A DNA stretch of 54,334 nucleotides from a bacterium (GTDB lineage: Bacteria; RBG-13-66-14; B26-G2; WVWN01), in the NCBI GenBank assembly GCA_035529855.1, contig DATKVX010000063.1:1-54334 (forward strand), read 5' to 3'. The notes below the pieces were generated by a model. It was not told the origin of the DNA and did no database searches. It saw only the letters and a list, made by a program, of their open reading frames with translations. Position numbers and translations under genes: made by a program. Of this stretch, positions 1-54,334 are shown piece after piece. Position 1 is the first letter of the stretch. Every line of letters begins with the position of its first letter.

Positions 1-2595
1 CTTTCCCCCGCCATAGCCATCGAGCAGAAGTCCGCCAGCAAGAACCCGCGCTCGACGGTCGCGACCGTTACCGAAATCCACGACTACCTCCGCCTCCTCT
101 TCGCCCGCGCCGGCGACCCCTACTGTTATAAATGCGGCAAACCCATCGCGGCCCAAGCCCCGGAACAAATGGTGGACGAGCTGCTCAAGCTCGCGGTCGG
201 TACGAAACTTTACCTTATGGCGCCGGTCGTGGTAGGCCGCAAGGGCCAACACAAAAACGAATTCGAACGGCTGCGGCGCGAGGGGTTCGCCCGCGTCGTC
301 GTCGACGGCGGCGAGTACGAGTTAGAAGACGACATTAAGTTGGACAAGAACAAGAAGCACACCATCTACGCCGTCGTCGACCGCCTGGTTATGAAGGAGC
401 AACTCGCGAGGCGGCTGGCCGATTCGCTCGAGACCGCGCTCGAGCTCGGCGAAGGCACGGCGCTCGCCAGAGTATTCAACGAAAAGGGGTTCGATGACCG
501 CGTCTTCAGCAAACATTTCGCCTGTCCCGATTGTAATATCTCGTACCCCGAAATAAGCCCGCGGCTGTTTTCGTTCAACAGCCCGTACGGGATGTGCCCG
601 AGCTGCGGCGGCCTGGGCTTCACGCTCGAGGTCGACGAAGAACTCGTCGTGCCGGACGATACGCTGTCCCTCAACGACGGCGCCATCCTTCCTTACCGAC
701 GGGACGGCGACTCCTACATATGGCAATATCTCGAAAACCTGGCCCGGCAATTACGCTTCGACTTGAACGCTCCCTGGCGGGAATTGCCGGAACGGGTCCG
801 CGACGTCCTGCTTTACGGCAGCGAAGGCCGGCGGTTCCGAATACGCTACGAGCGCGACGGCCGCGTCTACCAGTTCGTCCACGAGATAGAAGGCGTCATA
901 CCGCGCTTGAAACGGCTATACCGCGACACGCAATCGGAAGAGGCCCGCGAATTCTATTACGGCCGCTTCTTCCGCAAGGACCCCTGCCCCTCTTGCGACG
1001 GCGCCCGCCTGCGGCCGGAGGCCTTGGCCGTGACCGTGGGCGGCAACAACGTCGCCGACGTATGCGGGCTATCCGTCGCCGGCGCGCTTCGCTTCTTCAA
1101 AGACCTGGAGCTCGCGGGCAACAAGGCCGTCATAGCCAAAGAGATTTTAAAGGAGCTCGTCGCCCGCCTCGGCTTCCTAGCCGACGTCGGCCTGGAATAC
1201 CTCACCCTCGAGCGCGCGGCGCCCACGCTCTCCGGCGGCGAGGCGCAGCGCATCCGCCTCGCGACGCAAGTAGGGTCCGGCCTCGTCGGCGTTACCTACA
1301 TCCTGGACGAACCGACCATCGGCCTCCACAAACGCGACAATGAACGCCTCCTGAAAACGCTGTGCTCCCTGCGCGACCTGGGCAACACCGTCGTCGTCGT
1401 CGAGCACGACGAGCAGACAATACGCGCCGCCGACCACGTAATCGACCTCGGCCCGGGCGCCGGCATTCACGGCGGCCGGGTCGTCGCTTACGGCCCGCCC
1501 GCCCGCATCGAGAAATCGAGGAAGTCGTTAACAGGCCGCTACCTCCGCGGCGACGCGTATATCACGACGCCCGCCGGCCGCCGGCCCGGCAACGGCTCGA
1601 CGCTTACCCTCCGGGGAGCCCGCCACAATAACCTCAAGGATATCGACGTATCTTTCCCGCTCGGCACGTTTATATGCGTCACCGGCGTCTCGGGTTCCGG
1701 TAAATCCTCCCTCATATCCGAGACGTTGTACCGCGTTCTCAAAAGACGCCTCTATCGGTCGCCGGTGCGCCCCGGCGCCTACGACGACGTCGACGGCCTG
1801 GACCACCTCGACAAAGTAATAGAGATCGACCAGCAACCCATAGGCCGAACCCCGCGGTCAAACCCGGCGACTTATACCAAGGTCTTCGACCCCATAAGGC
1901 GGCTTTTCGGCGAGCTCCCGGAATCTCGGGCGCGAGGTTACAAACCGGGCCGGTTCTCGTTCAACGTCCGCGGCGGCCGCTGCGACGCCTGCAACGGCGA
2001 CGGCATCATCAAGGTCGAGATGCATTTCCTGCCGGACGTATACATACCCTGCGAAGTTTGCAAAGGGAAAAGGTACAACCGCGAGACTTTAGAGGTAACT
2101 TATAAGGGCAAGAACATCGCCGACGTCTTGGCGATGACGGTGGAAGAGGCGCTCGCCTTCTTCGACGCGCACCCGAGGATTAAAAAGATATTGCAAACGC
2201 TGTATGACGTGGGCCTCGGCTACGTCGAGCTCGGCCAGCCGGCACCCACCCTCTCGGGCGGCGAGGCCCAACGGGTAAAGCTCAGCCGCGAACTCGCCAA
2301 GCGCGCCACCGGCCGGACCGTTTACTTCCTGGACGAGCCCACCACGGGCCTACATTTCGACGACGTGAAGAAATTGCTCGCGGTTCTGCAGCGGCTGGTC
2401 GACGCCGGCAACACCGTAATCGTCATCGAGCACAACCTCGACGTCGTCAAGAACGCCGACTACGTAATCGACCTGGGCCCCGAGGGCGGCGACGAGGGCG
2501 GCCACCTGGTCGCGGCCGGCACGCCGGAAGAAATCGCCCGCAAAAGGAAATCTTTCACCGGGAAATATTTAAAGAAAGTACTCGCCAAAAAATAA
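1..2595 (+). CDS. uvrA: UvrA, excinuclease ABC subunit A (5' end outside window)
   Basis: UvrA is the DNA-damage sensor of nucleotide excision repair, an ABC-type ATPase that loads UvrB. The frame is open from base 1; the first ATG at 169 is internal because upstream codons already read UvrA sequence (IEQKSASKNPRSTVATVTEI). The first Walker A lies before the window. Visible in order: the first Cys pair (CYKC, about 120-135), a zinc module CPDC...CPSC (about 525-610), ABC signature LSGGEAQRIRLA with ILDEPTIGLH (about 1230-1325), second Walker A GVSGSGKSS (about 1684-1710), second zinc module CDAC...CEVC (about 1981-2060), and second signature LSGGEAQRVKLS with FLDEPTTGLH (about 2250-2350). All key motifs are intact. 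A hairpin terminator overlaps the stop. The other excision gene here, uvrC, lies 33 kb away on the opposite strand. Confidence 0.97.
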   Translation, partial: LSPAIAIEQKSASKNPRSTVATVTEIHDYLRLLFARAGDPYCYKCGKPIAAQAPEQMVDELLKLAVGTKLYLMAPVVVGRKGQHKNEFERLRREGFARVVVDGGEYELEDDIKLDKNKKHTIYAVVDRLVMKEQLARRLADSLETALELGEGTALARVFNEKGFDDRVFSKHFACPDCNISYPEISPRLFSFNSPYGMCPSCGGLGFTLEVDEELVVPDDTLSLNDGAILPYRRDGDSYIWQYLENLARQLRFDLNAPWRELPERVRDVLLYGSEGRRFRIRYERDGRVYQFVHEIEGVIPRLKRLYRDTQSEEAREFYYGRFFRKDPCPSCDGARLRPEALAVTVGGNNVADVCGLSVAGALRFFKDLELAGNKAVIAKEILKELVARLGFLADVGLEYLTLERAAPTLSGGEAQRIRLATQVGSGLVGVTYILDEPTIGLHKRDNERLLKTLCSLRDLGNTVVVVEHDEQTIRAADHVIDLGPGAGIHGGRVVAYGPPARIEKSRKSLTGRYLRGDAYITTPAGRRPGNGSTLTLRGARHNNLKDIDVSFPLGTFICVTGVSGSGKSSLISETLYRVLKRRLYRSPVRPGAYDDVDGLDHLDKVIEIDQQPIGRTPRSNPATYTKVFDPIRRLFGELPESRARGYKPGRFSFNVRGGRCDACNGDGIIKVEMHFLPDVYIPCEVCKGKRYNRETLEVTYKGKNIADVLAMTVEEALAFFDAHPRIKKILQTLYDVGLGYVELGQPAPTLSGGEAQRVKLSRELAKRATGRTVYFLDEPTTGLHFDDVKKLLAVLQRLVDAGNTVIVIEHNLDVVKNADYVIDLGPEGGDEGGHLVAAGTPEEIARKRKSFTGKYLKKVLAKK

Positions 2596-2616
2596 CCGGC
2601 CGACCGGCCGGTTTTT
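2594..2616 (+). terminator. Rho-independent terminator of uvrA
   Basis: A perfect 8-bp stem (AACCGGCC / GGCCGGTT) with loop GACC, followed by a run of five T. The stem begins inside the uvrA stop codon. Confidence 0.85.
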
Positions 2617-2632
2617 CATTAAGTAATCGCCG

Positions 2633-3349
2633 CTACAAATCCGCCGCGGCCTTCGCGACGCCGTCCACCGCAAGCTCGAGCAGTTCCTTCCCGACTCCGG
2701 GCGACGCTAAACTCGGGTCCGAGCCGACCGCGCCTTGAGGGTAATTATCCCGGATGTCGCGCCGGCCAGCCTGCCACGTAATAAGACCCGGTTCGGTCGC
2801 CTTCACCTGCGTCACGTCACCCACGAGCTCCGGCCGTAAATACATTAAAATCGAGACCTCCGCGGGGGTTACGTGGCTCCCCTCCTTAGCGCCGAAGGCC
2901 TCTTCGATGCGTTTGGCGACCTCGGGCGGGTCGTACCAGTTCTGGATTAAAATGCGGGCGCCGTCGTGCTCGTACGCGACCTCGGCGGCGGCGGCCTTGA
3001 GCGTGGGCACATTGCCGCCGTGGCCGTTCACTACGACGACGCGGTTGAACCCCTGCCCTACCAGGAAGCCGAACAAATCGGTTAGGATGTGGAAATAGGA
3101 TGAAGGTTTTAGGCTCGCCGTCCCGGGGAACGCCGCGTGGTGCAGCGACATCCCGTAGCAGAGCGGCGGCGCCACGTAGACGCCGAGCCGTTCCGCCGCG
3201 CGTTCCGCGACGGCCTCGGCGATTATATAATCGATACCCGTCGCTACCGCCGGGCCGTGTTGCTCGACGGACCCGGCGGCCAACAATAAGCGGTCGTCCT
3301 TTTTTAGATAATCCTCGACGTCCGGCCAGAACGCATAATCCAACCGCAT
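2633..3349 (-). CDS. creatininase-family amidohydrolase
   Basis: Metal-dependent amidohydrolase of the creatininase/MftE-like family, probably cytoplasmic; the substrate cannot be told from sequence. It has the family motifs in order: GSVEQHGP at residues 26-33 (metal ligands E29 and H31), D40 in the following helix, NGHGGN at 108-113 (H110), and GSHVTPAEVS at about 157-166 supplying the late Glu. The 238-residue length is normal for the family. The second metal Glu of true creatininase (NGHxEN) is Gly here, so creatininase activity itself is unlikely. The ATG at 3349 is preceded by GGAGAGGA. It lies alone between the terminator of the alpha-2-macroglobulin gene and the convergent uvrA terminator. 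No mycofactocin genes are nearby. Confidence 0.85.
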   Translation of the reverse strand: MRLDYAFWPDVEDYLKKDDRLLLAAGSVEQHGPAVATGIDYIIAEAVAERAAERLGVYVAPPLCYGMSLHHAAFPGTASLKPSSYFHILTDLFGFLVGQGFNRVVVVNGHGGNVPTLKAAAAEVAYEHDGARILIQNWYDPPEVAKRIEEAFGAKEGSHVTPAEVSILMYLRPELVGDVTQVKATEPGLITWQAGRRDIRDNYPQGAVGSDPSLASPGVGKELLELAVDGVAKAAADL

Positions 3350-3444
3350 TATTTCCTCTCCGCCTTCGTACGCGGCTCGCCGCTAGTTTTTCGGCGCGTT
3401 ATTGACCACCGAGCGGATATTAACATATTGGAATGACGTCCCCG

Positions 3445-3474
3445 ATATAAAAGCCGGCTCGAGCGAGCCGGCTT
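3445..3474 (-). terminator. terminator of the alpha-2-macroglobulin gene
   Basis: A 10-bp perfect stem (AAGCCGGCTC / GAGCCGGCTT, 3451-3460 and 3465-3474) with a 4-nt loop. On the minus strand it runs into TTTTATAT. It lies 28 bases after the stop at 3502. Confidence 0.75.
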
Positions 3475-3501
3475 CTTCACTTGTTCGTAACGGATACCCG
3501 C

Positions 3502-6500
3502 CTACTCGAGCGCCTCCAACGCCACGTCGAACGACGCCTCCCGCGAGCTCCCCCAGACCTCCGGCGCGTACATCAACGACGCCCGGGCCGGCAGCGCCAG
3601 GTGTTTGCCGGGTTGTTCCGCGTGGACGACGTACGAGACGGTGTAATCGCCGGGCGAGAGCTCGGTGAAGAAGAACGCCATCTTCTCGTCGCGACGTTCG
3701 CGGTGGGAGTTGCCCCGATACCAATCGTAATAGTAATCGCGCCCCAGCGCGTCCTCGTCCACTTCGAAGCCGGACGCGAAATAGTCCTCGAGGATGACGT
3801 ATTCCATCGGGTTCTCGACGGTAAAGGTTACGTCAACGCGGAACCGGTCGCCGGGGCGAACGATATCCGGTATACCCTCGAGCGCCTCGGTGCCCCCTTT
3901 GGCCAAGCGGTAATACTTCCGGCTCACGACAAAACCCTCGTCCACGGGCGCAATCTCGTCTTCTTGTTTGAAATACGTCAACAACGTCGAATAGTATGCT
4001 TTCCCGACGCCGTCGATTTCGACGCTAACGTCGTTGGTGCCCGGTTTGACGGCGCCGTCCTTGTCCTTGAGGTAGAGGTGCAGTTTGGCCGAAGCTACGT
4101 TCCCCGGAGTGACGGCCAGCGAGCCCACCTCGGCGTCGTTGACGATAACGCGCGCGACGTAGTCGCCCTCGAGTTCCCGCGTCGCCGCCAGGTAATCGCT
4201 CAGCGCGAAGACGACGGCCGCCGTCTCCTGCGTGCTGCGCCAGTAGTTGCCGCGCCGCTTGAGCGACAGCCACCGTACGATGCCCTCCAAGTTCTCGTCG
4301 TCGGTTCCCCGCGTTGCGACGATGGCCCGGAGCGCCGTGGCGGTCGTCTGTATGGGGCTGTCTTGCCAACTATAATGCCATTCGCCGATGCCGGTAAAGT
4401 GAACGAAGCCGCCCTCTTTAACGGCCAACTCGTCGAGGTCCTCGACCACGGTTTGCGCTTCGGCCGTCTTTGCTCTCTTAGCCAACGCGAGCGCCAGCAA
4501 CGAGAGCTCGTAGGGGTCGTAATCGCCGCGTTTCCTAAAGGCGTCGACGAGCTCGGCTTCCCCGTCTTCGCGGCCCGCTTCCGCCAAGACGTACAACATG
4601 TACAGATACGTCGAACGCTCGTCCTTCTTCACGCCGTCCAGTTGGTCCGCCAAGGAATCCAGGCCGCGGCTCAGCACGTCGTCCCGTACGTCGAAGTCGG
4701 CCTCGCGCGCCTTGAGCAGGCCGTAGCACACGTACGCCGTCATGAAGGGGTGGGTCTCGTCTTCGGTCCACCATCCCCAACCGCCGTCGCCGTGTTGGAA
4801 ATTGTACAACCTCTCGACGCCGGCCTTGACCATCTTCGGTAACTCGCCTTCGAGCTCGTCGTTCTCAAGGCCGAGTTTCTGCAGCGTCTGGGCGACGTAT
4901 ACCGTCGGTAAAAAGCGGCTCATCGTCTGCTCGACGCAGCCGTACGGGTAACCCGCCAGGTACGCTAACGCGTCCAGCATCGTCCCGGCCAGCGACGGCG
5001 CGAGCGAGACCTCCAATACCGTCGCCCCCGCTACGGCGTCGTCCGGAACCGTAACCGTTTCCGCGAACGTCGCGTTCTCCGCGCGCGCCGACGCCACGTT
5101 GTACTCCAAGCCGTGCGGCAGTATCGGTACTTTAAGCTCCATCGCGTCGGATTCGACGCGCGTCAACGACGACGCCGTAAACGTCGTTTCGCCGACGCCC
5201 TCGACGAAGCAAGGCCAATCCACCCGGGCCTCGCCGCCGGCCGCCATCGTTACGTATTTCGCCGTCGCGCCCCTAATCTTGATTTCGGGCCCGGCCCGAA
5301 GCTCTACTTTGACGCGCTGCGCCGACGGCAAATAGTTGTGCACTACGCCGGAAATTATAACGTCGTCCCACTGCGTCAGCGTCCGGGGCGTCTCGAGGCG
5401 TACGAGTAGGTTCTTGCGCGCGATTACCTTCTTCGTAGCGGCGCCGACCAGCGTATCCGTCGTTACCGCGCGCGCCGTCGCGCGCCAGGTCGTGAGGCTA
5501 TCGGGTATCGCGAAATCGACCGTCGCTTCGCCGGTCTCGTCGGTCACGAGCTGCGGCCCCCAGAAAGCCGTGTCGGGGAAGTACGCCCGTATCACCGGCT
5601 CGACGTAGCCGTTGCCGTCCTTGGATTTACCCGCCTTCTTCGCCATCGGCGCGCCCCGGGCCGGCGCTTCTTCGAAAGCCAGTTCGTCGATTAACGCGCC
5701 GCCGCCCATCGCCCCCGTCTCGGCGTACCCGTACCCGTACGAAGAGAAGTAGAACGACATATTACTCGAGACGTAGTTGCCGCGGCGGTCGTAGAAGAAT
5801 TGGCGGATGTCCGGGGCCGCCTCGGGCTTGATGGCGTACACGGATTCGTCCGCGACCCCGAGCGACACTTCCGCGACCACCGGCGCGCCGCGCCAATCCG
5901 TCGCCCGAACCGAGAACGTCGCCGGTTCCCGCGGTTTATACGTATCTTTGTCGGGAATTATCTCTACGCTCAAGAAACGGTCCTCGGGCGGTACGACGAC
6001 GTCCCGTTGCGCGCTCGTGAACGAATCGTCCGCGACCATATACGCGTTCAGGTAAACGTTCGGCGCGAAGCTACGTTCTATCGGTATCTCCACCAGCGCG
6101 GTATTGCCCTGGGGCCGTACGACGCGGGCGTGATACAACTCGTCGCCCTCGACCGTCAAAAGCACGCCGCTGCCGGCCTTATCCGTTTGGACCATCGCGA
6201 GCGCGACGTCGCCCGGCGCGTACGATTCCTTGTCCAGCGTTAGCGTTACGCCCGAGCCCGAGTAGTAGGAGTGGTAATAACTCTCGTCGGCGACGTAAAA
6301 GGTCGCCGTATAATCGACGTCGTTACCGGCGTCGTCGAAGGCCGTGGCCTTCACGGTGTAGTAGCCGACCTCGTCGGGGACGAAGCGGTAGCGCCCTTCC
6401 CCGCTCGCACCTATGCCGAGTTCGTCCTTTACCAAGGTCTGCTCGAGCCACCGGCCGTGTTTAGTATTCCCGCTCTCTTCCCACCTTTGGGTCGTAATTT

Positions 6501-8004
6501 CGAACAAGACGTCGGCAGGGTACGGCGTACCGAGGGGGTCGCGGCTCTGGAAGGTTATAACGGCCGCGTCGCCCGGTTCGTAAAAATATTTATCCATATA
6601 AACATTAAGGGCCAACCCCGCTCGCCACACCGGCGCCGTAGCCGACCCCGTAACCTCGCGCCGGCTGGCATCGGTCATCACCGCGTCGACGCGGTAATCG
6701 TAATCGTACGGGAGTTCGGCCTCGACCGCCAACGTTCCGCGGAAATGGCCGTCGTCGTCAAGTTGGCCCGCGCCGTCGGCAACGTACTCCCAGCCGTAAT
6801 AGTCGTAGTAATCGTCGTAGTCGTAATACCAGCTGTAGCGATAGGAGCGCCACCCGTAATAATATTTCGCCCGGCGATAAATAGCGTAATCCACGTCCGC
6901 CCGGGCGACCGGTTCGCCGAAGTAGTACCGCCCGGTAACGTCGAACGTCAATATGTCGCCGGCGAGGTAGTAATCCTTGTGCGTCGTAACCGTCACCTCG
7001 TACTCCGGCTTACGGTATTCCTCGACGTCGAAGTAGGACGAGAATTGCTGGTCGCGGAAACGGGTATTGATATAGTACCGACCCAGCGGCGGCTCCTCGC
7101 CCAGCGTGAACTCGGCCGCGAACGAGCCGAACGCCGACGTCGTCAACTCCGCCTTGAAGGCCGTATCGCCCGACGGCGTGTTGACCTCTACCGTTACCTT
7201 CTCGTCCGGAAGGTTGCGGTACTCCTCCCCCACGTAGTGGCGGAGTATCCCCTTCATACGCACTATCTGATTAGGCCGGTACACGGGCCGGTCGGTATAA
7301 GTGTAACCCTTGTACCGTTCGGGGGAATAATAACCGAAGTACGAGTCGCACGGCGTGACGCCGTTGCCCTTCCGACCGAGGACCAGGAAGCTCGATTCTT
7401 CCTCCGGTAAAACTATCCCGTCCTTGACCGCCAGGCCGTCGGCGTCGGTATACAATTCGTCCGCTACTTTGGGTACCGTGAGTATTTCGACGCCCTCGAG
7501 CGGCTCGCCGGACATACGCTCCGCGGCGTATACCATAAGGGTGTCGTTGTCGGTTTTAACCACCAGCGATATTCTGTTTATAACCACGAGCGCCGCCGAC
7601 ACTTCCCCTCCGGCCGACGCGGTCACGACGTACGCTCCCTCTTCTTTTACGGGCACGTTCACGTCCCGGTAATCCCAGTAGTATCCGCGGTCTAGTTCCT
7701 CTTTCCACGTAGATAGGGGGTCGGAGCCGGCGAAGTCTATCCCCGTAAGGGAATGTAAATCCAGATCGGGATGCTCCGCCGCGGCCTTGAGGTCGAGGGA
7801 GTAGGCCGCCATATCGACCTCATCCACGCCGTGGCTCTGCAGCTCCACGATTACGTCGTCGCCCGGATAATAAATATGGGAAGAAGACAGCCACAGGTGC
7901 CTTTCGTTCTCGGTAACGCGGCAACTCAAGCCCGCGACGACCGTGAATAGGACGACTACGGCCGAGCCGCATCGTACGAATCTCTTTTGCGCTACTCTCG
8001 CCAT
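3502..8004 (-). CDS. alpha-2-macroglobulin-like lipoprotein with thioester motif
   Basis: Bacterial alpha-2-macroglobulins are periplasmic protease traps: cleavage of a bait region triggers covalent capture through a Cys-Gln thioester. This protein has a type II signal peptide (lipobox-like GLSC, Cys28), repeated beta-sandwich (MG-like) domains over about residues 30-750, a Gly/Ala/Lys-rich stretch near 780-800 that could be the bait region, the conserved SLTTWRATARAV segment, and the thioester signature GCVEQ with Cys1023 and Gln1026. An alpha-alpha toroid-like helical part and a C-terminal domain follow, about 1500 residues in total. ATG at 8004 has GAGGTGA eight bases upstream; a GTG at 8016 is an alternative start. 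A Tyr-rich insert lies near residues 380-408. The usual partner, penicillin-binding protein 1C, is not in the window. Confidence 0.92.
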   Translation of the reverse strand: MARVAQKRFVRCGSAVVVLFTVVAGLSCRVTENERHLWLSSSHIYYPGDDVIVELQSHGVDEVDMAAYSLDLKAAAEHPDLDLHSLTGIDFAGSDPLSTWKEELDRGYYWDYRDVNVPVKEEGAYVVTASAGGEVSAALVVINRISLVVKTDNDTLMVYAAERMSGEPLEGVEILTVPKVADELYTDADGLAVKDGIVLPEEESSFLVLGRKGNGVTPCDSYFGYYSPERYKGYTYTDRPVYRPNQIVRMKGILRHYVGEEYRNLPDEKVTVEVNTPSGDTAFKAELTTSAFGSFAAEFTLGEEPPLGRYYINTRFRDQQFSSYFDVEEYRKPEYEVTVTTHKDYYLAGDILTFDVTGRYYFGEPVARADVDYAIYRRAKYYYGWRSYRYSWYYDYDDYYDYYGWEYVADGAGQLDDDGHFRGTLAVEAELPYDYDYRVDAVMTDASRREVTGSATAPVWRAGLALNVYMDKYFYEPGDAAVITFQSRDPLGTPYPADVLFEITTQRWEESGNTKHGRWLEQTLVKDELGIGASGEGRYRFVPDEVGYYTVKATAFDDAGNDVDYTATFYVADESYYHSYYSGSGVTLTLDKESYAPGDVALAMVQTDKAGSGVLLTVEGDELYHARVVRPQGNTALVEIPIERSFAPNVYLNAYMVADDSFTSAQRDVVVPPEDRFLSVEIIPDKDTYKPREPATFSVRATDWRGAPVVAEVSLGVADESVYAIKPEAAPDIRQFFYDRRGNYVSSNMSFYFSSYGYGYAETGAMGGGALIDELAFEEAPARGAPMAKKAGKSKDGNGYVEPVIRAYFPDTAFWGPQLVTDETGEATVDFAIPDSLTTWRATARAVTTDTLVGAATKKVIARKNLLVRLETPRTLTQWDDVIISGVVHNYLPSAQRVKVELRAGPEIKIRGATAKYVTMAAGGEARVDWPCFVEGVGETTFTASSLTRVESDAMELKVPILPHGLEYNVASARAENATFAETVTVPDDAVAGATVLEVSLAPSLAGTMLDALAYLAGYPYGCVEQTMSRFLPTVYVAQTLQKLGLENDELEGELPKMVKAGVERLYNFQHGDGGWGWWTEDETHPFMTAYVCYGLLKAREADFDVRDDVLSRGLDSLADQLDGVKKDERSTYLYMLYVLAEAGREDGEAELVDAFRKRGDYDPYELSLLALALAKRAKTAEAQTVVEDLDELAVKEGGFVHFTGIGEWHYSWQDSPIQTTATALRAIVATRGTDDENLEGIVRWLSLKRRGNYWRSTQETAAVVFALSDYLAATRELEGDYVARVIVNDAEVGSLAVTPGNVASAKLHLYLKDKDGAVKPGTNDVSVEIDGVGKAYYSTLLTYFKQEDEIAPVDEGFVVSRKYYRLAKGGTEALEGIPDIVRPGDRFRVDVTFTVENPMEYVILEDYFASGFEVDEDALGRDYYYDWYRGNSHRERRDEKMAFFFTELSPGDYTVSYVVHAEQPGKHLALPARASLMYAPEVWGSSREASFDVALEALE

Positions 8005-8096
8005 TGCGACGGTCACCTCGCCCGTCCCCCTTCCCTGCTTAGAACGCGGGTTTTCCTATTGGACGGCGACAAGAGGCCACGGGTTTAAACGTCTGC

Positions 8097-9071
8097 TTAC
8101 GTTAATTCAACCTGAGACGAGTCGCCCACGTTAAGAGATGCCGGTCTCCCTTGAGCCGTCGCGCGGTCGCCTATAATGGAGCTTTGGAGGATGAGGTTCT
8201 CGACGGCGGCGTACTCGCTTACGATGCTGTCCCGGACGATGGAATCCTTCACTATGGCGCCGCCCGCTACCGAAACGTTGGGTCCGATTATCGAGTTCTG
8301 GATGGCCGCGCTCTCGTCTATCCACACCGGCGGGATAATTATGGAGCCCGGCCTTTTGGGCACCTCCTCCACCCGCGCCAAAAGGGCCCTGTTAGTCTCG
8401 AGCAGCGCGCCCGGCTCGCCGCAGTCGAACCACCCCTCTATGGGAAAAGTCTCTATCTCGTGGCCGGCGTCGACCATTAACTGGAGGGCGTCGGTGAGTT
8501 GGTACTCGCCCCGCGTCTTGATATCTTCCTCCACGATGCGGTCCAGGCTCTTGACCAACAGCTCGGGGTCGCTCACGTAATAAACGCCCGCTATAGCCAA
8601 CGTGGAAATAGGAGTCTGCGGTTTTTCAACGAGCTTCATCACGCGTTCGCCGTCGAGCACGACGACGCCGAAGCGCCGAGGGTCATCCACGACCCGCACG
8701 CCGATGGCCGAGACGCCCTTTTTCACTATCCTGGCCAGGTCGGCCTGAAAAATAGTATCGCCCAATACGATGAGAACCGGGCCGTCTCCCAAGTAATCAC
8801 GGCTTTCGCGCAGCGCGTGGGCGATGCCGAGCGTCTCCTTTTGGACGACAAAACTAACCGGCTTACGGATTTTCTTCTCGAGGAAAGCACGGAGCTTGTC
8901 GCCGAGGTAGCCTATAATGAAGACGTACTCGTCGGGTTCGACCGAAGAGATTTCGTCCACGATGTATTCGATTATAGTCTTCCCGGCGACGTGTAGCATC
9001 GCCTTCGGGACGGTATAGGTATGAGGGCGGAGGCGGGTACCTTGGCCCGCTACCGGTATAACCGCTTTCAT
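8097..9071 (-). CDS. sugar-1-phosphate nucleotidyltransferase with C-terminal beta-helix
   Basis: Transfers a nucleotidyl group to a sugar 1-phosphate to make an NDP-sugar for glycan synthesis, in the cytoplasm. The N-terminal half has the RmlA/GlmU-type Rossmann motif GQGTRLRPHTYTVPKAM (residues 9-25), with Arg and Lys of the GxGxRxxPxTxxxPK signature, and LGDTIFQADL in the middle. After about residue 245 it carries hexapeptide-like repeats (IIIPPVWIDESAAIQ, IIGPNVSVAGGAIV, DSIVRDSIV) typical of a left-handed beta-helix. The 324-residue length suits the long RmlA / glucose-1-phosphate thymidylyltransferase-like group; the exact base and sugar are uncertain. GGGAGG precedes ATG 9071. It is 35 bases after rdgB in the same operon, and the window holds several glycosyltransferases that could use its product. 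Confidence 0.88.
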   Translation of the reverse strand: MKAVIPVAGQGTRLRPHTYTVPKAMLHVAGKTIIEYIVDEISSVEPDEYVFIIGYLGDKLRAFLEKKIRKPVSFVVQKETLGIAHALRESRDYLGDGPVLIVLGDTIFQADLARIVKKGVSAIGVRVVDDPRRFGVVVLDGERVMKLVEKPQTPISTLAIAGVYYVSDPELLVKSLDRIVEEDIKTRGEYQLTDALQLMVDAGHEIETFPIEGWFDCGEPGALLETNRALLARVEEVPKRPGSIIIPPVWIDESAAIQNSIIGPNVSVAGGAIVKDSIVRDSIVSEYAAVENLILQSSIIGDRATAQGRPASLNVGDSSQVELT

Positions 9072-9106
9072 TGGAACCTCCCTTATTATCGTCGCTTGCC
9101 TGGGAG

Positions 9107-9691
9107 TTATATCTCTTTAAGGTATTTTTTAATTTCTCGGAACGCCCTAGTCCGGTGGCTCATCTCGTTCTTCTCTTCGGGCGCCATTTCGGCGAACGTT
9201 CGTTCGTAACCCGCGGGGATGAACAGCGGGTCGTAACCGAACCCGCCGGTTCCGCGGGGGGCTTCCGCTATCCGCCCCTCGACCTCGCCCCGGGCGAGCC
9301 GTTCGCGGCCGTCGCGGGTTACCAACGCCGCGACGCAAACGAACCGCGCCCCCCTTTCACACGTCGGTATGCCGTCGAGCTCGCGCAACAACTTCTCGTT
9401 ATTGGCTTTCGGGTCGCAGGCGGGCCCCGCGTACCGGCTCGAGCGTACGCCGGGCACTCCGTCCAACGCGTCGACTTCCAACCCCGAATCGTCCGCCAAC
9501 GCCGCGACGCCGGCGGCCGCCGCCACGGCCCGCCCCTTCGCGAGCGCGTTCTGCTCGTACGTCGCGCCCTCCTCGGGCGGCAGCTCCGTTCCCGCCAAAG
9601 CCTCGAACCCCGCGACCTCCGCGGCCGAACCGACGATCGCCGCCACTTCCGCCAATTTGCCGACGTTCCTCGTTGCTAATATGACCCGCAT
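9107..9691 (-). CDS. rdgB: XTP/dITP pyrophosphatase (RdgB/HAM1)
   Basis: House-cleaning enzyme that hydrolyses dITP, XTP and ITP to monophosphates and keeps deaminated purines out of DNA and RNA. Family signatures are complete: LATRNVGKLAEV at the N-terminus (residues 5-16), ADDSGLEVDALDG (66-78, metal and base binding), GTGGFGYDPLF and the C-terminal MSHRTRAF. The 194 residues match the usual length. It starts at ATG 9691, 12 bases after the upstream lipoprotein gene, so it is co-transcribed in the yqhQ-prfA-prmC operon. No strong Shine-Dalgarno is visible, which suggests coupling. Confidence 0.95.
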   Translation of the reverse strand: MRVILATRNVGKLAEVAAIVGSAAEVAGFEALAGTELPPEEGATYEQNALAKGRAVAAAAGVAALADDSGLEVDALDGVPGVRSSRYAGPACDPKANNEKLLRELDGIPTCERGARFVCVAALVTRDGRERLARGEVEGRIAEAPRGTGGFGYDPLFIPAGYERTFAEMAPEEKNEMSHRTRAFREIKKYLKEI

Positions 9692-9703
9692 CGCGAGGAC
9701 GTA

Positions 9704-12175
9704 CTACTCGAACGCGACGAGTTTCACGTCGTCGATTAGTACCTTATAAGGTTTAGCGTTTCCTTTACCGCCGCACGCCGCCAGGCCGTCGGCTTCGAAG
9801 CCGACGCCCACGATACCGGCCAGGTTGGGGCGGTAGGCCGTCTTGATTACGTACGAACCGTCCCGTTTGGCGTCGAACTTCGGCTCCCCCGCCTTGTCTA
9901 AATATTTAATCCGGTACGAGACGCGCGTCCACGCGCGCGGCCTGAGTGAGATACGACGCCGGAACTGACGGTCGACGTCCAGCGTCTCGTCGTCCAAAAG
10001 GAGCAGCCATATATCCACTATAAAATCGTTGGGGTTGTACGCGGCGAACTCGAGGCGGTGATGTTTGGAAAAATCTTTGAGTCGGGGGTACAGGTTTACG
10101 ATCCGGCCTATCCGGCCGCAGGGGAATTCCGCGGCGAGGGCGATCTCGCCTTCGAGCACGACGTCGCGTTCCTCCACTACCGCCAGCGCGTCGGTTTGGT
10201 CGCCGCTCAGCCAAAACGCCCCGTCGATACCCGCCTCGAAGTCGAAGACCGGCAATAAGCCTTTTAATCCACGGTAAAGAGTAACGCCGCCCCCGCGCGT
10301 ATCGCCGCCCCTGAAACCCGACGCCGAAACTTGTAAAGCACTCCCGCCTTCTTTGAACCGCAGCGAGTACGAACCGTCCCCGCCGGTGAACACGCCGAAA
10401 TCCCCACTACCGACGCGCGCGTGGTATAAAGGGTTACCCGCGGCATCTGCGACGCGGCCCGATACATTGACCGGGCGCCCTATAGACGCGCCGCCGCTCA
10501 GCTCCGCCAATAAAGCCCGGCGCAACTCGAATATCTGGTTATTGCCCAGGTCGCGGGCGGAAACGTCGGCCAAGTCGTCTATGGCGTACGGCAATAGCGA
10601 TTGCAACCGCTCACGGACGTACTCGCGGCCCCGCTTCTTTTCGACCATTTTGAAAAGCGCCCAATCCTCCAGGCCCTGGCGGAGCAGCTCGAGGCGAACC
10701 GACGAGACCGGCCCTTCCGCTCCCGCGGGCGTTCCCGGGTAAACCCACGCCCCGAGGCCATTACCGAACGCCGCGGCCGTCCCGGCCATAGGGTCATCCA
10801 ACCACGGATTATTCGGGCGCACCGCGTCCCGGGGCGGCGCTAGCGCCGCTACCCCTTCCGCACCCCACAGATAGCCGTACCACGAAATCAGGCGCGCGCC
10901 GGCCCGGCGGCCGTCAAGGAGGTCACCGCCCGAGCCATCGGCGCGGATGAAGTACTTTTGGCCTTTGGCCAGGTTTTGATAACGCTCCGGGCAAACCGCC
11001 ACGTCGTGGAACGTGGGCAGCCAGTAAGATACCGCGCCCGACAGCGACACCCCCGGCGCGCCGCGATACGGCGACGTCGCCGCGGCCAAAACCGGTTTAC
11101 CCGGCCACGCCGACGCGGCCTTCGCTAAATCGGACCACCACGCCGCCGAGGCCGCCCCTTCCGTAAAAGGCGACGGCGAACCTCCCTCGAACGCCGGCCA
11201 AATAACCGGCGCCGCCGGTTTTTTACCGCCGAACGCGTCGTAGAGTATCTGATACTCCTCGGCCATTGCCTCGAGGTCCGGCCTGGCGTCTTCGGCCGTG
11301 GGCGATAAGTAAAAGACCGTAGGGCCGGACGCCCGGCCCGCTTCCGCCCAGGCCTCGGCGGCTTTCTTCGCGCTCGCCGTCAAGCGGCGCTGCGAATATC
11401 CGCCGTCGAGGGGGGTTACGCCCCGGCTCGAGAACAAGTCCAAATACGGCTGTAACTTATCTTTTTTAACCGGCTGTTCCGGCTTACCCTCTTCCCACGC
11501 GGCGACGGCGCGGTAGTCCGGCTCGAGCAACGCGGGAGGTAACGACGCCGGCTCGAGCGCCTCGGCGAGCACGTCGACTTCCAACGTCAGCTTCTGCGCT
11601 TCGGCGCCCCTTGCCCGGACCACTACGTCGCCGGCGTATTTCCCCGCTTTCGCGTCGCCGGGAACGTCGACCACTACGAATAACGGTTGCGCCTGCGCTT
11701 TGGCGAGGTCGAAGGGCCGGGTTAGGGGCGGCAACGCGTCGGGAACATCCCCCGCGAGGCCCCGGTAGTCGCTCGGCGTCTCTACCTTAAGGTAGTATTC
11801 GAAATAAACCGAAATGCGGTCGGCGCCGATCTGCGCTTCGCCGGGCCCGACCAGCGGCCCTACCTCCACTTCGACGTCGTTTACGTTGCCGTAATCGGCG
11901 TTTACTACTAACTGGAAAGCCTCGGTCTCGCCGCGCAGCGCCGTCAAATGGACGGCCGAGCCGTCGTAGATATAGTTTTCCGGCTCGTAAAAAGCATCCC
12001 TGTTTACTAGTTCGTCCGGCCCGGTCGCCCAAATTTTAAATTTTTCGACGAAAGTAACGCCGTGGTACTGCGTGTATACGTCGACCCGCTCCAGCTTCTT
12101 TTCGCCCGGTCGACAACCGACGACCCACGACGACGCCGCGGCCGCGAAAACGAGCAGTTGGATGAAACGGCGCAT
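9704..12175 (-). CDS. GH123/DUF4091-like lipoprotein with CarboxypepD_reg domain
   Basis: A predicted outer-surface or periplasmic lipoprotein of 823 residues (lipobox VVGC, Cys21). Residues about 40-210 resemble the N-terminal beta domain that precedes DUF4091/GH123 modules (RGETEAFQLVV...). The middle has a TIM-barrel-like part with ISWYGYLWGAEGV and the DUF4091 hallmark RLELLRQGLEDWALF near residue 500. A carboxypeptidase-regulatory-like domain (NVSGRVADAAGNPLYHARVG) follows around 565-640, and the last 170 residues look like a carbohydrate-binding beta-sandwich. This suggests a glycan hydrolase or a glycan-binding derivative; the GH123 acid residues were not confirmed. It sits 3 bases after prmC and 12 before rdgB, an odd place for a secreted protein. 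Confidence 0.75.
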   Translation of the reverse strand: MRRFIQLLVFAAAASSWVVGCRPGEKKLERVDVYTQYHGVTFVEKFKIWATGPDELVNRDAFYEPENYIYDGSAVHLTALRGETEAFQLVVNADYGNVNDVEVEVGPLVGPGEAQIGADRISVYFEYYLKVETPSDYRGLAGDVPDALPPLTRPFDLAKAQAQPLFVVVDVPGDAKAGKYAGDVVVRARGAEAQKLTLEVDVLAEALEPASLPPALLEPDYRAVAAWEEGKPEQPVKKDKLQPYLDLFSSRGVTPLDGGYSQRRLTASAKKAAEAWAEAGRASGPTVFYLSPTAEDARPDLEAMAEEYQILYDAFGGKKPAAPVIWPAFEGGSPSPFTEGAASAAWWSDLAKAASAWPGKPVLAAATSPYRGAPGVSLSGAVSYWLPTFHDVAVCPERYQNLAKGQKYFIRADGSGGDLLDGRRAGARLISWYGYLWGAEGVAALAPPRDAVRPNNPWLDDPMAGTAAAFGNGLGAWVYPGTPAGAEGPVSSVRLELLRQGLEDWALFKMVEKKRGREYVRERLQSLLPYAIDDLADVSARDLGNNQIFELRRALLAELSGGASIGRPVNVSGRVADAAGNPLYHARVGSGDFGVFTGGDGSYSLRFKEGGSALQVSASGFRGGDTRGGGVTLYRGLKGLLPVFDFEAGIDGAFWLSGDQTDALAVVEERDVVLEGEIALAAEFPCGRIGRIVNLYPRLKDFSKHHRLEFAAYNPNDFIVDIWLLLLDDETLDVDRQFRRRISLRPRAWTRVSYRIKYLDKAGEPKFDAKRDGSYVIKTAYRPNLAGIVGVGFEADGLAACGGKGNAKPYKVLIDDVKLVAFE

Positions 12176-12178
12176 AGT

Positions 12179-13069
12179 TTAAATACCGGTCCCCTTGCGC
12201 GCGCGTACGTACCTATCCCGGCCGGCGAGGTCATGGCCTACTTCCACGTCGCCGACCGCACTGAATATATCGGATACGCTATCGCCGAGCGTTTCGCCTA
12301 TTTCTACCAGTGCGACGCCGCCGTCGCGCAAAATCTTCGCCGCCAAGGCGGCTATAATCGGATAGAAAAATAGGCCGTCGTCGCCGCCGTCCAGCGCCGC
12401 CCGCGGCTCCCAATCGCGCACTTCCGCCGGCAGCGTCGGTATAATCGCCGTCTCCACGTACGGCGGGTTGGCTACGACGAGGTCCGCCGTCGGGAGCCGC
12501 GACGTAAACCCCTCGTCCCTTACGTCGCCGACTATTACGTCTACCCGTACGCCGTACGCCGACGCGTTGTCCCGGAGCAACGACGACGCCCTCTCATCGA
12601 GCTCCACCGCGACGACGCGCGCGTCGGGGCGGCGCCGCGCCAGCCGGACGGCTACCGGCCCGACGCCGGCGAAGAGGTCCACTATTACCGGCGCGTCCTC
12701 GGCCGCGATGGACTCTTCGGCCCGCAAGGCCAAGCCTTCGGTCTCAGGCCGCGGGATAAAGACGCCCGGCGCCACCGCTAAGCTCAACTCTAAAAACGGG
12801 GCCGCACCCGTTATCAGCTGGAGCGGTTCCCCTCCGGCGCGGCGGCCGGTAAGAGCAGCCACCCGTTCGAAAGCGTCCGTCGGTACCGCGTCCCGAACGT
12901 GTTTGGCGAGTTCACCCGCATCCCATCCGCATACGTACGACGTCAGCGCGACGGCGTCGCTCCGCGGCGACGGTACGGCCCCCCGCGCCAACTCCGCCTC
13001 GACCCATTCCCGCAGGCGGCCGGCGGTCGCGGCGGCTACCTCGCGGGTATTAAGGCAGGTCGACGTCAT
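12179..13069 (-). CDS. prmC: PrmC, release factor glutamine methyltransferase
   Basis: SAM-dependent enzyme that methylates the Gln of the GGQ motif in release factors RF1 and RF2. The substrate-binding and catalytic NPPY motif is at residues 201-204, followed by a normal PrmC C-terminus (DWEPRAALDGGDDGL). The SAM-binding loop reads DLFAGVGPVAV (131-141) where DLGTGSG is usual, a modest deviation. The N-terminal helical domain has the expected FIPRPETEGL. The length of 296 is normal. ATG 13069 follows GGAG at good spacing, 2 bases after the stop of prfA, the gene for its substrate. Confidence 0.95.
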   Translation of the reverse strand: MTSTCLNTREVAAATAGRLREWVEAELARGAVPSPRSDAVALTSYVCGWDAGELAKHVRDAVPTDAFERVAALTGRRAGGEPLQLITGAAPFLELSLAVAPGVFIPRPETEGLALRAEESIAAEDAPVIVDLFAGVGPVAVRLARRRPDARVVAVELDERASSLLRDNASAYGVRVDVIVGDVRDEGFTSRLPTADLVVANPPYVETAIIPTLPAEVRDWEPRAALDGGDDGLFFYPIIAALAAKILRDGGVALVEIGETLGDSVSDIFSAVGDVEVGHDLAGRDRYVRARKGTGI

Positions 13070-13071
13070 AA

Positions 13072-14148
13072 TTACTCCGCCGCGGCGAGCATCTTCTCGC
13101 GGTCGGCCGCGGCCAGCGTGTCTATTATCTCGTCCAAGTCGCCGTCTAAAACGTCGTGTAGGCGATAGAGCGTTAACGCTTCGCGGTGGTCCGTCACCCT
13201 GCTCTGGGGGAAATTATACGTGCGGATCCGCTCGGACCGGTCGCCCGTCCCCACCATGGACCGCCGCTTATCGGCGCGCTCGGCGTCGGCCTCCCCCTGC
13301 GCTTTCGCGAGCAACCGGGCCTGTAAAATTTTCATCGCCTTGGCTCGGTTCTTAATTTGCGACCTCTCGTCCTGGCAGGTTACGACCACCCCGGTCGGGA
13401 GGTGCGTAATGCGGACCGCCGAATCGGTGGTATTTACGCCCTGGCCGCCCGGGCCGGTAGAACGGAAGACGTCGACGCGTAAGTCCTCGGGCGCGACGTC
13501 GGCATCCACTTCGTCCGCTTCCGGCAGGACCGCCACCGTAACCGCGGAAGTGTGGATGCGGCCCTGGCTCTCGGTCTCCGGCACCCGTTGGACGCGGTGT
13601 ACGCCGGATTCGTACTTCAAACGCGAGTACGCGCCGCGGCCTTCCACGCCGAATATTATCTCTTTAAACCCGCCTATACCGGTCGGGTGCGAGTTCATTA
13701 CGTCGACCCGCCACCGGGCTCGCTCGGCGTACCGCTGGTACATCTTGAAAAGGTCCGTCGCGAATAACGCCGATTCATCGCCGCCGGTTCCGGCGCGTAT
13801 CTCGACGATGACGTTCCGCTCGTCGTTCGGGTCCGTGGGCAGAAGGAGCAATCGGAAAATTTGTTCCGCCTCGTCGAGGGTGGTTTTCAACTTCTCGAGT
13901 TCCGCCCGGGCGAGGTCCTTCATCGCCGGGTCGTCGTCGCCCTCCATTATGGCACGGGTATCGGCGATCTCGCGCTCGAGGTCGCGGACCCGCCTACCCG
14001 CGGCTACGAGGTCGTCGAGCTCCCGGCGGCGCCGGCCCAACTCGGCCAGGCGTCTGTGGTCCGAGGTTACCGTCGGGTCGGCGAGCTTGTCGTTCACTTG
14101 GGCCAACTCGTCCTCGGCGGTTTCCAACGTTTTCAAAAGGTTCGCCAT
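13072..14148 (-). CDS. prfA: Peptide chain release factor 1
   Basis: RF1 recognises UAA and UAG and triggers peptide release on the ribosome. The GGQ tripeptide is at residues 234-236, within [19 protein letters not shown]. The anticodon-like PxT motif reads PET at 190-192 inside [17 protein letters not shown], which marks RF1 rather than RF2. The 358-residue length is normal. ATG 14148 is chosen because GGGGG lies 7 bases upstream; the in-frame TTG at 14154 would overlap the preceding stop. It forms a tight operon with yqhQ (2 bases upstream) and prmC (2 bases downstream). Confidence 0.97.
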
Positions 14149-14150
14149 AA

Positions 14151-15110
14151 TCAATCCCCCGCTTCGCGCGGCCCTCCGGCGGCGTCCTCCTCCTCCCGCA
14201 CCCGGCGAAACGACGACAGCGCTACCTCGACCATATCGCCGTCGGGTTCGCGGGTGGTTAGGTATTGGGTAAGCATACCGGGCAAGAGGAAAAAGTTTAT
14301 TATTTTATTATCGGGGAAGCGGCTCCCCAAACGTATCAGCTCGTACGCCACCCCCGCGATCGGGATTATGAGGGCTAATCGGACCAGCAACTTCGTCAAA
14401 AAGTTGAGGTCGGCGGGCAGCAGCGTGAAGACGACGGAATGGAAAACTATTAATATCAGAAGTAACACGATTATAAAGGACGTCCCGCAGCGCGGGTGGA
14501 AACGGCTCGCCGCCGGGACGTTTTCCGCTCGGGGCTCGCGGCCGTGCTCGTACGTATTGATGACCTTGTGTTCGGCGCCGTGATAGGCGAACATCCTCCT
14601 GATGTCCTTTAGCATCGAGATCGCCAGCAAATAACCCAAAAACACGACCACCCGCAACAACCCGTCTACGAGGTTGAATACGACGGACCCTTCCGCGGTA
14701 ACGCCTAGCGGCCCTTTGAGAAGATACGCCACGCCGTACGGGACGCCGACGAAGAGCAACAAGCCGAACGCCAGCGAAAACGCCACGAGGCCCGCTTTTT
14801 CCCAGAAGGAAGCCTTCTTCCGTTCCTCGCCTTCCTTGCGCGGTTCGGCGATTTCCGCGGAAAACATAAGGGCCTTATACCCCAACGCGAGGGATTCGTA
14901 CAAAGCCACCGCGCCGCGTATAAACGGCAACCTCCAAGGCGACTTAGAAGTAAGCGATGCGTGCTCCCGGGCTTCCGTTACGATTTCGCCCGCCGGGTTT
15001 CGCACCGCGACGGCGTACGCGTGAGGCGAGCGGAACATCACACCCTCGATGACCGCCTGGCCGCCGATGAAAGGACGCCGACCTTTGGCCGAAATGTGCG
15101 TGGTATTCAC
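14151..15110 (-). CDS. yqhQ: DUF1385 membrane protein (YqhQ family)
   Basis: A polytopic membrane protein of the DUF1385/YqhQ family, function unknown, often found beside prfA and prmC in Firmicutes and candidate phyla. Family landmarks: [14 protein letters not shown] near the N-terminus, [13 protein letters not shown], and [16 protein letters not shown] before [11 protein letters not shown]. Hydrophobic segments lie at about residues 100-125, 130-160, 205-225 and 230-255. The start is a GTG at 15110 with GGAG seven bases upstream. A consensus promoter lies about 75 bases upstream, so this is the first gene of the run to alpha-2-macroglobulin. Confidence 0.92.
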
Positions 15111-15182
15111 GGCAACTCCGTCTGAGCACCCAGTGAACCGGTCAACTTATAAAACGCCCGGCACTGAGTATTCTAATATAAT

Positions 15183-15211
15183 ATTATAAACGACGAACGG
15201 CATCGCGTCAA
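15183..15211 (-). promoter_or_regulatory. sigma70-type promoter of the yqhQ-prfA-prmC operon
   Basis: -35 TTGACG (15206-15211) and -10 TATAAT (15183-15188) separated by exactly 17 bases, giving a leader of about 65 nt before the GTG. The rest of the 297-base gap 15111-15407 shows no gene, only AT-rich DNA and a GCCGGT/ACCGGC inverted repeat at 15222-15250. Confidence 0.85.
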
Positions 15212-15407
15212 CATCGCCGCGGCCGGTGTTTTTTATCGATTTAAACCGGCGTCGAAAACGACCTCAAATAATTTTTTACGCCGCGGCTTCGTAACGGCGC
15301 GGCCCTTAACGCTATACTCTCAATATATATCCGGGGCCGAGGGCTTAACCCTACCGCCCCGTATCCAAAGGCGCCGAGGCCGATAGCGGTAGCGACCGTC
15401 GAGCTCG

Positions 15408-16172
15408 TTAAAGCGGTCCGCGCCTCGCCGCGAGCACGGCCTCGGTCTTCCTCAGCTCCCGTTCCGCCTCCGCGGCGTACGGCGAAAGGCGGTGGTAATC
15501 GAGGACGTACCGGTAGGTCTTTACGGCCTCTTCCAACTTCCCGGTTGCGCGATAACACTCGGCCAAGTCCATCGCCACCGGTACGGACGGGAACTCGCCG
15601 CGGTGATTATCGAATATTAACCGGTATTTGGAGACGGCCGCGTCGTAGTTACCCAACGCCTTCTCGCAATCCGCGGCCCCTATGGCCGCCAGCACGTTCT
15701 CCAAACCCGACGACTTCGCCTCGACTTTAACGAACAGCTCGCGCGCCTTCTCGTACTCGCCGCGGTCGAAATACAAGGATGCCAGCTCGTACGTCGCGCC
15801 CCGGCCGGTCCCGGTATCGCCGAAGCGTTCTACCAGGTTCTCGAGTTCGGCCGCCGTCTTGGCCGCGAGCTTATCCTCGTCCAACTTCCCCTCCTCGCCC
15901 GCGGCCTCCGCGGCCTTCTTGACTTCTGCCGCTACCCTCTCCTGGACGCCGGCGTACGCCCGGGCGGCCCGCACCTCGCGGTCCCGGCGATACCAGCCGT
16001 AACCGCCTATCGCGGCCGCGACGACCGCAACGCCGCCGGCCACGGCTACGATAACCTTCCACCGCTCGACGAAGGGTTTTACGATCCTTTTAAAACGGGT
16101 TTCGGCCGCCGCCTCGGCCGGCTTCCTGGCCCGCTTCAGTATGGGCTTCTCTTTTCTCTTCTTTATCTTCAT
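15408..16172 (-). CDS. membrane-anchored TPR protein
   Basis: A 254-residue protein with a basic cytoplasmic N-terminus (residues 1-40, many Lys and Arg), one transmembrane helix at about 42-62 (VIVAVAGGVAVVAAAIGGYGW) and a periplasmic helical region. Repeats such as YELASLYFDRGEYEKARELF, IGAADCEKALGNYDAAVSKY and LAECYRATGKLEEAVKTYRY are tetratricopeptide units. The architecture matches the YfgM-like ancillary translocon/TPR_21 group, but function is not shown. It is the last gene of the ATP synthase/cytochrome c superoperon, 19 bases after the CcsA-like gene, with AGGAAG before ATG 16172. A role as assembly scaffold for respiratory proteins is only inference. Confidence 0.8.
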   Translation of the reverse strand: MKIKKRKEKPILKRARKPAEAAAETRFKRIVKPFVERWKVIVAVAGGVAVVAAAIGGYGWYRRDREVRAARAYAGVQERVAAEVKKAAEAAGEEGKLDEDKLAAKTAAELENLVERFGDTGTGRGATYELASLYFDRGEYEKARELFVKVEAKSSGLENVLAAIGAADCEKALGNYDAAVSKYRLIFDNHRGEFPSVPVAMDLAECYRATGKLEEAVKTYRYVLDYHRLSPYAAEAERELRKTEAVLAARRGPL

Positions 16173-16191
16173 ACGTCAAACTTCCTATAGA

Positions 16192-17688
16192 TTAAAGGCC
16201 GTGAGAAGGCCGGCCGGCGAATACCGCGCCTGCGAAAAGCGCCCATACCGCCGCGATGAACGTTAAAACCGCCAACGCCGCGGCGCCGTTCCCCCGCCAA
16301 CCGCGCGCGCCCCGAGCGTGCAGATACGCCGTCGCGAGGGCGAAGACGACCAGCGAAGCCACGTCGCTGCGCTCCCAGTTCCACCATGCCGCGCGGGCTT
16401 GTTGGGCCCAAATCGCACCCGCGACCAACGCCCCTACCGCGAACAAGGGATATCCCAACGCCATCGCGCGGTACTCGATACCGTCCAGGGCATCCCCGGA
16501 AGGGAATCTTTTAGAAGCGGCGCCGGACCTAAAAAGCCGCAAAGCCGCGGCCGCGAACCCAACGGCGAACGCCCCTTCGCCTAAACTAACCATTATACCG
16601 CGCGCCGTAAACCATCCCGACCGCAGCGCCGGCGCCAGTTGCGTCTCCACGTCCGAAGGAAAGAACGACGCGGCAACGACGACTATCACGGCCGCCGGCA
16701 TAAGCACCAGGCCGAGGAACGCTCCCCGCGTCTTCGAATAGAAAACGAGGAAGAATAATACGACGCTCCACGAAAAAAGCAATAAAAGCTCGTACGTACC
16801 GGCGACCGGTAAGTGGCCGGCGACTACCGAGCGTCCCGCTAAAACGACCGTCACGAGAGCGAACCCCGCCAGCGCCGCCCAAGCGCCGGCGTCCGCGACG
16901 CGGCGTCTGCCGAGTGCAGCCCATACGAAGAAAAGCAACGCCGACGCGGCGTATAGGCCGAAACCGATTTTCAAAACGGCGTATTTATCCAGATACTTCT
17001 CGAGCGATAACTTCTCCCGCGGCGGGTACCCCGGTTGCCTCTTTAAGGCGACGGCCAAAGTCCCGGCCGCCTCCCGCATAGCCGCGGCGTCGCGTCTTTC
17101 GTAAGCTTCGTTCAGGTCGCGGACGCGCCGCCAAACCAGACTTTCTGCGTTGACCGGCCGCCACCCCGCCACGTCGGAACCCGGGATGACGAGCAAACCG
17201 GACCACGATAACCAGTGCAACGCCGTAGCCCTACCAACGATGTCCGTAATCGCTCGTTCGGCGTCGCCGCCGCCGAAGGATTCCGGGTTACGTACGATGC
17301 CCGGCATGACGTCGCCCTCGAACTCCCTCAAGGACAGCCACCTATCGTCCGCAACGCCGGGTACGTCGCCCCCCTCCACGAATATCAGGCGGCCGTCTCG
17401 ACGGTACTCCGGGTCCAGTATCGCGAGCCAAACCGCCGCGTCCGGGTCGTCGCCGAGGTCCCCTTCCCCGACGCGGCCCCGCCCTTTAAGGAGCCTATAG
17501 CGTCCGCGCACGAACGTGCGCCAGGACATGGGCCTGTCGACCTTAACCGCTACACCCTCGAAAATCCCGCTTAAATCCGCCCCCTTTACGAACTCCAGCC
17601 GGCCTGGAAAATCCTTTCCCGCGTCCTCGGCCGATGCGGCCGCGACCGACACCGCGATTACGAAAGCCCATATTACGTTAACCCGCAT
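16192..17688 (-). CDS. ccsA: CcsA-like cytochrome c assembly protein with divergent WWD motif
   Basis: Member of the CcsA/ResC/CcmC haem-handling family of system II cytochrome c biogenesis. A signal peptide (ending near AASA), a periplasmic domain of about 220 residues and then about eight membrane helices are seen. The GHLPVAGTYE segment near residue 290 matches the conserved His-containing loop, and LGYPLFAVGALVAGAIWA plus AYLHARG-WRG match the core. The tryptophan-rich haem motif is altered: residues 427-439 read WAQQARAAWWNWE where WAxxAWGxYWxWDPKE is usual, and the last loop ends GRPSHGL. The length (498) fits the large CcsA form with an N-terminal domain. It follows the ResB gene after 4 bases. 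Confidence 0.82.
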   Translation of the reverse strand: MRVNVIWAFVIAVSVAAASAEDAGKDFPGRLEFVKGADLSGIFEGVAVKVDRPMSWRTFVRGRYRLLKGRGRVGEGDLGDDPDAAVWLAILDPEYRRDGRLIFVEGGDVPGVADDRWLSLREFEGDVMPGIVRNPESFGGGDAERAITDIVGRATALHWLSWSGLLVIPGSDVAGWRPVNAESLVWRRVRDLNEAYERRDAAAMREAAGTLAVALKRQPGYPPREKLSLEKYLDKYAVLKIGFGLYAASALLFFVWAALGRRRVADAGAWAALAGFALVTVVLAGRSVVAGHLPVAGTYELLLLFSWSVVLFFLVFYSKTRGAFLGLVLMPAAVIVVVAASFFPSDVETQLAPALRSGWFTARGIMVSLGEGAFAVGFAAAALRLFRSGAASKRFPSGDALDGIEYRAMALGYPLFAVGALVAGAIWAQQARAAWWNWERSDVASLVVFALATAYLHARGARGWRGNGAAALAVLTFIAAVWALFAGAVFAGRPSHGL

Positions 17689-17692
17689 CGTT

Positions 17693-19348
17693 TTATACGT
17701 TTTCTTTCACGCCGGCTACCCAAGCGTCGAAGGCCGGCCTGAGCACGCCGGCGCCCTTGCTCGAGCGCGCGGCCAGGTACACGCGGCCGCCCCGCACGTA
17801 CGCCACTAACTCGTCGTACCGCAACAGCGCCGCCGCTACGACGCCGGCCGAAAAGAGCAAACAAGCCGCATAGAAAAAGGCGAGGCCCCGTTCGCGGGCA
17901 ACCGTCAAAGCGGTAACGGGCGCGGTCCTACTCCCCAGAAATCTAAATATTCTATCGCCGTCGTCCGTACGGACGGTAACGCCGGCGCCGAATGGGAATT
18001 TTATTCGCTCCTCGGCGCCGCCGCGCCGTTCGATTACGCCTTCCAAAGCGCGTTGGCTAAGGTCGCTGCCTTCCCCTCCCGCCATTACCACTCTCATCGT
18101 TTCGCCGGCGACCGCGACGTACGAACCGGACGCTAAAATGTGTTCTCGCCGCGCCGCGCGCCAAGGGCCGTCGTCGCCGCTGTAATCGACCCGGACCGAT
18201 TTCGCGGTGAAGTCGGGAACGTCGGCTCGAATAAACGACCGCTCCGGGTACAATTTAAATAAAACTCCTTTAGCCTTCTCCCCCTCAACGTTCTCGATTT
18301 CGACGAACGCCACCGGGTTATAGTCAGCGCCGTCGTCGCCGACGCCGGCCTCGGACGCGTAAAAACGCTCGAAGTACTCGACATAGCGCAGCGTCAGGCC
18401 GGTAGTACCCAGCGCGCCGGTTTCGCCCGGGACCATAGTCACGTCGCCGCTTTCGGTCCCTACTTCCCAAGAAAATTTAGCGCCGCCGTAGTCGTCGGCC
18501 GCAGCGCCTTTCTTAAGGACGAGCTCCTCGAGTATAAGGCCCTTCGCGTCGGCCGACGCTTTATCGGATTGGTATATCGCCAGGCCGTGATAACGAAGCG
18601 GCTTGTTAAGCTCGAGCTCTCCCGCGGCAACCTCGTCGCCGTTACGTAATAAATTTATTTTCGTTTGGTACGATAGAACTTTGCCGGTATTCGCGTCCGC
18701 GGCTACGTCGACGGCGTCGGCCTTTATCTCGAAACCCTCGCCGTACGTACGGGGTAGCGCCAACCGCTGTCCCTCGAAAACGAAAATTTCGTCCCGGCGG
18801 CCGAATACCCCCAGTAAAACTCCCAACAAAGCGGACAACAGGCCGACGTGAATTAAAAGCGCGCCGATTAGCGCACGTCGCCCGCGCCGCCCGTAGAAGA
18901 TACCTTCGCCCTCAAACGAATCGAAAGGTAAACGGCGGAGCGCAGCGATAACCGGCTTAAACGCCGTTTCCGGGCCTATCTCGGTTTGGCAAAACGTCCC
19001 TTCGTCAAATGGAAGTCGCGGCGGTCGAACCTTAAAAGCGGCGAACGCCGCCGAAACACGCCGCCCCGTACAAACGGCCAAACTTACGGCGATAAATATT
19101 AAAATCCCTATAAAATACCACGATTTAAAGACATCAGTTAACCCTATTGTATTCAATACATTATAAGCCCATTCTTTATAATGTGCTTCATAATACTCGG
19201 GCGGCCTATTCTGCGGAACCAAGGCGCCGACTAACGCAACGACGCCTAACGCCAACGTTAAAAACACCGCCAAGCGGCGCGACGATAAAAAAGTAAATAT
19301 TTTTCTCAAAGCGGATTGCGGAATCAGTACTGGCGGCACCACGTCCAA
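17693..19348 (-). CDS. ResB-like cytochrome c biogenesis protein
   Basis: ResB/Ccs1 partners CcsA in system II to present reduced apocytochrome and haem on the outer face of the membrane. The N-terminus (LSSRRLAVFLTLALGVVALVG) and a following helix pair around residues 65-90 are typical, then a third helix (ALIGALLIHVGLLSALLGVLLG), a large periplasmic beta-rich domain, and a last helix near residue 495 (FFYAACLLFSAGVVAAALL). The 551 residues are normal. The start is uncertain: 19348 is a TTG inside the end of the polyprenyl synthase gene; GTG at 19342 and 19339 are alternatives. All overlap the upstream gene, implying coupling. Confidence 0.88.
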   Translation of the reverse strand: MDVVPPVLIPQSALRKIFTFLSSRRLAVFLTLALGVVALVGALVPQNRPPEYYEAHYKEWAYNVLNTIGLTDVFKSWYFIGILIFIAVSLAVCTGRRVSAAFAAFKVRPPRLPFDEGTFCQTEIGPETAFKPVIAALRRLPFDSFEGEGIFYGRRGRRALIGALLIHVGLLSALLGVLLGVFGRRDEIFVFEGQRLALPRTYGEGFEIKADAVDVAADANTGKVLSYQTKINLLRNGDEVAAGELELNKPLRYHGLAIYQSDKASADAKGLILEELVLKKGAAADDYGGAKFSWEVGTESGDVTMVPGETGALGTTGLTLRYVEYFERFYASEAGVGDDGADYNPVAFVEIENVEGEKAKGVLFKLYPERSFIRADVPDFTAKSVRVDYSGDDGPWRAARREHILASGSYVAVAGETMRVVMAGGEGSDLSQRALEGVIERRGGAEERIKFPFGAGVTVRTDDGDRIFRFLGSRTAPVTALTVARERGLAFFYAACLLFSAGVVAAALLRYDELVAYVRGGRVYLAARSSKGAGVLRPAFDAWVAGVKENV

Positions 19349-20337
19349 TCGGCCATAGCCGCCAAGAAGTCCCGCGCTTCTCCCGAGGGTACGCTCACGA
19401 GGGCATCTTTCCCTTTTTCGGCGTACGCCCGGGCCACGGCGCGCGACCTCTCAAACGCGCCGCCTTCCCTTAACGTACGCACGAGTTCCTCTTCGGCCGT
19501 TTCACCCTCCCATATAGCTTGCACCGCGGCACCCACGTCACGGCCGCGCTGCGACGCTAACCCATAAATTACCGGAAGCGTGATCTTCCCGGAACGAACG
19601 TCGGCGAACCCGTCCTTCCCCAACAACTCGCCTTTCCCGGCGAGGTCGAGGCAATCGTCCGTTATTTGGAAAGAAATGCCCGTATTCAAACCGTAGTCGG
19701 TAAAAGCCCCGTACTCGCACCCGTCGTACCCGGCGGCTATGGCGCCCACCTGGCAGGAGGCCTCCAACAATTTCGCGGATTTCAACGTAATCATCTTGAC
19801 GTAATCTTCTTCCGCGACGTCGAGGCGTCCCTGGCGCCACATCTCCAAGAACTCCCCGGCCACCATGCGGTTCGTCGTCGCGACGGCGACGCCGAGCACC
19901 TCCCAATTCCTCACCTCTTTGACGAGGTATTGAAATACGCGCGTCAATATATAGTCGCCCCCCAAAATCGAGAGGTGATTGCCGAAACGCCGGTGCGTAG
20001 CCGGCCGGCCGCGCCGCGTCTTAGCTTCGTCGATTACGTCGTCGTGCAGTAGCGTGGCCAAGTGGATGCATTCCATACAGGCGGCGAGGCCGGCGACGCA
20101 AGTTTGCTCGAGACCGGCCGTAGCCGCCGAAAGCAACGTCAACCGCGGCCGGAACCTCTTGCCGCCGGAACCGGCCGCGTACCGGAGTACCTCCGATATG
20201 AACGGTAAATCCGCGCCCAAAAGCTCCGCGATCTTCTCTTCCGTCGCGGCCAGGCCGTGGGCCAAGAAAACGTCGGATTCGCCCATCGCGCGGCGGACCT
20301 TTTCAGCAAAAACCCCGTCGTTATTCGAAGTCGTCAC
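19324..20337 (-). CDS. trans-polyprenyl diphosphate synthase
   Basis: Elongates allylic diphosphates with isopentenyl diphosphate, here probably to make the side chain of a respiratory quinone. GKRFRP is at residues 59-64, the first Asp-rich motif DDVID at 99-103 and the second DDCLD at 227-231, so catalysis looks intact. Residues 4 and 5 before the first motif are small (Thr95, Ala94), which allows long products rather than C15-C20. The length of 337 fits the IspB/HepT/SdsA group. It starts at a GTG whose first base is the last base of the atpC TAG stop, with GAGGGGA upstream, so it is translationally coupled to ATP synthase. Confidence 0.93.
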   Translation of the reverse strand: MTTSNNDGVFAEKVRRAMGESDVFLAHGLAATEEKIAELLGADLPFISEVLRYAAGSGGKRFRPRLTLLSAATAGLEQTCVAGLAACMECIHLATLLHDDVIDEAKTRRGRPATHRRFGNHLSILGGDYILTRVFQYLVKEVRNWEVLGVAVATTNRMVAGEFLEMWRQGRLDVAEEDYVKMITLKSAKLLEASCQVGAIAAGYDGCEYGAFTDYGLNTGISFQITDDCLDLAGKGELLGKDGFADVRSGKITLPVIYGLASQRGRDVGAAVQAIWEGETAEEELVRTLREGGAFERSRAVARAYAEKGKDALVSVPSGEARDFLAAMADWTWCRQY

Positions 20338-20618
20338 TATAATTTCCCCTCGCGTTTCGGCGTCGCCGACTCCACTATTATTATAATCGAGGCCGGCGTT
20401 ATTTCCATATACCCGGCGCCCACGTCGAACTTGTACCGCCGCTTTTCCGCGGCGACCGTTACGGTCCCCGGTTGGAGAGACGTCACTAGCGGGATGTGAC
20501 CCGGCAATACGCCCAGGTACCCTTCCGTACCGGGAGCGATTACGGAGGTCACCCGGCCGTGGAATTCCACCGCCATGGGCGTCACCAGGCTAAGGTCCAG
20601 TTCCGTCGGTAGGGCGAT
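20337..20618 (-). CDS. atpC: ATP synthase epsilon subunit, short form, non-canonical start
   Basis: Epsilon is part of the F1 central stalk. Only the N-terminal beta-sandwich is present (IAPGTEGYLGVLPGHIPL, then VGAGYMEITP); the C-terminal helical hairpin is absent, giving about 93 residues instead of about 130-140. Short epsilons are known in Bacteroidetes and Chlorobi. The first usual start codon is GTG 20585, but family similarity continues upstream (ELDLSLVTP, the first beta strand) with no ATG, GTG or TTG before the stop at 20634-20636. An ATC at 20616-20618 has AGGAG eight bases upstream and is the best candidate. Alternative: start at GTG 20585 by coupling, losing strand 1. The 5' end overlaps the GNAT gene by 29 bases. 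Confidence 0.88.
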   Translation of the reverse strand: MALPTELDLSLVTPMAVEFHGRVTSVIAPGTEGYLGVLPGHIPLVTSLQPGTVTVAAEKRRYKFDVGAGYMEITPASIIIIVESATPKREGKL

Positions 20619-21459
20619 CGGCTTCTCTCCTGTTTAACTCGTCTTTTACGTCGCGCGCGAAGGCCAACCGGTTCACGGTACAGCGGCCGTCGACGCACAC
20701 GCCGAACAACGCACCGACGCGCCGCGAACCTTCCTTTCCCTCGAGCTCCACTATGTTTACTCTACCAACTTCGACCCCGTCGGAAATTCCGCGGACCTCT
20801 TCCGCCGCCCACAGGCTCGCCGGGCAACTGGGATGACACAGGAACGTAATCCCCTCGTCTTCCGTGGCGCTCGGCGGAACGAGAGTCGGCTTACCGCGGG
20901 CGCCGTACGACACGGCCATCAATACCCGGTCTCCTTCCTCCTCCACGGCTTCGAAGCCGAACGAGCGGAAAAACGCCGCCGGCATATAAGGCGAATCGTC
21001 GGCTAGAGCCGCGCCGCGCCACGCTACGGTAGCTACGCCGCTACCGCTGCCCCGGGCTTGCCGGATAACGCCGTCCATCAGCGCGCGCCCTACGCCCCGG
21101 CCTACGTACGGCGGTATCACCCACAGGCAATCTACGAATAAATACCCTCGACCTTCCACCGGGTACAGCGTCTCTTCGATCGGCACGTATTCCAAAAGCC
21201 CCACCACCAAACCGTCCGCCAGGAGCGTCAACTCGTCGCGGCCTATGCGTTCGCCGCCGACCTCTACGAACCGGGGAGGCCGGGGCTCGAGCGCCAGGAG
21301 CACCTTAAGGCCGCGGGGCGCCATTTCCTGAAGCCAGTAGCGGCGCCGTCGCTTAATCTCGCGCGTCTTCGGGTCCTTCCCCCTACCGGCGCAGAAAGCC
21401 GCGACGTCGTCGAGCTCCGTCGCCATAGCGGACCTGACTTTAACTATTTTCCCCTTCAA
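20590..21459 (-). CDS. GNAT acetyltransferase with YoaP/thioredoxin-like C-terminus
   Basis: Residues about 1-180 form a GNAT acetyl-CoA N-acyltransferase: LFVDCLWVIPPYVGRGVGRA is the beta4-alpha3 acetyl-CoA loop, and AAFFRSFGFEAVEEEGDRVL is the usual end. Residues about 205-275 form a second, probably thioredoxin-like domain with a CxxxC motif (CHPSCP) and a later VCVDGRC, resembling the YoaP C-terminal domain. The substrate is unknown. It starts at TTG 21459 behind a G-rich leader and sits between atpD and atpC. That placement is unusual and the role in ATP synthase biology, if any, is unknown. Confidence 0.75.
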   Translation of the reverse strand: MKGKIVKVRSAMATELDDVAAFCAGRGKDPKTREIKRRRRYWLQEMAPRGLKVLLALEPRPPRFVEVGGERIGRDELTLLADGLVVGLLEYVPIEETLYPVEGRGYLFVDCLWVIPPYVGRGVGRALMDGVIRQARGSGSGVATVAWRGAALADDSPYMPAAFFRSFGFEAVEEEGDRVLMAVSYGARGKPTLVPPSATEDEGITFLCHPSCPASLWAAEEVRGISDGVEVGRVNIVELEGKEGSRRVGALFGVCVDGRCTVNRLAFARDVKDELNRREADRPTDGTGP

Positions 21460-21477
21460 ACGCCGCCCCCACCTTTT

Positions 21478-24424
<2,947 letters not shown>

Positions 24425-24425
<1 letters not shown>

Positions 24426-24628
24426 TACTCGGCGGCGCCGGCTTCGGTCGCCCATAAGATATGGAGAACGTCCCCCGGCGCCAAACAGCCGCTGAAGCGG
24501 ACGCGGGCCACGACGTCGACGTTCTTCATCAACTCCGCCGGCGTGTCGCCGATGGCGAATATATCGTCTCGCTCGGCCTCGGTGCACCGGAGCTCGCCGT
24601 TATGGTACGCACGGAATTTCACGACCAT
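24425..24628 (-). CDS. small protein with HicB-like N-terminus
   Basis: A 67-residue protein not recognised with confidence. Its first 45 residues (VVKFRAYHNGELRCTEAERD then AIGDTPAELMKNV) resemble the HicB antitoxin partial-RNase H fold, where a GDTPxEAlxN turn is typical; the C-terminus differs and no HicA toxin is adjacent. It begins at ATG 24628, 28 bases after atpG, and its TAA overlaps the next start. Good codon structure and tight spacing support a real gene. Function unknown. Confidence 0.6.
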
Positions 24629-24656
24629 GTTACTAAAACCCCATCACGCCGGTTTC

Positions 24657-25565
24657 CTAGCGTAGACTTTCCGCGACCGACGTAACCTCGATAAGCTCCT
24701 TGGTAATCCCGGCTTGACGCGCCTTGTTGTAGTCGAGGGTTAGCGCCCCGAGCATATCGCCGCAGTTTCGCGTCGCGGCCTCCATCGCCATCATACGCGC
24801 GCCGTGCTCCGAGCTCGTATGCTCCTGCAGGATACGCCAAACCTGGACGCTTACGTAAAGCGGCAACAGCTCGTTGAGGATAGTCTCGCTATCCGGTTCG
24901 AATATATACTCCAAAAACGGGCACCCTTTCCGCGCGGCGTCTCCCGGTGCCCCGGCGGCCTCTTGCGGTAAGAGCATCTCCTCCAACCGGATCGGCAGCA
25001 CCGCCCGCTCGCTAACCACCTGCGTCCCCGCCGAAAAGTAATGGTGGTACAAAAAATCTACGCGGTCGACGTCCCGGGCGAGGAACGCCGCCGTCGCGGT
25101 TCGACCTATGGCCCGGGCGTCGTCGTACGTTATCCCGCGGAAAAACCCGATATAACTCTCCAGTATAGTAAACTTTTTTCGGCGAAAGAAATCGGACCCT
25201 TTCTTACCGACGCAAATCATGTCGGCGTATCGGCCGTAACGCGCCCTATGTTCTTCCTGATAAGCCAGCGCGCGTCTGATGACGTTGGAATTAAAGGACC
25301 CGCACAACCCCCGGTCGGAAGTTACGACTACGAGGATAGCGTTCTCATCGCCGCGGTCCGCCAACAGTGGGTGGTAAACCGGCTCGCCGCAGGTGGCCAC
25401 GTGCGCGATAATCTCGGCCAGGTGCGCCGCGTACGGCCTCATCGCCATTAACGCAGCTTGCGCGTTCCTGACCTTCACCGCGGAAACGGTTTTCATGGCC
25501 GCGGTTATCTCGCGTATCTTCTCGACGGAAGCTATGCGCCGTCGTACGGCCCGAAGCGTCGCCAT
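24657..25565 (-). CDS. atpG: ATP synthase gamma subunit
   Basis: Gamma is the rotating coiled-coil shaft of F1. The N-terminal helix RIASVEKIREITAAMKTVSA and the C-terminal helix ATRNCGDMLGALTLDYNKAR are the paired shaft helices, and the Rossmann-like core has SDRGLCGSFNSNV. The 302-residue length is normal. ATG 25565 overlaps the TAA of an upstream lipoprotein gene by one base, so translation is probably coupled to it. Confidence 0.97.
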   Translation of the reverse strand: MATLRAVRRRIASVEKIREITAAMKTVSAVKVRNAQAALMAMRPYAAHLAEIIAHVATCGEPVYHPLLADRGDENAILVVVTSDRGLCGSFNSNVIRRALAYQEEHRARYGRYADMICVGKKGSDFFRRKKFTILESYIGFFRGITYDDARAIGRTATAAFLARDVDRVDFLYHHYFSAGTQVVSERAVLPIRLEEMLLPQEAAGAPGDAARKGCPFLEYIFEPDSETILNELLPLYVSVQVWRILQEHTSSEHGARMMAMEAATRNCGDMLGALTLDYNKARQAGITKELIEVTSVAESLR

Positions 25566-26083
25566 TATTTAACCGTTACCCACCTCGCCAAGGTCGCTTC
25601 CGGCCACTCGAGCCGGGAGAGGTTCGGCCCGCCGCCTCGAGCCGTCGGTACGGCGGCGGCCGCGTACGTGAAGCGGTAATCGCCGGGCGCGGTTTCCGCT
25701 TTGACCTTCAGCCTAACGTCGAAAACGCCGGCCGCGAGTTTCGACGGTTCGTATTGGTCGCGGGTGCGGAAAAAGGTCCACCCGTAACCGGGCCGCTCGC
25801 TCGGCGGGGCGGCGCCGACGCCTTCCAAACGCCGAAGTTTCCCTCGGGCCGCGCCGCGGAAAGAGCCCTCCTTCGCGACGGCGCCTTCCGGCAGCGATAC
25901 CGCCAAAACGCCGAACACCGGACCCCGGGCGCGAGCCGGGGCGGCGGCGCGCACCAGCAACACCACCTCGAACGTCGAGCCCGCGTCCACCTCCAAAGGC
26001 TGGCCAACGTCGACGACTTCTAAACAAGACGCCGATAAAAAAGTGACCGCAACGGTCGCGAGTATTACAACGGCTCGAGGCAT
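25565..26083 (-). CDS. lipoprotein embedded between atpA and atpG
   Basis: A predicted lipoprotein of 172 residues (signal peptide, SASC, Cys20). The mature part looks like a single immunoglobulin-like beta-sandwich: alternating strands, GSTFEVVLLVRA, WTFFRTRDQYEPSKLAAGVF and a final ETAPGDYRFTYAAAA, as in surface beta-domains that follow 'choice-of-anchor' patterns. No catalytic motif is visible. It starts 3 bases after the atpA stop and its own stop overlaps the atpG start. Strong frame and lipobox support expression; function unknown. Confidence 0.75.
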   Translation of the reverse strand: MPRAVVILATVAVTFLSASCLEVVDVGQPLEVDAGSTFEVVLLVRAAAPARARGPVFGVLAVSLPEGAVAKEGSFRGAARGKLRRLEGVGAAPPSERPGYGWTFFRTRDQYEPSKLAAGVFDVRLKVKAETAPGDYRFTYAAAAVPTARGGGPNLSRLEWPEATLARWVTVK

Positions 26084-26086
26084 AAT

Positions 26087-27646
26087 TTAAGCTTCGTCCG
26101 GTCCCGAAGCCTCTTCGCTCTCGACGGATACGCCTTTCTTTTTCAGAAAGCCCGATATAAACGTCGCGGTATCTTCGTTGAGTTTCTCGTGTACATCGTC
26201 CGGTAAATCGCCGGTCTCCCTTATGCGCCGGCCATAGTCCGGACGGACGGTACTCATGTACTCGAGGAATTTACCGGCGCACTCCCGAACGGAGTCCAAC
26301 GGGACGTCATCGAGCGCGCCGGAAACCGCGGCGTTGATAATCAGAACCTGTTCGTCGACCGGCATGGGCGAATATTGGTCTTGCTTAAGAATTTCCACCA
26401 GGCGGTCTCCCCGGCGGATCTGGTCTTGGGTCACTTTGTCCAGCTCGGTTCCGAATTGGACGAACTTCTCGAGCTCGCGATATTGGGCCAAGTCGAGGCG
26501 CAACATACCGGCTACTTTCGTCATCGCCTTATTTTGCGCTTTGCCGCCTACGCGCGACACCGAAAGACCCGCGTTTATAGCCGGCCTTATCCCGGCGTAG
26601 AAAAGGCCGTCCTCGAGGTATATCTGGCCGTCCGTAATAGAGATGACGTTCGTCGGGATGTACGTAGAGAGGTCGCCCGCCTGCGTCTCTATTATGGGTA
26701 ACGCGGTAAGGGACCCCCCGCCCATCTCGTCGGATAATTTCGCCGCACGCTCGAGCAGGCGCGCGTGAAGATAGAAGATGTCACCCGGGTACGCCTCGCG
26801 GCCCGGGGGCCTTCTCAAAAGCAGCGACAGCTGACGGTAAGCCCAGGCGTGCTTCGAGAGGTCGTCGTACACGACGAGCGCGTGGCCGCCGTTATCGCGG
26901 AAGTACTCCCCCATCGCGCACCCGGCGTACGGCGCTATGTATTGCAACGGCGCCGGGTCCGACGCGCCGGCGTGGACCACCGTCGTATAGGACATCGCGT
27001 CGTACTCCTCGAACGTCTTTACGACTTTGGCGACGGTGGAATTTCTCTGTCCTATGGCTACGTAAACGCAGACGACGTCGGTATCCCGCTGATTAATGAT
27101 GGCGTCGACGCATATGGCCGTCTTCCCTATGCCCCGGTCGCCGAGGATAAGCTCGCGCTGCCCCCGCCCGATGGGCGTTATGGCGTCGATAGCCTTTAAG
27201 CCCGTCTGCAGCGGCTGGTTGACCGGCCAGCGTTGGACGACGCTCGGGGTTTTTCCCTCCAGGGGTAGGGTTTTATCCCGCGGAACGGCCCCCCGGCCGT
27301 CGAGCGGGTCGCCTACCGGAGTTACGACCCGGCCCAACAACGCCTCCCCCACCGGGACCTCCAGGATCCTGCGCGTGGTGCGCGCGACGTCGCCCTCCTT
27401 TATGGCGCGGTCGTCCCCCAAGACCACGACCCCCACCGTAGTCTCCTCGAGGTTCATGGCGATGCCGTAGACGCCCCCGCTGAAGAGTATCATTTCGTTG
27501 TACATCGCGTCGGAGAGGCCGTAGACGTGGGCGATGCCGTCGCCGACGCTCGTCACGATCCCGGTCGTCGTGACGTCGAGTTCCTTGCGGTAGCGGGCGA
27601 TCTCGGTTTTAAGTATTTCGCTTATCTCGTCGGGACTTATCTTCAT
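26087..27646 (-). CDS. atpA: ATP synthase alpha subunit
   Basis: Non-catalytic nucleotide-binding F1 subunit. Walker A GDRGIGKT is at residues 169-176. The segment [19 protein letters not shown] holds the Arg finger that completes the beta catalytic site. The length of 519 is normal. The start at ATG 27646 (AGGAG upstream) lies inside the end of atpH, a 38-base overlap. The downstream neighbour is a lipoprotein gene instead of atpG. Confidence 0.98.
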
Positions 27647-28199
27647 AGGAGCGCTCCTCGAAGCCGACGGCCACGCCGGCTATCGACTCCCGCATATCCT
27701 CCAAACGAGACGCCAACGTACCGTCGATGACGTGGTCGCCGACGGTCAATTTCAAACCGCCCACTACCGCCTCGTCAACGACGGTTTCGATTTCGACGCG
27801 CTTCCCCGTAAGCCGCGCGAGCGCGGTCCCCAGCCGCTCCCGCAAATCCTCGCCCAGGGGTACGGCCGACGTCACCTCCGCCGCCACTATCCCCGCGTCG
27901 CGACGGTATATCCGCAAAAAATCTTCGTAAACGGCCGGCAGGAGAGATAGGCGACCTTTTTCGATAAGGAACTGTACGAAATCCCCGGTAATCTCGAAGG
28001 CCGTCAGCTCCTTTATCAATTTCACCTTGGCCTCGAACGGGATCGCGGGGTGCGCCAGGAACTCCCTAATCTCGGCGCGCTCGACGAATAACTCGGCGAA
28101 GGCGGCCAAGGCCTTCAAAACTTCGGCTACTTTACCTTGGGCGAAGCTGAGCTTATAGAACGCCCGGGCGTAGCGCCGCGCGATTACCGAATCTCGCAT
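27609..28199 (-). CDS. atpH: ATP synthase delta subunit
   Basis: Delta (OSCP) joins the top of F1 to the b-subunit stalk. The N-terminal six-helix domain starts [14 protein letters not shown], and the C-terminal signature [20 protein letters not shown] is clear. The final about 20 residues ([16 protein letters not shown]) are a charged tail encoded where the gene overlaps atpA. 196 residues, normal. It follows atpF by 7 bases. Confidence 0.95.
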
Positions 28200-28206
28200 C
28201 TCGCGC

Positions 28207-28719
28207 CTACGATTCCAGCGGTTTATCGAAAGCCTTACGGCTTTCCATCTCGGCTAAAAACTTCTCAGCGAGCTTCCGCTCGCGCGTCGTAGTCCTGGTC
28301 TCCTCGAGAACCCGGCCGGCGATGGCGACGGCCAAATCGGCCATCTCGCCCCTGATCCTCTCCACCGCCCGCGCCTCCTCGATGGCGATAAGTTCCTCCG
28401 CCTTTTGCATTAGGGCGTCGGCCTGGCGGCGCGTCTGCGCCAGAAGGTCCTCGCGGTGGCGGCCGGCTTCTTCGTTAACCCGTTTGAGTATAGCGGAAGC
28501 CTCATCGCCCACCTGGGCCATCTTCTCCTCGTACCTCGACTTGAGGGAGTCGGCTTCGGCTCGGGCACTCGCGGCGCGCGCCATATCACCCTCGATACGC
28601 TCGCGCCTTTCGCGGAGGACCGGCGCGAGCAGCGCCTTGTATATAACCGCGACGACTACGGCGAATATGATGAAAACGCCGAGTTGGTAGAGGAACAAGT
28701 TTACGTTTAACTCGAGCAC
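28207..28719 (-). CDS. atpF: ATP synthase b subunit
   Basis: Peripheral stalk subunit: one N-terminal membrane helix (residues about 8-28, FLYQLGVFIIFAVVVAVIYK) followed by a long charged coiled coil. RERRERIEGDMARAASARAE just after the membrane is characteristic. 170 residues. GTG start at 28719; an upstream Shine-Dalgarno is weak, so coupling to atpE is likely. One b gene only; no b' gene is seen. Confidence 0.95.
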   Translation of the reverse strand: MLELNVNLFLYQLGVFIIFAVVVAVIYKALLAPVLRERRERIEGDMARAASARAEADSLKSRYEEKMAQVGDEASAILKRVNEEAGRHREDLLAQTRRQADALMQKAEELIAIEEARAVERIRGEMADLAVAIAGRVLEETRTTTRERKLAEKFLAEMESRKAFDKPLES

Positions 28720-28726
28720 ACGCCGC

Positions 28727-29101
28727 TTAACCGAGCAGTCCCTTTAACGGATTCGAGAATATGAGCAACAATGCCACAACCAACGTGTAGATGGCAAGCG
28801 TTTCGATGAAGACTATCGCCAATATCATCGGGACCAATAACTTGCCCGACGCTTCCGGTTGGCGAGCTATGCCGTGAAGGGCGGCCGCCGCGGTTATGGC
28901 CTGGGCGAACGCGGCGCCGACGGCCGCAAACGCCATCCCGGCGACGGCGAACATAAGTACGTTGGAAAGTCCCTTCGTCGCGGTCTCGGCAACGCTGTCC
29001 GCCTTAGCCGGCGTCGCGGGTTTCTCTTCCGCGGCGTAGGCCGCGCCCACGGCGAATACCCACAAACACAACCCGACCAGAATCCACGCTTTTAAACCCA
29101 T
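28727..29101 (-). CDS. atpE: ATP synthase c subunit with signal-peptide-like N-terminus
   Basis: Forms the rotor ring of FO. The 124 residues exceed the usual about 80 because of an N-terminal signal-like helix and linker (residues 1-45, AYA then EEKPATPAKADS). Helix 1 (about 48-75) and helix 2 (about 88-113) flank the polar loop ARQPEASGK. The ion-binding Glu is E100 in VFIETLAIYTL; Q67 lies 33 residues before it and Y105 five after, with Thr101 next to Glu, a pattern compatible with Na+ coordination although H+ rings can share Q and Y. Gly residues of the helix-1 GxGxG motif are largely Ala. ATG 29101 has GAGGAGG eight bases upstream, preferred over an in-frame TTG at 29134. Confidence 0.94.
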   Translation of the reverse strand: MGLKAWILVGLCLWVFAVGAAYAAEEKPATPAKADSVAETATKGLSNVLMFAVAGMAFAAVGAAFAQAITAAAALHGIARQPEASGKLLVPMILAIVFIETLAIYTLVVALLLIFSNPLKGLLG

Positions 29102-29147
29102 CTCTTGAGCCTCCTCGACCTCTCGTTTATTCAACGGCCAGACGCCG

Positions 29148-29903
29148 TCAGTACTCCTCTTCCCCCCACCCTACGGCCGCGCCGAAATAAAGGATAGACA
29201 GGAAGGCGAAGATAAACGCTTGTAAAAAGCTGGTTAAGGCCATAAGGAAATACACGAAAGGCATGGCCAGCTGCGCCGTTGCATATTGTACGTGGCCGCC
29301 GTCGAGCTTGAGGAACGGGAACAACTGGTCGGCGCCGACTACCAGGTTGTTGAGGACGATTACGAAAATGTCTTCGCCCCGAATGTTACCGAAAAGACGC
29401 AGCGTTAGCGACAACGGCCTGAATATTTCGGTGAACGTCTCCAGGAGCAGGAATACGGGCCCTATCGCTAAAATCGGCCCCATTTTATGCCGGAAATAGT
29501 TTTTTAGCCCGAGCTCCTTTATGCCGACGTAAAACGTCATAACGAAGACGCACAACGCCATGGCCGCGTTCACGTTCACGTTACTCGTCGGCGAAACGAA
29601 GCCGGGAACCATCCCCGCCAGGTTAGCGAACAATATATAAATAAATAAGGCCAAACAAAACGGCAGGTACTTTACGATCTTCGGGCCGCCGATTTCCCGG
29701 AGGAAATTCTCGCCCACCGCCGCCGCCGCTTCCAACATGAATTGCGGAACGCTGGGTTTTAACTTCGCCGAACGGCAGATAACGTAAAACGCTACGAGTA
29801 CGACGACGGCCACGAGGATAGCGTTCGTCGCGATAACGGCCGCGTGCGCGTCCAACCCCGGCAGCGGTAGACCCCATTCCAAGCCTACTTTTAACTCTTC
29901 CAT
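29148..29903 (-). CDS. atpB: ATP synthase a subunit
   Basis: Membrane stator that provides the ion half-channels. About six hydrophobic segments. The essential Arg is in LSLTLRLFGNIRGED. Further signatures are FANLAGMVPG, HKMGPI and QAFIFAFLSILY. The 251-residue length is normal. ATG 29903 lies 13 bases inside the end of the AtpI-like gene, so expression is coupled. Confidence 0.96.
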   Translation of the reverse strand: MEELKVGLEWGLPLPGLDAHAAVIATNAILVAVVVLVAFYVICRSAKLKPSVPQFMLEAAAAVGENFLREIGGPKIVKYLPFCLALFIYILFANLAGMVPGFVSPTSNVNVNAAMALCVFVMTFYVGIKELGLKNYFRHKMGPILAIGPVFLLLETFTEIFRPLSLTLRLFGNIRGEDIFVIVLNNLVVGADQLFPFLKLDGGHVQYATAQLAMPFVYFLMALTSFLQAFIFAFLSILYFGAAVGWGEEEY

Positions 29904-30307
29904 AACTTATCGGGTAGCCGGTAAGTTCCGCGCAAATAATAAAGTGAAAGGAGCGCGGGCGCGGCCGTCGCTACCACGAGCGCCCCCAACGCTACGGCGT
30001 ACGGTGAAACCACGTTGCCCCGCACGAGCGCCCAAACCGCTACCGGGGGCAATAACGCCTTAGCGCTCAGCGCCGCGATGCCGGCAATTACGGGCCCGCG
30101 GCCGCCCCGGCGTGCTCCATCCAACCAGGCGACAGCGAAAAAAGTCAGCAAATAGAAATCGGCCGCTACGGCTCCGCCCCCTAATAAAGCTCCCCGTACC
30201 CATTCGCCGCCGCCGCATATCGCGGCGACTAAGACGGCCAGGGCGACGGTAGCGGCTAAGCCGACGTAAAAACCGACCGGGTGATATACTTCGCGGCGTT
30301 CGCTCAT
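29891..30307 (-). CDS. atpI: AtpI-like ATP synthase accessory protein
   Basis: A 138-residue protein with four predicted membrane helices (about 12-32, 38-60, 70-95, 100-125), at the position of atpI and matching its length and topology (ATP-synt_I family, c-ring assembly help). Sequence similarity by eye is weak, so the assignment rests mainly on position. The ATG overlaps the atpZ TGA (ATGA), and its 3' end overlaps atpB. Confidence 0.75.
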   Translation of the reverse strand: MSERREVYHPVGFYVGLAATVALAVLVAAICGGGEWVRGALLGGGAVAADFYLLTFFAVAWLDGARRGGRGPVIAGIAALSAKALLPPVAVWALVRGNVVSPYAVALGALVVATAAPALLSLYYLRGTYRLPDKLWKS

Positions 30308-30540
30308 TTGAGTAAGCGAGAAGTTTCGCGTATTATCAAATACGCAGCCGCGGCTATGCTAAAAAAGCTGAATAAGAGCGTCAGTGCAGGCGAGGTTCCA
30401 AGCCATTTATCTAAGAAATATCCCGCGAAGAACCCCCCAAATATAACCGCCATAAAAGTCCAAACAAGGTTAATAACGATCGCCGCGTTCCGAATCAACT
30501 GCCGGCCGCGGTCACCACGATTCTCGCCTTTTTCTGTCAC
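30304..30540 (-). CDS. atpZ: AtpZ/AtpI-family small membrane protein, first gene of atp operon
   Basis: A 78-residue protein with two membrane helices (about 17-42 and 50-70) and the family segment GGFFAGYFLDKWLGTSP between them. AtpZ-type proteins head many atp operons and have been linked to Mg2+/Ca2+ transport or complex assembly. GTG start at 30540. The promoter at 30588-30616 makes it the first gene of the operon. Confidence 0.85.
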   Translation of the reverse strand: MTEKGENRGDRGRQLIRNAAIVINLVWTFMAVIFGGFFAGYFLDKWLGTSPALTLLFSFFSIAAAAYLIIRETSRLLK

Positions 30541-30587
30541 GCTTTATATAACTGCTGCGAAAGGCTAGCTAACTTGAATTTTCCGGA

Positions 30588-30616
30588 AATATAACATTTT
30601 GGCCCTTTAAAAACAA
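30588..30616 (-). promoter_or_regulatory. atpZ: promoter of the atp superoperon
   Basis: -35 TTGTTT (30611-30616) and -10 TATATT (30588-30593) with a 17-base spacer, about 40 bases of leader before the atpZ GTG. No regulator site is obvious. Confidence 0.7.
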
Positions 30617-30640
30617 GATAATTTGACGCGTCGAAGCCGT

Positions 30641-30666
30641 AAAAAAAGAGGGCTTGCGCCCTCTTT
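30641..30666 (-). terminator. terminator of the beta-helix gene
   Basis: Perfect 9-bp stem (AAAGAGGGC / GCCCTCTTT) with a GCAA tetraloop, followed on the minus strand by a run of seven T. It lies 25 bases after the second stop (TAG 30691-30693) of the beta-helix gene. Its placement after the TAG rather than right after the in-frame TGA fits the longer reading frame. Confidence 0.9.
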
Positions 30667-30690
30667 ATAGCTCCGGAGCAATCGGCATTC

Positions 30691-31449
30691 CTATTCGAAC
30701 AACGCCTTTACCTTGCCGAAGGACGTCGGCGTTATAGCCGTCGCGTACGGCCTCCCGCCCATATCCTTGCCGCCTTCGCCAGCGCCCCTACAAGGGGAAG
30801 TCGCGGTTAAACCGAAGTCGTTATTCTCGAAGTCTTCGAATAACGGGTCTGCGTGGATTTCTTTTGTGCCGGGGGTCGGTACAAAACTGTACCATGAACC
30901 GCCGCCTCAACCCGGGCAGAAATACATGTAGTTGCCGCCGTAGTTAGATTCGACGTCGTTGTAGAGGATGTTCAAGCTGGTAGTACTCTGGTGCTTCGCG
31001 ATGCCGTACATCGGCGCGCCGGCCTTCGTATTCTTAAAGATGATGTTATTCTTGACGGTTGCGATCGCGTTCATCCATACGTAGACGCCGGTACCACTTT
31101 TGCAAATCGTATTCCCGTCGACGTTAGCGCTGGCACCGTCCGAGACGTAGATCGCTCCCAAGTAGCTGCCGTCTACGAAGCAGCAACCCGTCACGTCGCA
31201 TAGGGTGCCGGGTTGAGAAAGGAATATCTGGCTGCCTTCGAGGTCGCAGAGCGCGCCGTTACCGCGGATGCACGACTTCTTTCCTTGCACCACACCTAAA
31301 CCGCCGGTGTACGTTACTTTGGTATCGAGGACGAGAAGCTTATCGTATCCCTCACCGGGGCCGGCTTCATCGTAAGCGGATTGCAGCGTCTTCGCCAACG
31401 CCGCGGGAACGACGAGCGCTAGCGCTAATAAAACGACTAAGTAACGCAA
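30691..31449 (-). CDS. secreted right-handed beta-helix protein interrupted by an in-frame TGA
   Basis: Start is TTG 31449 with AAGGAGGT upstream; the signal peptide is residues 1-19 (PAALA). Residues 20-180 are Cys- and Asn-rich parallel beta-helix rungs (NTICKSGTGVYV, NNIIFKNTKAG, NILYNDVESNYGGN). Codon 181 is TGA (30907-30909), directly after Cys-Pro-Gly. The same frame then continues for 71 codons to TAG at 30691, encoding the normal end of this class: IHADPLFEDF, then FGLTATSPCRGAG and KDMGGRPY. So the intact protein is 252 residues and a conventional caller would report only 180. Possible readings: Sec insertion giving CPGU, other readthrough, a nonsense mutation, or an assembly error. 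Function is unknown; proteins of this type are exported and often bind glycans. Confidence 0.7.
30878..30909 (-). promoter_or_regulatory. TGA codon plus downstream stem-loop, SECIS-like candidate
   Basis: After the TGA (30907-30909) come 13 bases, then a 5-bp stem GGTAC/GTACC (30889-30893 and 30878-30882) enclosing loop AGTTTT; outer GGT/ACC can add three pairs. The loop begins 19 bases after TGA and has G and U at its second and third positions. The E. coli fdhF SECIS has its loop at almost the same distance, with G in the loop. The bulged U of fdhF is absent. Suggestive only. Confidence 0.4.
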
Positions 31450-31535
31450 AGTACTTCACCTCCTTCCTTCCATTTGCGTTGGGCGCTACAACGACTAGGA
31501 GCACGCCTTTTTGCCAACTTATCTCCTTATAAAAG

Positions 31536-31564
31536 ATTCTACACCAAAACCGCCTAGGATGCAA
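31536..31564 (-). promoter_or_regulatory. promoter of the beta-helix gene
   Basis: -35 TTGCAT (31559-31564) and -10 TAGAAT (31536-31541), 17-base spacer, leader of about 80 nt before the TTG start. An AT-rich inverted repeat lies just upstream at 31595-31620. Nothing else is recognised in the 295-base gap 31450-31744. Confidence 0.65.
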
Positions 31565-31594
31565 GTAAAAACGTGATATGCCTGTTATACAAAC

Positions 31595-31620
31595 ATATAT
31601 TACTAAGATAGTAATGATAT
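31595..31620. repeat. AT-rich inverted repeat upstream of the beta-helix promoter
   Basis: ATTACTA / TAGTAAT around a 3-base centre (31599-31605 and 31609-31615), extended by ATAT on both sides with one unpaired G. It could be an operator, or a weak end of the upstream TM-helix gene transcript. Confidence 0.5.
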
Positions 31621-31744
31621 ACTTCTTTACTTAACGCAAGCCCCCGCGCACCGTAATTCCGACTTCGCGGTCGCAGCCGCGCAGCCGAGTACGTACGGGC
31701 CCGACTACCTCCTCGGTTAAATTTTTACCCTCTACCGATTTAAG

Positions 31745-32449
31745 TTAACCCCGCCCGTTGCGGTTTTCGCCTTCACGCGCGTGGCGCTTTTCTAACCACC
31801 GGCCTACCAAGTCCTTAGCCGGCCCCGCGAAGGCGTTGCCGAACGCGATCGCCGCGGCAAGCATAACCGCACCAAAAATGATAATGAACACGGCTATGAG
31901 GAACGTCGTCGTTAAGTACAGCTTTTCCATCGCCATCACGGCGCCTACGAACAGGATGCCATAACGAACGGCCTTACCTATGGCCGCGGCGTTTAACCCC
32001 TCCGCCTTGGTTGCCCATACCCGGGCGAGCCCCCCCAAGAACGACCCGGCGATGTGGGCTACGAACAGTATCGCCGCCGCTAAGAGGATACGGGGTAGAT
32101 AGAGTATTAGGAAGTCGAATACGCGTGTGAGCAGCGTGAACCCCAAGAGCTCAGCACAAAAATCCAAGAATAAGAGTACGACGACCCACCAAATAACGCG
32201 CCGGAAAATTTCGGCGGCCGAGTGTTTAATATCCCCCTTGGCAAGCGCGCCGAAGCCCAACCTCGCGGCGCCCTTTTCTATCGGCAGCGCAAGGAAAACG
32301 CGGCGCGCGAGCCGCGACAACAAGTACGCCAAAAGCAGGCCCGCGGCGAAAACCGCCGCCGCGACCAACAATACCGGTAGATATCCGGCTATGGCCTTCA
32401 CCGTATTGAGAAACGGTTCCACTACCGTTTGTTCGAAAAATTCGCGCAT
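31745..32449 (-). CDS. membrane protein with MscS-type conserved TM helices
   Basis: About 234 residues with five or more membrane helices. Repeats such as YLPVLLVAAAVFAAGLLLAY and YLPRILLAAAILFVAHIAGS match the 'conserved TM helix' repeat found in small mechanosensitive-channel relatives. The end AIAFGNAFAGPAKDLVGRWL has the Gly/Ala-rich pore-helix look of MscS TM3, but the cytoplasmic beta and alpha/beta domains of MscS are missing. ATG 32449 is used; TTG 32455 is possible. It starts 8 bases after the permease-Usp gene and is co-transcribed with it. A channel role is inference. Confidence 0.75.
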   Translation of the reverse strand: MREFFEQTVVEPFLNTVKAIAGYLPVLLVAAAVFAAGLLLAYLLSRLARRVFLALPIEKGAARLGFGALAKGDIKHSAAEIFRRVIWWVVVLLFLDFCAELLGFTLLTRVFDFLILYLPRILLAAAILFVAHIAGSFLGGLARVWATKAEGLNAAAIGKAVRYGILFVGAVMAMEKLYLTTTFLIAVFIIIFGAVMLAAAIAFGNAFAGPAKDLVGRWLEKRHAREGENRNGRG

Positions 32450-32457
32450 ATCCAAAT

Positions 32458-34698
32458 TTAAGGCGCCGCCGTGCCCGACAGAAGGCGCTCGAGCCGGCCC
32501 CGCCGTACGGGCGTGAATTTCTTTATTATCAGAACTGTGTTATCCACCCGCTCGGAGATCTCCTCCGGGACCGATTTAAACAGCAGCTGTTCCCACGCGC
32601 CGCCCTTGCGCGCGCCCAACACGACCAGGTCTTTCGGCCGTATCTCCGCCATTAACGCTTCAGTTACTTCTTCGCCGTGGAGCACGCCTCGTTCGAAACC
32701 ACGTCGGCACTCCACTTCGCAAACGACTTCGTCCAACAGGTTCCTCGCGCTATATCGCGGAGTGCCGAATTCGTCGGTTGCCCCGGATACGGTTACGACG
32801 CGTAATTTGGCGTCGAAACGGTCGGCGAACGCGGGCGCCAGCTCCGCGGCGAGACGGGAGTTGGAGCTGCCGGAAACCGCGACCAGTATGCGGCCTACGT
32901 CCGTCAAATCGTCGGCGCCCGGCCTTACAACAGCCACGTCGCAAGGCGCGTGCTCGAGCACGGCGTCGATAACGGTAGCCAACAACCTATCGCCCAGGGT
33001 CCGCCGGCTGACCCGTCCCATTACGATGAAGTTACAATTCTCCTCGCGCGCCGTTTCCAAAATGCCGTGCGAGAGGCGGTGAGATATCTTTATCATCCGC
33101 TTAACGTCGGCGACGCCCTCGCGTTCGCATATCTTCTCGGCCAAAGTAAGTTGGGGGCGGTAATCGCCGGCTCGAGCCACGCCGCGCTCCAGCGGTACGT
33201 AATACGGTACTTCGACTACCGAAAGCAGCAATATCTCGCCGTCGAACTTCTTCGCGATGGCCGCGGCAACCGTCACCAACGACTTCATCGTGTCCGGGTT
33301 CGCGATCGGAACTAATATCTTATACTCCTTGCGGGCTTGCTTAACCATTAAGTACCGTATAACGCGCCCGCGCTCGAGCGTACGTTTGGCACCCTTCGAG
33401 TACGCTAAATAAACCAACCCTCCGGCGGCCAGATAACAGGCGCCCAAAAGGTAAGTGTTCCACTCCATGAAGAGCAACATAAGAAAGTTGGACGCGATGC
33501 CTAAGGCCGGTATCAAGTAGCCGAAGGGTAAGCGGAAAGGACGTTTAAGTTCCGGGCGGCGCCGCCTTAGCATTATTACCGAATAATTAATGATTATAAG
33601 CGCGAAAAGCAGACAGAAGTTCGTTAAGTGGGCGACGAACCGTACTTCGCCCATCACGGCAATTATTATCGCCAAACCGGCCGCAACCGCAATCGCCCAG
33701 TGCGGCGTCCGAAAGCGGGCGCTTACCCGAGCCAAAAAGCCGGGCATAAAGCCGTCTCGCGCGACCGCGTACGTGACCCGCGAGGTCGAGAGGACCGCGG
33801 CGTTTAGCGCCGAGATCGTCGACATAATACCGGCGATTAACACGAAGAGTAGGCCGTACTCCCCCAGGACTTTCGAGGCGATGATCGCAAGTGGCGCCGA
33901 CGAAGCGCCTAAGATTTCGTAATCGACTATCCCGACGGAGACCAATATCACAAAAACGTATATTATTGTCGGCAAGATAAGCGCTATTAAGATGGCGCGG
34001 GGCAAGTTTTTTTCCGGGTTTTTTATCTCCTCCGCCGCTTCCGAAATCTGTTCGAAGCCAAAGAACGAAATATAGATAAGAGAGGTCGCAGCAAGAATTC
34101 CGGCGGCGCCGAAGGGCGCGAAATTTTCGAAGCGCCCCCATTCTACGAACCGGAAACACAATATAACAAATACGACCAAAATCGCGACTTTGCCTAATGT
34201 GAAGAGGTTTTGGGTATGCCCCGCCTCTTTCGTCCCCTTGATATTTAACAACGCCAATAGGACTATGACCGCCGCCGCCGCGACGGCTCGGTTTAAAGTA
34301 TATGGCAACGCCAACTCTACGAGGGGAGTGAAATGCTCTGCGAAGCCGATGGCGTACAGGGCCGCGGAGACGACCAGGCCGAAGACCATGGCCCAGCCGG
34401 TGATGAAGGCCGTGAAGCCGCCGATGGCCTCGTGCACGAAGGTGTACCCGCCGCCGGCTATGGGGATGGCCGCAGCCAATTCGCAGTACGACAGCGCCGT
34501 GAAGAGCGTCATAAAGCCGACGATGACGTACGAGACGGTCGCCGCCGGCCCGGCCGTGCCCGCGGCCAACCCCGAAAGGATGAAGATGCCGGCGCCGATC
34601 ATCGCGCCCACGCCCAGCATCGTCGCCGTCAGGAGGCCCAGCGACCGCGTCAGCTTGACCTCGTGCTCTTCGCCCGGTAATGGTATTCGCTCAGCCAT
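32458..34698 (-). CDS. APC-family amino-acid permease fused to two UspA domains
   Basis: 746 residues. Residues about 15-440 are an APC-superfamily transporter with about 12 membrane helices: GVGAMIGAGIFILSGLAAG in TM1, then IAGGGYTFVHEAIGG and FFGFEQISEAAEEIKNP. Residues about 458-600 and 605-725 are two universal stress protein domains (YKILVPIANPDTMKSLVTVA; FIVMGRVSRRTLGDRLLATV; RILVAVSGSSNSRLAAELAP). The Gly-rich ATP loop is partly altered, so nucleotide binding is uncertain. This fusion type is known, and the Usp part probably senses energy or stress to gate transport. The substrate is unknown. It has its own promoter at 34727-34754. Confidence 0.9.
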   Translation of the reverse strand: MAERIPLPGEEHEVKLTRSLGLLTATMLGVGAMIGAGIFILSGLAAGTAGPAATVSYVIVGFMTLFTALSYCELAAAIPIAGGGYTFVHEAIGGFTAFITGWAMVFGLVVSAALYAIGFAEHFTPLVELALPYTLNRAVAAAAVIVLLALLNIKGTKEAGHTQNLFTLGKVAILVVFVILCFRFVEWGRFENFAPFGAAGILAATSLIYISFFGFEQISEAAEEIKNPEKNLPRAILIALILPTIIYVFVILVSVGIVDYEILGASSAPLAIIASKVLGEYGLLFVLIAGIMSTISALNAAVLSTSRVTYAVARDGFMPGFLARVSARFRTPHWAIAVAAGLAIIIAVMGEVRFVAHLTNFCLLFALIIINYSVIMLRRRRPELKRPFRLPFGYLIPALGIASNFLMLLFMEWNTYLLGACYLAAGGLVYLAYSKGAKRTLERGRVIRYLMVKQARKEYKILVPIANPDTMKSLVTVAAAIAKKFDGEILLLSVVEVPYYVPLERGVARAGDYRPQLTLAEKICEREGVADVKRMIKISHRLSHGILETAREENCNFIVMGRVSRRTLGDRLLATVIDAVLEHAPCDVAVVRPGADDLTDVGRILVAVSGSSNSRLAAELAPAFADRFDAKLRVVTVSGATDEFGTPRYSARNLLDEVVCEVECRRGFERGVLHGEEVTEALMAEIRPKDLVVLGARKGGAWEQLLFKSVPEEISERVDNTVLIIKKFTPVRRGRLERLLSGTAAP

Positions 34699-34726
34699 TT
34701 TTCTCAGCCGATAGCTACTTCCGGAA

Positions 34727-34754
34727 ATTATACTAAAGGGTATGGAAAAAACAA
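34727..34754 (-). promoter_or_regulatory. promoter of the permease gene
   Basis: -35 TTGTTT (34749-34754), -10 TATAAT (34727-34732), spacer 16, leader of about 25 nt before the ATG at 34698. Confidence 0.7.
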
Positions 34755-34820
34755 GGGAAATCGGGAAAAACCATTAAAAACTTAGCCATCTAAGGCTTAA
34801 AAATCGACGATTTGATGCCG

Positions 34821-34842
34821 AAAAAAGCCCCGCTACGCGGCC
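34821..34842 (-). terminator. probable terminator of the GT2-uvrC-AsmA-like operon
   Basis: An imperfect GC-rich hairpin (GGCCGC..GCGGGGC around GTA) followed on the minus strand by six T, 25 bases after the stop at 34868. Confidence 0.55.
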
Positions 34843-34867
34843 TATTATTACCCTGCATATTAGTTTG

Positions 34868-36079
34868 TTACCTATCCGTCCTTTCGACGTGAATATAAAA
34901 CTCGGGTCTTGTGGGGGTACCGAAGATGCGAAGCTCGGCAACGCCCACGCCGGCGTAGCTGACGCGTACCTCGCCCACGAACATATCCACGAGGTTCTGC
35001 AGCGTCATATTCTCGGAGCGGAACGTTACCTCGACGGCCAGCTTCGACGCACGGCCGCCGAAATGCCACCGCGCCTCCGCGGCCCGGCACGAGCCCTCGT
35101 CGACCGTGAAGTCAGCGTTGTGGAGCGTGAACTGGAAGTTAACGTCCTCCAGCCGTACTTCGACGTTGTCCGGGGCGAGGACCAGCCGGCCGTGGCTTAG
35201 CCGGCCCGTCGCGCGGTGGTCGAGCTTACCGCCGCGCCACGTCAACGTTCCCTCGAACGTCAAAACGCCCTCCGCCTCGAGCAGGTACCCGGGCTTCCCC
35301 ACCCAAGGTAGGATATGAACCGCCTCCACCCCTTCGACGCGGTACTTCGCCGAGCCCTCCTTGGTTACGAAGGAATGGTTCGCGGAAAATTCGAAAGAGC
35401 GCTGCCGCGCCGTTTTACCTTTGAGCGACGCCTCTACCTCTTCATCTGAGATACGTCCGCCGACGTCGACGTCGCGAAGGATAATGGTGTCGCCGGCGCC
35501 ACCCCGGAAGACTACGCGCCCCCGCCGGGCCGCGAACGAGAAATCGAAAGGTACCAACTTCGCCTTTCGGGGTTTCTCCCCCCCGGCGCCACTCGCGACG
35601 GCGGGAGCCGGCGGCGCGCCCGCGGCAGGCGCGGCCGGCGACGGTAAAACGGCGCCGGCGACAGCCGCGGCCTCGCCGGTTCCGGCCGCCACTTTATCCC
35701 ACGGTTTCATTAACCTGGGCCGCGGCACTTTCAACGGATAGAGGTATATCGTGTAGTCTTCGGTCGTAATTTCCTTCAACACGCGGGCGTCGAACCGCAA
35801 TAATATAAACGCCAACGGCCGGAGTTTTACGCGGACGCGCGACGCCTCGCCGCTCACAAACGAGCGCGGCCTTTTGACAAAGACGACGTCGCGGACTTCG
35901 ACGCCCAACGGGAAGACGTACCTCACCTCACCGATTGTAACGTATTCGCCGAAACGTTCAGTTATGGCTTCGCCTACGCGCCGGGGTAGCCAGACGTTCA
36001 ACACCCGGTAGCCGACGAGCGCCGCCACCGCGACGAAGAAAAGAACGACGAAACCGACGGTTGCCCTTTTCGCGCTCAC
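34868..36079 (-). CDS. AsmA/DUF748-like envelope protein
   Basis: 403 residues with an N-terminal membrane anchor (about 8-27) and a beta-rich periplasmic part. The pattern ITERFGEYVTIGEVRYVFPL followed by VEVRDVVF resembles the opening of AsmA/TamB/DUF748 proteins, which bridge inner and outer membranes and take part in lipid or protein transfer. An Ala/Pro-rich linker lies at about 140-165. Amphipathic beta strands such as GVLTFEGTLTWRGGKL fit the family. The GTG start overlaps the uvrC TGA (GTGA). The specific function is not known. Confidence 0.65.
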   Translation of the reverse strand: MSAKRATVGFVVLFFVAVAALVGYRVLNVWLPRRVGEAITERFGEYVTIGEVRYVFPLGVEVRDVVFVKRPRSFVSGEASRVRVKLRPLAFILLRFDARVLKEITTEDYTIYLYPLKVPRPRLMKPWDKVAAGTGEAAAVAGAVLPSPAAPAAGAPPAPAVASGAGGEKPRKAKLVPFDFSFAARRGRVVFRGGAGDTIILRDVDVGGRISDEEVEASLKGKTARQRSFEFSANHSFVTKEGSAKYRVEGVEAVHILPWVGKPGYLLEAEGVLTFEGTLTWRGGKLDHRATGRLSHGRLVLAPDNVEVRLEDVNFQFTLHNADFTVDEGSCRAAEARWHFGGRASKLAVEVTFRSENMTLQNLVDMFVGEVRVSYAGVGVAELRIFGTPTRPEFYIHVERTDR

Positions 36080-37884
36080 GCTTCTCCTTCCCGCGCGCCG
36101 TGTAGAAAATCGAAGAGAGCTCGGGCCGCGCGCGTCGTCATTTTCGGCGCCCGCGCCAACTCGTCCGCGGACGCCGCCATAATCTTCTCCAACGAGCCGA
36201 AGTGCCTAAGCAGCGCCTTCTTACGCGCCGGCCCTATCCCCGCGACGTCGTCGAGTATGGACCTGGATGCCGCCCGGGCGCGTACTTTCCTGTGGTATTC
36301 AACGGCGAAGCGGTGGGCCTCGTCGCGCACTCGCGCCAGGAACAAGGTCGCCGCCTCGCTTAAGGCCGCGGCCTCGCGGCTCCCGGAAACGTAAAGGCGG
36401 TCCGGGTCCTTGGCGAAGGCCGCAACCGTTTGCCCCTCGAAGCGCGCTTCGCCGACCGCTCGGGCGGCCGCGACCAGCTGGTTAGGGCCCCCGTCTACCA
36501 GGAGGATGTCCGGCGGCCTGTCGTCGCCGCTCCGTATGCGCGCGAAGCGCCGTTTCGCGACTTCGGCGATGGCGGCCAGGTCATCCTGGCCCGTGACCGT
36601 CCGCACACGGTAACGCCGATACGCGCTTTTATCCGGTACGCCGCCGTCGAAGACCACCAAACTCCCCACTATCGACTTCGGCCCGGTATTCGATACGTCG
36701 ACCATCTCGAGTCGACACGGCGGCTCCGCCAGCGCCAATGCCGCGCCCAATTCCTCGAAAACCGCCGCCAGCTCGCCCCGGCGAGCCTTGGACAACTCGG
36801 AAGCCTCGATAAAATATTCCAAGTTCTTGGCCGCGACGGCGACGAGGTGAGCGTACTCCCCCCACCGCGGGACGACGACGTTCACCGTCCCGCCCCTCTT
36901 CTCCGCCAGCGACGCCGCCAGCGCGCTCCGCCCCGGGAAACTTCGCGCTACGGCTATTTTGGGCGGCACCTCGGCACCGGCGCCGTAGTGGCTTAGTAAA
37001 AATTGCTCAAGCTCATCGCCGGCGGGCGCACCGGTCGTTACCGCCACCCGGTCCACGAGCCGGCCCTCGCGAACCCGCAACACGACGCCGTACAATTTAT
37101 CCGCCCTGACCTCGCAGGCCACGGCGTCCGCGTTCGTATTCTTCCGGGCGACGGCGTACTGGTCGGCGACGGCGCGGTTCAGGCCGCGGACTACGTCCCG
37201 CCATTTCGCGGCTTCCTCGAACGAGAGGGCCGCCGCCGCGGCCGTCATCCTCCGCTCGAGTTCCCGCGTAACGCCGGCCCGCCGACCTGAGATAAATTTT
37301 AACGCCTTCTCGAGTAAGGCCGCATAATCCCCCTGCGATACGGCGCCGGCGCACGGACCGAGGCAGATGCCGATCTCGTAGTCGAGGCACGGGCGGCGGG
37401 GCAGCTTGCGGTCGAGGTCGTACTTACAGGTCCGCAAGCCGAAGGCGCGGTTGGTCAACGCCACCGTCCGCCTGACGGCCTTCGCGTCCGTGAAAGGGCC
37501 GACGTAGCGACCCGTTCGCTCGTCGCGCCGCTCCCGCGTCAAGAAAACGCGCGGGAATCTCTCTTTGGTAATTTTTATATGCGGGAAGCCGCGGATGCTG
37601 ACGTTGTACTTGGGCCGGTACTTATTTATGAGGTTCATCTCCAGCAAAAGCGCTTCCGTCTCGTTGGCGGTCAACACAAGCTCGACGTCGGTAGCGCGTT
37701 CCAACATAGCCTCGGCCTTGGGGTCGCCCGACCTTTTGCCGCTAAGGTATTGACTCAACCTCTTACGCAAAGACTTCGCCTTCCCTACGTATATCGGCTT
37801 ACCGCGGCCTTTGAAGATGTAACAACCCGCCTCGTCCGGGATTTCGCCTATCCTCTCTTTCAGCTCTTTAAGCGCGTACTCCAT
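36076..37884 (-). CDS. uvrC: UvrC, excinuclease ABC subunit C
   Basis: Makes both incisions in nucleotide excision repair. The N-terminal GIY-YIG domain (GCYIFKGRGKPIYVGKAKSL, residues 20-39) carries the 3' nuclease. A UVR motif (SFEEAAKWRDVV near 220) contacts UvrB. The RNase H-like 5' nuclease domain has EMVDVSNTGPKSIVGS and DILLVDGGPNQL, with DEAHRFAVEYHRK after it, and tandem HhH motifs end the protein (GIGPARKKALLRHFGS). The length of 602 is normal. ATG 37884 has only weak SD signals; it follows the GT2 gene after 36 bases. Confidence 0.97.
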   Translation of the reverse strand: MEYALKELKERIGEIPDEAGCYIFKGRGKPIYVGKAKSLRKRLSQYLSGKRSGDPKAEAMLERATDVELVLTANETEALLLEMNLINKYRPKYNVSIRGFPHIKITKERFPRVFLTRERRDERTGRYVGPFTDAKAVRRTVALTNRAFGLRTCKYDLDRKLPRRPCLDYEIGICLGPCAGAVSQGDYAALLEKALKFISGRRAGVTRELERRMTAAAAALSFEEAAKWRDVVRGLNRAVADQYAVARKNTNADAVACEVRADKLYGVVLRVREGRLVDRVAVTTGAPAGDELEQFLLSHYGAGAEVPPKIAVARSFPGRSALAASLAEKRGGTVNVVVPRWGEYAHLVAVAAKNLEYFIEASELSKARRGELAAVFEELGAALALAEPPCRLEMVDVSNTGPKSIVGSLVVFDGGVPDKSAYRRYRVRTVTGQDDLAAIAEVAKRRFARIRSGDDRPPDILLVDGGPNQLVAAARAVGEARFEGQTVAAFAKDPDRLYVSGSREAAALSEAATLFLARVRDEAHRFAVEYHRKVRARAASRSILDDVAGIGPARKKALLRHFGSLEKIMAASADELARAPKMTTRAARALFDFLHGAREGEA

Positions 37885-37920
37885 AATGGTGTAACCGCCG
37901 CCTACCGGCTCGACGCCCCT

Positions 37921-39006
37921 TCAACGCGTCAGCCGGTTAAAGATACCGCGCCGCGCGGTTTCCGCGGGCGAAAAACCGCGTACGTAAAAGCACCATATCC
38001 CGGCAACGATCCCCAGCGCGTACCTCAGGTGAAAAACAGGGAAAATCGCCGAAGCCTTGAAAAAATTCCGCAAGCCGGTCTTGGCAGCCACGGCGGCCGA
38101 CGCCGCCACGTCCGCTATTATATATGCCGCCGCCAACGCCCCGCTCACAAGCCAAAGGTACGGCGTAACGAATCCCCCCGCTGCCGTTATGGCTAAAGCC
38201 GCAAAGAACGCCGGCGGCACGAGCGGCTTCCAATCGATAAAGCGGCCGTGCTTCTTCGCCACGGCCATTTTCCAAAAAGCATATTGGTTGTACTGCCGCA
38301 AAAGCTGCCGAACCGAACCGCGAACGTAGTACTTCGCCCTCATTTTTTGCGTTTGGTAAATTACGCCCCCCGCCTCGCGGATGCGATAGTGGAAGTCGTC
38401 GTCCTGGTTGCGTACCAGCGACTCGTCGAAATCCCCCACCCGGTCGAAAACGTCCCGCCGCCATACGGGATATAAGACGGCGTCGACCGGCCCCTCGGCG
38501 CGGCCTACGCGAACCGGCGTATTCCCGGTCGCGAATATATTGCTATTAACCGCCGCTACCAGCCGGCCTTCCTCGCCGGCGGCGACCCGGTCGACCGGCC
38601 CGCCCACGGCCCATATCTCGGGGTGGTGCTCAAGGATTCCCACGCCCGTCGTGACGTACTGGGGCGGGATTTCGGCGTGGGCGTCGACGCGTACGACGTA
38701 GTCGCCGCGCGCAGCCGCCAACCCGACCTTCATCGCGCTACCGGCGAATAAATCGGGATTATCGACTAATCTTACGCGAGCGTCGCGGGTTGCGATTTCC
38801 TTTATTATATCCCGCGTACCGTCGGCGCTCATCCCGTCGACGACAAGAACTTCCAACCGGTCACCCGGCCATTCGTTTGCGAGGACGGACCCGACGGCCT
38901 TCGCGATAAAAGCCTCCTCGTTCCTACAAGGGACGACGACCGAAACCAACGGCGCTTCCCCGCTCGACCGCGCTATCTCTCTTCCGCCTTCGCCCACGTT
39001 CTCCAT
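37921..39006 (-). CDS. GT2 glycosyltransferase with C-terminal membrane segments
   Basis: An inverting family 2 glycosyltransferase of the ExoA-like group. It has VSVVVPCRNEEAFIAKAVGS at residues about 21-40, LEVLVVDGMSADGTRD, the DxD-like VRVDAHAEIP, and DESLVRNQDDDFHYRIREAG (acceptor/catalytic region). After about residue 250 there are three to four hydrophobic helices, so it acts at the membrane on a lipid-linked glycan. 361 residues. It is the first gene of the operon with uvrC and the AsmA-like gene. The sugar donor cannot be told; the nucleotidyltransferase at 8097-9071 could feed it. Confidence 0.88.
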   Translation of the reverse strand: MENVGEGGREIARSSGEAPLVSVVVPCRNEEAFIAKAVGSVLANEWPGDRLEVLVVDGMSADGTRDIIKEIATRDARVRLVDNPDLFAGSAMKVGLAAARGDYVVRVDAHAEIPPQYVTTGVGILEHHPEIWAVGGPVDRVAAGEEGRLVAAVNSNIFATGNTPVRVGRAEGPVDAVLYPVWRRDVFDRVGDFDESLVRNQDDDFHYRIREAGGVIYQTQKMRAKYYVRGSVRQLLRQYNQYAFWKMAVAKKHGRFIDWKPLVPPAFFAALAITAAGGFVTPYLWLVSGALAAAYIIADVAASAAVAAKTGLRNFFKASAIFPVFHLRYALGIVAGIWCFYVRGFSPAETARRGIFNRLTR

Positions 39007-39046
39007 GCCGTTAAATAATATCAGAACCGGACATTTCCAAAAAGGT

Positions 39047-39073
39047 AAAAAAAGCCCGGCGGGTACCGGGCTT
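39047..39073 (-). terminator. terminator of the transketolase operon
   Basis: 8-bp stem AAGCCCGG / CCGGGCTT with a 6-base loop, followed on the minus strand by seven T. It lies 28 bases past the transketolase C-subunit stop. Confidence 0.9.
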
Positions 39074-39100
39074 CGTGATGGTATCGCTGCGCCTCGCGGA

Positions 39101-40087
39101 TTATTTCTTCATCTCGAGGACTTCTTTGACCTTGGCCACGATATTGCCCGAGTTCATGCCGTACCGGTCGAGCAACTCGCGCGGGCTGCCCGATTCGCCG
39201 AACACGTCCTCGATGCCGACGATTCGCATCGGCACCGGGTGACGTTGGGAAATAACCTCCGCGACGGCGCCACCCAGGCCGCCGTAGACCTGCGCCTCCT
39301 CGGCGGTTACGATGGCCCCGCACTCCTTCGCGGCCGTAAGCAGCGTATCGACGTCGAGAGGTTTCACGGTGTGGCAATTTATGACGCGGGCGTCGACGCC
39401 CTCCTTCTCGAGCTTATCGGCGGCCGCCAACGCCTCGTAGACCAGCGGCCCGCAGGCCACGATGGCGACGTCGCCGCCGTCGCGATAGACCTCCGCCCGG
39501 CCCACCGTAAAGGGCGTCTCCTCCGTCGTGATGACCGGCACCCCCTCGCGGCCGAAACGCAAGTATACCGGCCCCTCATGCGAAGCGGCCCATATCGTCG
39601 CCTTCTGCGCCTCAATAGCGTCCGTCGGTACGATTAACGTCATACCGGGCAGGACCCGCATCAGCGGTATTTCCTCCAGCGATTGGTGCGTCGGCCCGTC
39701 AGGCCCCACCGATATGCCGCCGTGCGCCCCGCCGATCTTAACGTTCAAGCCGCCGTAGCAGATCGACGTGCGGATCTGGTCCCACGCCCGGCCGGCAACG
39801 AAGATCCCGTACGTGGTCACGAACGGCACCAGGCCCGTCCGCGACATGCCGCCCGCCTCCGCCAGCATATCCTGCTCGGCGATGCCGAAATCGACAAATT
39901 TCTCGGGGAATTTATCGCGCACCCAGACGGTCCGGGTGGATTTCGCCAAATCGGCGTCGCACACCACGACGCGGTCGTCGTGCTCGCACAGCCACAACAG
40001 GCCGTGGCCGTAGCCGTCGCGGCTCGGCACCATGTCGACGCCCTTACGGTAATCAACTAAATGTGCATCTTCGCGTATGCCGCCCAT
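39101..40087 (-). CDS. transketolase, C-terminal subunit (split type)
   Basis: Carries the pyrimidine-binding and C-terminal domains of transketolase, which moves two-carbon units between sugar phosphates in the pentose phosphate pathway. FVDFGIAEQDMLAEAGGM holds the Glu that activates thiamine diphosphate, and GGAHGGISVGPDGPTHQSLE is the substrate loop. The last domain includes VTAEEAQVYGGLGGAVAE. 328 residues, normal for the split form. GAGGAG precedes ATG 40087. It follows the N-terminal subunit by 33 bases; the two must assemble to be active. Confidence 0.95.
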   Translation of the reverse strand: MGGIREDAHLVDYRKGVDMVPSRDGYGHGLLWLCEHDDRVVVCDADLAKSTRTVWVRDKFPEKFVDFGIAEQDMLAEAGGMSRTGLVPFVTTYGIFVAGRAWDQIRTSICYGGLNVKIGGAHGGISVGPDGPTHQSLEEIPLMRVLPGMTLIVPTDAIEAQKATIWAASHEGPVYLRFGREGVPVITTEETPFTVGRAEVYRDGGDVAIVACGPLVYEALAAADKLEKEGVDARVINCHTVKPLDVDTLLTAAKECGAIVTAEEAQVYGGLGGAVAEVISQRHPVPMRIVGIEDVFGESGSPRELLDRYGMNSGNIVAKVKEVLEMKK

Positions 40088-40120
40088 CGTCGTCTCCTCG
40101 ACTGATATATTAAATGATCG

Positions 40121-40987
40121 CTAGCCAACCCAATCGAAATCGTGCTTCTTGTATTCTTCCCAAGGCGCCTTAAAACCGAGGTCGGCGAGCGCTTGCTGCA
40201 CCTGCTCGCCCTTCTTCGGCGACGCCCCGTGCCAATCGGCCAGGTTCTCCATGAACGAAACGCCCTTGCCTTTAATGGTATTGGCGATGACCATAGTGGG
40301 GCGATTCTTCTCCAGGAGGAACCGTTGGTAGGCGTACGTCACCTGCCGGAGGTCGTGGCCGTCAATTTCGATCACTTGCCAGTTGAACGCCCGCCATTTT
40401 TCCGGAAGCGGGTCGAGGCCCATAACCTCCTCGGTATTGCCGTCGATCATCAGGTAGTTGCGGTCGCAGATGGCGCACAGGTTATCGAGGCGGTAGTGGG
40501 CCGCCGTCATGCCGGCCTCCCATATCGAGCCTTCGTTCTGTTCGCCGTCGCCCGTCAGGACGAAAACGCTGTTGGGCATACCCTGGCGCTTAAGGCCCAT
40601 AGCCGCGCCGGCGGCGAGCGAAAGACCCTGCCCTAGCGACCCGGTCGAAAATTCGACGCCGGGAGTTTTCAGGCGGTGCGGGTGCCCCTGTAGTATGGAA
40701 TCCAACTTACGCAGCGTCCACAGCGTCTTCCGCGGGAAGTACCCCCGGGCGGCCATTACGGCGTACAAAACCGGACACGCGTGGCCCTTGGACAGTACGA
40801 ACCAGTCGCGCTCTTCCCAATCCGGGTTTTCCGGGTCGTGCTTCAGGATGTCCCAGTAGAGCGAGACCAGGACCTCGACCGCCGAGAGCGACCCGCCGGA
40901 ATGGCCCGAACCCGCCTCGGCGAGCATGACCATTATGTCGCGCCGGATCTTGCGGCTTGTCTCTTCAAGCTCTTTTATTTCGACCAT
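40121..40987 (-). CDS. transketolase, N-terminal subunit (split type)
   Basis: Thiamine-diphosphate-binding half of split transketolase. It has AGSGHSGGSLSAVEVLVSLY at residues 25-44, LSKGHACPVLYAVMAARGYF, and the cofactor motif GDGEQNEGSIWEA at 147-159, followed by NYLMIDGNT. 288 residues. The ATG at 40987 has AGGAGAGG just upstream; longer in-frame readings lack an SD. A consensus promoter at 41043-41071 drives this gene and the C subunit. Confidence 0.95.
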   Translation of the reverse strand: MVEIKELEETSRKIRRDIMVMLAEAGSGHSGGSLSAVEVLVSLYWDILKHDPENPDWEERDWFVLSKGHACPVLYAVMAARGYFPRKTLWTLRKLDSILQGHPHRLKTPGVEFSTGSLGQGLSLAAGAAMGLKRQGMPNSVFVLTGDGEQNEGSIWEAGMTAAHYRLDNLCAICDRNYLMIDGNTEEVMGLDPLPEKWRAFNWQVIEIDGHDLRQVTYAYQRFLLEKNRPTMVIANTIKGKGVSFMENLADWHGASPKKGEQVQQALADLGFKAPWEEYKKHDFDWVG

Positions 40988-41042
40988 AGCCTCTCCTAAT
41001 TTTAATTGGGCCAGCAAAGAACGGTTACCGAAACGGGGGTTT

Positions 41043-41071
41043 ATTATACGCGAAAACACCTCGCGCCGCAA
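41043..41071 (-). promoter_or_regulatory. promoter of the transketolase operon
   Basis: -35 TTGCGG (41066-41071) and -10 TATAAT (41043-41048), 17-base spacer, leader about 50 nt. Confidence 0.75.
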
Positions 41072-41234
41072 GTGAAATTATACACGAATAGGTATTTTTT
41101 ACCGCGTTTAGCTAAATAACATCGCCGCCGGGTAAGGCGTATACGTCAAACGCCGCGCCCGGGTTGAAGATGCTCACGCCGACGTTCCCCCGGGGCCGAG
41201 CTTTTTCCAGTCGTATAAACCCGAAAGGAAACGA

Positions 41235-41260
41235 CCGCCGCCGCCGCCGCCGCCGCCGCC
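41235..41260. repeat. CCG trinucleotide repeat
   Basis: Eight full CCG units plus CC (26 bases) in non-coding DNA, directly beside the terminator of the small membrane protein gene. Confidence 0.9.
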
Positions 41261-41263
41261 TAT

Positions 41264-41290
41264 ACGAAAAGCCGGGATAAACCCGGCTTT
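41264..41290 (-). terminator. terminator of the small membrane protein gene
   Basis: 9-bp stem AAAGCCGGG / CCCGGCTTT (41268-41276, 41282-41290) with loop ATAAA, followed on the minus strand by a short T run (TTTTCGT). Confidence 0.75.
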
Positions 41291-41322
41291 CGTTTAGTCA
41301 TTTTTTAGGAATCGAGAACGGC

Positions 41323-41505
41323 TTACGCGTTGACCAGCCCCACGATCCAGAGCGTGTAGAAGACCGCGATGAGTACGCCCCAGAACAAAGCTTTCCTGCT
41401 TACGAACTTGTTCTCTTTGCTTATGGCGCGGAAGATGAAGCCGATAGTGGACCCGACCCAGCCCAGAAAGCCTATCTCCACCACCGCGGCCCACATATTG
41501 GACAT
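41323..41505 (-). CDS. small two-helix membrane protein
   Basis: A 60-residue protein not recognised as a known family. Two hydrophobic helices (about 5-26, and 38-58 FYTLWIVGLVNA at the end) flank a basic loop (RAISKENKFVSRKA), suggesting both ends face outward or are in the same compartment. GGGAG lies upstream of ATG 41505, and a terminator follows. It lies downstream of the haem-binding lipoprotein gene, past a hairpin, so the two may be co-expressed at lower level. Confidence 0.6.
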   Translation of the reverse strand: MSNMWAAVVEIGFLGWVGSTIGFIFRAISKENKFVSRKALFWGVLIAVFYTLWIVGLVNA

Positions 41506-41538
41506 AACGCAACTCCCGTCGCTTATTTACTTTCCGGC

Positions 41539-41573
41539 AAAGCCCCCGCCCGGGCGCGGCGCCGAGCGGGGGC
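41539..41573 (-). terminator. hairpin between the lipoprotein and small membrane protein genes
   Basis: GCCCCCGC / GCGGGGGC arms (41542-41549, 41566-41573) around a GC-rich loop, with only three T after it on the minus strand. Terminator or partial attenuator. Confidence 0.5.
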
Positions 41574-41609
41574 GTTAACGTCAAGTACGATGTCCGGCTC
41601 GGGCAACCC

Positions 41610-43088
41610 TTACTCGCCCGGGTGCGGGTTGAAGAGCCCCAGCAGAACGTCCTCTCCCGGGTCGATCTTCGTTATGTTCCCGATATCCCGCATTATCTCG
41701 AGCGTGTAGTTCCAATCCTTGCCGTAGACGTTTTTCTTTAGCCTTTCCGCCTGTTTTTGCGGGTCTTTGGTAGTGCGTTCACCTTCCCACGGCTCGTAAG
41801 CTTCGCGGTTGGGCTGCTGCCACTGGCAGCGGCAGATTATGTCGGCTACGGAACCTAAGGCCGGGAGATTCATATAACCGGGGATGCGGGCGCCGCCCGT
41901 TTTGATCCAGGGAGCGGCCTGCCCGAATATGGGCGCCGTATCCGACGCGCGCCATATGTAGTACGCGCCCGGGGGATTAGATTGCGGGTCGCTGACCGCC
42001 TGTCGTTCGGGAGACCCGCCGACCCCGCCGTTCCGCGTTACGCCGACGATGCCGCTGTCGAACGTGAGCCACTCGTCGAGCGATTCCGGATTCGTGTTCG
42101 ACCCTACCGGCGGGTAATTGAAGCCTTTACTGTCTATGCGGCAATCGAACAGGTACGCCGCCTCGTTATCCAGCCAACCGCCGGCCGCGGTGTAGTTAGA
42201 CCTGGAAGCGCTGAAAAACCAGAGGTCACAGACTGGTCCGGGGTAACCGACCTGGTCATAAGGCGGTTTGTTGGTGTCGACTTTCGGCGTCTTGTATACG
42301 ACGTTCCCGCTCCCCTTCAAGAGCTCTATCCCCTTCGCTTGGAAACCGGGAACCGTCTCCACCAACTGCCAATCGTAACCTTCAGGGTCAGCGGGCTGCT
42401 TGGCGTTCACAGTATTCCGCAAGAACCACGTCGACCACACCAGCGCGATCCAATCCTCGTGCGATTCCCATTGACGGTTATTCGTAAAGCCGTCGCTCGG
42501 GATGGGGAAGCCGCCCTTCTGATACCAGTAATAATGATGGGTGCCTCCGGGCGCTCCTACCGTACCGCGTTCCGATTTCGGTTGTACCGGTTGTATAGAG
42601 TGGCTCGGGTCTTCCCAGCGGAAGAAGAACCAAATCCGCGGCGGATTGACGTACGTGTAGAGGGCCTTGACCCAAACCTCCTTCACGCCGCTACCTTTGC
42701 CGATTACGGGGGCGGTCTTGATAACCGTCCACGGGGTCGTCTCCCACAACCAGTAATCGCCGGCCTTGGCTACCTTACCGCTTAGATTCTCGGCGACGCC
42801 GTCAATAAGCGGATACCGGTCGTAGACGTACGTTACCGGAACGCGGTTGGAGCCCGAGCCGTCGCCGTTCCAGTCCAACGTACATACCGCAGCGCCGTCG
42901 TGGTCCCAACCGGCCGGGTCGTTGCCGTTACCGTCGCAGACCAAGAGCGAGAAGGTCTGGTCGTTGTATTCGACTTTAGGCCTCGTCGTATCGGGTACGT
43001 CTTCTTCGCAAGCCGCGAGGAAGAACGCCGTAACGCCGATAGCAACGCCGAAGGCCGCTAATAAAATATATCCCTTCTTCAGCCTCAT
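41610..43088 (-). CDS. lipoprotein with ethylbenzene-dehydrogenase-like haem-binding domain
   Basis: 492 residues with a clear lipobox (LAAC, Cys27). The region VWVKALYTYVNPPRIWFFFR followed by WEDPSHS (about residues 135-165) resembles strands of the EB_dh domain, which binds haem b in the gamma subunits of DMSO-reductase-type dehydrogenases. CDLWFFSASRSNYTAAGG later resembles its DLWxW segment. No CxxCH motif is present, so no c-type haem. No molybdopterin subunit is nearby. A periplasmic or surface electron-transfer role is plausible. AGGAGGG precedes ATG 43088; the promoter at 43195-43223 has a perfect -35. Confidence 0.65.
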   Translation of the reverse strand: MRLKKGYILLAAFGVAIGVTAFFLAACEEDVPDTTRPKVEYNDQTFSLLVCDGNGNDPAGWDHDGAAVCTLDWNGDGSGSNRVPVTYVYDRYPLIDGVAENLSGKVAKAGDYWLWETTPWTVIKTAPVIGKGSGVKEVWVKALYTYVNPPRIWFFFRWEDPSHSIQPVQPKSERGTVGAPGGTHHYYWYQKGGFPIPSDGFTNNRQWESHEDWIALVWSTWFLRNTVNAKQPADPEGYDWQLVETVPGFQAKGIELLKGSGNVVYKTPKVDTNKPPYDQVGYPGPVCDLWFFSASRSNYTAAGGWLDNEAAYLFDCRIDSKGFNYPPVGSNTNPESLDEWLTFDSGIVGVTRNGGVGGSPERQAVSDPQSNPPGAYYIWRASDTAPIFGQAAPWIKTGGARIPGYMNLPALGSVADIICRCQWQQPNREAYEPWEGERTTKDPQKQAERLKKNVYGKDWNYTLEIMRDIGNITKIDPGEDVLLGLFNPHPGE

Positions 43089-43194
43089 CGCTTTTCACCC
43101 TCCTGGGTAGGAATGAAGGCTTTGAGCTCCGTCGTCATTACTCTCTGGCCACCAAGCCGTTTGACGGCCGTGCCCGTTTGCGCTATTTTTCGAA

Positions 43195-43223
43195 ACACTA
43201 CCACACACCCCCCACGGTGTCAA
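43195..43223 (-). promoter_or_regulatory. promoter of the haem-binding lipoprotein gene
   Basis: -35 TTGACA (43218-43223, perfect) and -10 TAGTGT (43195-43200), 17-base spacer. The leader is about 100 nt and contains a GCCGT/ACGGC stem; no known riboswitch was recognised. Confidence 0.75.
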
Positions 43224-43254
43224 GTCATTTTTTGCCGCCCCCGGACGCCGATAC

Positions 43255-44220
43255 TTACTCTAATTTGAAGCACCATAAACGTTTTTTACCGTCAGCGACT
43301 AAAATCGAATTCGCCGAGACCGCCGGCGCAGTAGCCGCATAATCTTCCAACTTAAATAGTTCCTCCCCCCCCTCCGCCGTCGCGGCGTACACCCGGCCGT
43401 CCTCGCAAGCCACGACGGCCCGCCCGCGATGAGCGGCAACGCCCACTACGTTGCCCCCCGGCTCAAAGGTCCAAAGGACCTCCCCCGTTAGGCCGTCACA
43501 GGCAAAGACCGTACGCCGGCCGGGAACGAATAATACGTCGCCGCCGGCGACCGCCGGCCCGGCCAAAGGTTCGTCGAACTCGGCACGCCAATATTCGTCG
43601 CCGGTGAGCAAATCGTACGCGGCCAGTTCGCCCGAGGCCGCGGCCGCGTACGCCCGCCCGGCGGCCGCGCTGACGTAAACGCCGCCCGCGGCGGCCCGTA
43701 AGACCCATATGGGTTCACTCACACCGGGCTTACACGCCGCTACGTAACCGCCCCCGGTCCAAACTAAAAACGCCCCGCCGTCGGCGTACGCCGCGCCCAC
43801 GACGCGCTCGTCGAATTGCACCCTACCCTCCTCCGCGCCCGACAAACGGTCGTAAAAAACGACGGCCTGGCCGTAACCTACGGCGAGGGCGCGTTCGCCT
43901 ACCGCGGCCTTTACCACGCCCGGGCCGGCCCGTTCCCGCCAGACGTTTTTACCGTCCGCGGCGCGCACGGCGTAAATCCGGCCTTCAGGGTACGGGACGT
44001 ACAAGTAAACGACGCCGCCCTCGAAAACGGGCCCCTCGGGCAACGGCGCTTTAAAACGGCGCGACCAAAGCTTTTCGCCGTCCTCCAAACGCAACGCGTA
44101 GAGCTTCTTGTCCGCGGCGGCGTAATATACGCGGCCCTCCGCTACCAGGGGCGGCGCGTCCGCCGGCGCGCCGGCTTTAAAAGACCATAACAGTAGAGCT
44201 GTAGTAGTTAAAATTTCCAC
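43255..44220 (-). CDS. PQQ-like beta-propeller repeat protein
   Basis: About 321 residues of repeated blades with the PQQ/YVTN pattern: YYAAADKKLYALRLEDGEKL, IYAVRAADGKNVWRERAG, YDLLTGDEYWRAEF, ACDGLTGEVLWTFEPGG and VYAATAEGGEELF. About seven to eight blades, similar to the BamB-like and outer-membrane PQQ-repeat proteins. The signal peptide is weak (LTTTALLLWSFKAGA), so secretion is uncertain. GTG 44220 is chosen because a consensus promoter ends only 6 bases upstream; GTG 44259 is an alternative without a Shine-Dalgarno. No enzyme motif is seen. Confidence 0.8.
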   Translation of the reverse strand: MEILTTTALLLWSFKAGAPADAPPLVAEGRVYYAAADKKLYALRLEDGEKLWSRRFKAPLPEGPVFEGGVVYLYVPYPEGRIYAVRAADGKNVWRERAGPGVVKAAVGERALAVGYGQAVVFYDRLSGAEEGRVQFDERVVGAAYADGGAFLVWTGGGYVAACKPGVSEPIWVLRAAAGGVYVSAAAGRAYAAAASGELAAYDLLTGDEYWRAEFDEPLAGPAVAGGDVLFVPGRRTVFACDGLTGEVLWTFEPGGNVVGVAAHRGRAVVACEDGRVYAATAEGGEELFKLEDYAATAPAVSANSILVADGKKRLWCFKLE

Positions 44221-44226
44221 GCCGCG

Positions 44227-44255
44227 ATTATAACGTAAAGCCGTCGCCGCTACAA
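44227..44255 (-). promoter_or_regulatory. promoter placed to give a leaderless PQQ-propeller mRNA
   Basis: -35 TTGTAG (44250-44255) and -10 TATAAT (44227-44232), 17-base spacer. The -10 ends 6 bases before GTG 44220, so transcription would start at or next to the start codon. Confidence 0.65.
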
Positions 44256-44310
44256 TCACCTTCGCCCGGGCAAGACGTATCCGCCGACGGTTACAGGCGG
44301 CCGCAATTTT

Positions 44311-44339
44311 TTAGTTGCGCATCGTAGGCGGATTATGAT
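44311..44339 (+). promoter_or_regulatory. possible promoter of the cNMP-HU operon
   Basis: Weak -35 TTAGTT (44311-44316) and good -10 TATGAT (44334-44339), spacer 17, about 40 bases before ATG 44382. It is divergent from the PQQ-propeller promoter. Confidence 0.4.
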
Positions 44340-44381
44340 AGAAAAGACCGTATTAACAAAAAGGGAACAGGTAGAACGCTT

Positions 44382-44888
44382 ATGGAAGATAACGACAAGA
44401 TAAAAAATATCGAGATATTCAAGTATCTCTCGCCCGAAGATTCGCAACGGGTGTTAAGTGATACAACGGAAGTCCGATTGAAAAACGGCGAAACCGTCTT
44501 CGAGGCGGGGAGCGCCGGCAACGAAATGTACATAATTAAAAGCGGCCGGATAAAAGTATACCGCGTCTTCGACGACAATGAAATAGCTTTCGCTGAATTC
44601 GGTACCGGTGATTGCTTCGGCGAAATGTCGCTCATCGACGAGTATCCGCGTTCCGCGTCCGCCACCGCCTTGGAAGATTGCGTCCTACTGGCCCTACCCC
44701 GGGCAACGTTCAAAATAATCGTCGAAAGGGACCCGTCGTTAGGGGTAAAACTACTGCTGGCCGTGGCCGAAGTATTTTCCAAGAGAATGCGCAAGACCGA
44801 TAAACTACTGGAGACGTACCACCTCGTGAATAAAGCGCTGATAACCAACGAAGAGTTCCGGCAACTCTACACGGCGATTCACTCGTAA
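44382..44888 (+). CDS. stand-alone cyclic-nucleotide-binding domain protein
   Basis: 168 residues: one cNMP-binding beta-roll (residues about 10-125) and a C-terminal helix pair. The phosphate-binding cassette is intact (CFGEMSLIDEYPRSASATAL: Gly80, Glu81, Arg90, Ser91), so cAMP or cGMP binding is plausible. The winged-helix DNA-binding domain of CRP/FNR is absent. It is followed after 20 bases by an HU-like gene, so the pair might form a two-part regulator, but that is inference. ATG 44382 has a weak AGG upstream. Confidence 0.9.
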   Translation: MEDNDKIKNIEIFKYLSPEDSQRVLSDTTEVRLKNGETVFEAGSAGNEMYIIKSGRIKVYRVFDDNEIAFAEFGTGDCFGEMSLIDEYPRSASATALEDCVLLALPRATFKIIVERDPSLGVKLLLAVAEVFSKRMRKTDKLLETYHLVNKALITNEEFRQLYTAIHS

Positions 44889-44908
44889 CGCCTTAAACGG
44901 GAAATATA

Positions 44909-45202
44909 ATGACGAAAAAAGAAATCGCCGCTAAAGTAGCGCTCCGCACGGGCATAACGCACAAGCGCGCCGTCGCGGTCATCGACCAGCTACTAGCCGA
45001 GATAAAATCGGCGCTGGCCGCGGGAGAAAAAACGGAGATACGCGGCTTCGGCGTGTTTAAAGTCCGCCGTACCAAAAGGAAAGTAGCGCGCGACCTGAGC
45101 ACCAATACCGAAATCGTAATCGCCCCCACCCGCCGCGTAAAATTTATACCCGGGAAGCAGATGAAAGAAAAACTGAACCGGAGGCCGGCCGCCGCTGAAT
45201 AG
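44909..45202 (+). CDS. HU/IHF-family DNA-binding protein lacking the intercalating proline
   Basis: 97 residues, the usual length of an HU/IHF subunit. The helical dimer core (TKKEIAAKVALRTGITHKRA) and GFGVFKVRRTKRKVA lead into the beta arms. At the arm tip the usual RNPxTG reads RDLSTN, so the DNA-kinking proline (position 63) is Leu. The protein should bind DNA but bend it less. GGGAA precedes ATG 44909. It is co-transcribed with the cNMP-binding gene. Confidence 0.93.
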   Translation: MTKKEIAAKVALRTGITHKRAVAVIDQLLAEIKSALAAGEKTEIRGFGVFKVRRTKRKVARDLSTNTEIVIAPTRRVKFIPGKQMKEKLNRRPAAAE

Positions 45203-45222
45203 TAACCCGGTTAAATTTAAAA

Positions 45223-45247
45223 GCCGCGCCCGAGGCGCGGCCTTTTT
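45223..45247 (+). terminator. terminator of the cNMP-HU operon
   Basis: 8-bp stem GCCGCGCC / GGCGCGGC with a CGA loop and five T. AAAA upstream makes it partly bidirectional, serving the convergent pckA as well. Confidence 0.9.
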
Positions 45248-45265
45248 ACTAGCTGTAAAAGTTTC

Positions 45266-46846
45266 CTAAACCTTCGGGCCCGCGGCCTTCACGTCGTCGC
45301 TCGCCATATCCTCGAATTGCTTGAAATTGTCGGCGAAGCGCTTCGCGAGCTCGAGGGCTTTGGCATCGTACGCGGCTTTGTCCTTCCACGTATTTTTAGG
45401 CCACAATACCTCCGTGGGAACGCCCGGGCACTCCTTCGGAACCAGGACCTGGAACAGGGGGTCCGGCACGAACTCTTGCTTCTCCAGAACGCCCTCGATG
45501 GCCGCGGACAACAGGCCCCGCGTAACGCCGATAGCCATACGGTCGCCGACGCCGTACGGGCCGCCGCTCCATCCGGTATTAACGAGCCAGCAATTCGTCT
45601 TGTGCTTCGCGATGCGTTTGCCTATCAGCGTCGCGTATACCGTGGGGTGACGAGGCAGGAAGGGAGCGCCGAACGCGGCGCTGAACGTAGCCTGCGGCTC
45701 GTCGATACCGGCCTCGGTGCCGGCGAGCTTCGCCGTGTAGCCCGAGAGGTAATGGTACATCGCCATCTCGGGCGTAAGCTTGGATATGGGGGGCAGGACG
45801 CCGAAGGCGTCGGCGGCGAGGAAGAAGACGTTCCGCGGTTGCCCGGCGATGCCCTCCGTTATGCAGTTGGGGATATATTCCACCGGATACGTCGCCCGGG
45901 TATTCTCGGTAATACTGCCGTCGTCGTAATCGATGGCCCGCGTCTCCGGGTCGACGATAACGTTCTCCAGAAGCGAGCCGAACCTGATGGCGTTATATAT
46001 CTGCGGCTCGTCTTTCGCCGAAAGGCGGATAACCTTCGCGTAGCAACCGCCCTCGAAGTTGAAACACCCGTCGTCGCTCCAGCCGGTCTCGTCGTCGCCT
46101 ACGAGTCGCCGCTTGGGGTCGGCGGAGAGAGTCGTCTTCCCCGTCCCGGAAAGGCCGAAGAATAAAGCCGCGTCGCCGTCCGCGCCGACGTTGCACGAGC
46201 AGTGCATGGGGCATACGTCGCGGGCCGGCAAAAGGTAATTCATTATCGTGAAAATACTCTTTTTTATTTCGCCGCCGTAATGAGTGCCGGTTATGAGGAT
46301 GATGTTCTTCCTTAAATCTACCGCTACGACGACGTACGAGCGAACGCCGTCCGCCTCCGGGTCGGCGTGGAAATCGCAGGCGTTCACCACCGTAAAATCC
46401 GCTTTATGGGTCGCCAATTGTTGCGGCGTGGGCCGGCGAAAAAGGGTTCGGGCGAAAAGCGAATGCCACGCCTTCTCGGTCACGATCCGCACGCCGTAAG
46501 AATACGTAGGGTCGGCGCCGACGAAACCGTCGAATACGAACAGGTCCCTTTGGGAAAGGTGCGCCGCAACTTTCGTATACAGTTTGTCGAACGTCTCCGG
46601 TTCCATTTCGACGTTGACTTTACCCCACCAAATATCCTTTTCGGTGGCCGGGTCCCGCACCATAAACTTATCGTTGGGGGACCGACCGGTACGGTCCGGG
46701 GTCCGCACAAACAACGCGCCGTTGCCGGCCAATTGCCCTTCCCCGCGGCAAAGCGCCATCTCCGCCAAAACCGGCGCCGATAGATTACGGTATATGCTTT
46801 TATCAGTCTTGAGTCCTAAACTGCTTAGGCCATAATCGTCGGCCAT
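45266..46846 (-). CDS. pckA: phosphoenolpyruvate carboxykinase (ATP)
   Basis: Converts oxaloacetate and ATP to PEP, ADP and CO2, the first committed step of gluconeogenesis (reversible). The ATP-binding P-loop GLSGTGKTTL is at residues 231-240, followed by LVGDDETGWSDDGCFNFEGG with the metal-binding Asp pair. The 526-residue length and the ATP-type motif distinguish it from the GTP form. GAGAGGAG precedes ATG 46846. Its promoter is at 46904-46932, directly downstream of the GT-C gene. Confidence 0.97.
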   Translation of the reverse strand: MADDYGLSSLGLKTDKSIYRNLSAPVLAEMALCRGEGQLAGNGALFVRTPDRTGRSPNDKFMVRDPATEKDIWWGKVNVEMEPETFDKLYTKVAAHLSQRDLFVFDGFVGADPTYSYGVRIVTEKAWHSLFARTLFRRPTPQQLATHKADFTVVNACDFHADPEADGVRSYVVVAVDLRKNIILITGTHYGGEIKKSIFTIMNYLLPARDVCPMHCSCNVGADGDAALFFGLSGTGKTTLSADPKRRLVGDDETGWSDDGCFNFEGGCYAKVIRLSAKDEPQIYNAIRFGSLLENVIVDPETRAIDYDDGSITENTRATYPVEYIPNCITEGIAGQPRNVFFLAADAFGVLPPISKLTPEMAMYHYLSGYTAKLAGTEAGIDEPQATFSAAFGAPFLPRHPTVYATLIGKRIAKHKTNCWLVNTGWSGGPYGVGDRMAIGVTRGLLSAAIEGVLEKQEFVPDPLFQVLVPKECPGVPTEVLWPKNTWKDKAAYDAKALELAKRFADNFKQFEDMASDDVKAAGPKV

Positions 46847-46903
46847 AATCGACTCCTCTCGGGCTTCGCGAACCGCGCCAGACTGTGAAAATAATAACGC
46901 ATC

Positions 46904-46932
46904 ATCATAGGATAAACCGTGCTTTTTCGCAA
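46904..46932 (-). promoter_or_regulatory. pckA: promoter of pckA
   Basis: -35 TTGCGA (46927-46932), -10 TATGAT (46904-46909), 17-base spacer, leader about 50 nt. The -35 is only 5 bases from the stop of the preceding GT-C gene, and no terminator lies between. Confidence 0.65.
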
Positions 46933-46936
46933 GCTA

Positions 46937-48895
46937 TTATTCCGCCGCGGATAGTTCGTACACGTCGTTCAGCGGGTCCCGGTATACAGATTTATTGTAT
47001 TTTTCGATGAACTCGTAGAAGGCGTTCTTGGTATGTTTGCTGTAGTAAGGCCAAGCCTTCTTCTCGAACATATGGAAGATGTGTACGTGCGTTATACCCC
47101 ACCGACGAGCGAGCTCGTAAAGCCCCGCGGCGTCGGCGCCTTTCTCCGCCGCCAATAAAAACGCCGAGGTTTCAAAGAAAGAATCGTACACGGCCTCTCG
47201 CTCGAGGTATAGGGTGTGGTTCGTAAATATCATCAGGACCTTGGCATCCGGCGGCGTTTTCTCGTTAATAAACTTTTGCGCGAGGTAGAAGCCGCACTTG
47301 GTTTCCAAGAACCGTTCCCGACTTTCCCCCGCGAGGTAGTCGAACCCCTCCAGCGTATGTAAGACGCCGCCCACGTTGTACGCCAAACCGGTAAATATTA
47401 TAAGGACGACGACGCCCGCGCGCCACACGCCCCGGGCGGCCGCGCCCCACGCCCGTTCGACGGCCGCTAACGAGCCGGCGGCGACGACGGCCAGCGCGGC
47501 GAGGCCGCCGTCTAAAAAGCGAAGCTGCTGCGGCCCCAACGACCAACACGCCACGAACGCCCACGCGAACGCGACGAGCCGGCCCGCGCGCCGGAACGCC
47601 AACGCCGCCACCGCGGCCAGCGGCAAAAGGTACGGCAAATACAGGCCGGCGAAATATCCGTAATCGAAATCCGCCCTAACCGAGATCCGGTACGGCAGCA
47701 GCAGGTAGTCGCACCAGCTCCTGCCGGCCCCCATGCCGTGCTGCCACAAGACGAGGTGTTCCGCCTGCACCCGCGAGAAATCGCGGCCTCCCAGAACATC
47801 GTAAAAAAGCGGAAACAGAGGGCTCCCCCTCTCGACGTACGCTTTGACGAGCCACGGCACGACGAACGCAAACCCGACCGCCAGTATGACCGCGGCGTCG
47901 CGCCACCGGAGGCGCCGGCGGACGAGGTCATAAATTAAAATCGGCGTAAACGCGCCCAGAACGTAAATCGACGTATACTTGACCGCGAGCGCCGCGCCCA
48001 AAAATATCCCGACCGCCAAAGCACGCCGCGGCGGCCTCGCGTCGCCGGCGAGCCCCGGCAAGAAGTACGCGTACAGCGCGGCGACGACGTACAACATCAG
48101 AAAATGGTCCACGTGCGCCCCGGGCATAACGACGAAGAATACGGGCGTAAAGAACACCAGGAACGCCGCCGCCGCGGCGTAAAACTGCGGCAGCCAGAAC
48201 CGCGCGAGCCGGTATACGAGGGCGACGACGACCAGCGACGCGGCGAAGTACGAGGCATTAGCGCACGTCAACCCGTCCCACAACATCCCCCACAGGTAAA
48301 ACATCGTCGCTCCCAACGGCATCGACGAATAGGTGTTGTACGGGAGATAGATAAAGCCGTGCGCCGCCGCGTACTTTTCGGGCACGGCCAGGTGGTACGT
48401 GAGCGCGTCCCAGTACAACGGCGGCTGCACCGCGGCCAGGGCGAGCGGAAACGCCAGCAAGCCGGCGAAGAATATCCAGGCCGCCGGCCCCGGCTCGAGC
48501 TCCGCAAGCCAACGCCGGGCGCGCGTCGGCGCGGCCCGAAGACGCCGCGCCCACGGATAGAAGCCGAGCACCAGGACCGCGATTACAACCGCTTTGACTA
48601 TAAAACCGTACGCCAGATGGACCGCCGCGAGGCCGAAGGCCGCCAGGCTGAAAACGACCGCGCCGGCCGCTATCGCCAACTCGGGCGGGATTTCGGGAGG
48701 ATAGCGCAATAATTTCAATACCGCTTTGCCGGCGAAGTACGCGGCGAGCCACAGCGCGCCGAAGAGAAGCAGGTGCCACATCTTCGGCAACAGCGCACCG
48801 ACCATATTGCGGTAAATGTGGGGCACGACGGCGTTTAACGCCAGGAACGGGCCGGCCGCGACAACCGCCACGACGAGCCACAAGTACTTCCTCAC
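46937..48895 (-). CDS. GT-C membrane glycosyltransferase, tandem copy 1
   Basis: 652 residues with about ten to twelve membrane helices in the first 520 residues and a C-terminal soluble part of about 130. It resembles the PMT/ArnT-like GT-C fold: a periplasmic loop with YWDALTYHLAVPEKY near residue 160 carrying the catalytic-type Asp, and later PFRLLWYDxx-like helices are diverged. It would move a sugar from a polyprenyl carrier to a surface acceptor. GTG start overlaps the TGA of copy 2 (GTGA), with GGAGG upstream. It shares long identical DNA stretches with copy 2. Confidence 0.8.
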   Translation of the reverse strand: MRKYLWLVVAVVAAGPFLALNAVVPHIYRNMVGALLPKMWHLLLFGALWLAAYFAGKAVLKLLRYPPEIPPELAIAAGAVVFSLAAFGLAAVHLAYGFIVKAVVIAVLVLGFYPWARRLRAAPTRARRWLAELEPGPAAWIFFAGLLAFPLALAAVQPPLYWDALTYHLAVPEKYAAAHGFIYLPYNTYSSMPLGATMFYLWGMLWDGLTCANASYFAASLVVVALVYRLARFWLPQFYAAAAAFLVFFTPVFFVVMPGAHVDHFLMLYVVAALYAYFLPGLAGDARPPRRALAVGIFLGAALAVKYTSIYVLGAFTPILIYDLVRRRLRWRDAAVILAVGFAFVVPWLVKAYVERGSPLFPLFYDVLGGRDFSRVQAEHLVLWQHGMGAGRSWCDYLLLPYRISVRADFDYGYFAGLYLPYLLPLAAVAALAFRRAGRLVAFAWAFVACWSLGPQQLRFLDGGLAALAVVAAGSLAAVERAWGAAARGVWRAGVVVLIIFTGLAYNVGGVLHTLEGFDYLAGESRERFLETKCGFYLAQKFINEKTPPDAKVLMIFTNHTLYLEREAVYDSFFETSAFLLAAEKGADAAGLYELARRWGITHVHIFHMFEKKAWPYYSKHTKNAFYEFIEKYNKSVYRDPLNDVYELSAAE

Positions 48896-50865
48896 CGTTC
48901 GCCTCCGACTAGTTCGTACACTTCGTTAAGGCGGTCCTGGTATATCAAAACGCCGTACCGTCGCACGAAGTCGTAAAAAACGTCGCGCGCGCGCGGCGCG
49001 TAGTAAGGCCAAACTTTGGGCTCGAACGAGTGGTAAATATGAACGTACCCGCACCCCCACTCCCGCGCCAGCGCGTACAGCTCGGCGCCGTCCTTCGCCT
49101 TCTCCGCCGCGAGGAGCAACGCCGACGCCTCGAGGAACGAGTCGTACGCCGCGTCGCGCTCCAGGTACAACGTGTGATTGGTGAATACCATTAAGACCTT
49201 GGCGTCCGGCGCGAGCTCTTTATTGATGAACTCCTGGGCCGCGAAGAAGCCGACGCGGGTGCGTAAAAACTTGTCGCGGTCCGGGGCGAATAAATACGTG
49301 TAGTTGGCCGTCGCGCTTAGTAAAGCGCCCGCGAAAAAGGGAACGCTGACCAAATACAGGCCGACGATTATAAACGACCGCCAAAGCCGTCGCGGCCAGC
49401 CGCCCCATCGCCCTTCCGCGGCGGCGAGGACCCCCGCCGCGGCGGCCGCCAACGCCGGGAGCGCGGCGCCGAGGAAACGAAGCTGCTGCGGCCCGAAAAA
49501 CCACGCTACAAGGTATAACCAACCGTACGCCACCAGGCGCCCCCCGCGCCTGAAAAACAAGGCCGCCAAGGCCGCCAGCGGCAGCAAGAACGGCAGATAT
49601 ATGCCGGAGAATTCTTTGTACCCAACGTCCGCTTCGACCGAAACGCGGTACGGCAAGAGGATTAAATCCATAATCCCCCGCCCCTTCCCCATACCGAATT
49701 GCCACGCCATCAGGCGTTCGGCCTGCTCCGCCGTAAAGCCCCGGCCCCCCAAAAGATCGTAGAACAGCGGGAAAACCGGGCTGCCGCGCTCTACCAACGC
49801 CTTGACCAGCCACGGCAAGACCATTACTAACGCGACGGCCGCCGCCTTCACAACCCAGGACGGCCGGACCCGCTTCCTTATTACGTCATATACCCAGATA
49901 GGCACGAACGCGGCGACGACGGCGTACGCCGAGTACTTCACCGCCAGCGCCGCGCCTACGAATATCCCCAGCGCGAGCCACGCCCGCTTCGGCGCCGCTT
50001 CCCCGCCCCCAGCCCATTTAAAATAAACATAGAGCGCCGCGACCGTAAACAGGATCTGGAAGTGGTCGTTGTGCGCGCCGCCGATGACCACCATCACCGG
50101 CGACGTCAGCATTACGAAGGCGCTCGCCAACGCCGCATAAAACTGGCTCAGCCAAATACGCGCCAGCCGGTACGTCAACGACAAGGCCAGTACGGTCGCG
50201 ACGAGGTGGGAAGCCTTGGCCGTAATAAGGCCGTCCCACAAATAGGGCCACAGATAGAACAGCGAGCCCCCCATCGGCATCGACGCGTACACGTTATACG
50301 GCATATAAATAAAACCGTGAGCGTCGGCGTACGCCTTCGGCACGGCCAGGTGGTACGTGAGCGCGTCCCAGTAAAACGCCGGTACGGCCGCGTTAAGCGC
50401 GATCGGCAGCGCCAGCGCCGCGGTCCCGACGACCAACGCCGCCGACGACGTCTCCATCTCGGCCAGCCACCGCCTTACCCTTCCGGGAACGCGCGCGAGC
50501 TCTTTCCTCAAAAGAACTACGCCCGCCGCCGCCGCTATGATTACCAGCGCTTTCGCCAACCAACCGTACGCCAGGCCGACGGCGCATAACCCAAACGCCG
50601 ATACGACCGCCGCCGCGACGCCTAACGCCCATACGAGGTCCGGCGGCCACGCCGAACGCCCGAATAGTAACTTCACGGCGCCCCGCCCTAATGCGTACAC
50701 CGCCAACCAGAAAACGAGGAAGAGCGCGAGATGCCACAACTTGCCGGCGAGTACGTCGAAAGCGTTGAGCCCCTCCCGCGGCGCCGCGACGCTCAACGCC
50801 ACGAATAACGCGCAAACGGCCACCACGGCCGCTAACGGCAACGCCCTCTTTACGTCAAAATCCAT
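48892..50865 (-). CDS. GT-C membrane glycosyltransferase, tandem copy 2
   Basis: 657 residues, paralogous to its neighbours over the full length: FYWDALTYHLAVPKAYADAH and WDGLITAKASHLVATVLALS match copies 1 and 3, and the C-terminal YDSFLEASALLLAAEKAKDG segment is shared. Same topology and probable lipid-linked sugar transferase role. It is the middle gene; ATG 50865 is 21 bases after the copy-3 stop, with GGAAGG in the gap. Confidence 0.8.
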   Translation of the reverse strand: MDFDVKRALPLAAVVAVCALFVALSVAAPREGLNAFDVLAGKLWHLALFLVFWLAVYALGRGAVKLLFGRSAWPPDLVWALGVAAAVVSAFGLCAVGLAYGWLAKALVIIAAAAGVVLLRKELARVPGRVRRWLAEMETSSAALVVGTAALALPIALNAAVPAFYWDALTYHLAVPKAYADAHGFIYMPYNVYASMPMGGSLFYLWPYLWDGLITAKASHLVATVLALSLTYRLARIWLSQFYAALASAFVMLTSPVMVVIGGAHNDHFQILFTVAALYVYFKWAGGGEAAPKRAWLALGIFVGAALAVKYSAYAVVAAFVPIWVYDVIRKRVRPSWVVKAAAVALVMVLPWLVKALVERGSPVFPLFYDLLGGRGFTAEQAERLMAWQFGMGKGRGIMDLILLPYRVSVEADVGYKEFSGIYLPFLLPLAALAALFFRRGGRLVAYGWLYLVAWFFGPQQLRFLGAALPALAAAAAGVLAAAEGRWGGWPRRLWRSFIIVGLYLVSVPFFAGALLSATANYTYLFAPDRDKFLRTRVGFFAAQEFINKELAPDAKVLMVFTNHTLYLERDAAYDSFLEASALLLAAEKAKDGAELYALAREWGCGYVHIYHSFEPKVWPYYAPRARDVFYDFVRRYGVLIYQDRLNEVYELVGGER

Positions 50866-50886
50866 AAATACCGGCCTTCCGGCCGC

Positions 50887-52848
50887 CTATATCAACTCGT
50901 AAACCTTACCGTAAGGGTCCTCGTACAACACGACGCCGAAGCGGGATGCGAACGCGTGCACCCGTTCGACCGCCTCCGCCGAATAAAACCCCTCGAGCCG
51001 CGGTTCGCCGTACTGGTAAACGTGGATGTGCGTCACGCCCCAGCTCCGGACGAGGTCGTAAAGCTCGGCCTCGTCGCGGGTCTTCTCCGCGGCCAGTAGT
51101 AGCGCGGACGCGTTTAAAAACGAGTCATACGCGGTAGGCCGCTCGAGGTACAGCGTCTGGTTATAATATAGAAGTAAAACCTTCGCATCCGACGGTAATT
51201 GCTCGTTCATAAACTCCTGCGCCCGGTAGAAGGCGACCCACCGGCGCAGGAACTCCCGTTGAGGCATACCGCCCAAATAAAGGTGACGCGGCAACATGGC
51301 GAAATCCGCGGGCCCGACCGTGACCGCCGCTACGAAAATAACGGCCGCCGCGACTACCGCTCGCGACGCTCTCCTCACCCAAGTAGTATACGCGCCGTCC
51401 GCAACGCCGAGGGCCCCGGCCGCGGCGATCGCAAGCGCCGGAAGCGCGCCGTCCAGAAACCTCAATTGCTGCGGCCCGAAAGCCCAGGCCGCGAGGTAAA
51501 TCCAACCGAACGCTACGACTCGACCTCCCCGGCGGAAAAAGACCGCTCCCAACGCCGCCAGCGGAAGTAGAAACGGCAAATATTTACCGGCGAAGTCCTC
51601 GTACATCGCGCCGGCCTGAACCGATATCCGGTACGGTAACAGTACGTAGTCTAAGAAACCCCGGCCCCGCCCCATACCCGTTAGCCAGGACGCGACCCGT
51701 CCCGCCTGCTCCGGCGTAAAACCGCGGCCGCCGAAAAAGTCGTAACAAACGGGGAAAACCGGGTTGCCCTGTTCGACGTACGCTTTGGCCAACCAAGGTA
51801 TGAAAACCGCGACGGCAACGGCGAATATAATAACGCCGTCGCGGAGCCGCACCCGCTTCCGCGAAATATCGTAGAAGAAAATTACCGCGAGAGCCGCCAA
51901 CGCGGCGACGGCCGAATATTTCACGGCGAGCGCCGCGCCCACGAACAGGCCGGCGGATACGCAGCGGCGCGCCCTCGCTCGCGGTCCGGTTTCTTCGATT
52001 TTAAAATATTCGTAAAGGGCGGCGACTACGAATAAAACGAGGAAGTGGTCGTTTTGGGCACCGCCCATTGAAATAAAAACGACCGGCGTCAGGATTACGA
52101 AAGCCCCGGCCAGCGCGGCGTAGAATTGGCTAAGCCAGCGCCGCGCGAGGCGATAGGTCAACGAGACCGCGAGCAACGTCGCGACGAGGTGGCAAGCGTT
52201 GGCGGCGATAAGGCCGTCCCACAAGTAAGGCCAGAGGTAAAACAGCGACCCTCCCAGCGGCATAGAGGCGTAGGCGTTATACGCGAGGTACGTGAACCCG
52301 TGCGCGGCCGCGTACGCCTTGGGAACGGCGAGGTGGTACACCAACGCGTCGACGTACGTGGGAGGGTGGGCCGCGGTCAGCGCTACCGGCGCCGCGAGCA
52401 CCGCAACCCCCGCAACGAGCGCCGCGGTGGATAACCCCAAATCGCCGAGCCACTTCCTAAACCGTCCCGGCGCGCGGCCGAATTCGCCCCGTAAAATCGC
52501 GACCCCCGCGACCGCAGCCGAGATTATGAAGCCCCGCGCAACCCAAACGTACGCCAACCGGACCGCGCACATAAGGAACGCCAAGGCCACGAATGCCACC
52601 ACGCCGAAGGCTACGGCGATTTCCGGAGGTCCGGCCGAACGACCGAGGACGAGCTTTTGGACGCCGCGGCCTACGGCGTATACCGCTAACCAGAAAAAAA
52701 GGAACAGGCCCAGGTGCCACAACTTACCCAGGACGACGACGAACACGCTCGATTCCCCGGGGGAATATCTCGCGTATAATAAAACAAACGCCGTTCCCGC
52801 GGCGGCCACGGCCGCGGCGGCGAGAACCGCTTTGACGGTTTGCCGCAT
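50887..52848 (-). CDS. GT-C membrane glycosyltransferase, tandem copy 3 (first transcribed)
   Basis: 653 residues, first gene of the triplet on the minus strand. The loop reads TYVDALVYHLAVPKAYAAAH, so the Asp is kept but Trp and Thr of the other copies are changed. The central helices and the C-terminal soluble segment (KVLLLYYNQTLYLERPTAYD) follow the same plan. ATG 52848 has no clear Shine-Dalgarno; the preceding terminator at 52887-52912 suggests a separate transcript from the receptor gene. Confidence 0.8.
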   Translation of the reverse strand: MRQTVKAVLAAAAVAAAGTAFVLLYARYSPGESSVFVVVLGKLWHLGLFLFFWLAVYAVGRGVQKLVLGRSAGPPEIAVAFGVVAFVALAFLMCAVRLAYVWVARGFIISAAVAGVAILRGEFGRAPGRFRKWLGDLGLSTAALVAGVAVLAAPVALTAAHPPTYVDALVYHLAVPKAYAAAHGFTYLAYNAYASMPLGGSLFYLWPYLWDGLIAANACHLVATLLAVSLTYRLARRWLSQFYAALAGAFVILTPVVFISMGGAQNDHFLVLFVVAALYEYFKIEETGPRARARRCVSAGLFVGAALAVKYSAVAALAALAVIFFYDISRKRVRLRDGVIIFAVAVAVFIPWLAKAYVEQGNPVFPVCYDFFGGRGFTPEQAGRVASWLTGMGRGRGFLDYVLLPYRISVQAGAMYEDFAGKYLPFLLPLAALGAVFFRRGGRVVAFGWIYLAAWAFGPQQLRFLDGALPALAIAAAGALGVADGAYTTWVRRASRAVVAAAVIFVAAVTVGPADFAMLPRHLYLGGMPQREFLRRWVAFYRAQEFMNEQLPSDAKVLLLYYNQTLYLERPTAYDSFLNASALLLAAEKTRDEAELYDLVRSWGVTHIHVYQYGEPRLEGFYSAEAVERVHAFASRFGVVLYEDPYGKVYELI

Positions 52849-52886
52849 CGCCGAACATATTAAAATAGAATACGCCTAGCCGCTAC

Positions 52887-52912
52887 AAAAAAGCCGGCCC
52901 GCAGGCCGGCTT
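52887..52912 (-). terminator. terminator of the TonB-dependent receptor gene
   Basis: 9-bp stem AAGCCGGCC / GGCCGGCTT (52891-52899, 52904-52912) with a CGCA loop, followed on the minus strand by six T. Confidence 0.9.
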
Positions 52913-52929
52913 CACGTCAATCCCCCCCG

Positions 52930-54334
52930 CTACAACGTAACCGTTACGCCTCCGTACAAAGTACGGCCCGGCATCGGGTAATCGTAAATCGTCTGGTACG
53001 TCTTATCGGCCAAGTTTTTACCGGCGACGTAGACCTCCGCGTAATAAACCTTGAAGGCCAGCCGCGCGTTCAGAAGCGCGTACGCGTCCAGCCAGACCTT
53101 GAACGGCTCGAACGTTACCGGGTCGTAGTCGGTATACTGCTGCCGGCCTACCAGTTCCGTCGAAACCGACGGCGTCAGCGCGAACGCGCCGTCGCCGAAG
53201 TCGTGCCGGTAGCGCAACTCGGCGAACTCGGTATGTACCGGCCTATAGTCCAGCTGCTCGTCCGTCTCCCTATCTTTGGTCTGGAGGAAGGTGGCCGTCG
53301 CGTCGAGCTGCAGCCCCCGCAGCGAGGGCAGCGGCGCCGCCCGGAAGCCGACCTCGCCGCCGCGTATGAACGCCCGGGAGACGTTGTCCGGCGGCCAACC
53401 GCTTATCAGGTCGTCGTAATTAGAATAGAAGTAAATCACGTCGACTTTAAAATAAGGGCCCCACCGCAACGTCGGCCCGGCCTCGTATGACCAGCAGTAC
53501 TCCGGCTTAAGGTCCGGGTTGCCGGGGCCGTAACCAGTGTCCGGCCAGAAGAGCTCGTCGAAGGTAGGCGCCCGGAAGCCCCGCCCCCCCGACGCGCGCG
53601 CGCTCACGTAATCGTTAAAGCGGTACTTTAGGCCGAGGCGCGGCGAAACGGCGTCGCCGTAAATCCCGGAGGAATCGTAACGGACCCCGAAAACGGTCGT
53701 CAACTCGTCGAAGCGTAGGTCCTCTTGGCCGAAAACGGCCCACGTCATCCCCACGCGTTTGCCTATCGCCGTGCTGTCGGTCGCCTCTCTCTCGCATTCA
53801 CCGCCGAGGGCGCCTCGATTCCAAGACGTTATTTGGCGGAAGACGACGCCCCGGCCGCCGACGGCGCCGTTGCGGTGCGTATCGTCCACGGGTGGTATCG
53901 GAGCCGGGTCGACGTAGTGTCGTTTCTGGTTTTTACCGTAAACGCGCCCTTCCGCAGACCACCCTTCGCCTAACGCCCCGTCGAAACCTACGTTCACACT
54001 GGCGAAGTCGTCATCCTGCCGCGCCGACGGCGACGGGAACGACAGCGACCCGGGAACTCCCAACTCGGAGGTTTGATATTGGCCGCGGGCCGACAAGGTC
54101 GCCTCCTCGGTTACCGCGTAAGAGAGTTTGAGGTGCCCGCCTTCGCCTTCGTAATCGTCGTTTCCGCGGAAGCCGTCGGAACGACGGTAATTACCGCCGC
54201 CGGTCACGCCGATCCTGCCGAAAGGCACCCCCGCCTCGACCGCGGTCCCGACGCCGTTGTAAGTGCCGTACCTGCCGCCGAACGTCACCGTCGGCTCGGC
54301 CGGCACGCCGCGCGTAATGACGTTCACGACGCCC
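52930..54334 (-). CDS. TonB-dependent receptor, C-terminal part (5' end outside window)
   Basis: The frame is open at the window edge and begins GVVNVITRG, the end of the plug domain of a BtuB/vitamin-B12-type TonB receptor. The rest is the 22-strand barrel: FGGRYGTYNGVGTAVEAG, ASGGRGFRAPTFDELFWPDT (the classic barrel motif), YAEVYVAGKNLADKTYQTIY, and a final TLYGGVTVTL. It imports a siderophore, cobalamin or similar ligand through the outer membrane with TonB energy; the ligand is unknown. It demonstrates an outer membrane in this organism. The C-terminal residue is Leu rather than Phe. Confidence 0.95.
   Translation of the reverse strand, partial: GVVNVITRGVPAEPTVTFGGRYGTYNGVGTAVEAGVPFGRIGVTGGGNYRRSDGFRGNDDYEGEGGHLKLSYAVTEEATLSARGQYQTSELGVPGSLSFPSPSARQDDDFASVNVGFDGALGEGWSAEGRVYGKNQKRHYVDPAPIPPVDDTHRNGAVGGRGVVFRQITSWNRGALGGECEREATDSTAIGKRVGMTWAVFGQEDLRFDELTTVFGVRYDSSGIYGDAVSPRLGLKYRFNDYVSARASGGRGFRAPTFDELFWPDTGYGPGNPDLKPEYCWSYEAGPTLRWGPYFKVDVIYFYSNYDDLISGWPPDNVSRAFIRGGEVGFRAAPLPSLRGLQLDATATFLQTKDRETDEQLDYRPVHTEFAELRYRHDFGDGAFALTPSVSTELVGRQQYTDYDPVTFEPFKVWLDAYALLNARLAFKVYYAEVYVAGKNLADKTYQTIYDYPMPGRTLYGGVTVTL

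Follow-up and report, generated by a model that had tools for sequence, protein, structure and literature searches.

An in-frame TGA conserved across a family of predicted exported beta-helix proteins is very probably read as selenocysteine

The window (the whole stretch of 54,334 nucleotides that was analyzed) contains a beta-helix gene with an in-frame TGA, which raises the question of whether this codon ends the protein or is read as selenocysteine (Sec), and what such a residue might do in a beta-helix protein. The frame starts at TTG 31449-31447 and has 180 open codons before TGA 30909-30907 (codon 181), which directly follows Cys-Pro-Gly. A preliminary description of the locus had noted that the frame continues beyond the TGA, and re-reading of the frame and its translation confirmed 71 further codons to TAG 30693-30691 that contain the class-typical end motifs ADPLFEDF, SPCRGAG, and KDMGGRPY. 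The codon number and the C-P-G-U motif that Sec would create were also as described, and homologues have TGA at the aligned site. The terminator lies, as had been proposed, 3' of the second stop and not of the first. It is a hairpin (AAAGAGGGC-GCAA-GCCCTCTTT) followed by a T run at 30666-30641 on the minus strand, with a folding energy (-15.1 kcal/mol) as good as which none of 200 shuffles had. A simple terminator scan missed this hairpin, probably because its stem extends into the T tract.

Table 1. Positions of the gene, its parts, and related tandem arrays
Feature	Position	Strand	Basis or details
Putative selenoprotein gene, whole	30691..31449	-	252 residues, predicted Sec at 181, TTG start, TAG stop; full-length homologues
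Ribosome-binding site AAGGAGGTGA	31456..31465	-	Sequence
Probable signal peptide LRYLVVLLALALVVPAALAK	31390..31449	-	Hydrophobic N-terminal segment, also in homologues
N-terminal part before TGA, beta-helix region	30910..31449	-	PF13229 profile match
Cys178, partner in C-P-G-U	30916..30918	-	Homologue alignment
TGA, predicted Sec codon 181	30907..30909	-	In-frame TGA in 65/65 homologues
Putative SECIS hairpin TGGTACA-GTTT-TGTACCG	30877..30894	-	Covariation, folding energy
Post-TGA segment of 71 codons (final strands, C terminus)	30694..30906	-	Conserved in all homologues
Intrinsic terminator 3' of TAG stop	30641..30666	-	Folding versus shuffles
Tandem array	G001:C39 41578-44181
Tandem array	G002:C1 189986-192479
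Tandem array	G004:C1 506888-508565

The genome to which the window belongs (G000; 2.62 Mb, 135 contigs, 97% complete) encodes SelA (L001, G000:C124:49629-50804), SelB, SelD, and tRNA-Sec (66.7 bits, anticodon TCA), so that all four of the genes selA, selB, selC, and selD for which the preliminary description had proposed to search were found. The selB gene appears to be split across two contig ends, with its N-terminal part at the end of C7 and a match to its C-terminal part close to where C111 ends (L003, L010). The selD gene (L036, G000:C25:1102-2025) has an in-frame TGA of its own at the usual N-terminal Sec site (TAAAG-U-AAK), which can be taken as an independent sign of UGA recoding in this organism. 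With selA, selB, tRNA-Sec, and a TGA-bearing selD in the same genome, UGA-to-Sec recoding is therefore expected here. An Rfam search of the window gave no match.

A separate observation concerns SelA itself. In the window's order (L001 and the sequences of G001-G004), the match to the SelA model begins only near position 70, and in other phyla it begins at position 1; SelA of this order may lack the N-terminal domain or have a highly diverged one.

A search of about 830 genomes, together with one collection scan, recovered 65 full-site homologues in 49 genomes. Besides the window's own order, these come from Zixibacteria, Neomarinimicrobiota, TA06, and Planctomycetota, and from one unplaced bacterium. 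An in-frame TGA is present in every homologue, and in each of the 63 that were read directly it falls at the aligned site; the remaining two are known only by the single TGA that the search reported. A sense codon at the site, whether for Cys, Trp, or any other residue, was found in none of the 65, and no homologue with Cys at the Sec site was found across the searched genomes of all these phyla. Cys homologues at the Sec site are a usual means of discovering selenoproteins but are not a requirement. The matches split cleanly into strong ones, all with the TGA, and weaker ones, all of them generic beta-helix proteins without a stop; in the nearest non-Sec relatives (L097 and L108) the entire CxxU loop is absent. 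No relatives of the family were found in viral contigs.

Within the window's order, 12 full-length genes were found in 5 genomes (61 relatives' genomes searched), each with one TGA at the same aligned site. The window's genome has a second TGA-bearing copy (L030, G000:C129:14960-15700), and three related genomes have tandem arrays of two or three copies, all with TGA (Table 1). A scan of genome contigs revealed distant members, in which the TGA is kept, in Zixibacteria, TA06, Neomarinimicrobiota, a Phycisphaerales, and one unplaced bacterium. In phylum-wide profile searches, members turned up in 30 of the 245 genomes of Neomarinimicrobiota, in 8 of the 133 of Zixibacteria (17 genes), and in 4 of the 392 of Planctomycetota. 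None of G000-G004 was among the Zixibacteria matches, which places the window's genome in a different phylum, probably Coatesbacteria or a neighboring one. When 62 members were placed in a tree, they clustered by phylum; the Neomarinimicrobiota, Zixibacteria, and Planctomycetota groups were strongly supported and the inner branches were long, and thus the TGA has been kept over deep divergence.

Because the TGA is in frame in all 65 homologues, and at the same aligned site in the 63 that were read, it is not there by chance. A lone TGA in a long frame of one draft metagenome-assembled genome (MAG) could look like a nonsense mutation, a pseudogene, or an assembly error. However, the same codon recurs in 65 independent genes, spread over 49 genomes and different assemblies, the frame and C terminus are conserved, and two diverged copies within one genome both carry it. 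The probability of such a defect at codon 181 is negligible, and mutation and assembly error were rejected, being ruled out by the TGA-bearing homologues. The preliminary description had named Gly or Trp homologues and a lack of sel genes as the outcome that would speak for mutation or error over recoding; the data are the opposite, with TGA always and Gly, Trp, or Cys never at the site.

The preliminary description had also pointed to a SECIS-like hairpin after the TGA. In the window this hairpin (T-GGTACA-GTTT-TGTACC-G) starts 12 nt after the TGA (z = -3.4 versus dinucleotide shuffles) and carries a G in its apical loop, a short way behind the UGA, as is characteristic of a bacterial SECIS. 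Covariation was evaluated in 28 gap-free aligned Neomarinimicrobiota sequences (A3), in which a six-pair stem with a GUU, GUG, or GUA loop was 95.8% paired, four of the six stem pairs changed on both sides, and there were 25 double-change cells compared to 7 expected. The paired percentage, the double-change cells, and the covariation score were each reached by 0 of 500 shuffles, and when the stem partner was slid by 1 to 3 columns as a control, pairing fell to 26 to 69%. The stem is part of the coding sequence, so that amino acid changes on its two arms are coupled (TPWE versus AECL).

Hairpin energy supported the same element. The mean for all 63 members was -6.1 kcal/mol compared to -2.4 ± 0.3 kcal/mol for synonymous recodings. 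Of 47 members held to a strict GU-loop rule, 36 passed, 32 of these at p<0.05, and typically only about 1% of the remaining codon positions in these genes did equally well. A simple search detected no hairpin in L095, L104, and L107. Unconstrained folding of the 36 nt after UGA gave only a weak signal versus synonymous recoding (mean z, -0.6); hairpin-constrained tests and covariation analysis were required in addition.

The family also occurs together with the Sec machinery. Of the 49 homologue genomes, 48 contained selA or tRNA-Sec, if in some cases only in fragmentary form, and selA was found in all 15 that were tested for it (two as fragments); G238 was the genome in which neither was found. 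In Neomarinimicrobiota, 26 of the 30 family genomes had selA compared to 151 of the 215 others (one-sided p about 0.04), a co-occurrence that is only mildly informative because most of the phylum has selA. Among 24 family genomes examined for tRNA-Sec, 19 had one above the cutoff, and the exceptions were mainly small MAGs and G004 (CP070755.1). The latter carries selA together with two family genes that contain the TGA, and its best matches in the tRNA-Sec search, none of them above the cutoff, were tRNA-Leu; this might reflect an assembly gap or an unusual tRNA-Sec.

The TGA is followed directly by G in 60 of 62 members, as might suit a selenium-free alternative in which it is a conserved leaky stop giving two products or is read as another amino acid, and conserved readthrough sites do exist in general. 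This seems very improbable given the Sec machinery in nearly all of the family genomes, the covarying GU-loop hairpin downstream, the lack of any sense codon at the site, and the exchange of the partner Cys for TGA in one member (L053, see below). Thus, TGA 30909-30907 is almost certainly read as Sec. The organism's own SelA, SelB, SelC, and SelD would decode it, with insertion directed by the bacterial SECIS hairpin that starts about 12 nt downstream. The product would be a 252-residue exported right-handed beta-helix protein with C-P-G-U in a loop that separates two strands at the helix's C-terminal end; it is possible that a truncated 180-residue by-product is made under selenium starvation. 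In this proposal TGA conservation, the covarying hairpin, the presence of the machinery, and the beta-helix model were computed, and we infer export and chemistry.

The protein matched the right-handed beta-helix profile PF13229 (29.9 bits for the part before the TGA and 28.1 bits in a separate search, versus a cutoff of 25.9), and AlphaFold2 gave a confident beta-helix (mean pLDDT 87.9, pTM 0.83) with the CPGU loop between strands 171-177 and 184-187 (residue numbers), near the C-terminal end. The best Foldseek matches among solved structures were PL6 alginate lyases, which were weak (E 6e-3, TMq 0.47-0.52, 16% identity), and a viral fold search gave no significant match. The hydrophobic N-terminal segment was detected in 57 of 63 members; T9SS sorting tails were present in two Zixibacteria members tested and a dockerin in one Neomarinimicrobiota member. 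Together, these features point to export. Searches of NCBIfam 20.0 and Pfam returned generic repeat models only, and that of NCBIfam returned no selenoprotein model for the beta-helix part. The loci L046 and L048 have mixed neighbor genes with no evident partner.

C-P-G-U is present in 38 of 63 members and most of the rest have C-x-[GST]-U, while the planctomycete/Glo_17 clade has C-x-x-x-U. In this clade the four Planctomycetota proteins L055, L110, L111, and L112 are about 700 to 800 residues long, and their beta-helix continues past the site. In L053 (6646-6672, bacterium isolate Glo_17) a second TGA stands in frame four codons before the TGA of the site (FL-U-EYG-U). This earlier TGA aligns with Cys in the related L055 and L110-L112, and L053 probably carries a UxxxU pair; the partner position thus shows Cys/Sec exchange. 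In L107 (G425:C6:3590-4264) the TGA is kept and the partner Cys is lost (DPE-U), and in L091 (CG-U) and L095 (C-U) the Cys is shifted to or nearer the TGA. The partner is lost, shifted, or swapped and the TGA is always kept, so Sec is more conserved than its partner.

CxxU is a recognized redox motif among selenoproteins (PMC13188914), and in an exported protein it suggests a thiol/selenol redox cycle as the simplest reading. We give an even chance to an extracytoplasmic thiol/selenol redox protein that would cycle between the selenol/thiol and a Cys-Sec selenylsulfide, with a peroxide, a disulfide, or another oxidant outside the cytoplasm as its substrate. Because the partner Cys is lost in L107 and replaced by Sec in L053, Sec itself would do the work.

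Two other functions were considered, each as a share of the functional question once Sec recoding is granted. The CxxU might be a site for soft metals (mercury, copper, or cadmium), to which Cys/Sec pairs bind, in a protein exported to bind or deliver them; 20 of 22 members weakly matched the model of NosD, which serves copper enzymes as an accessory protein. This appears unlikely, as the window protein scored below the NosD cutoff (23.1 versus 23.6) and far below that of NosD_copper_fam (12.4 versus 300), and no conserved metal gene adjoins in the loci checked; the NosD matches probably reflect the common beta-helix repeat. It is equally doubtful that the Cys-Sec bond is a structural staple at the helix end of a carbohydrate-binding or -cleaving protein, in spite of the PL6 matches and the dockerin or T9SS tails on some relatives, since a disulfide would serve there and a Cys form, which was not found, would be expected; L107, moreover, keeps Sec without the partner Cys.

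A beta-helix entry is absent from the 2022 list of 87 prokaryotic selenoprotein families (PMC9312934), the 2026 list of 119 (PMC13188914) has none either, and a full-text search, preprints and subscription-only papers aside, found no paper combining beta-helix and selenoprotein. It is very likely that the family is missing from published selenoprotein catalogues. Most known selenoproteins are thioredoxin-like in fold, and Cys homologues exist for almost all of them (PMC13188914, PMC9312934); homology methods seek Cys/Sec pairs, and deep-Sep may fail on or filter out selenoproteins without Cys homologues (PMC12013277). The family would be absent from the catalogues because the methods rely on such pairs.

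These results go beyond the preliminary description in the spread of the family over at least five phyla, in its apparently constant use of Sec, and in its absence from the catalogues. We consider it likely that this is an unlisted, apparently obligate Sec family of exported beta-helix proteins with CxxU (one UxxxU) and no Cys form, from mostly uncultured phyla, which would carry out an extracytoplasmic selenium-dependent reaction in which Cys cannot replace Sec. As a large, widespread, and probably exported case without Cys homologues, in a fold not in the selenoprotein lists, it suggests that catalogues of selenoproteomes systematically overlook families, and it implies that gene callers truncate such genes at UGA. 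It also opens the testable question of why a reaction should need Sec without a Cys alternative.

The bacterial CxxU selenoproteins (SelW-like, GrdA, AhpD-like, and DUF1858; PMC13188914) share with this family a UGA-encoded Sec, a downstream SECIS, and the Cys with two residues between. They differ in having thioredoxin-like or other folds, whereas the window family is a beta-helix, is probably exported, and has no Cys homologues that were found. The Omp28-related selenoprotein (NF045500, GOS_C) has UxxC and a Trx-like fold (PMC2398784), unlike the window family; its model weakly resembles the dockerin-like tail of one Neomarinimicrobiota member, matching the tail only (17 bits versus a cutoff of 200). 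NosD (PF05048, TIGR04247) is likewise an exported beta-helix with a weak profile match, but the window protein is below the curated cutoffs and no Sec is known in NosD. The PL6 alginate lyases, the closest solved structures, differ in their low identity, in the weak significance of the match, and in having no Sec loop. Ordinary right-handed beta-helix proteins (PF13229, TIGR03804), although without the CxxU loop, share with the family the repeat pattern, the predicted fold, and the DPLF...SPC...DIGA ending.
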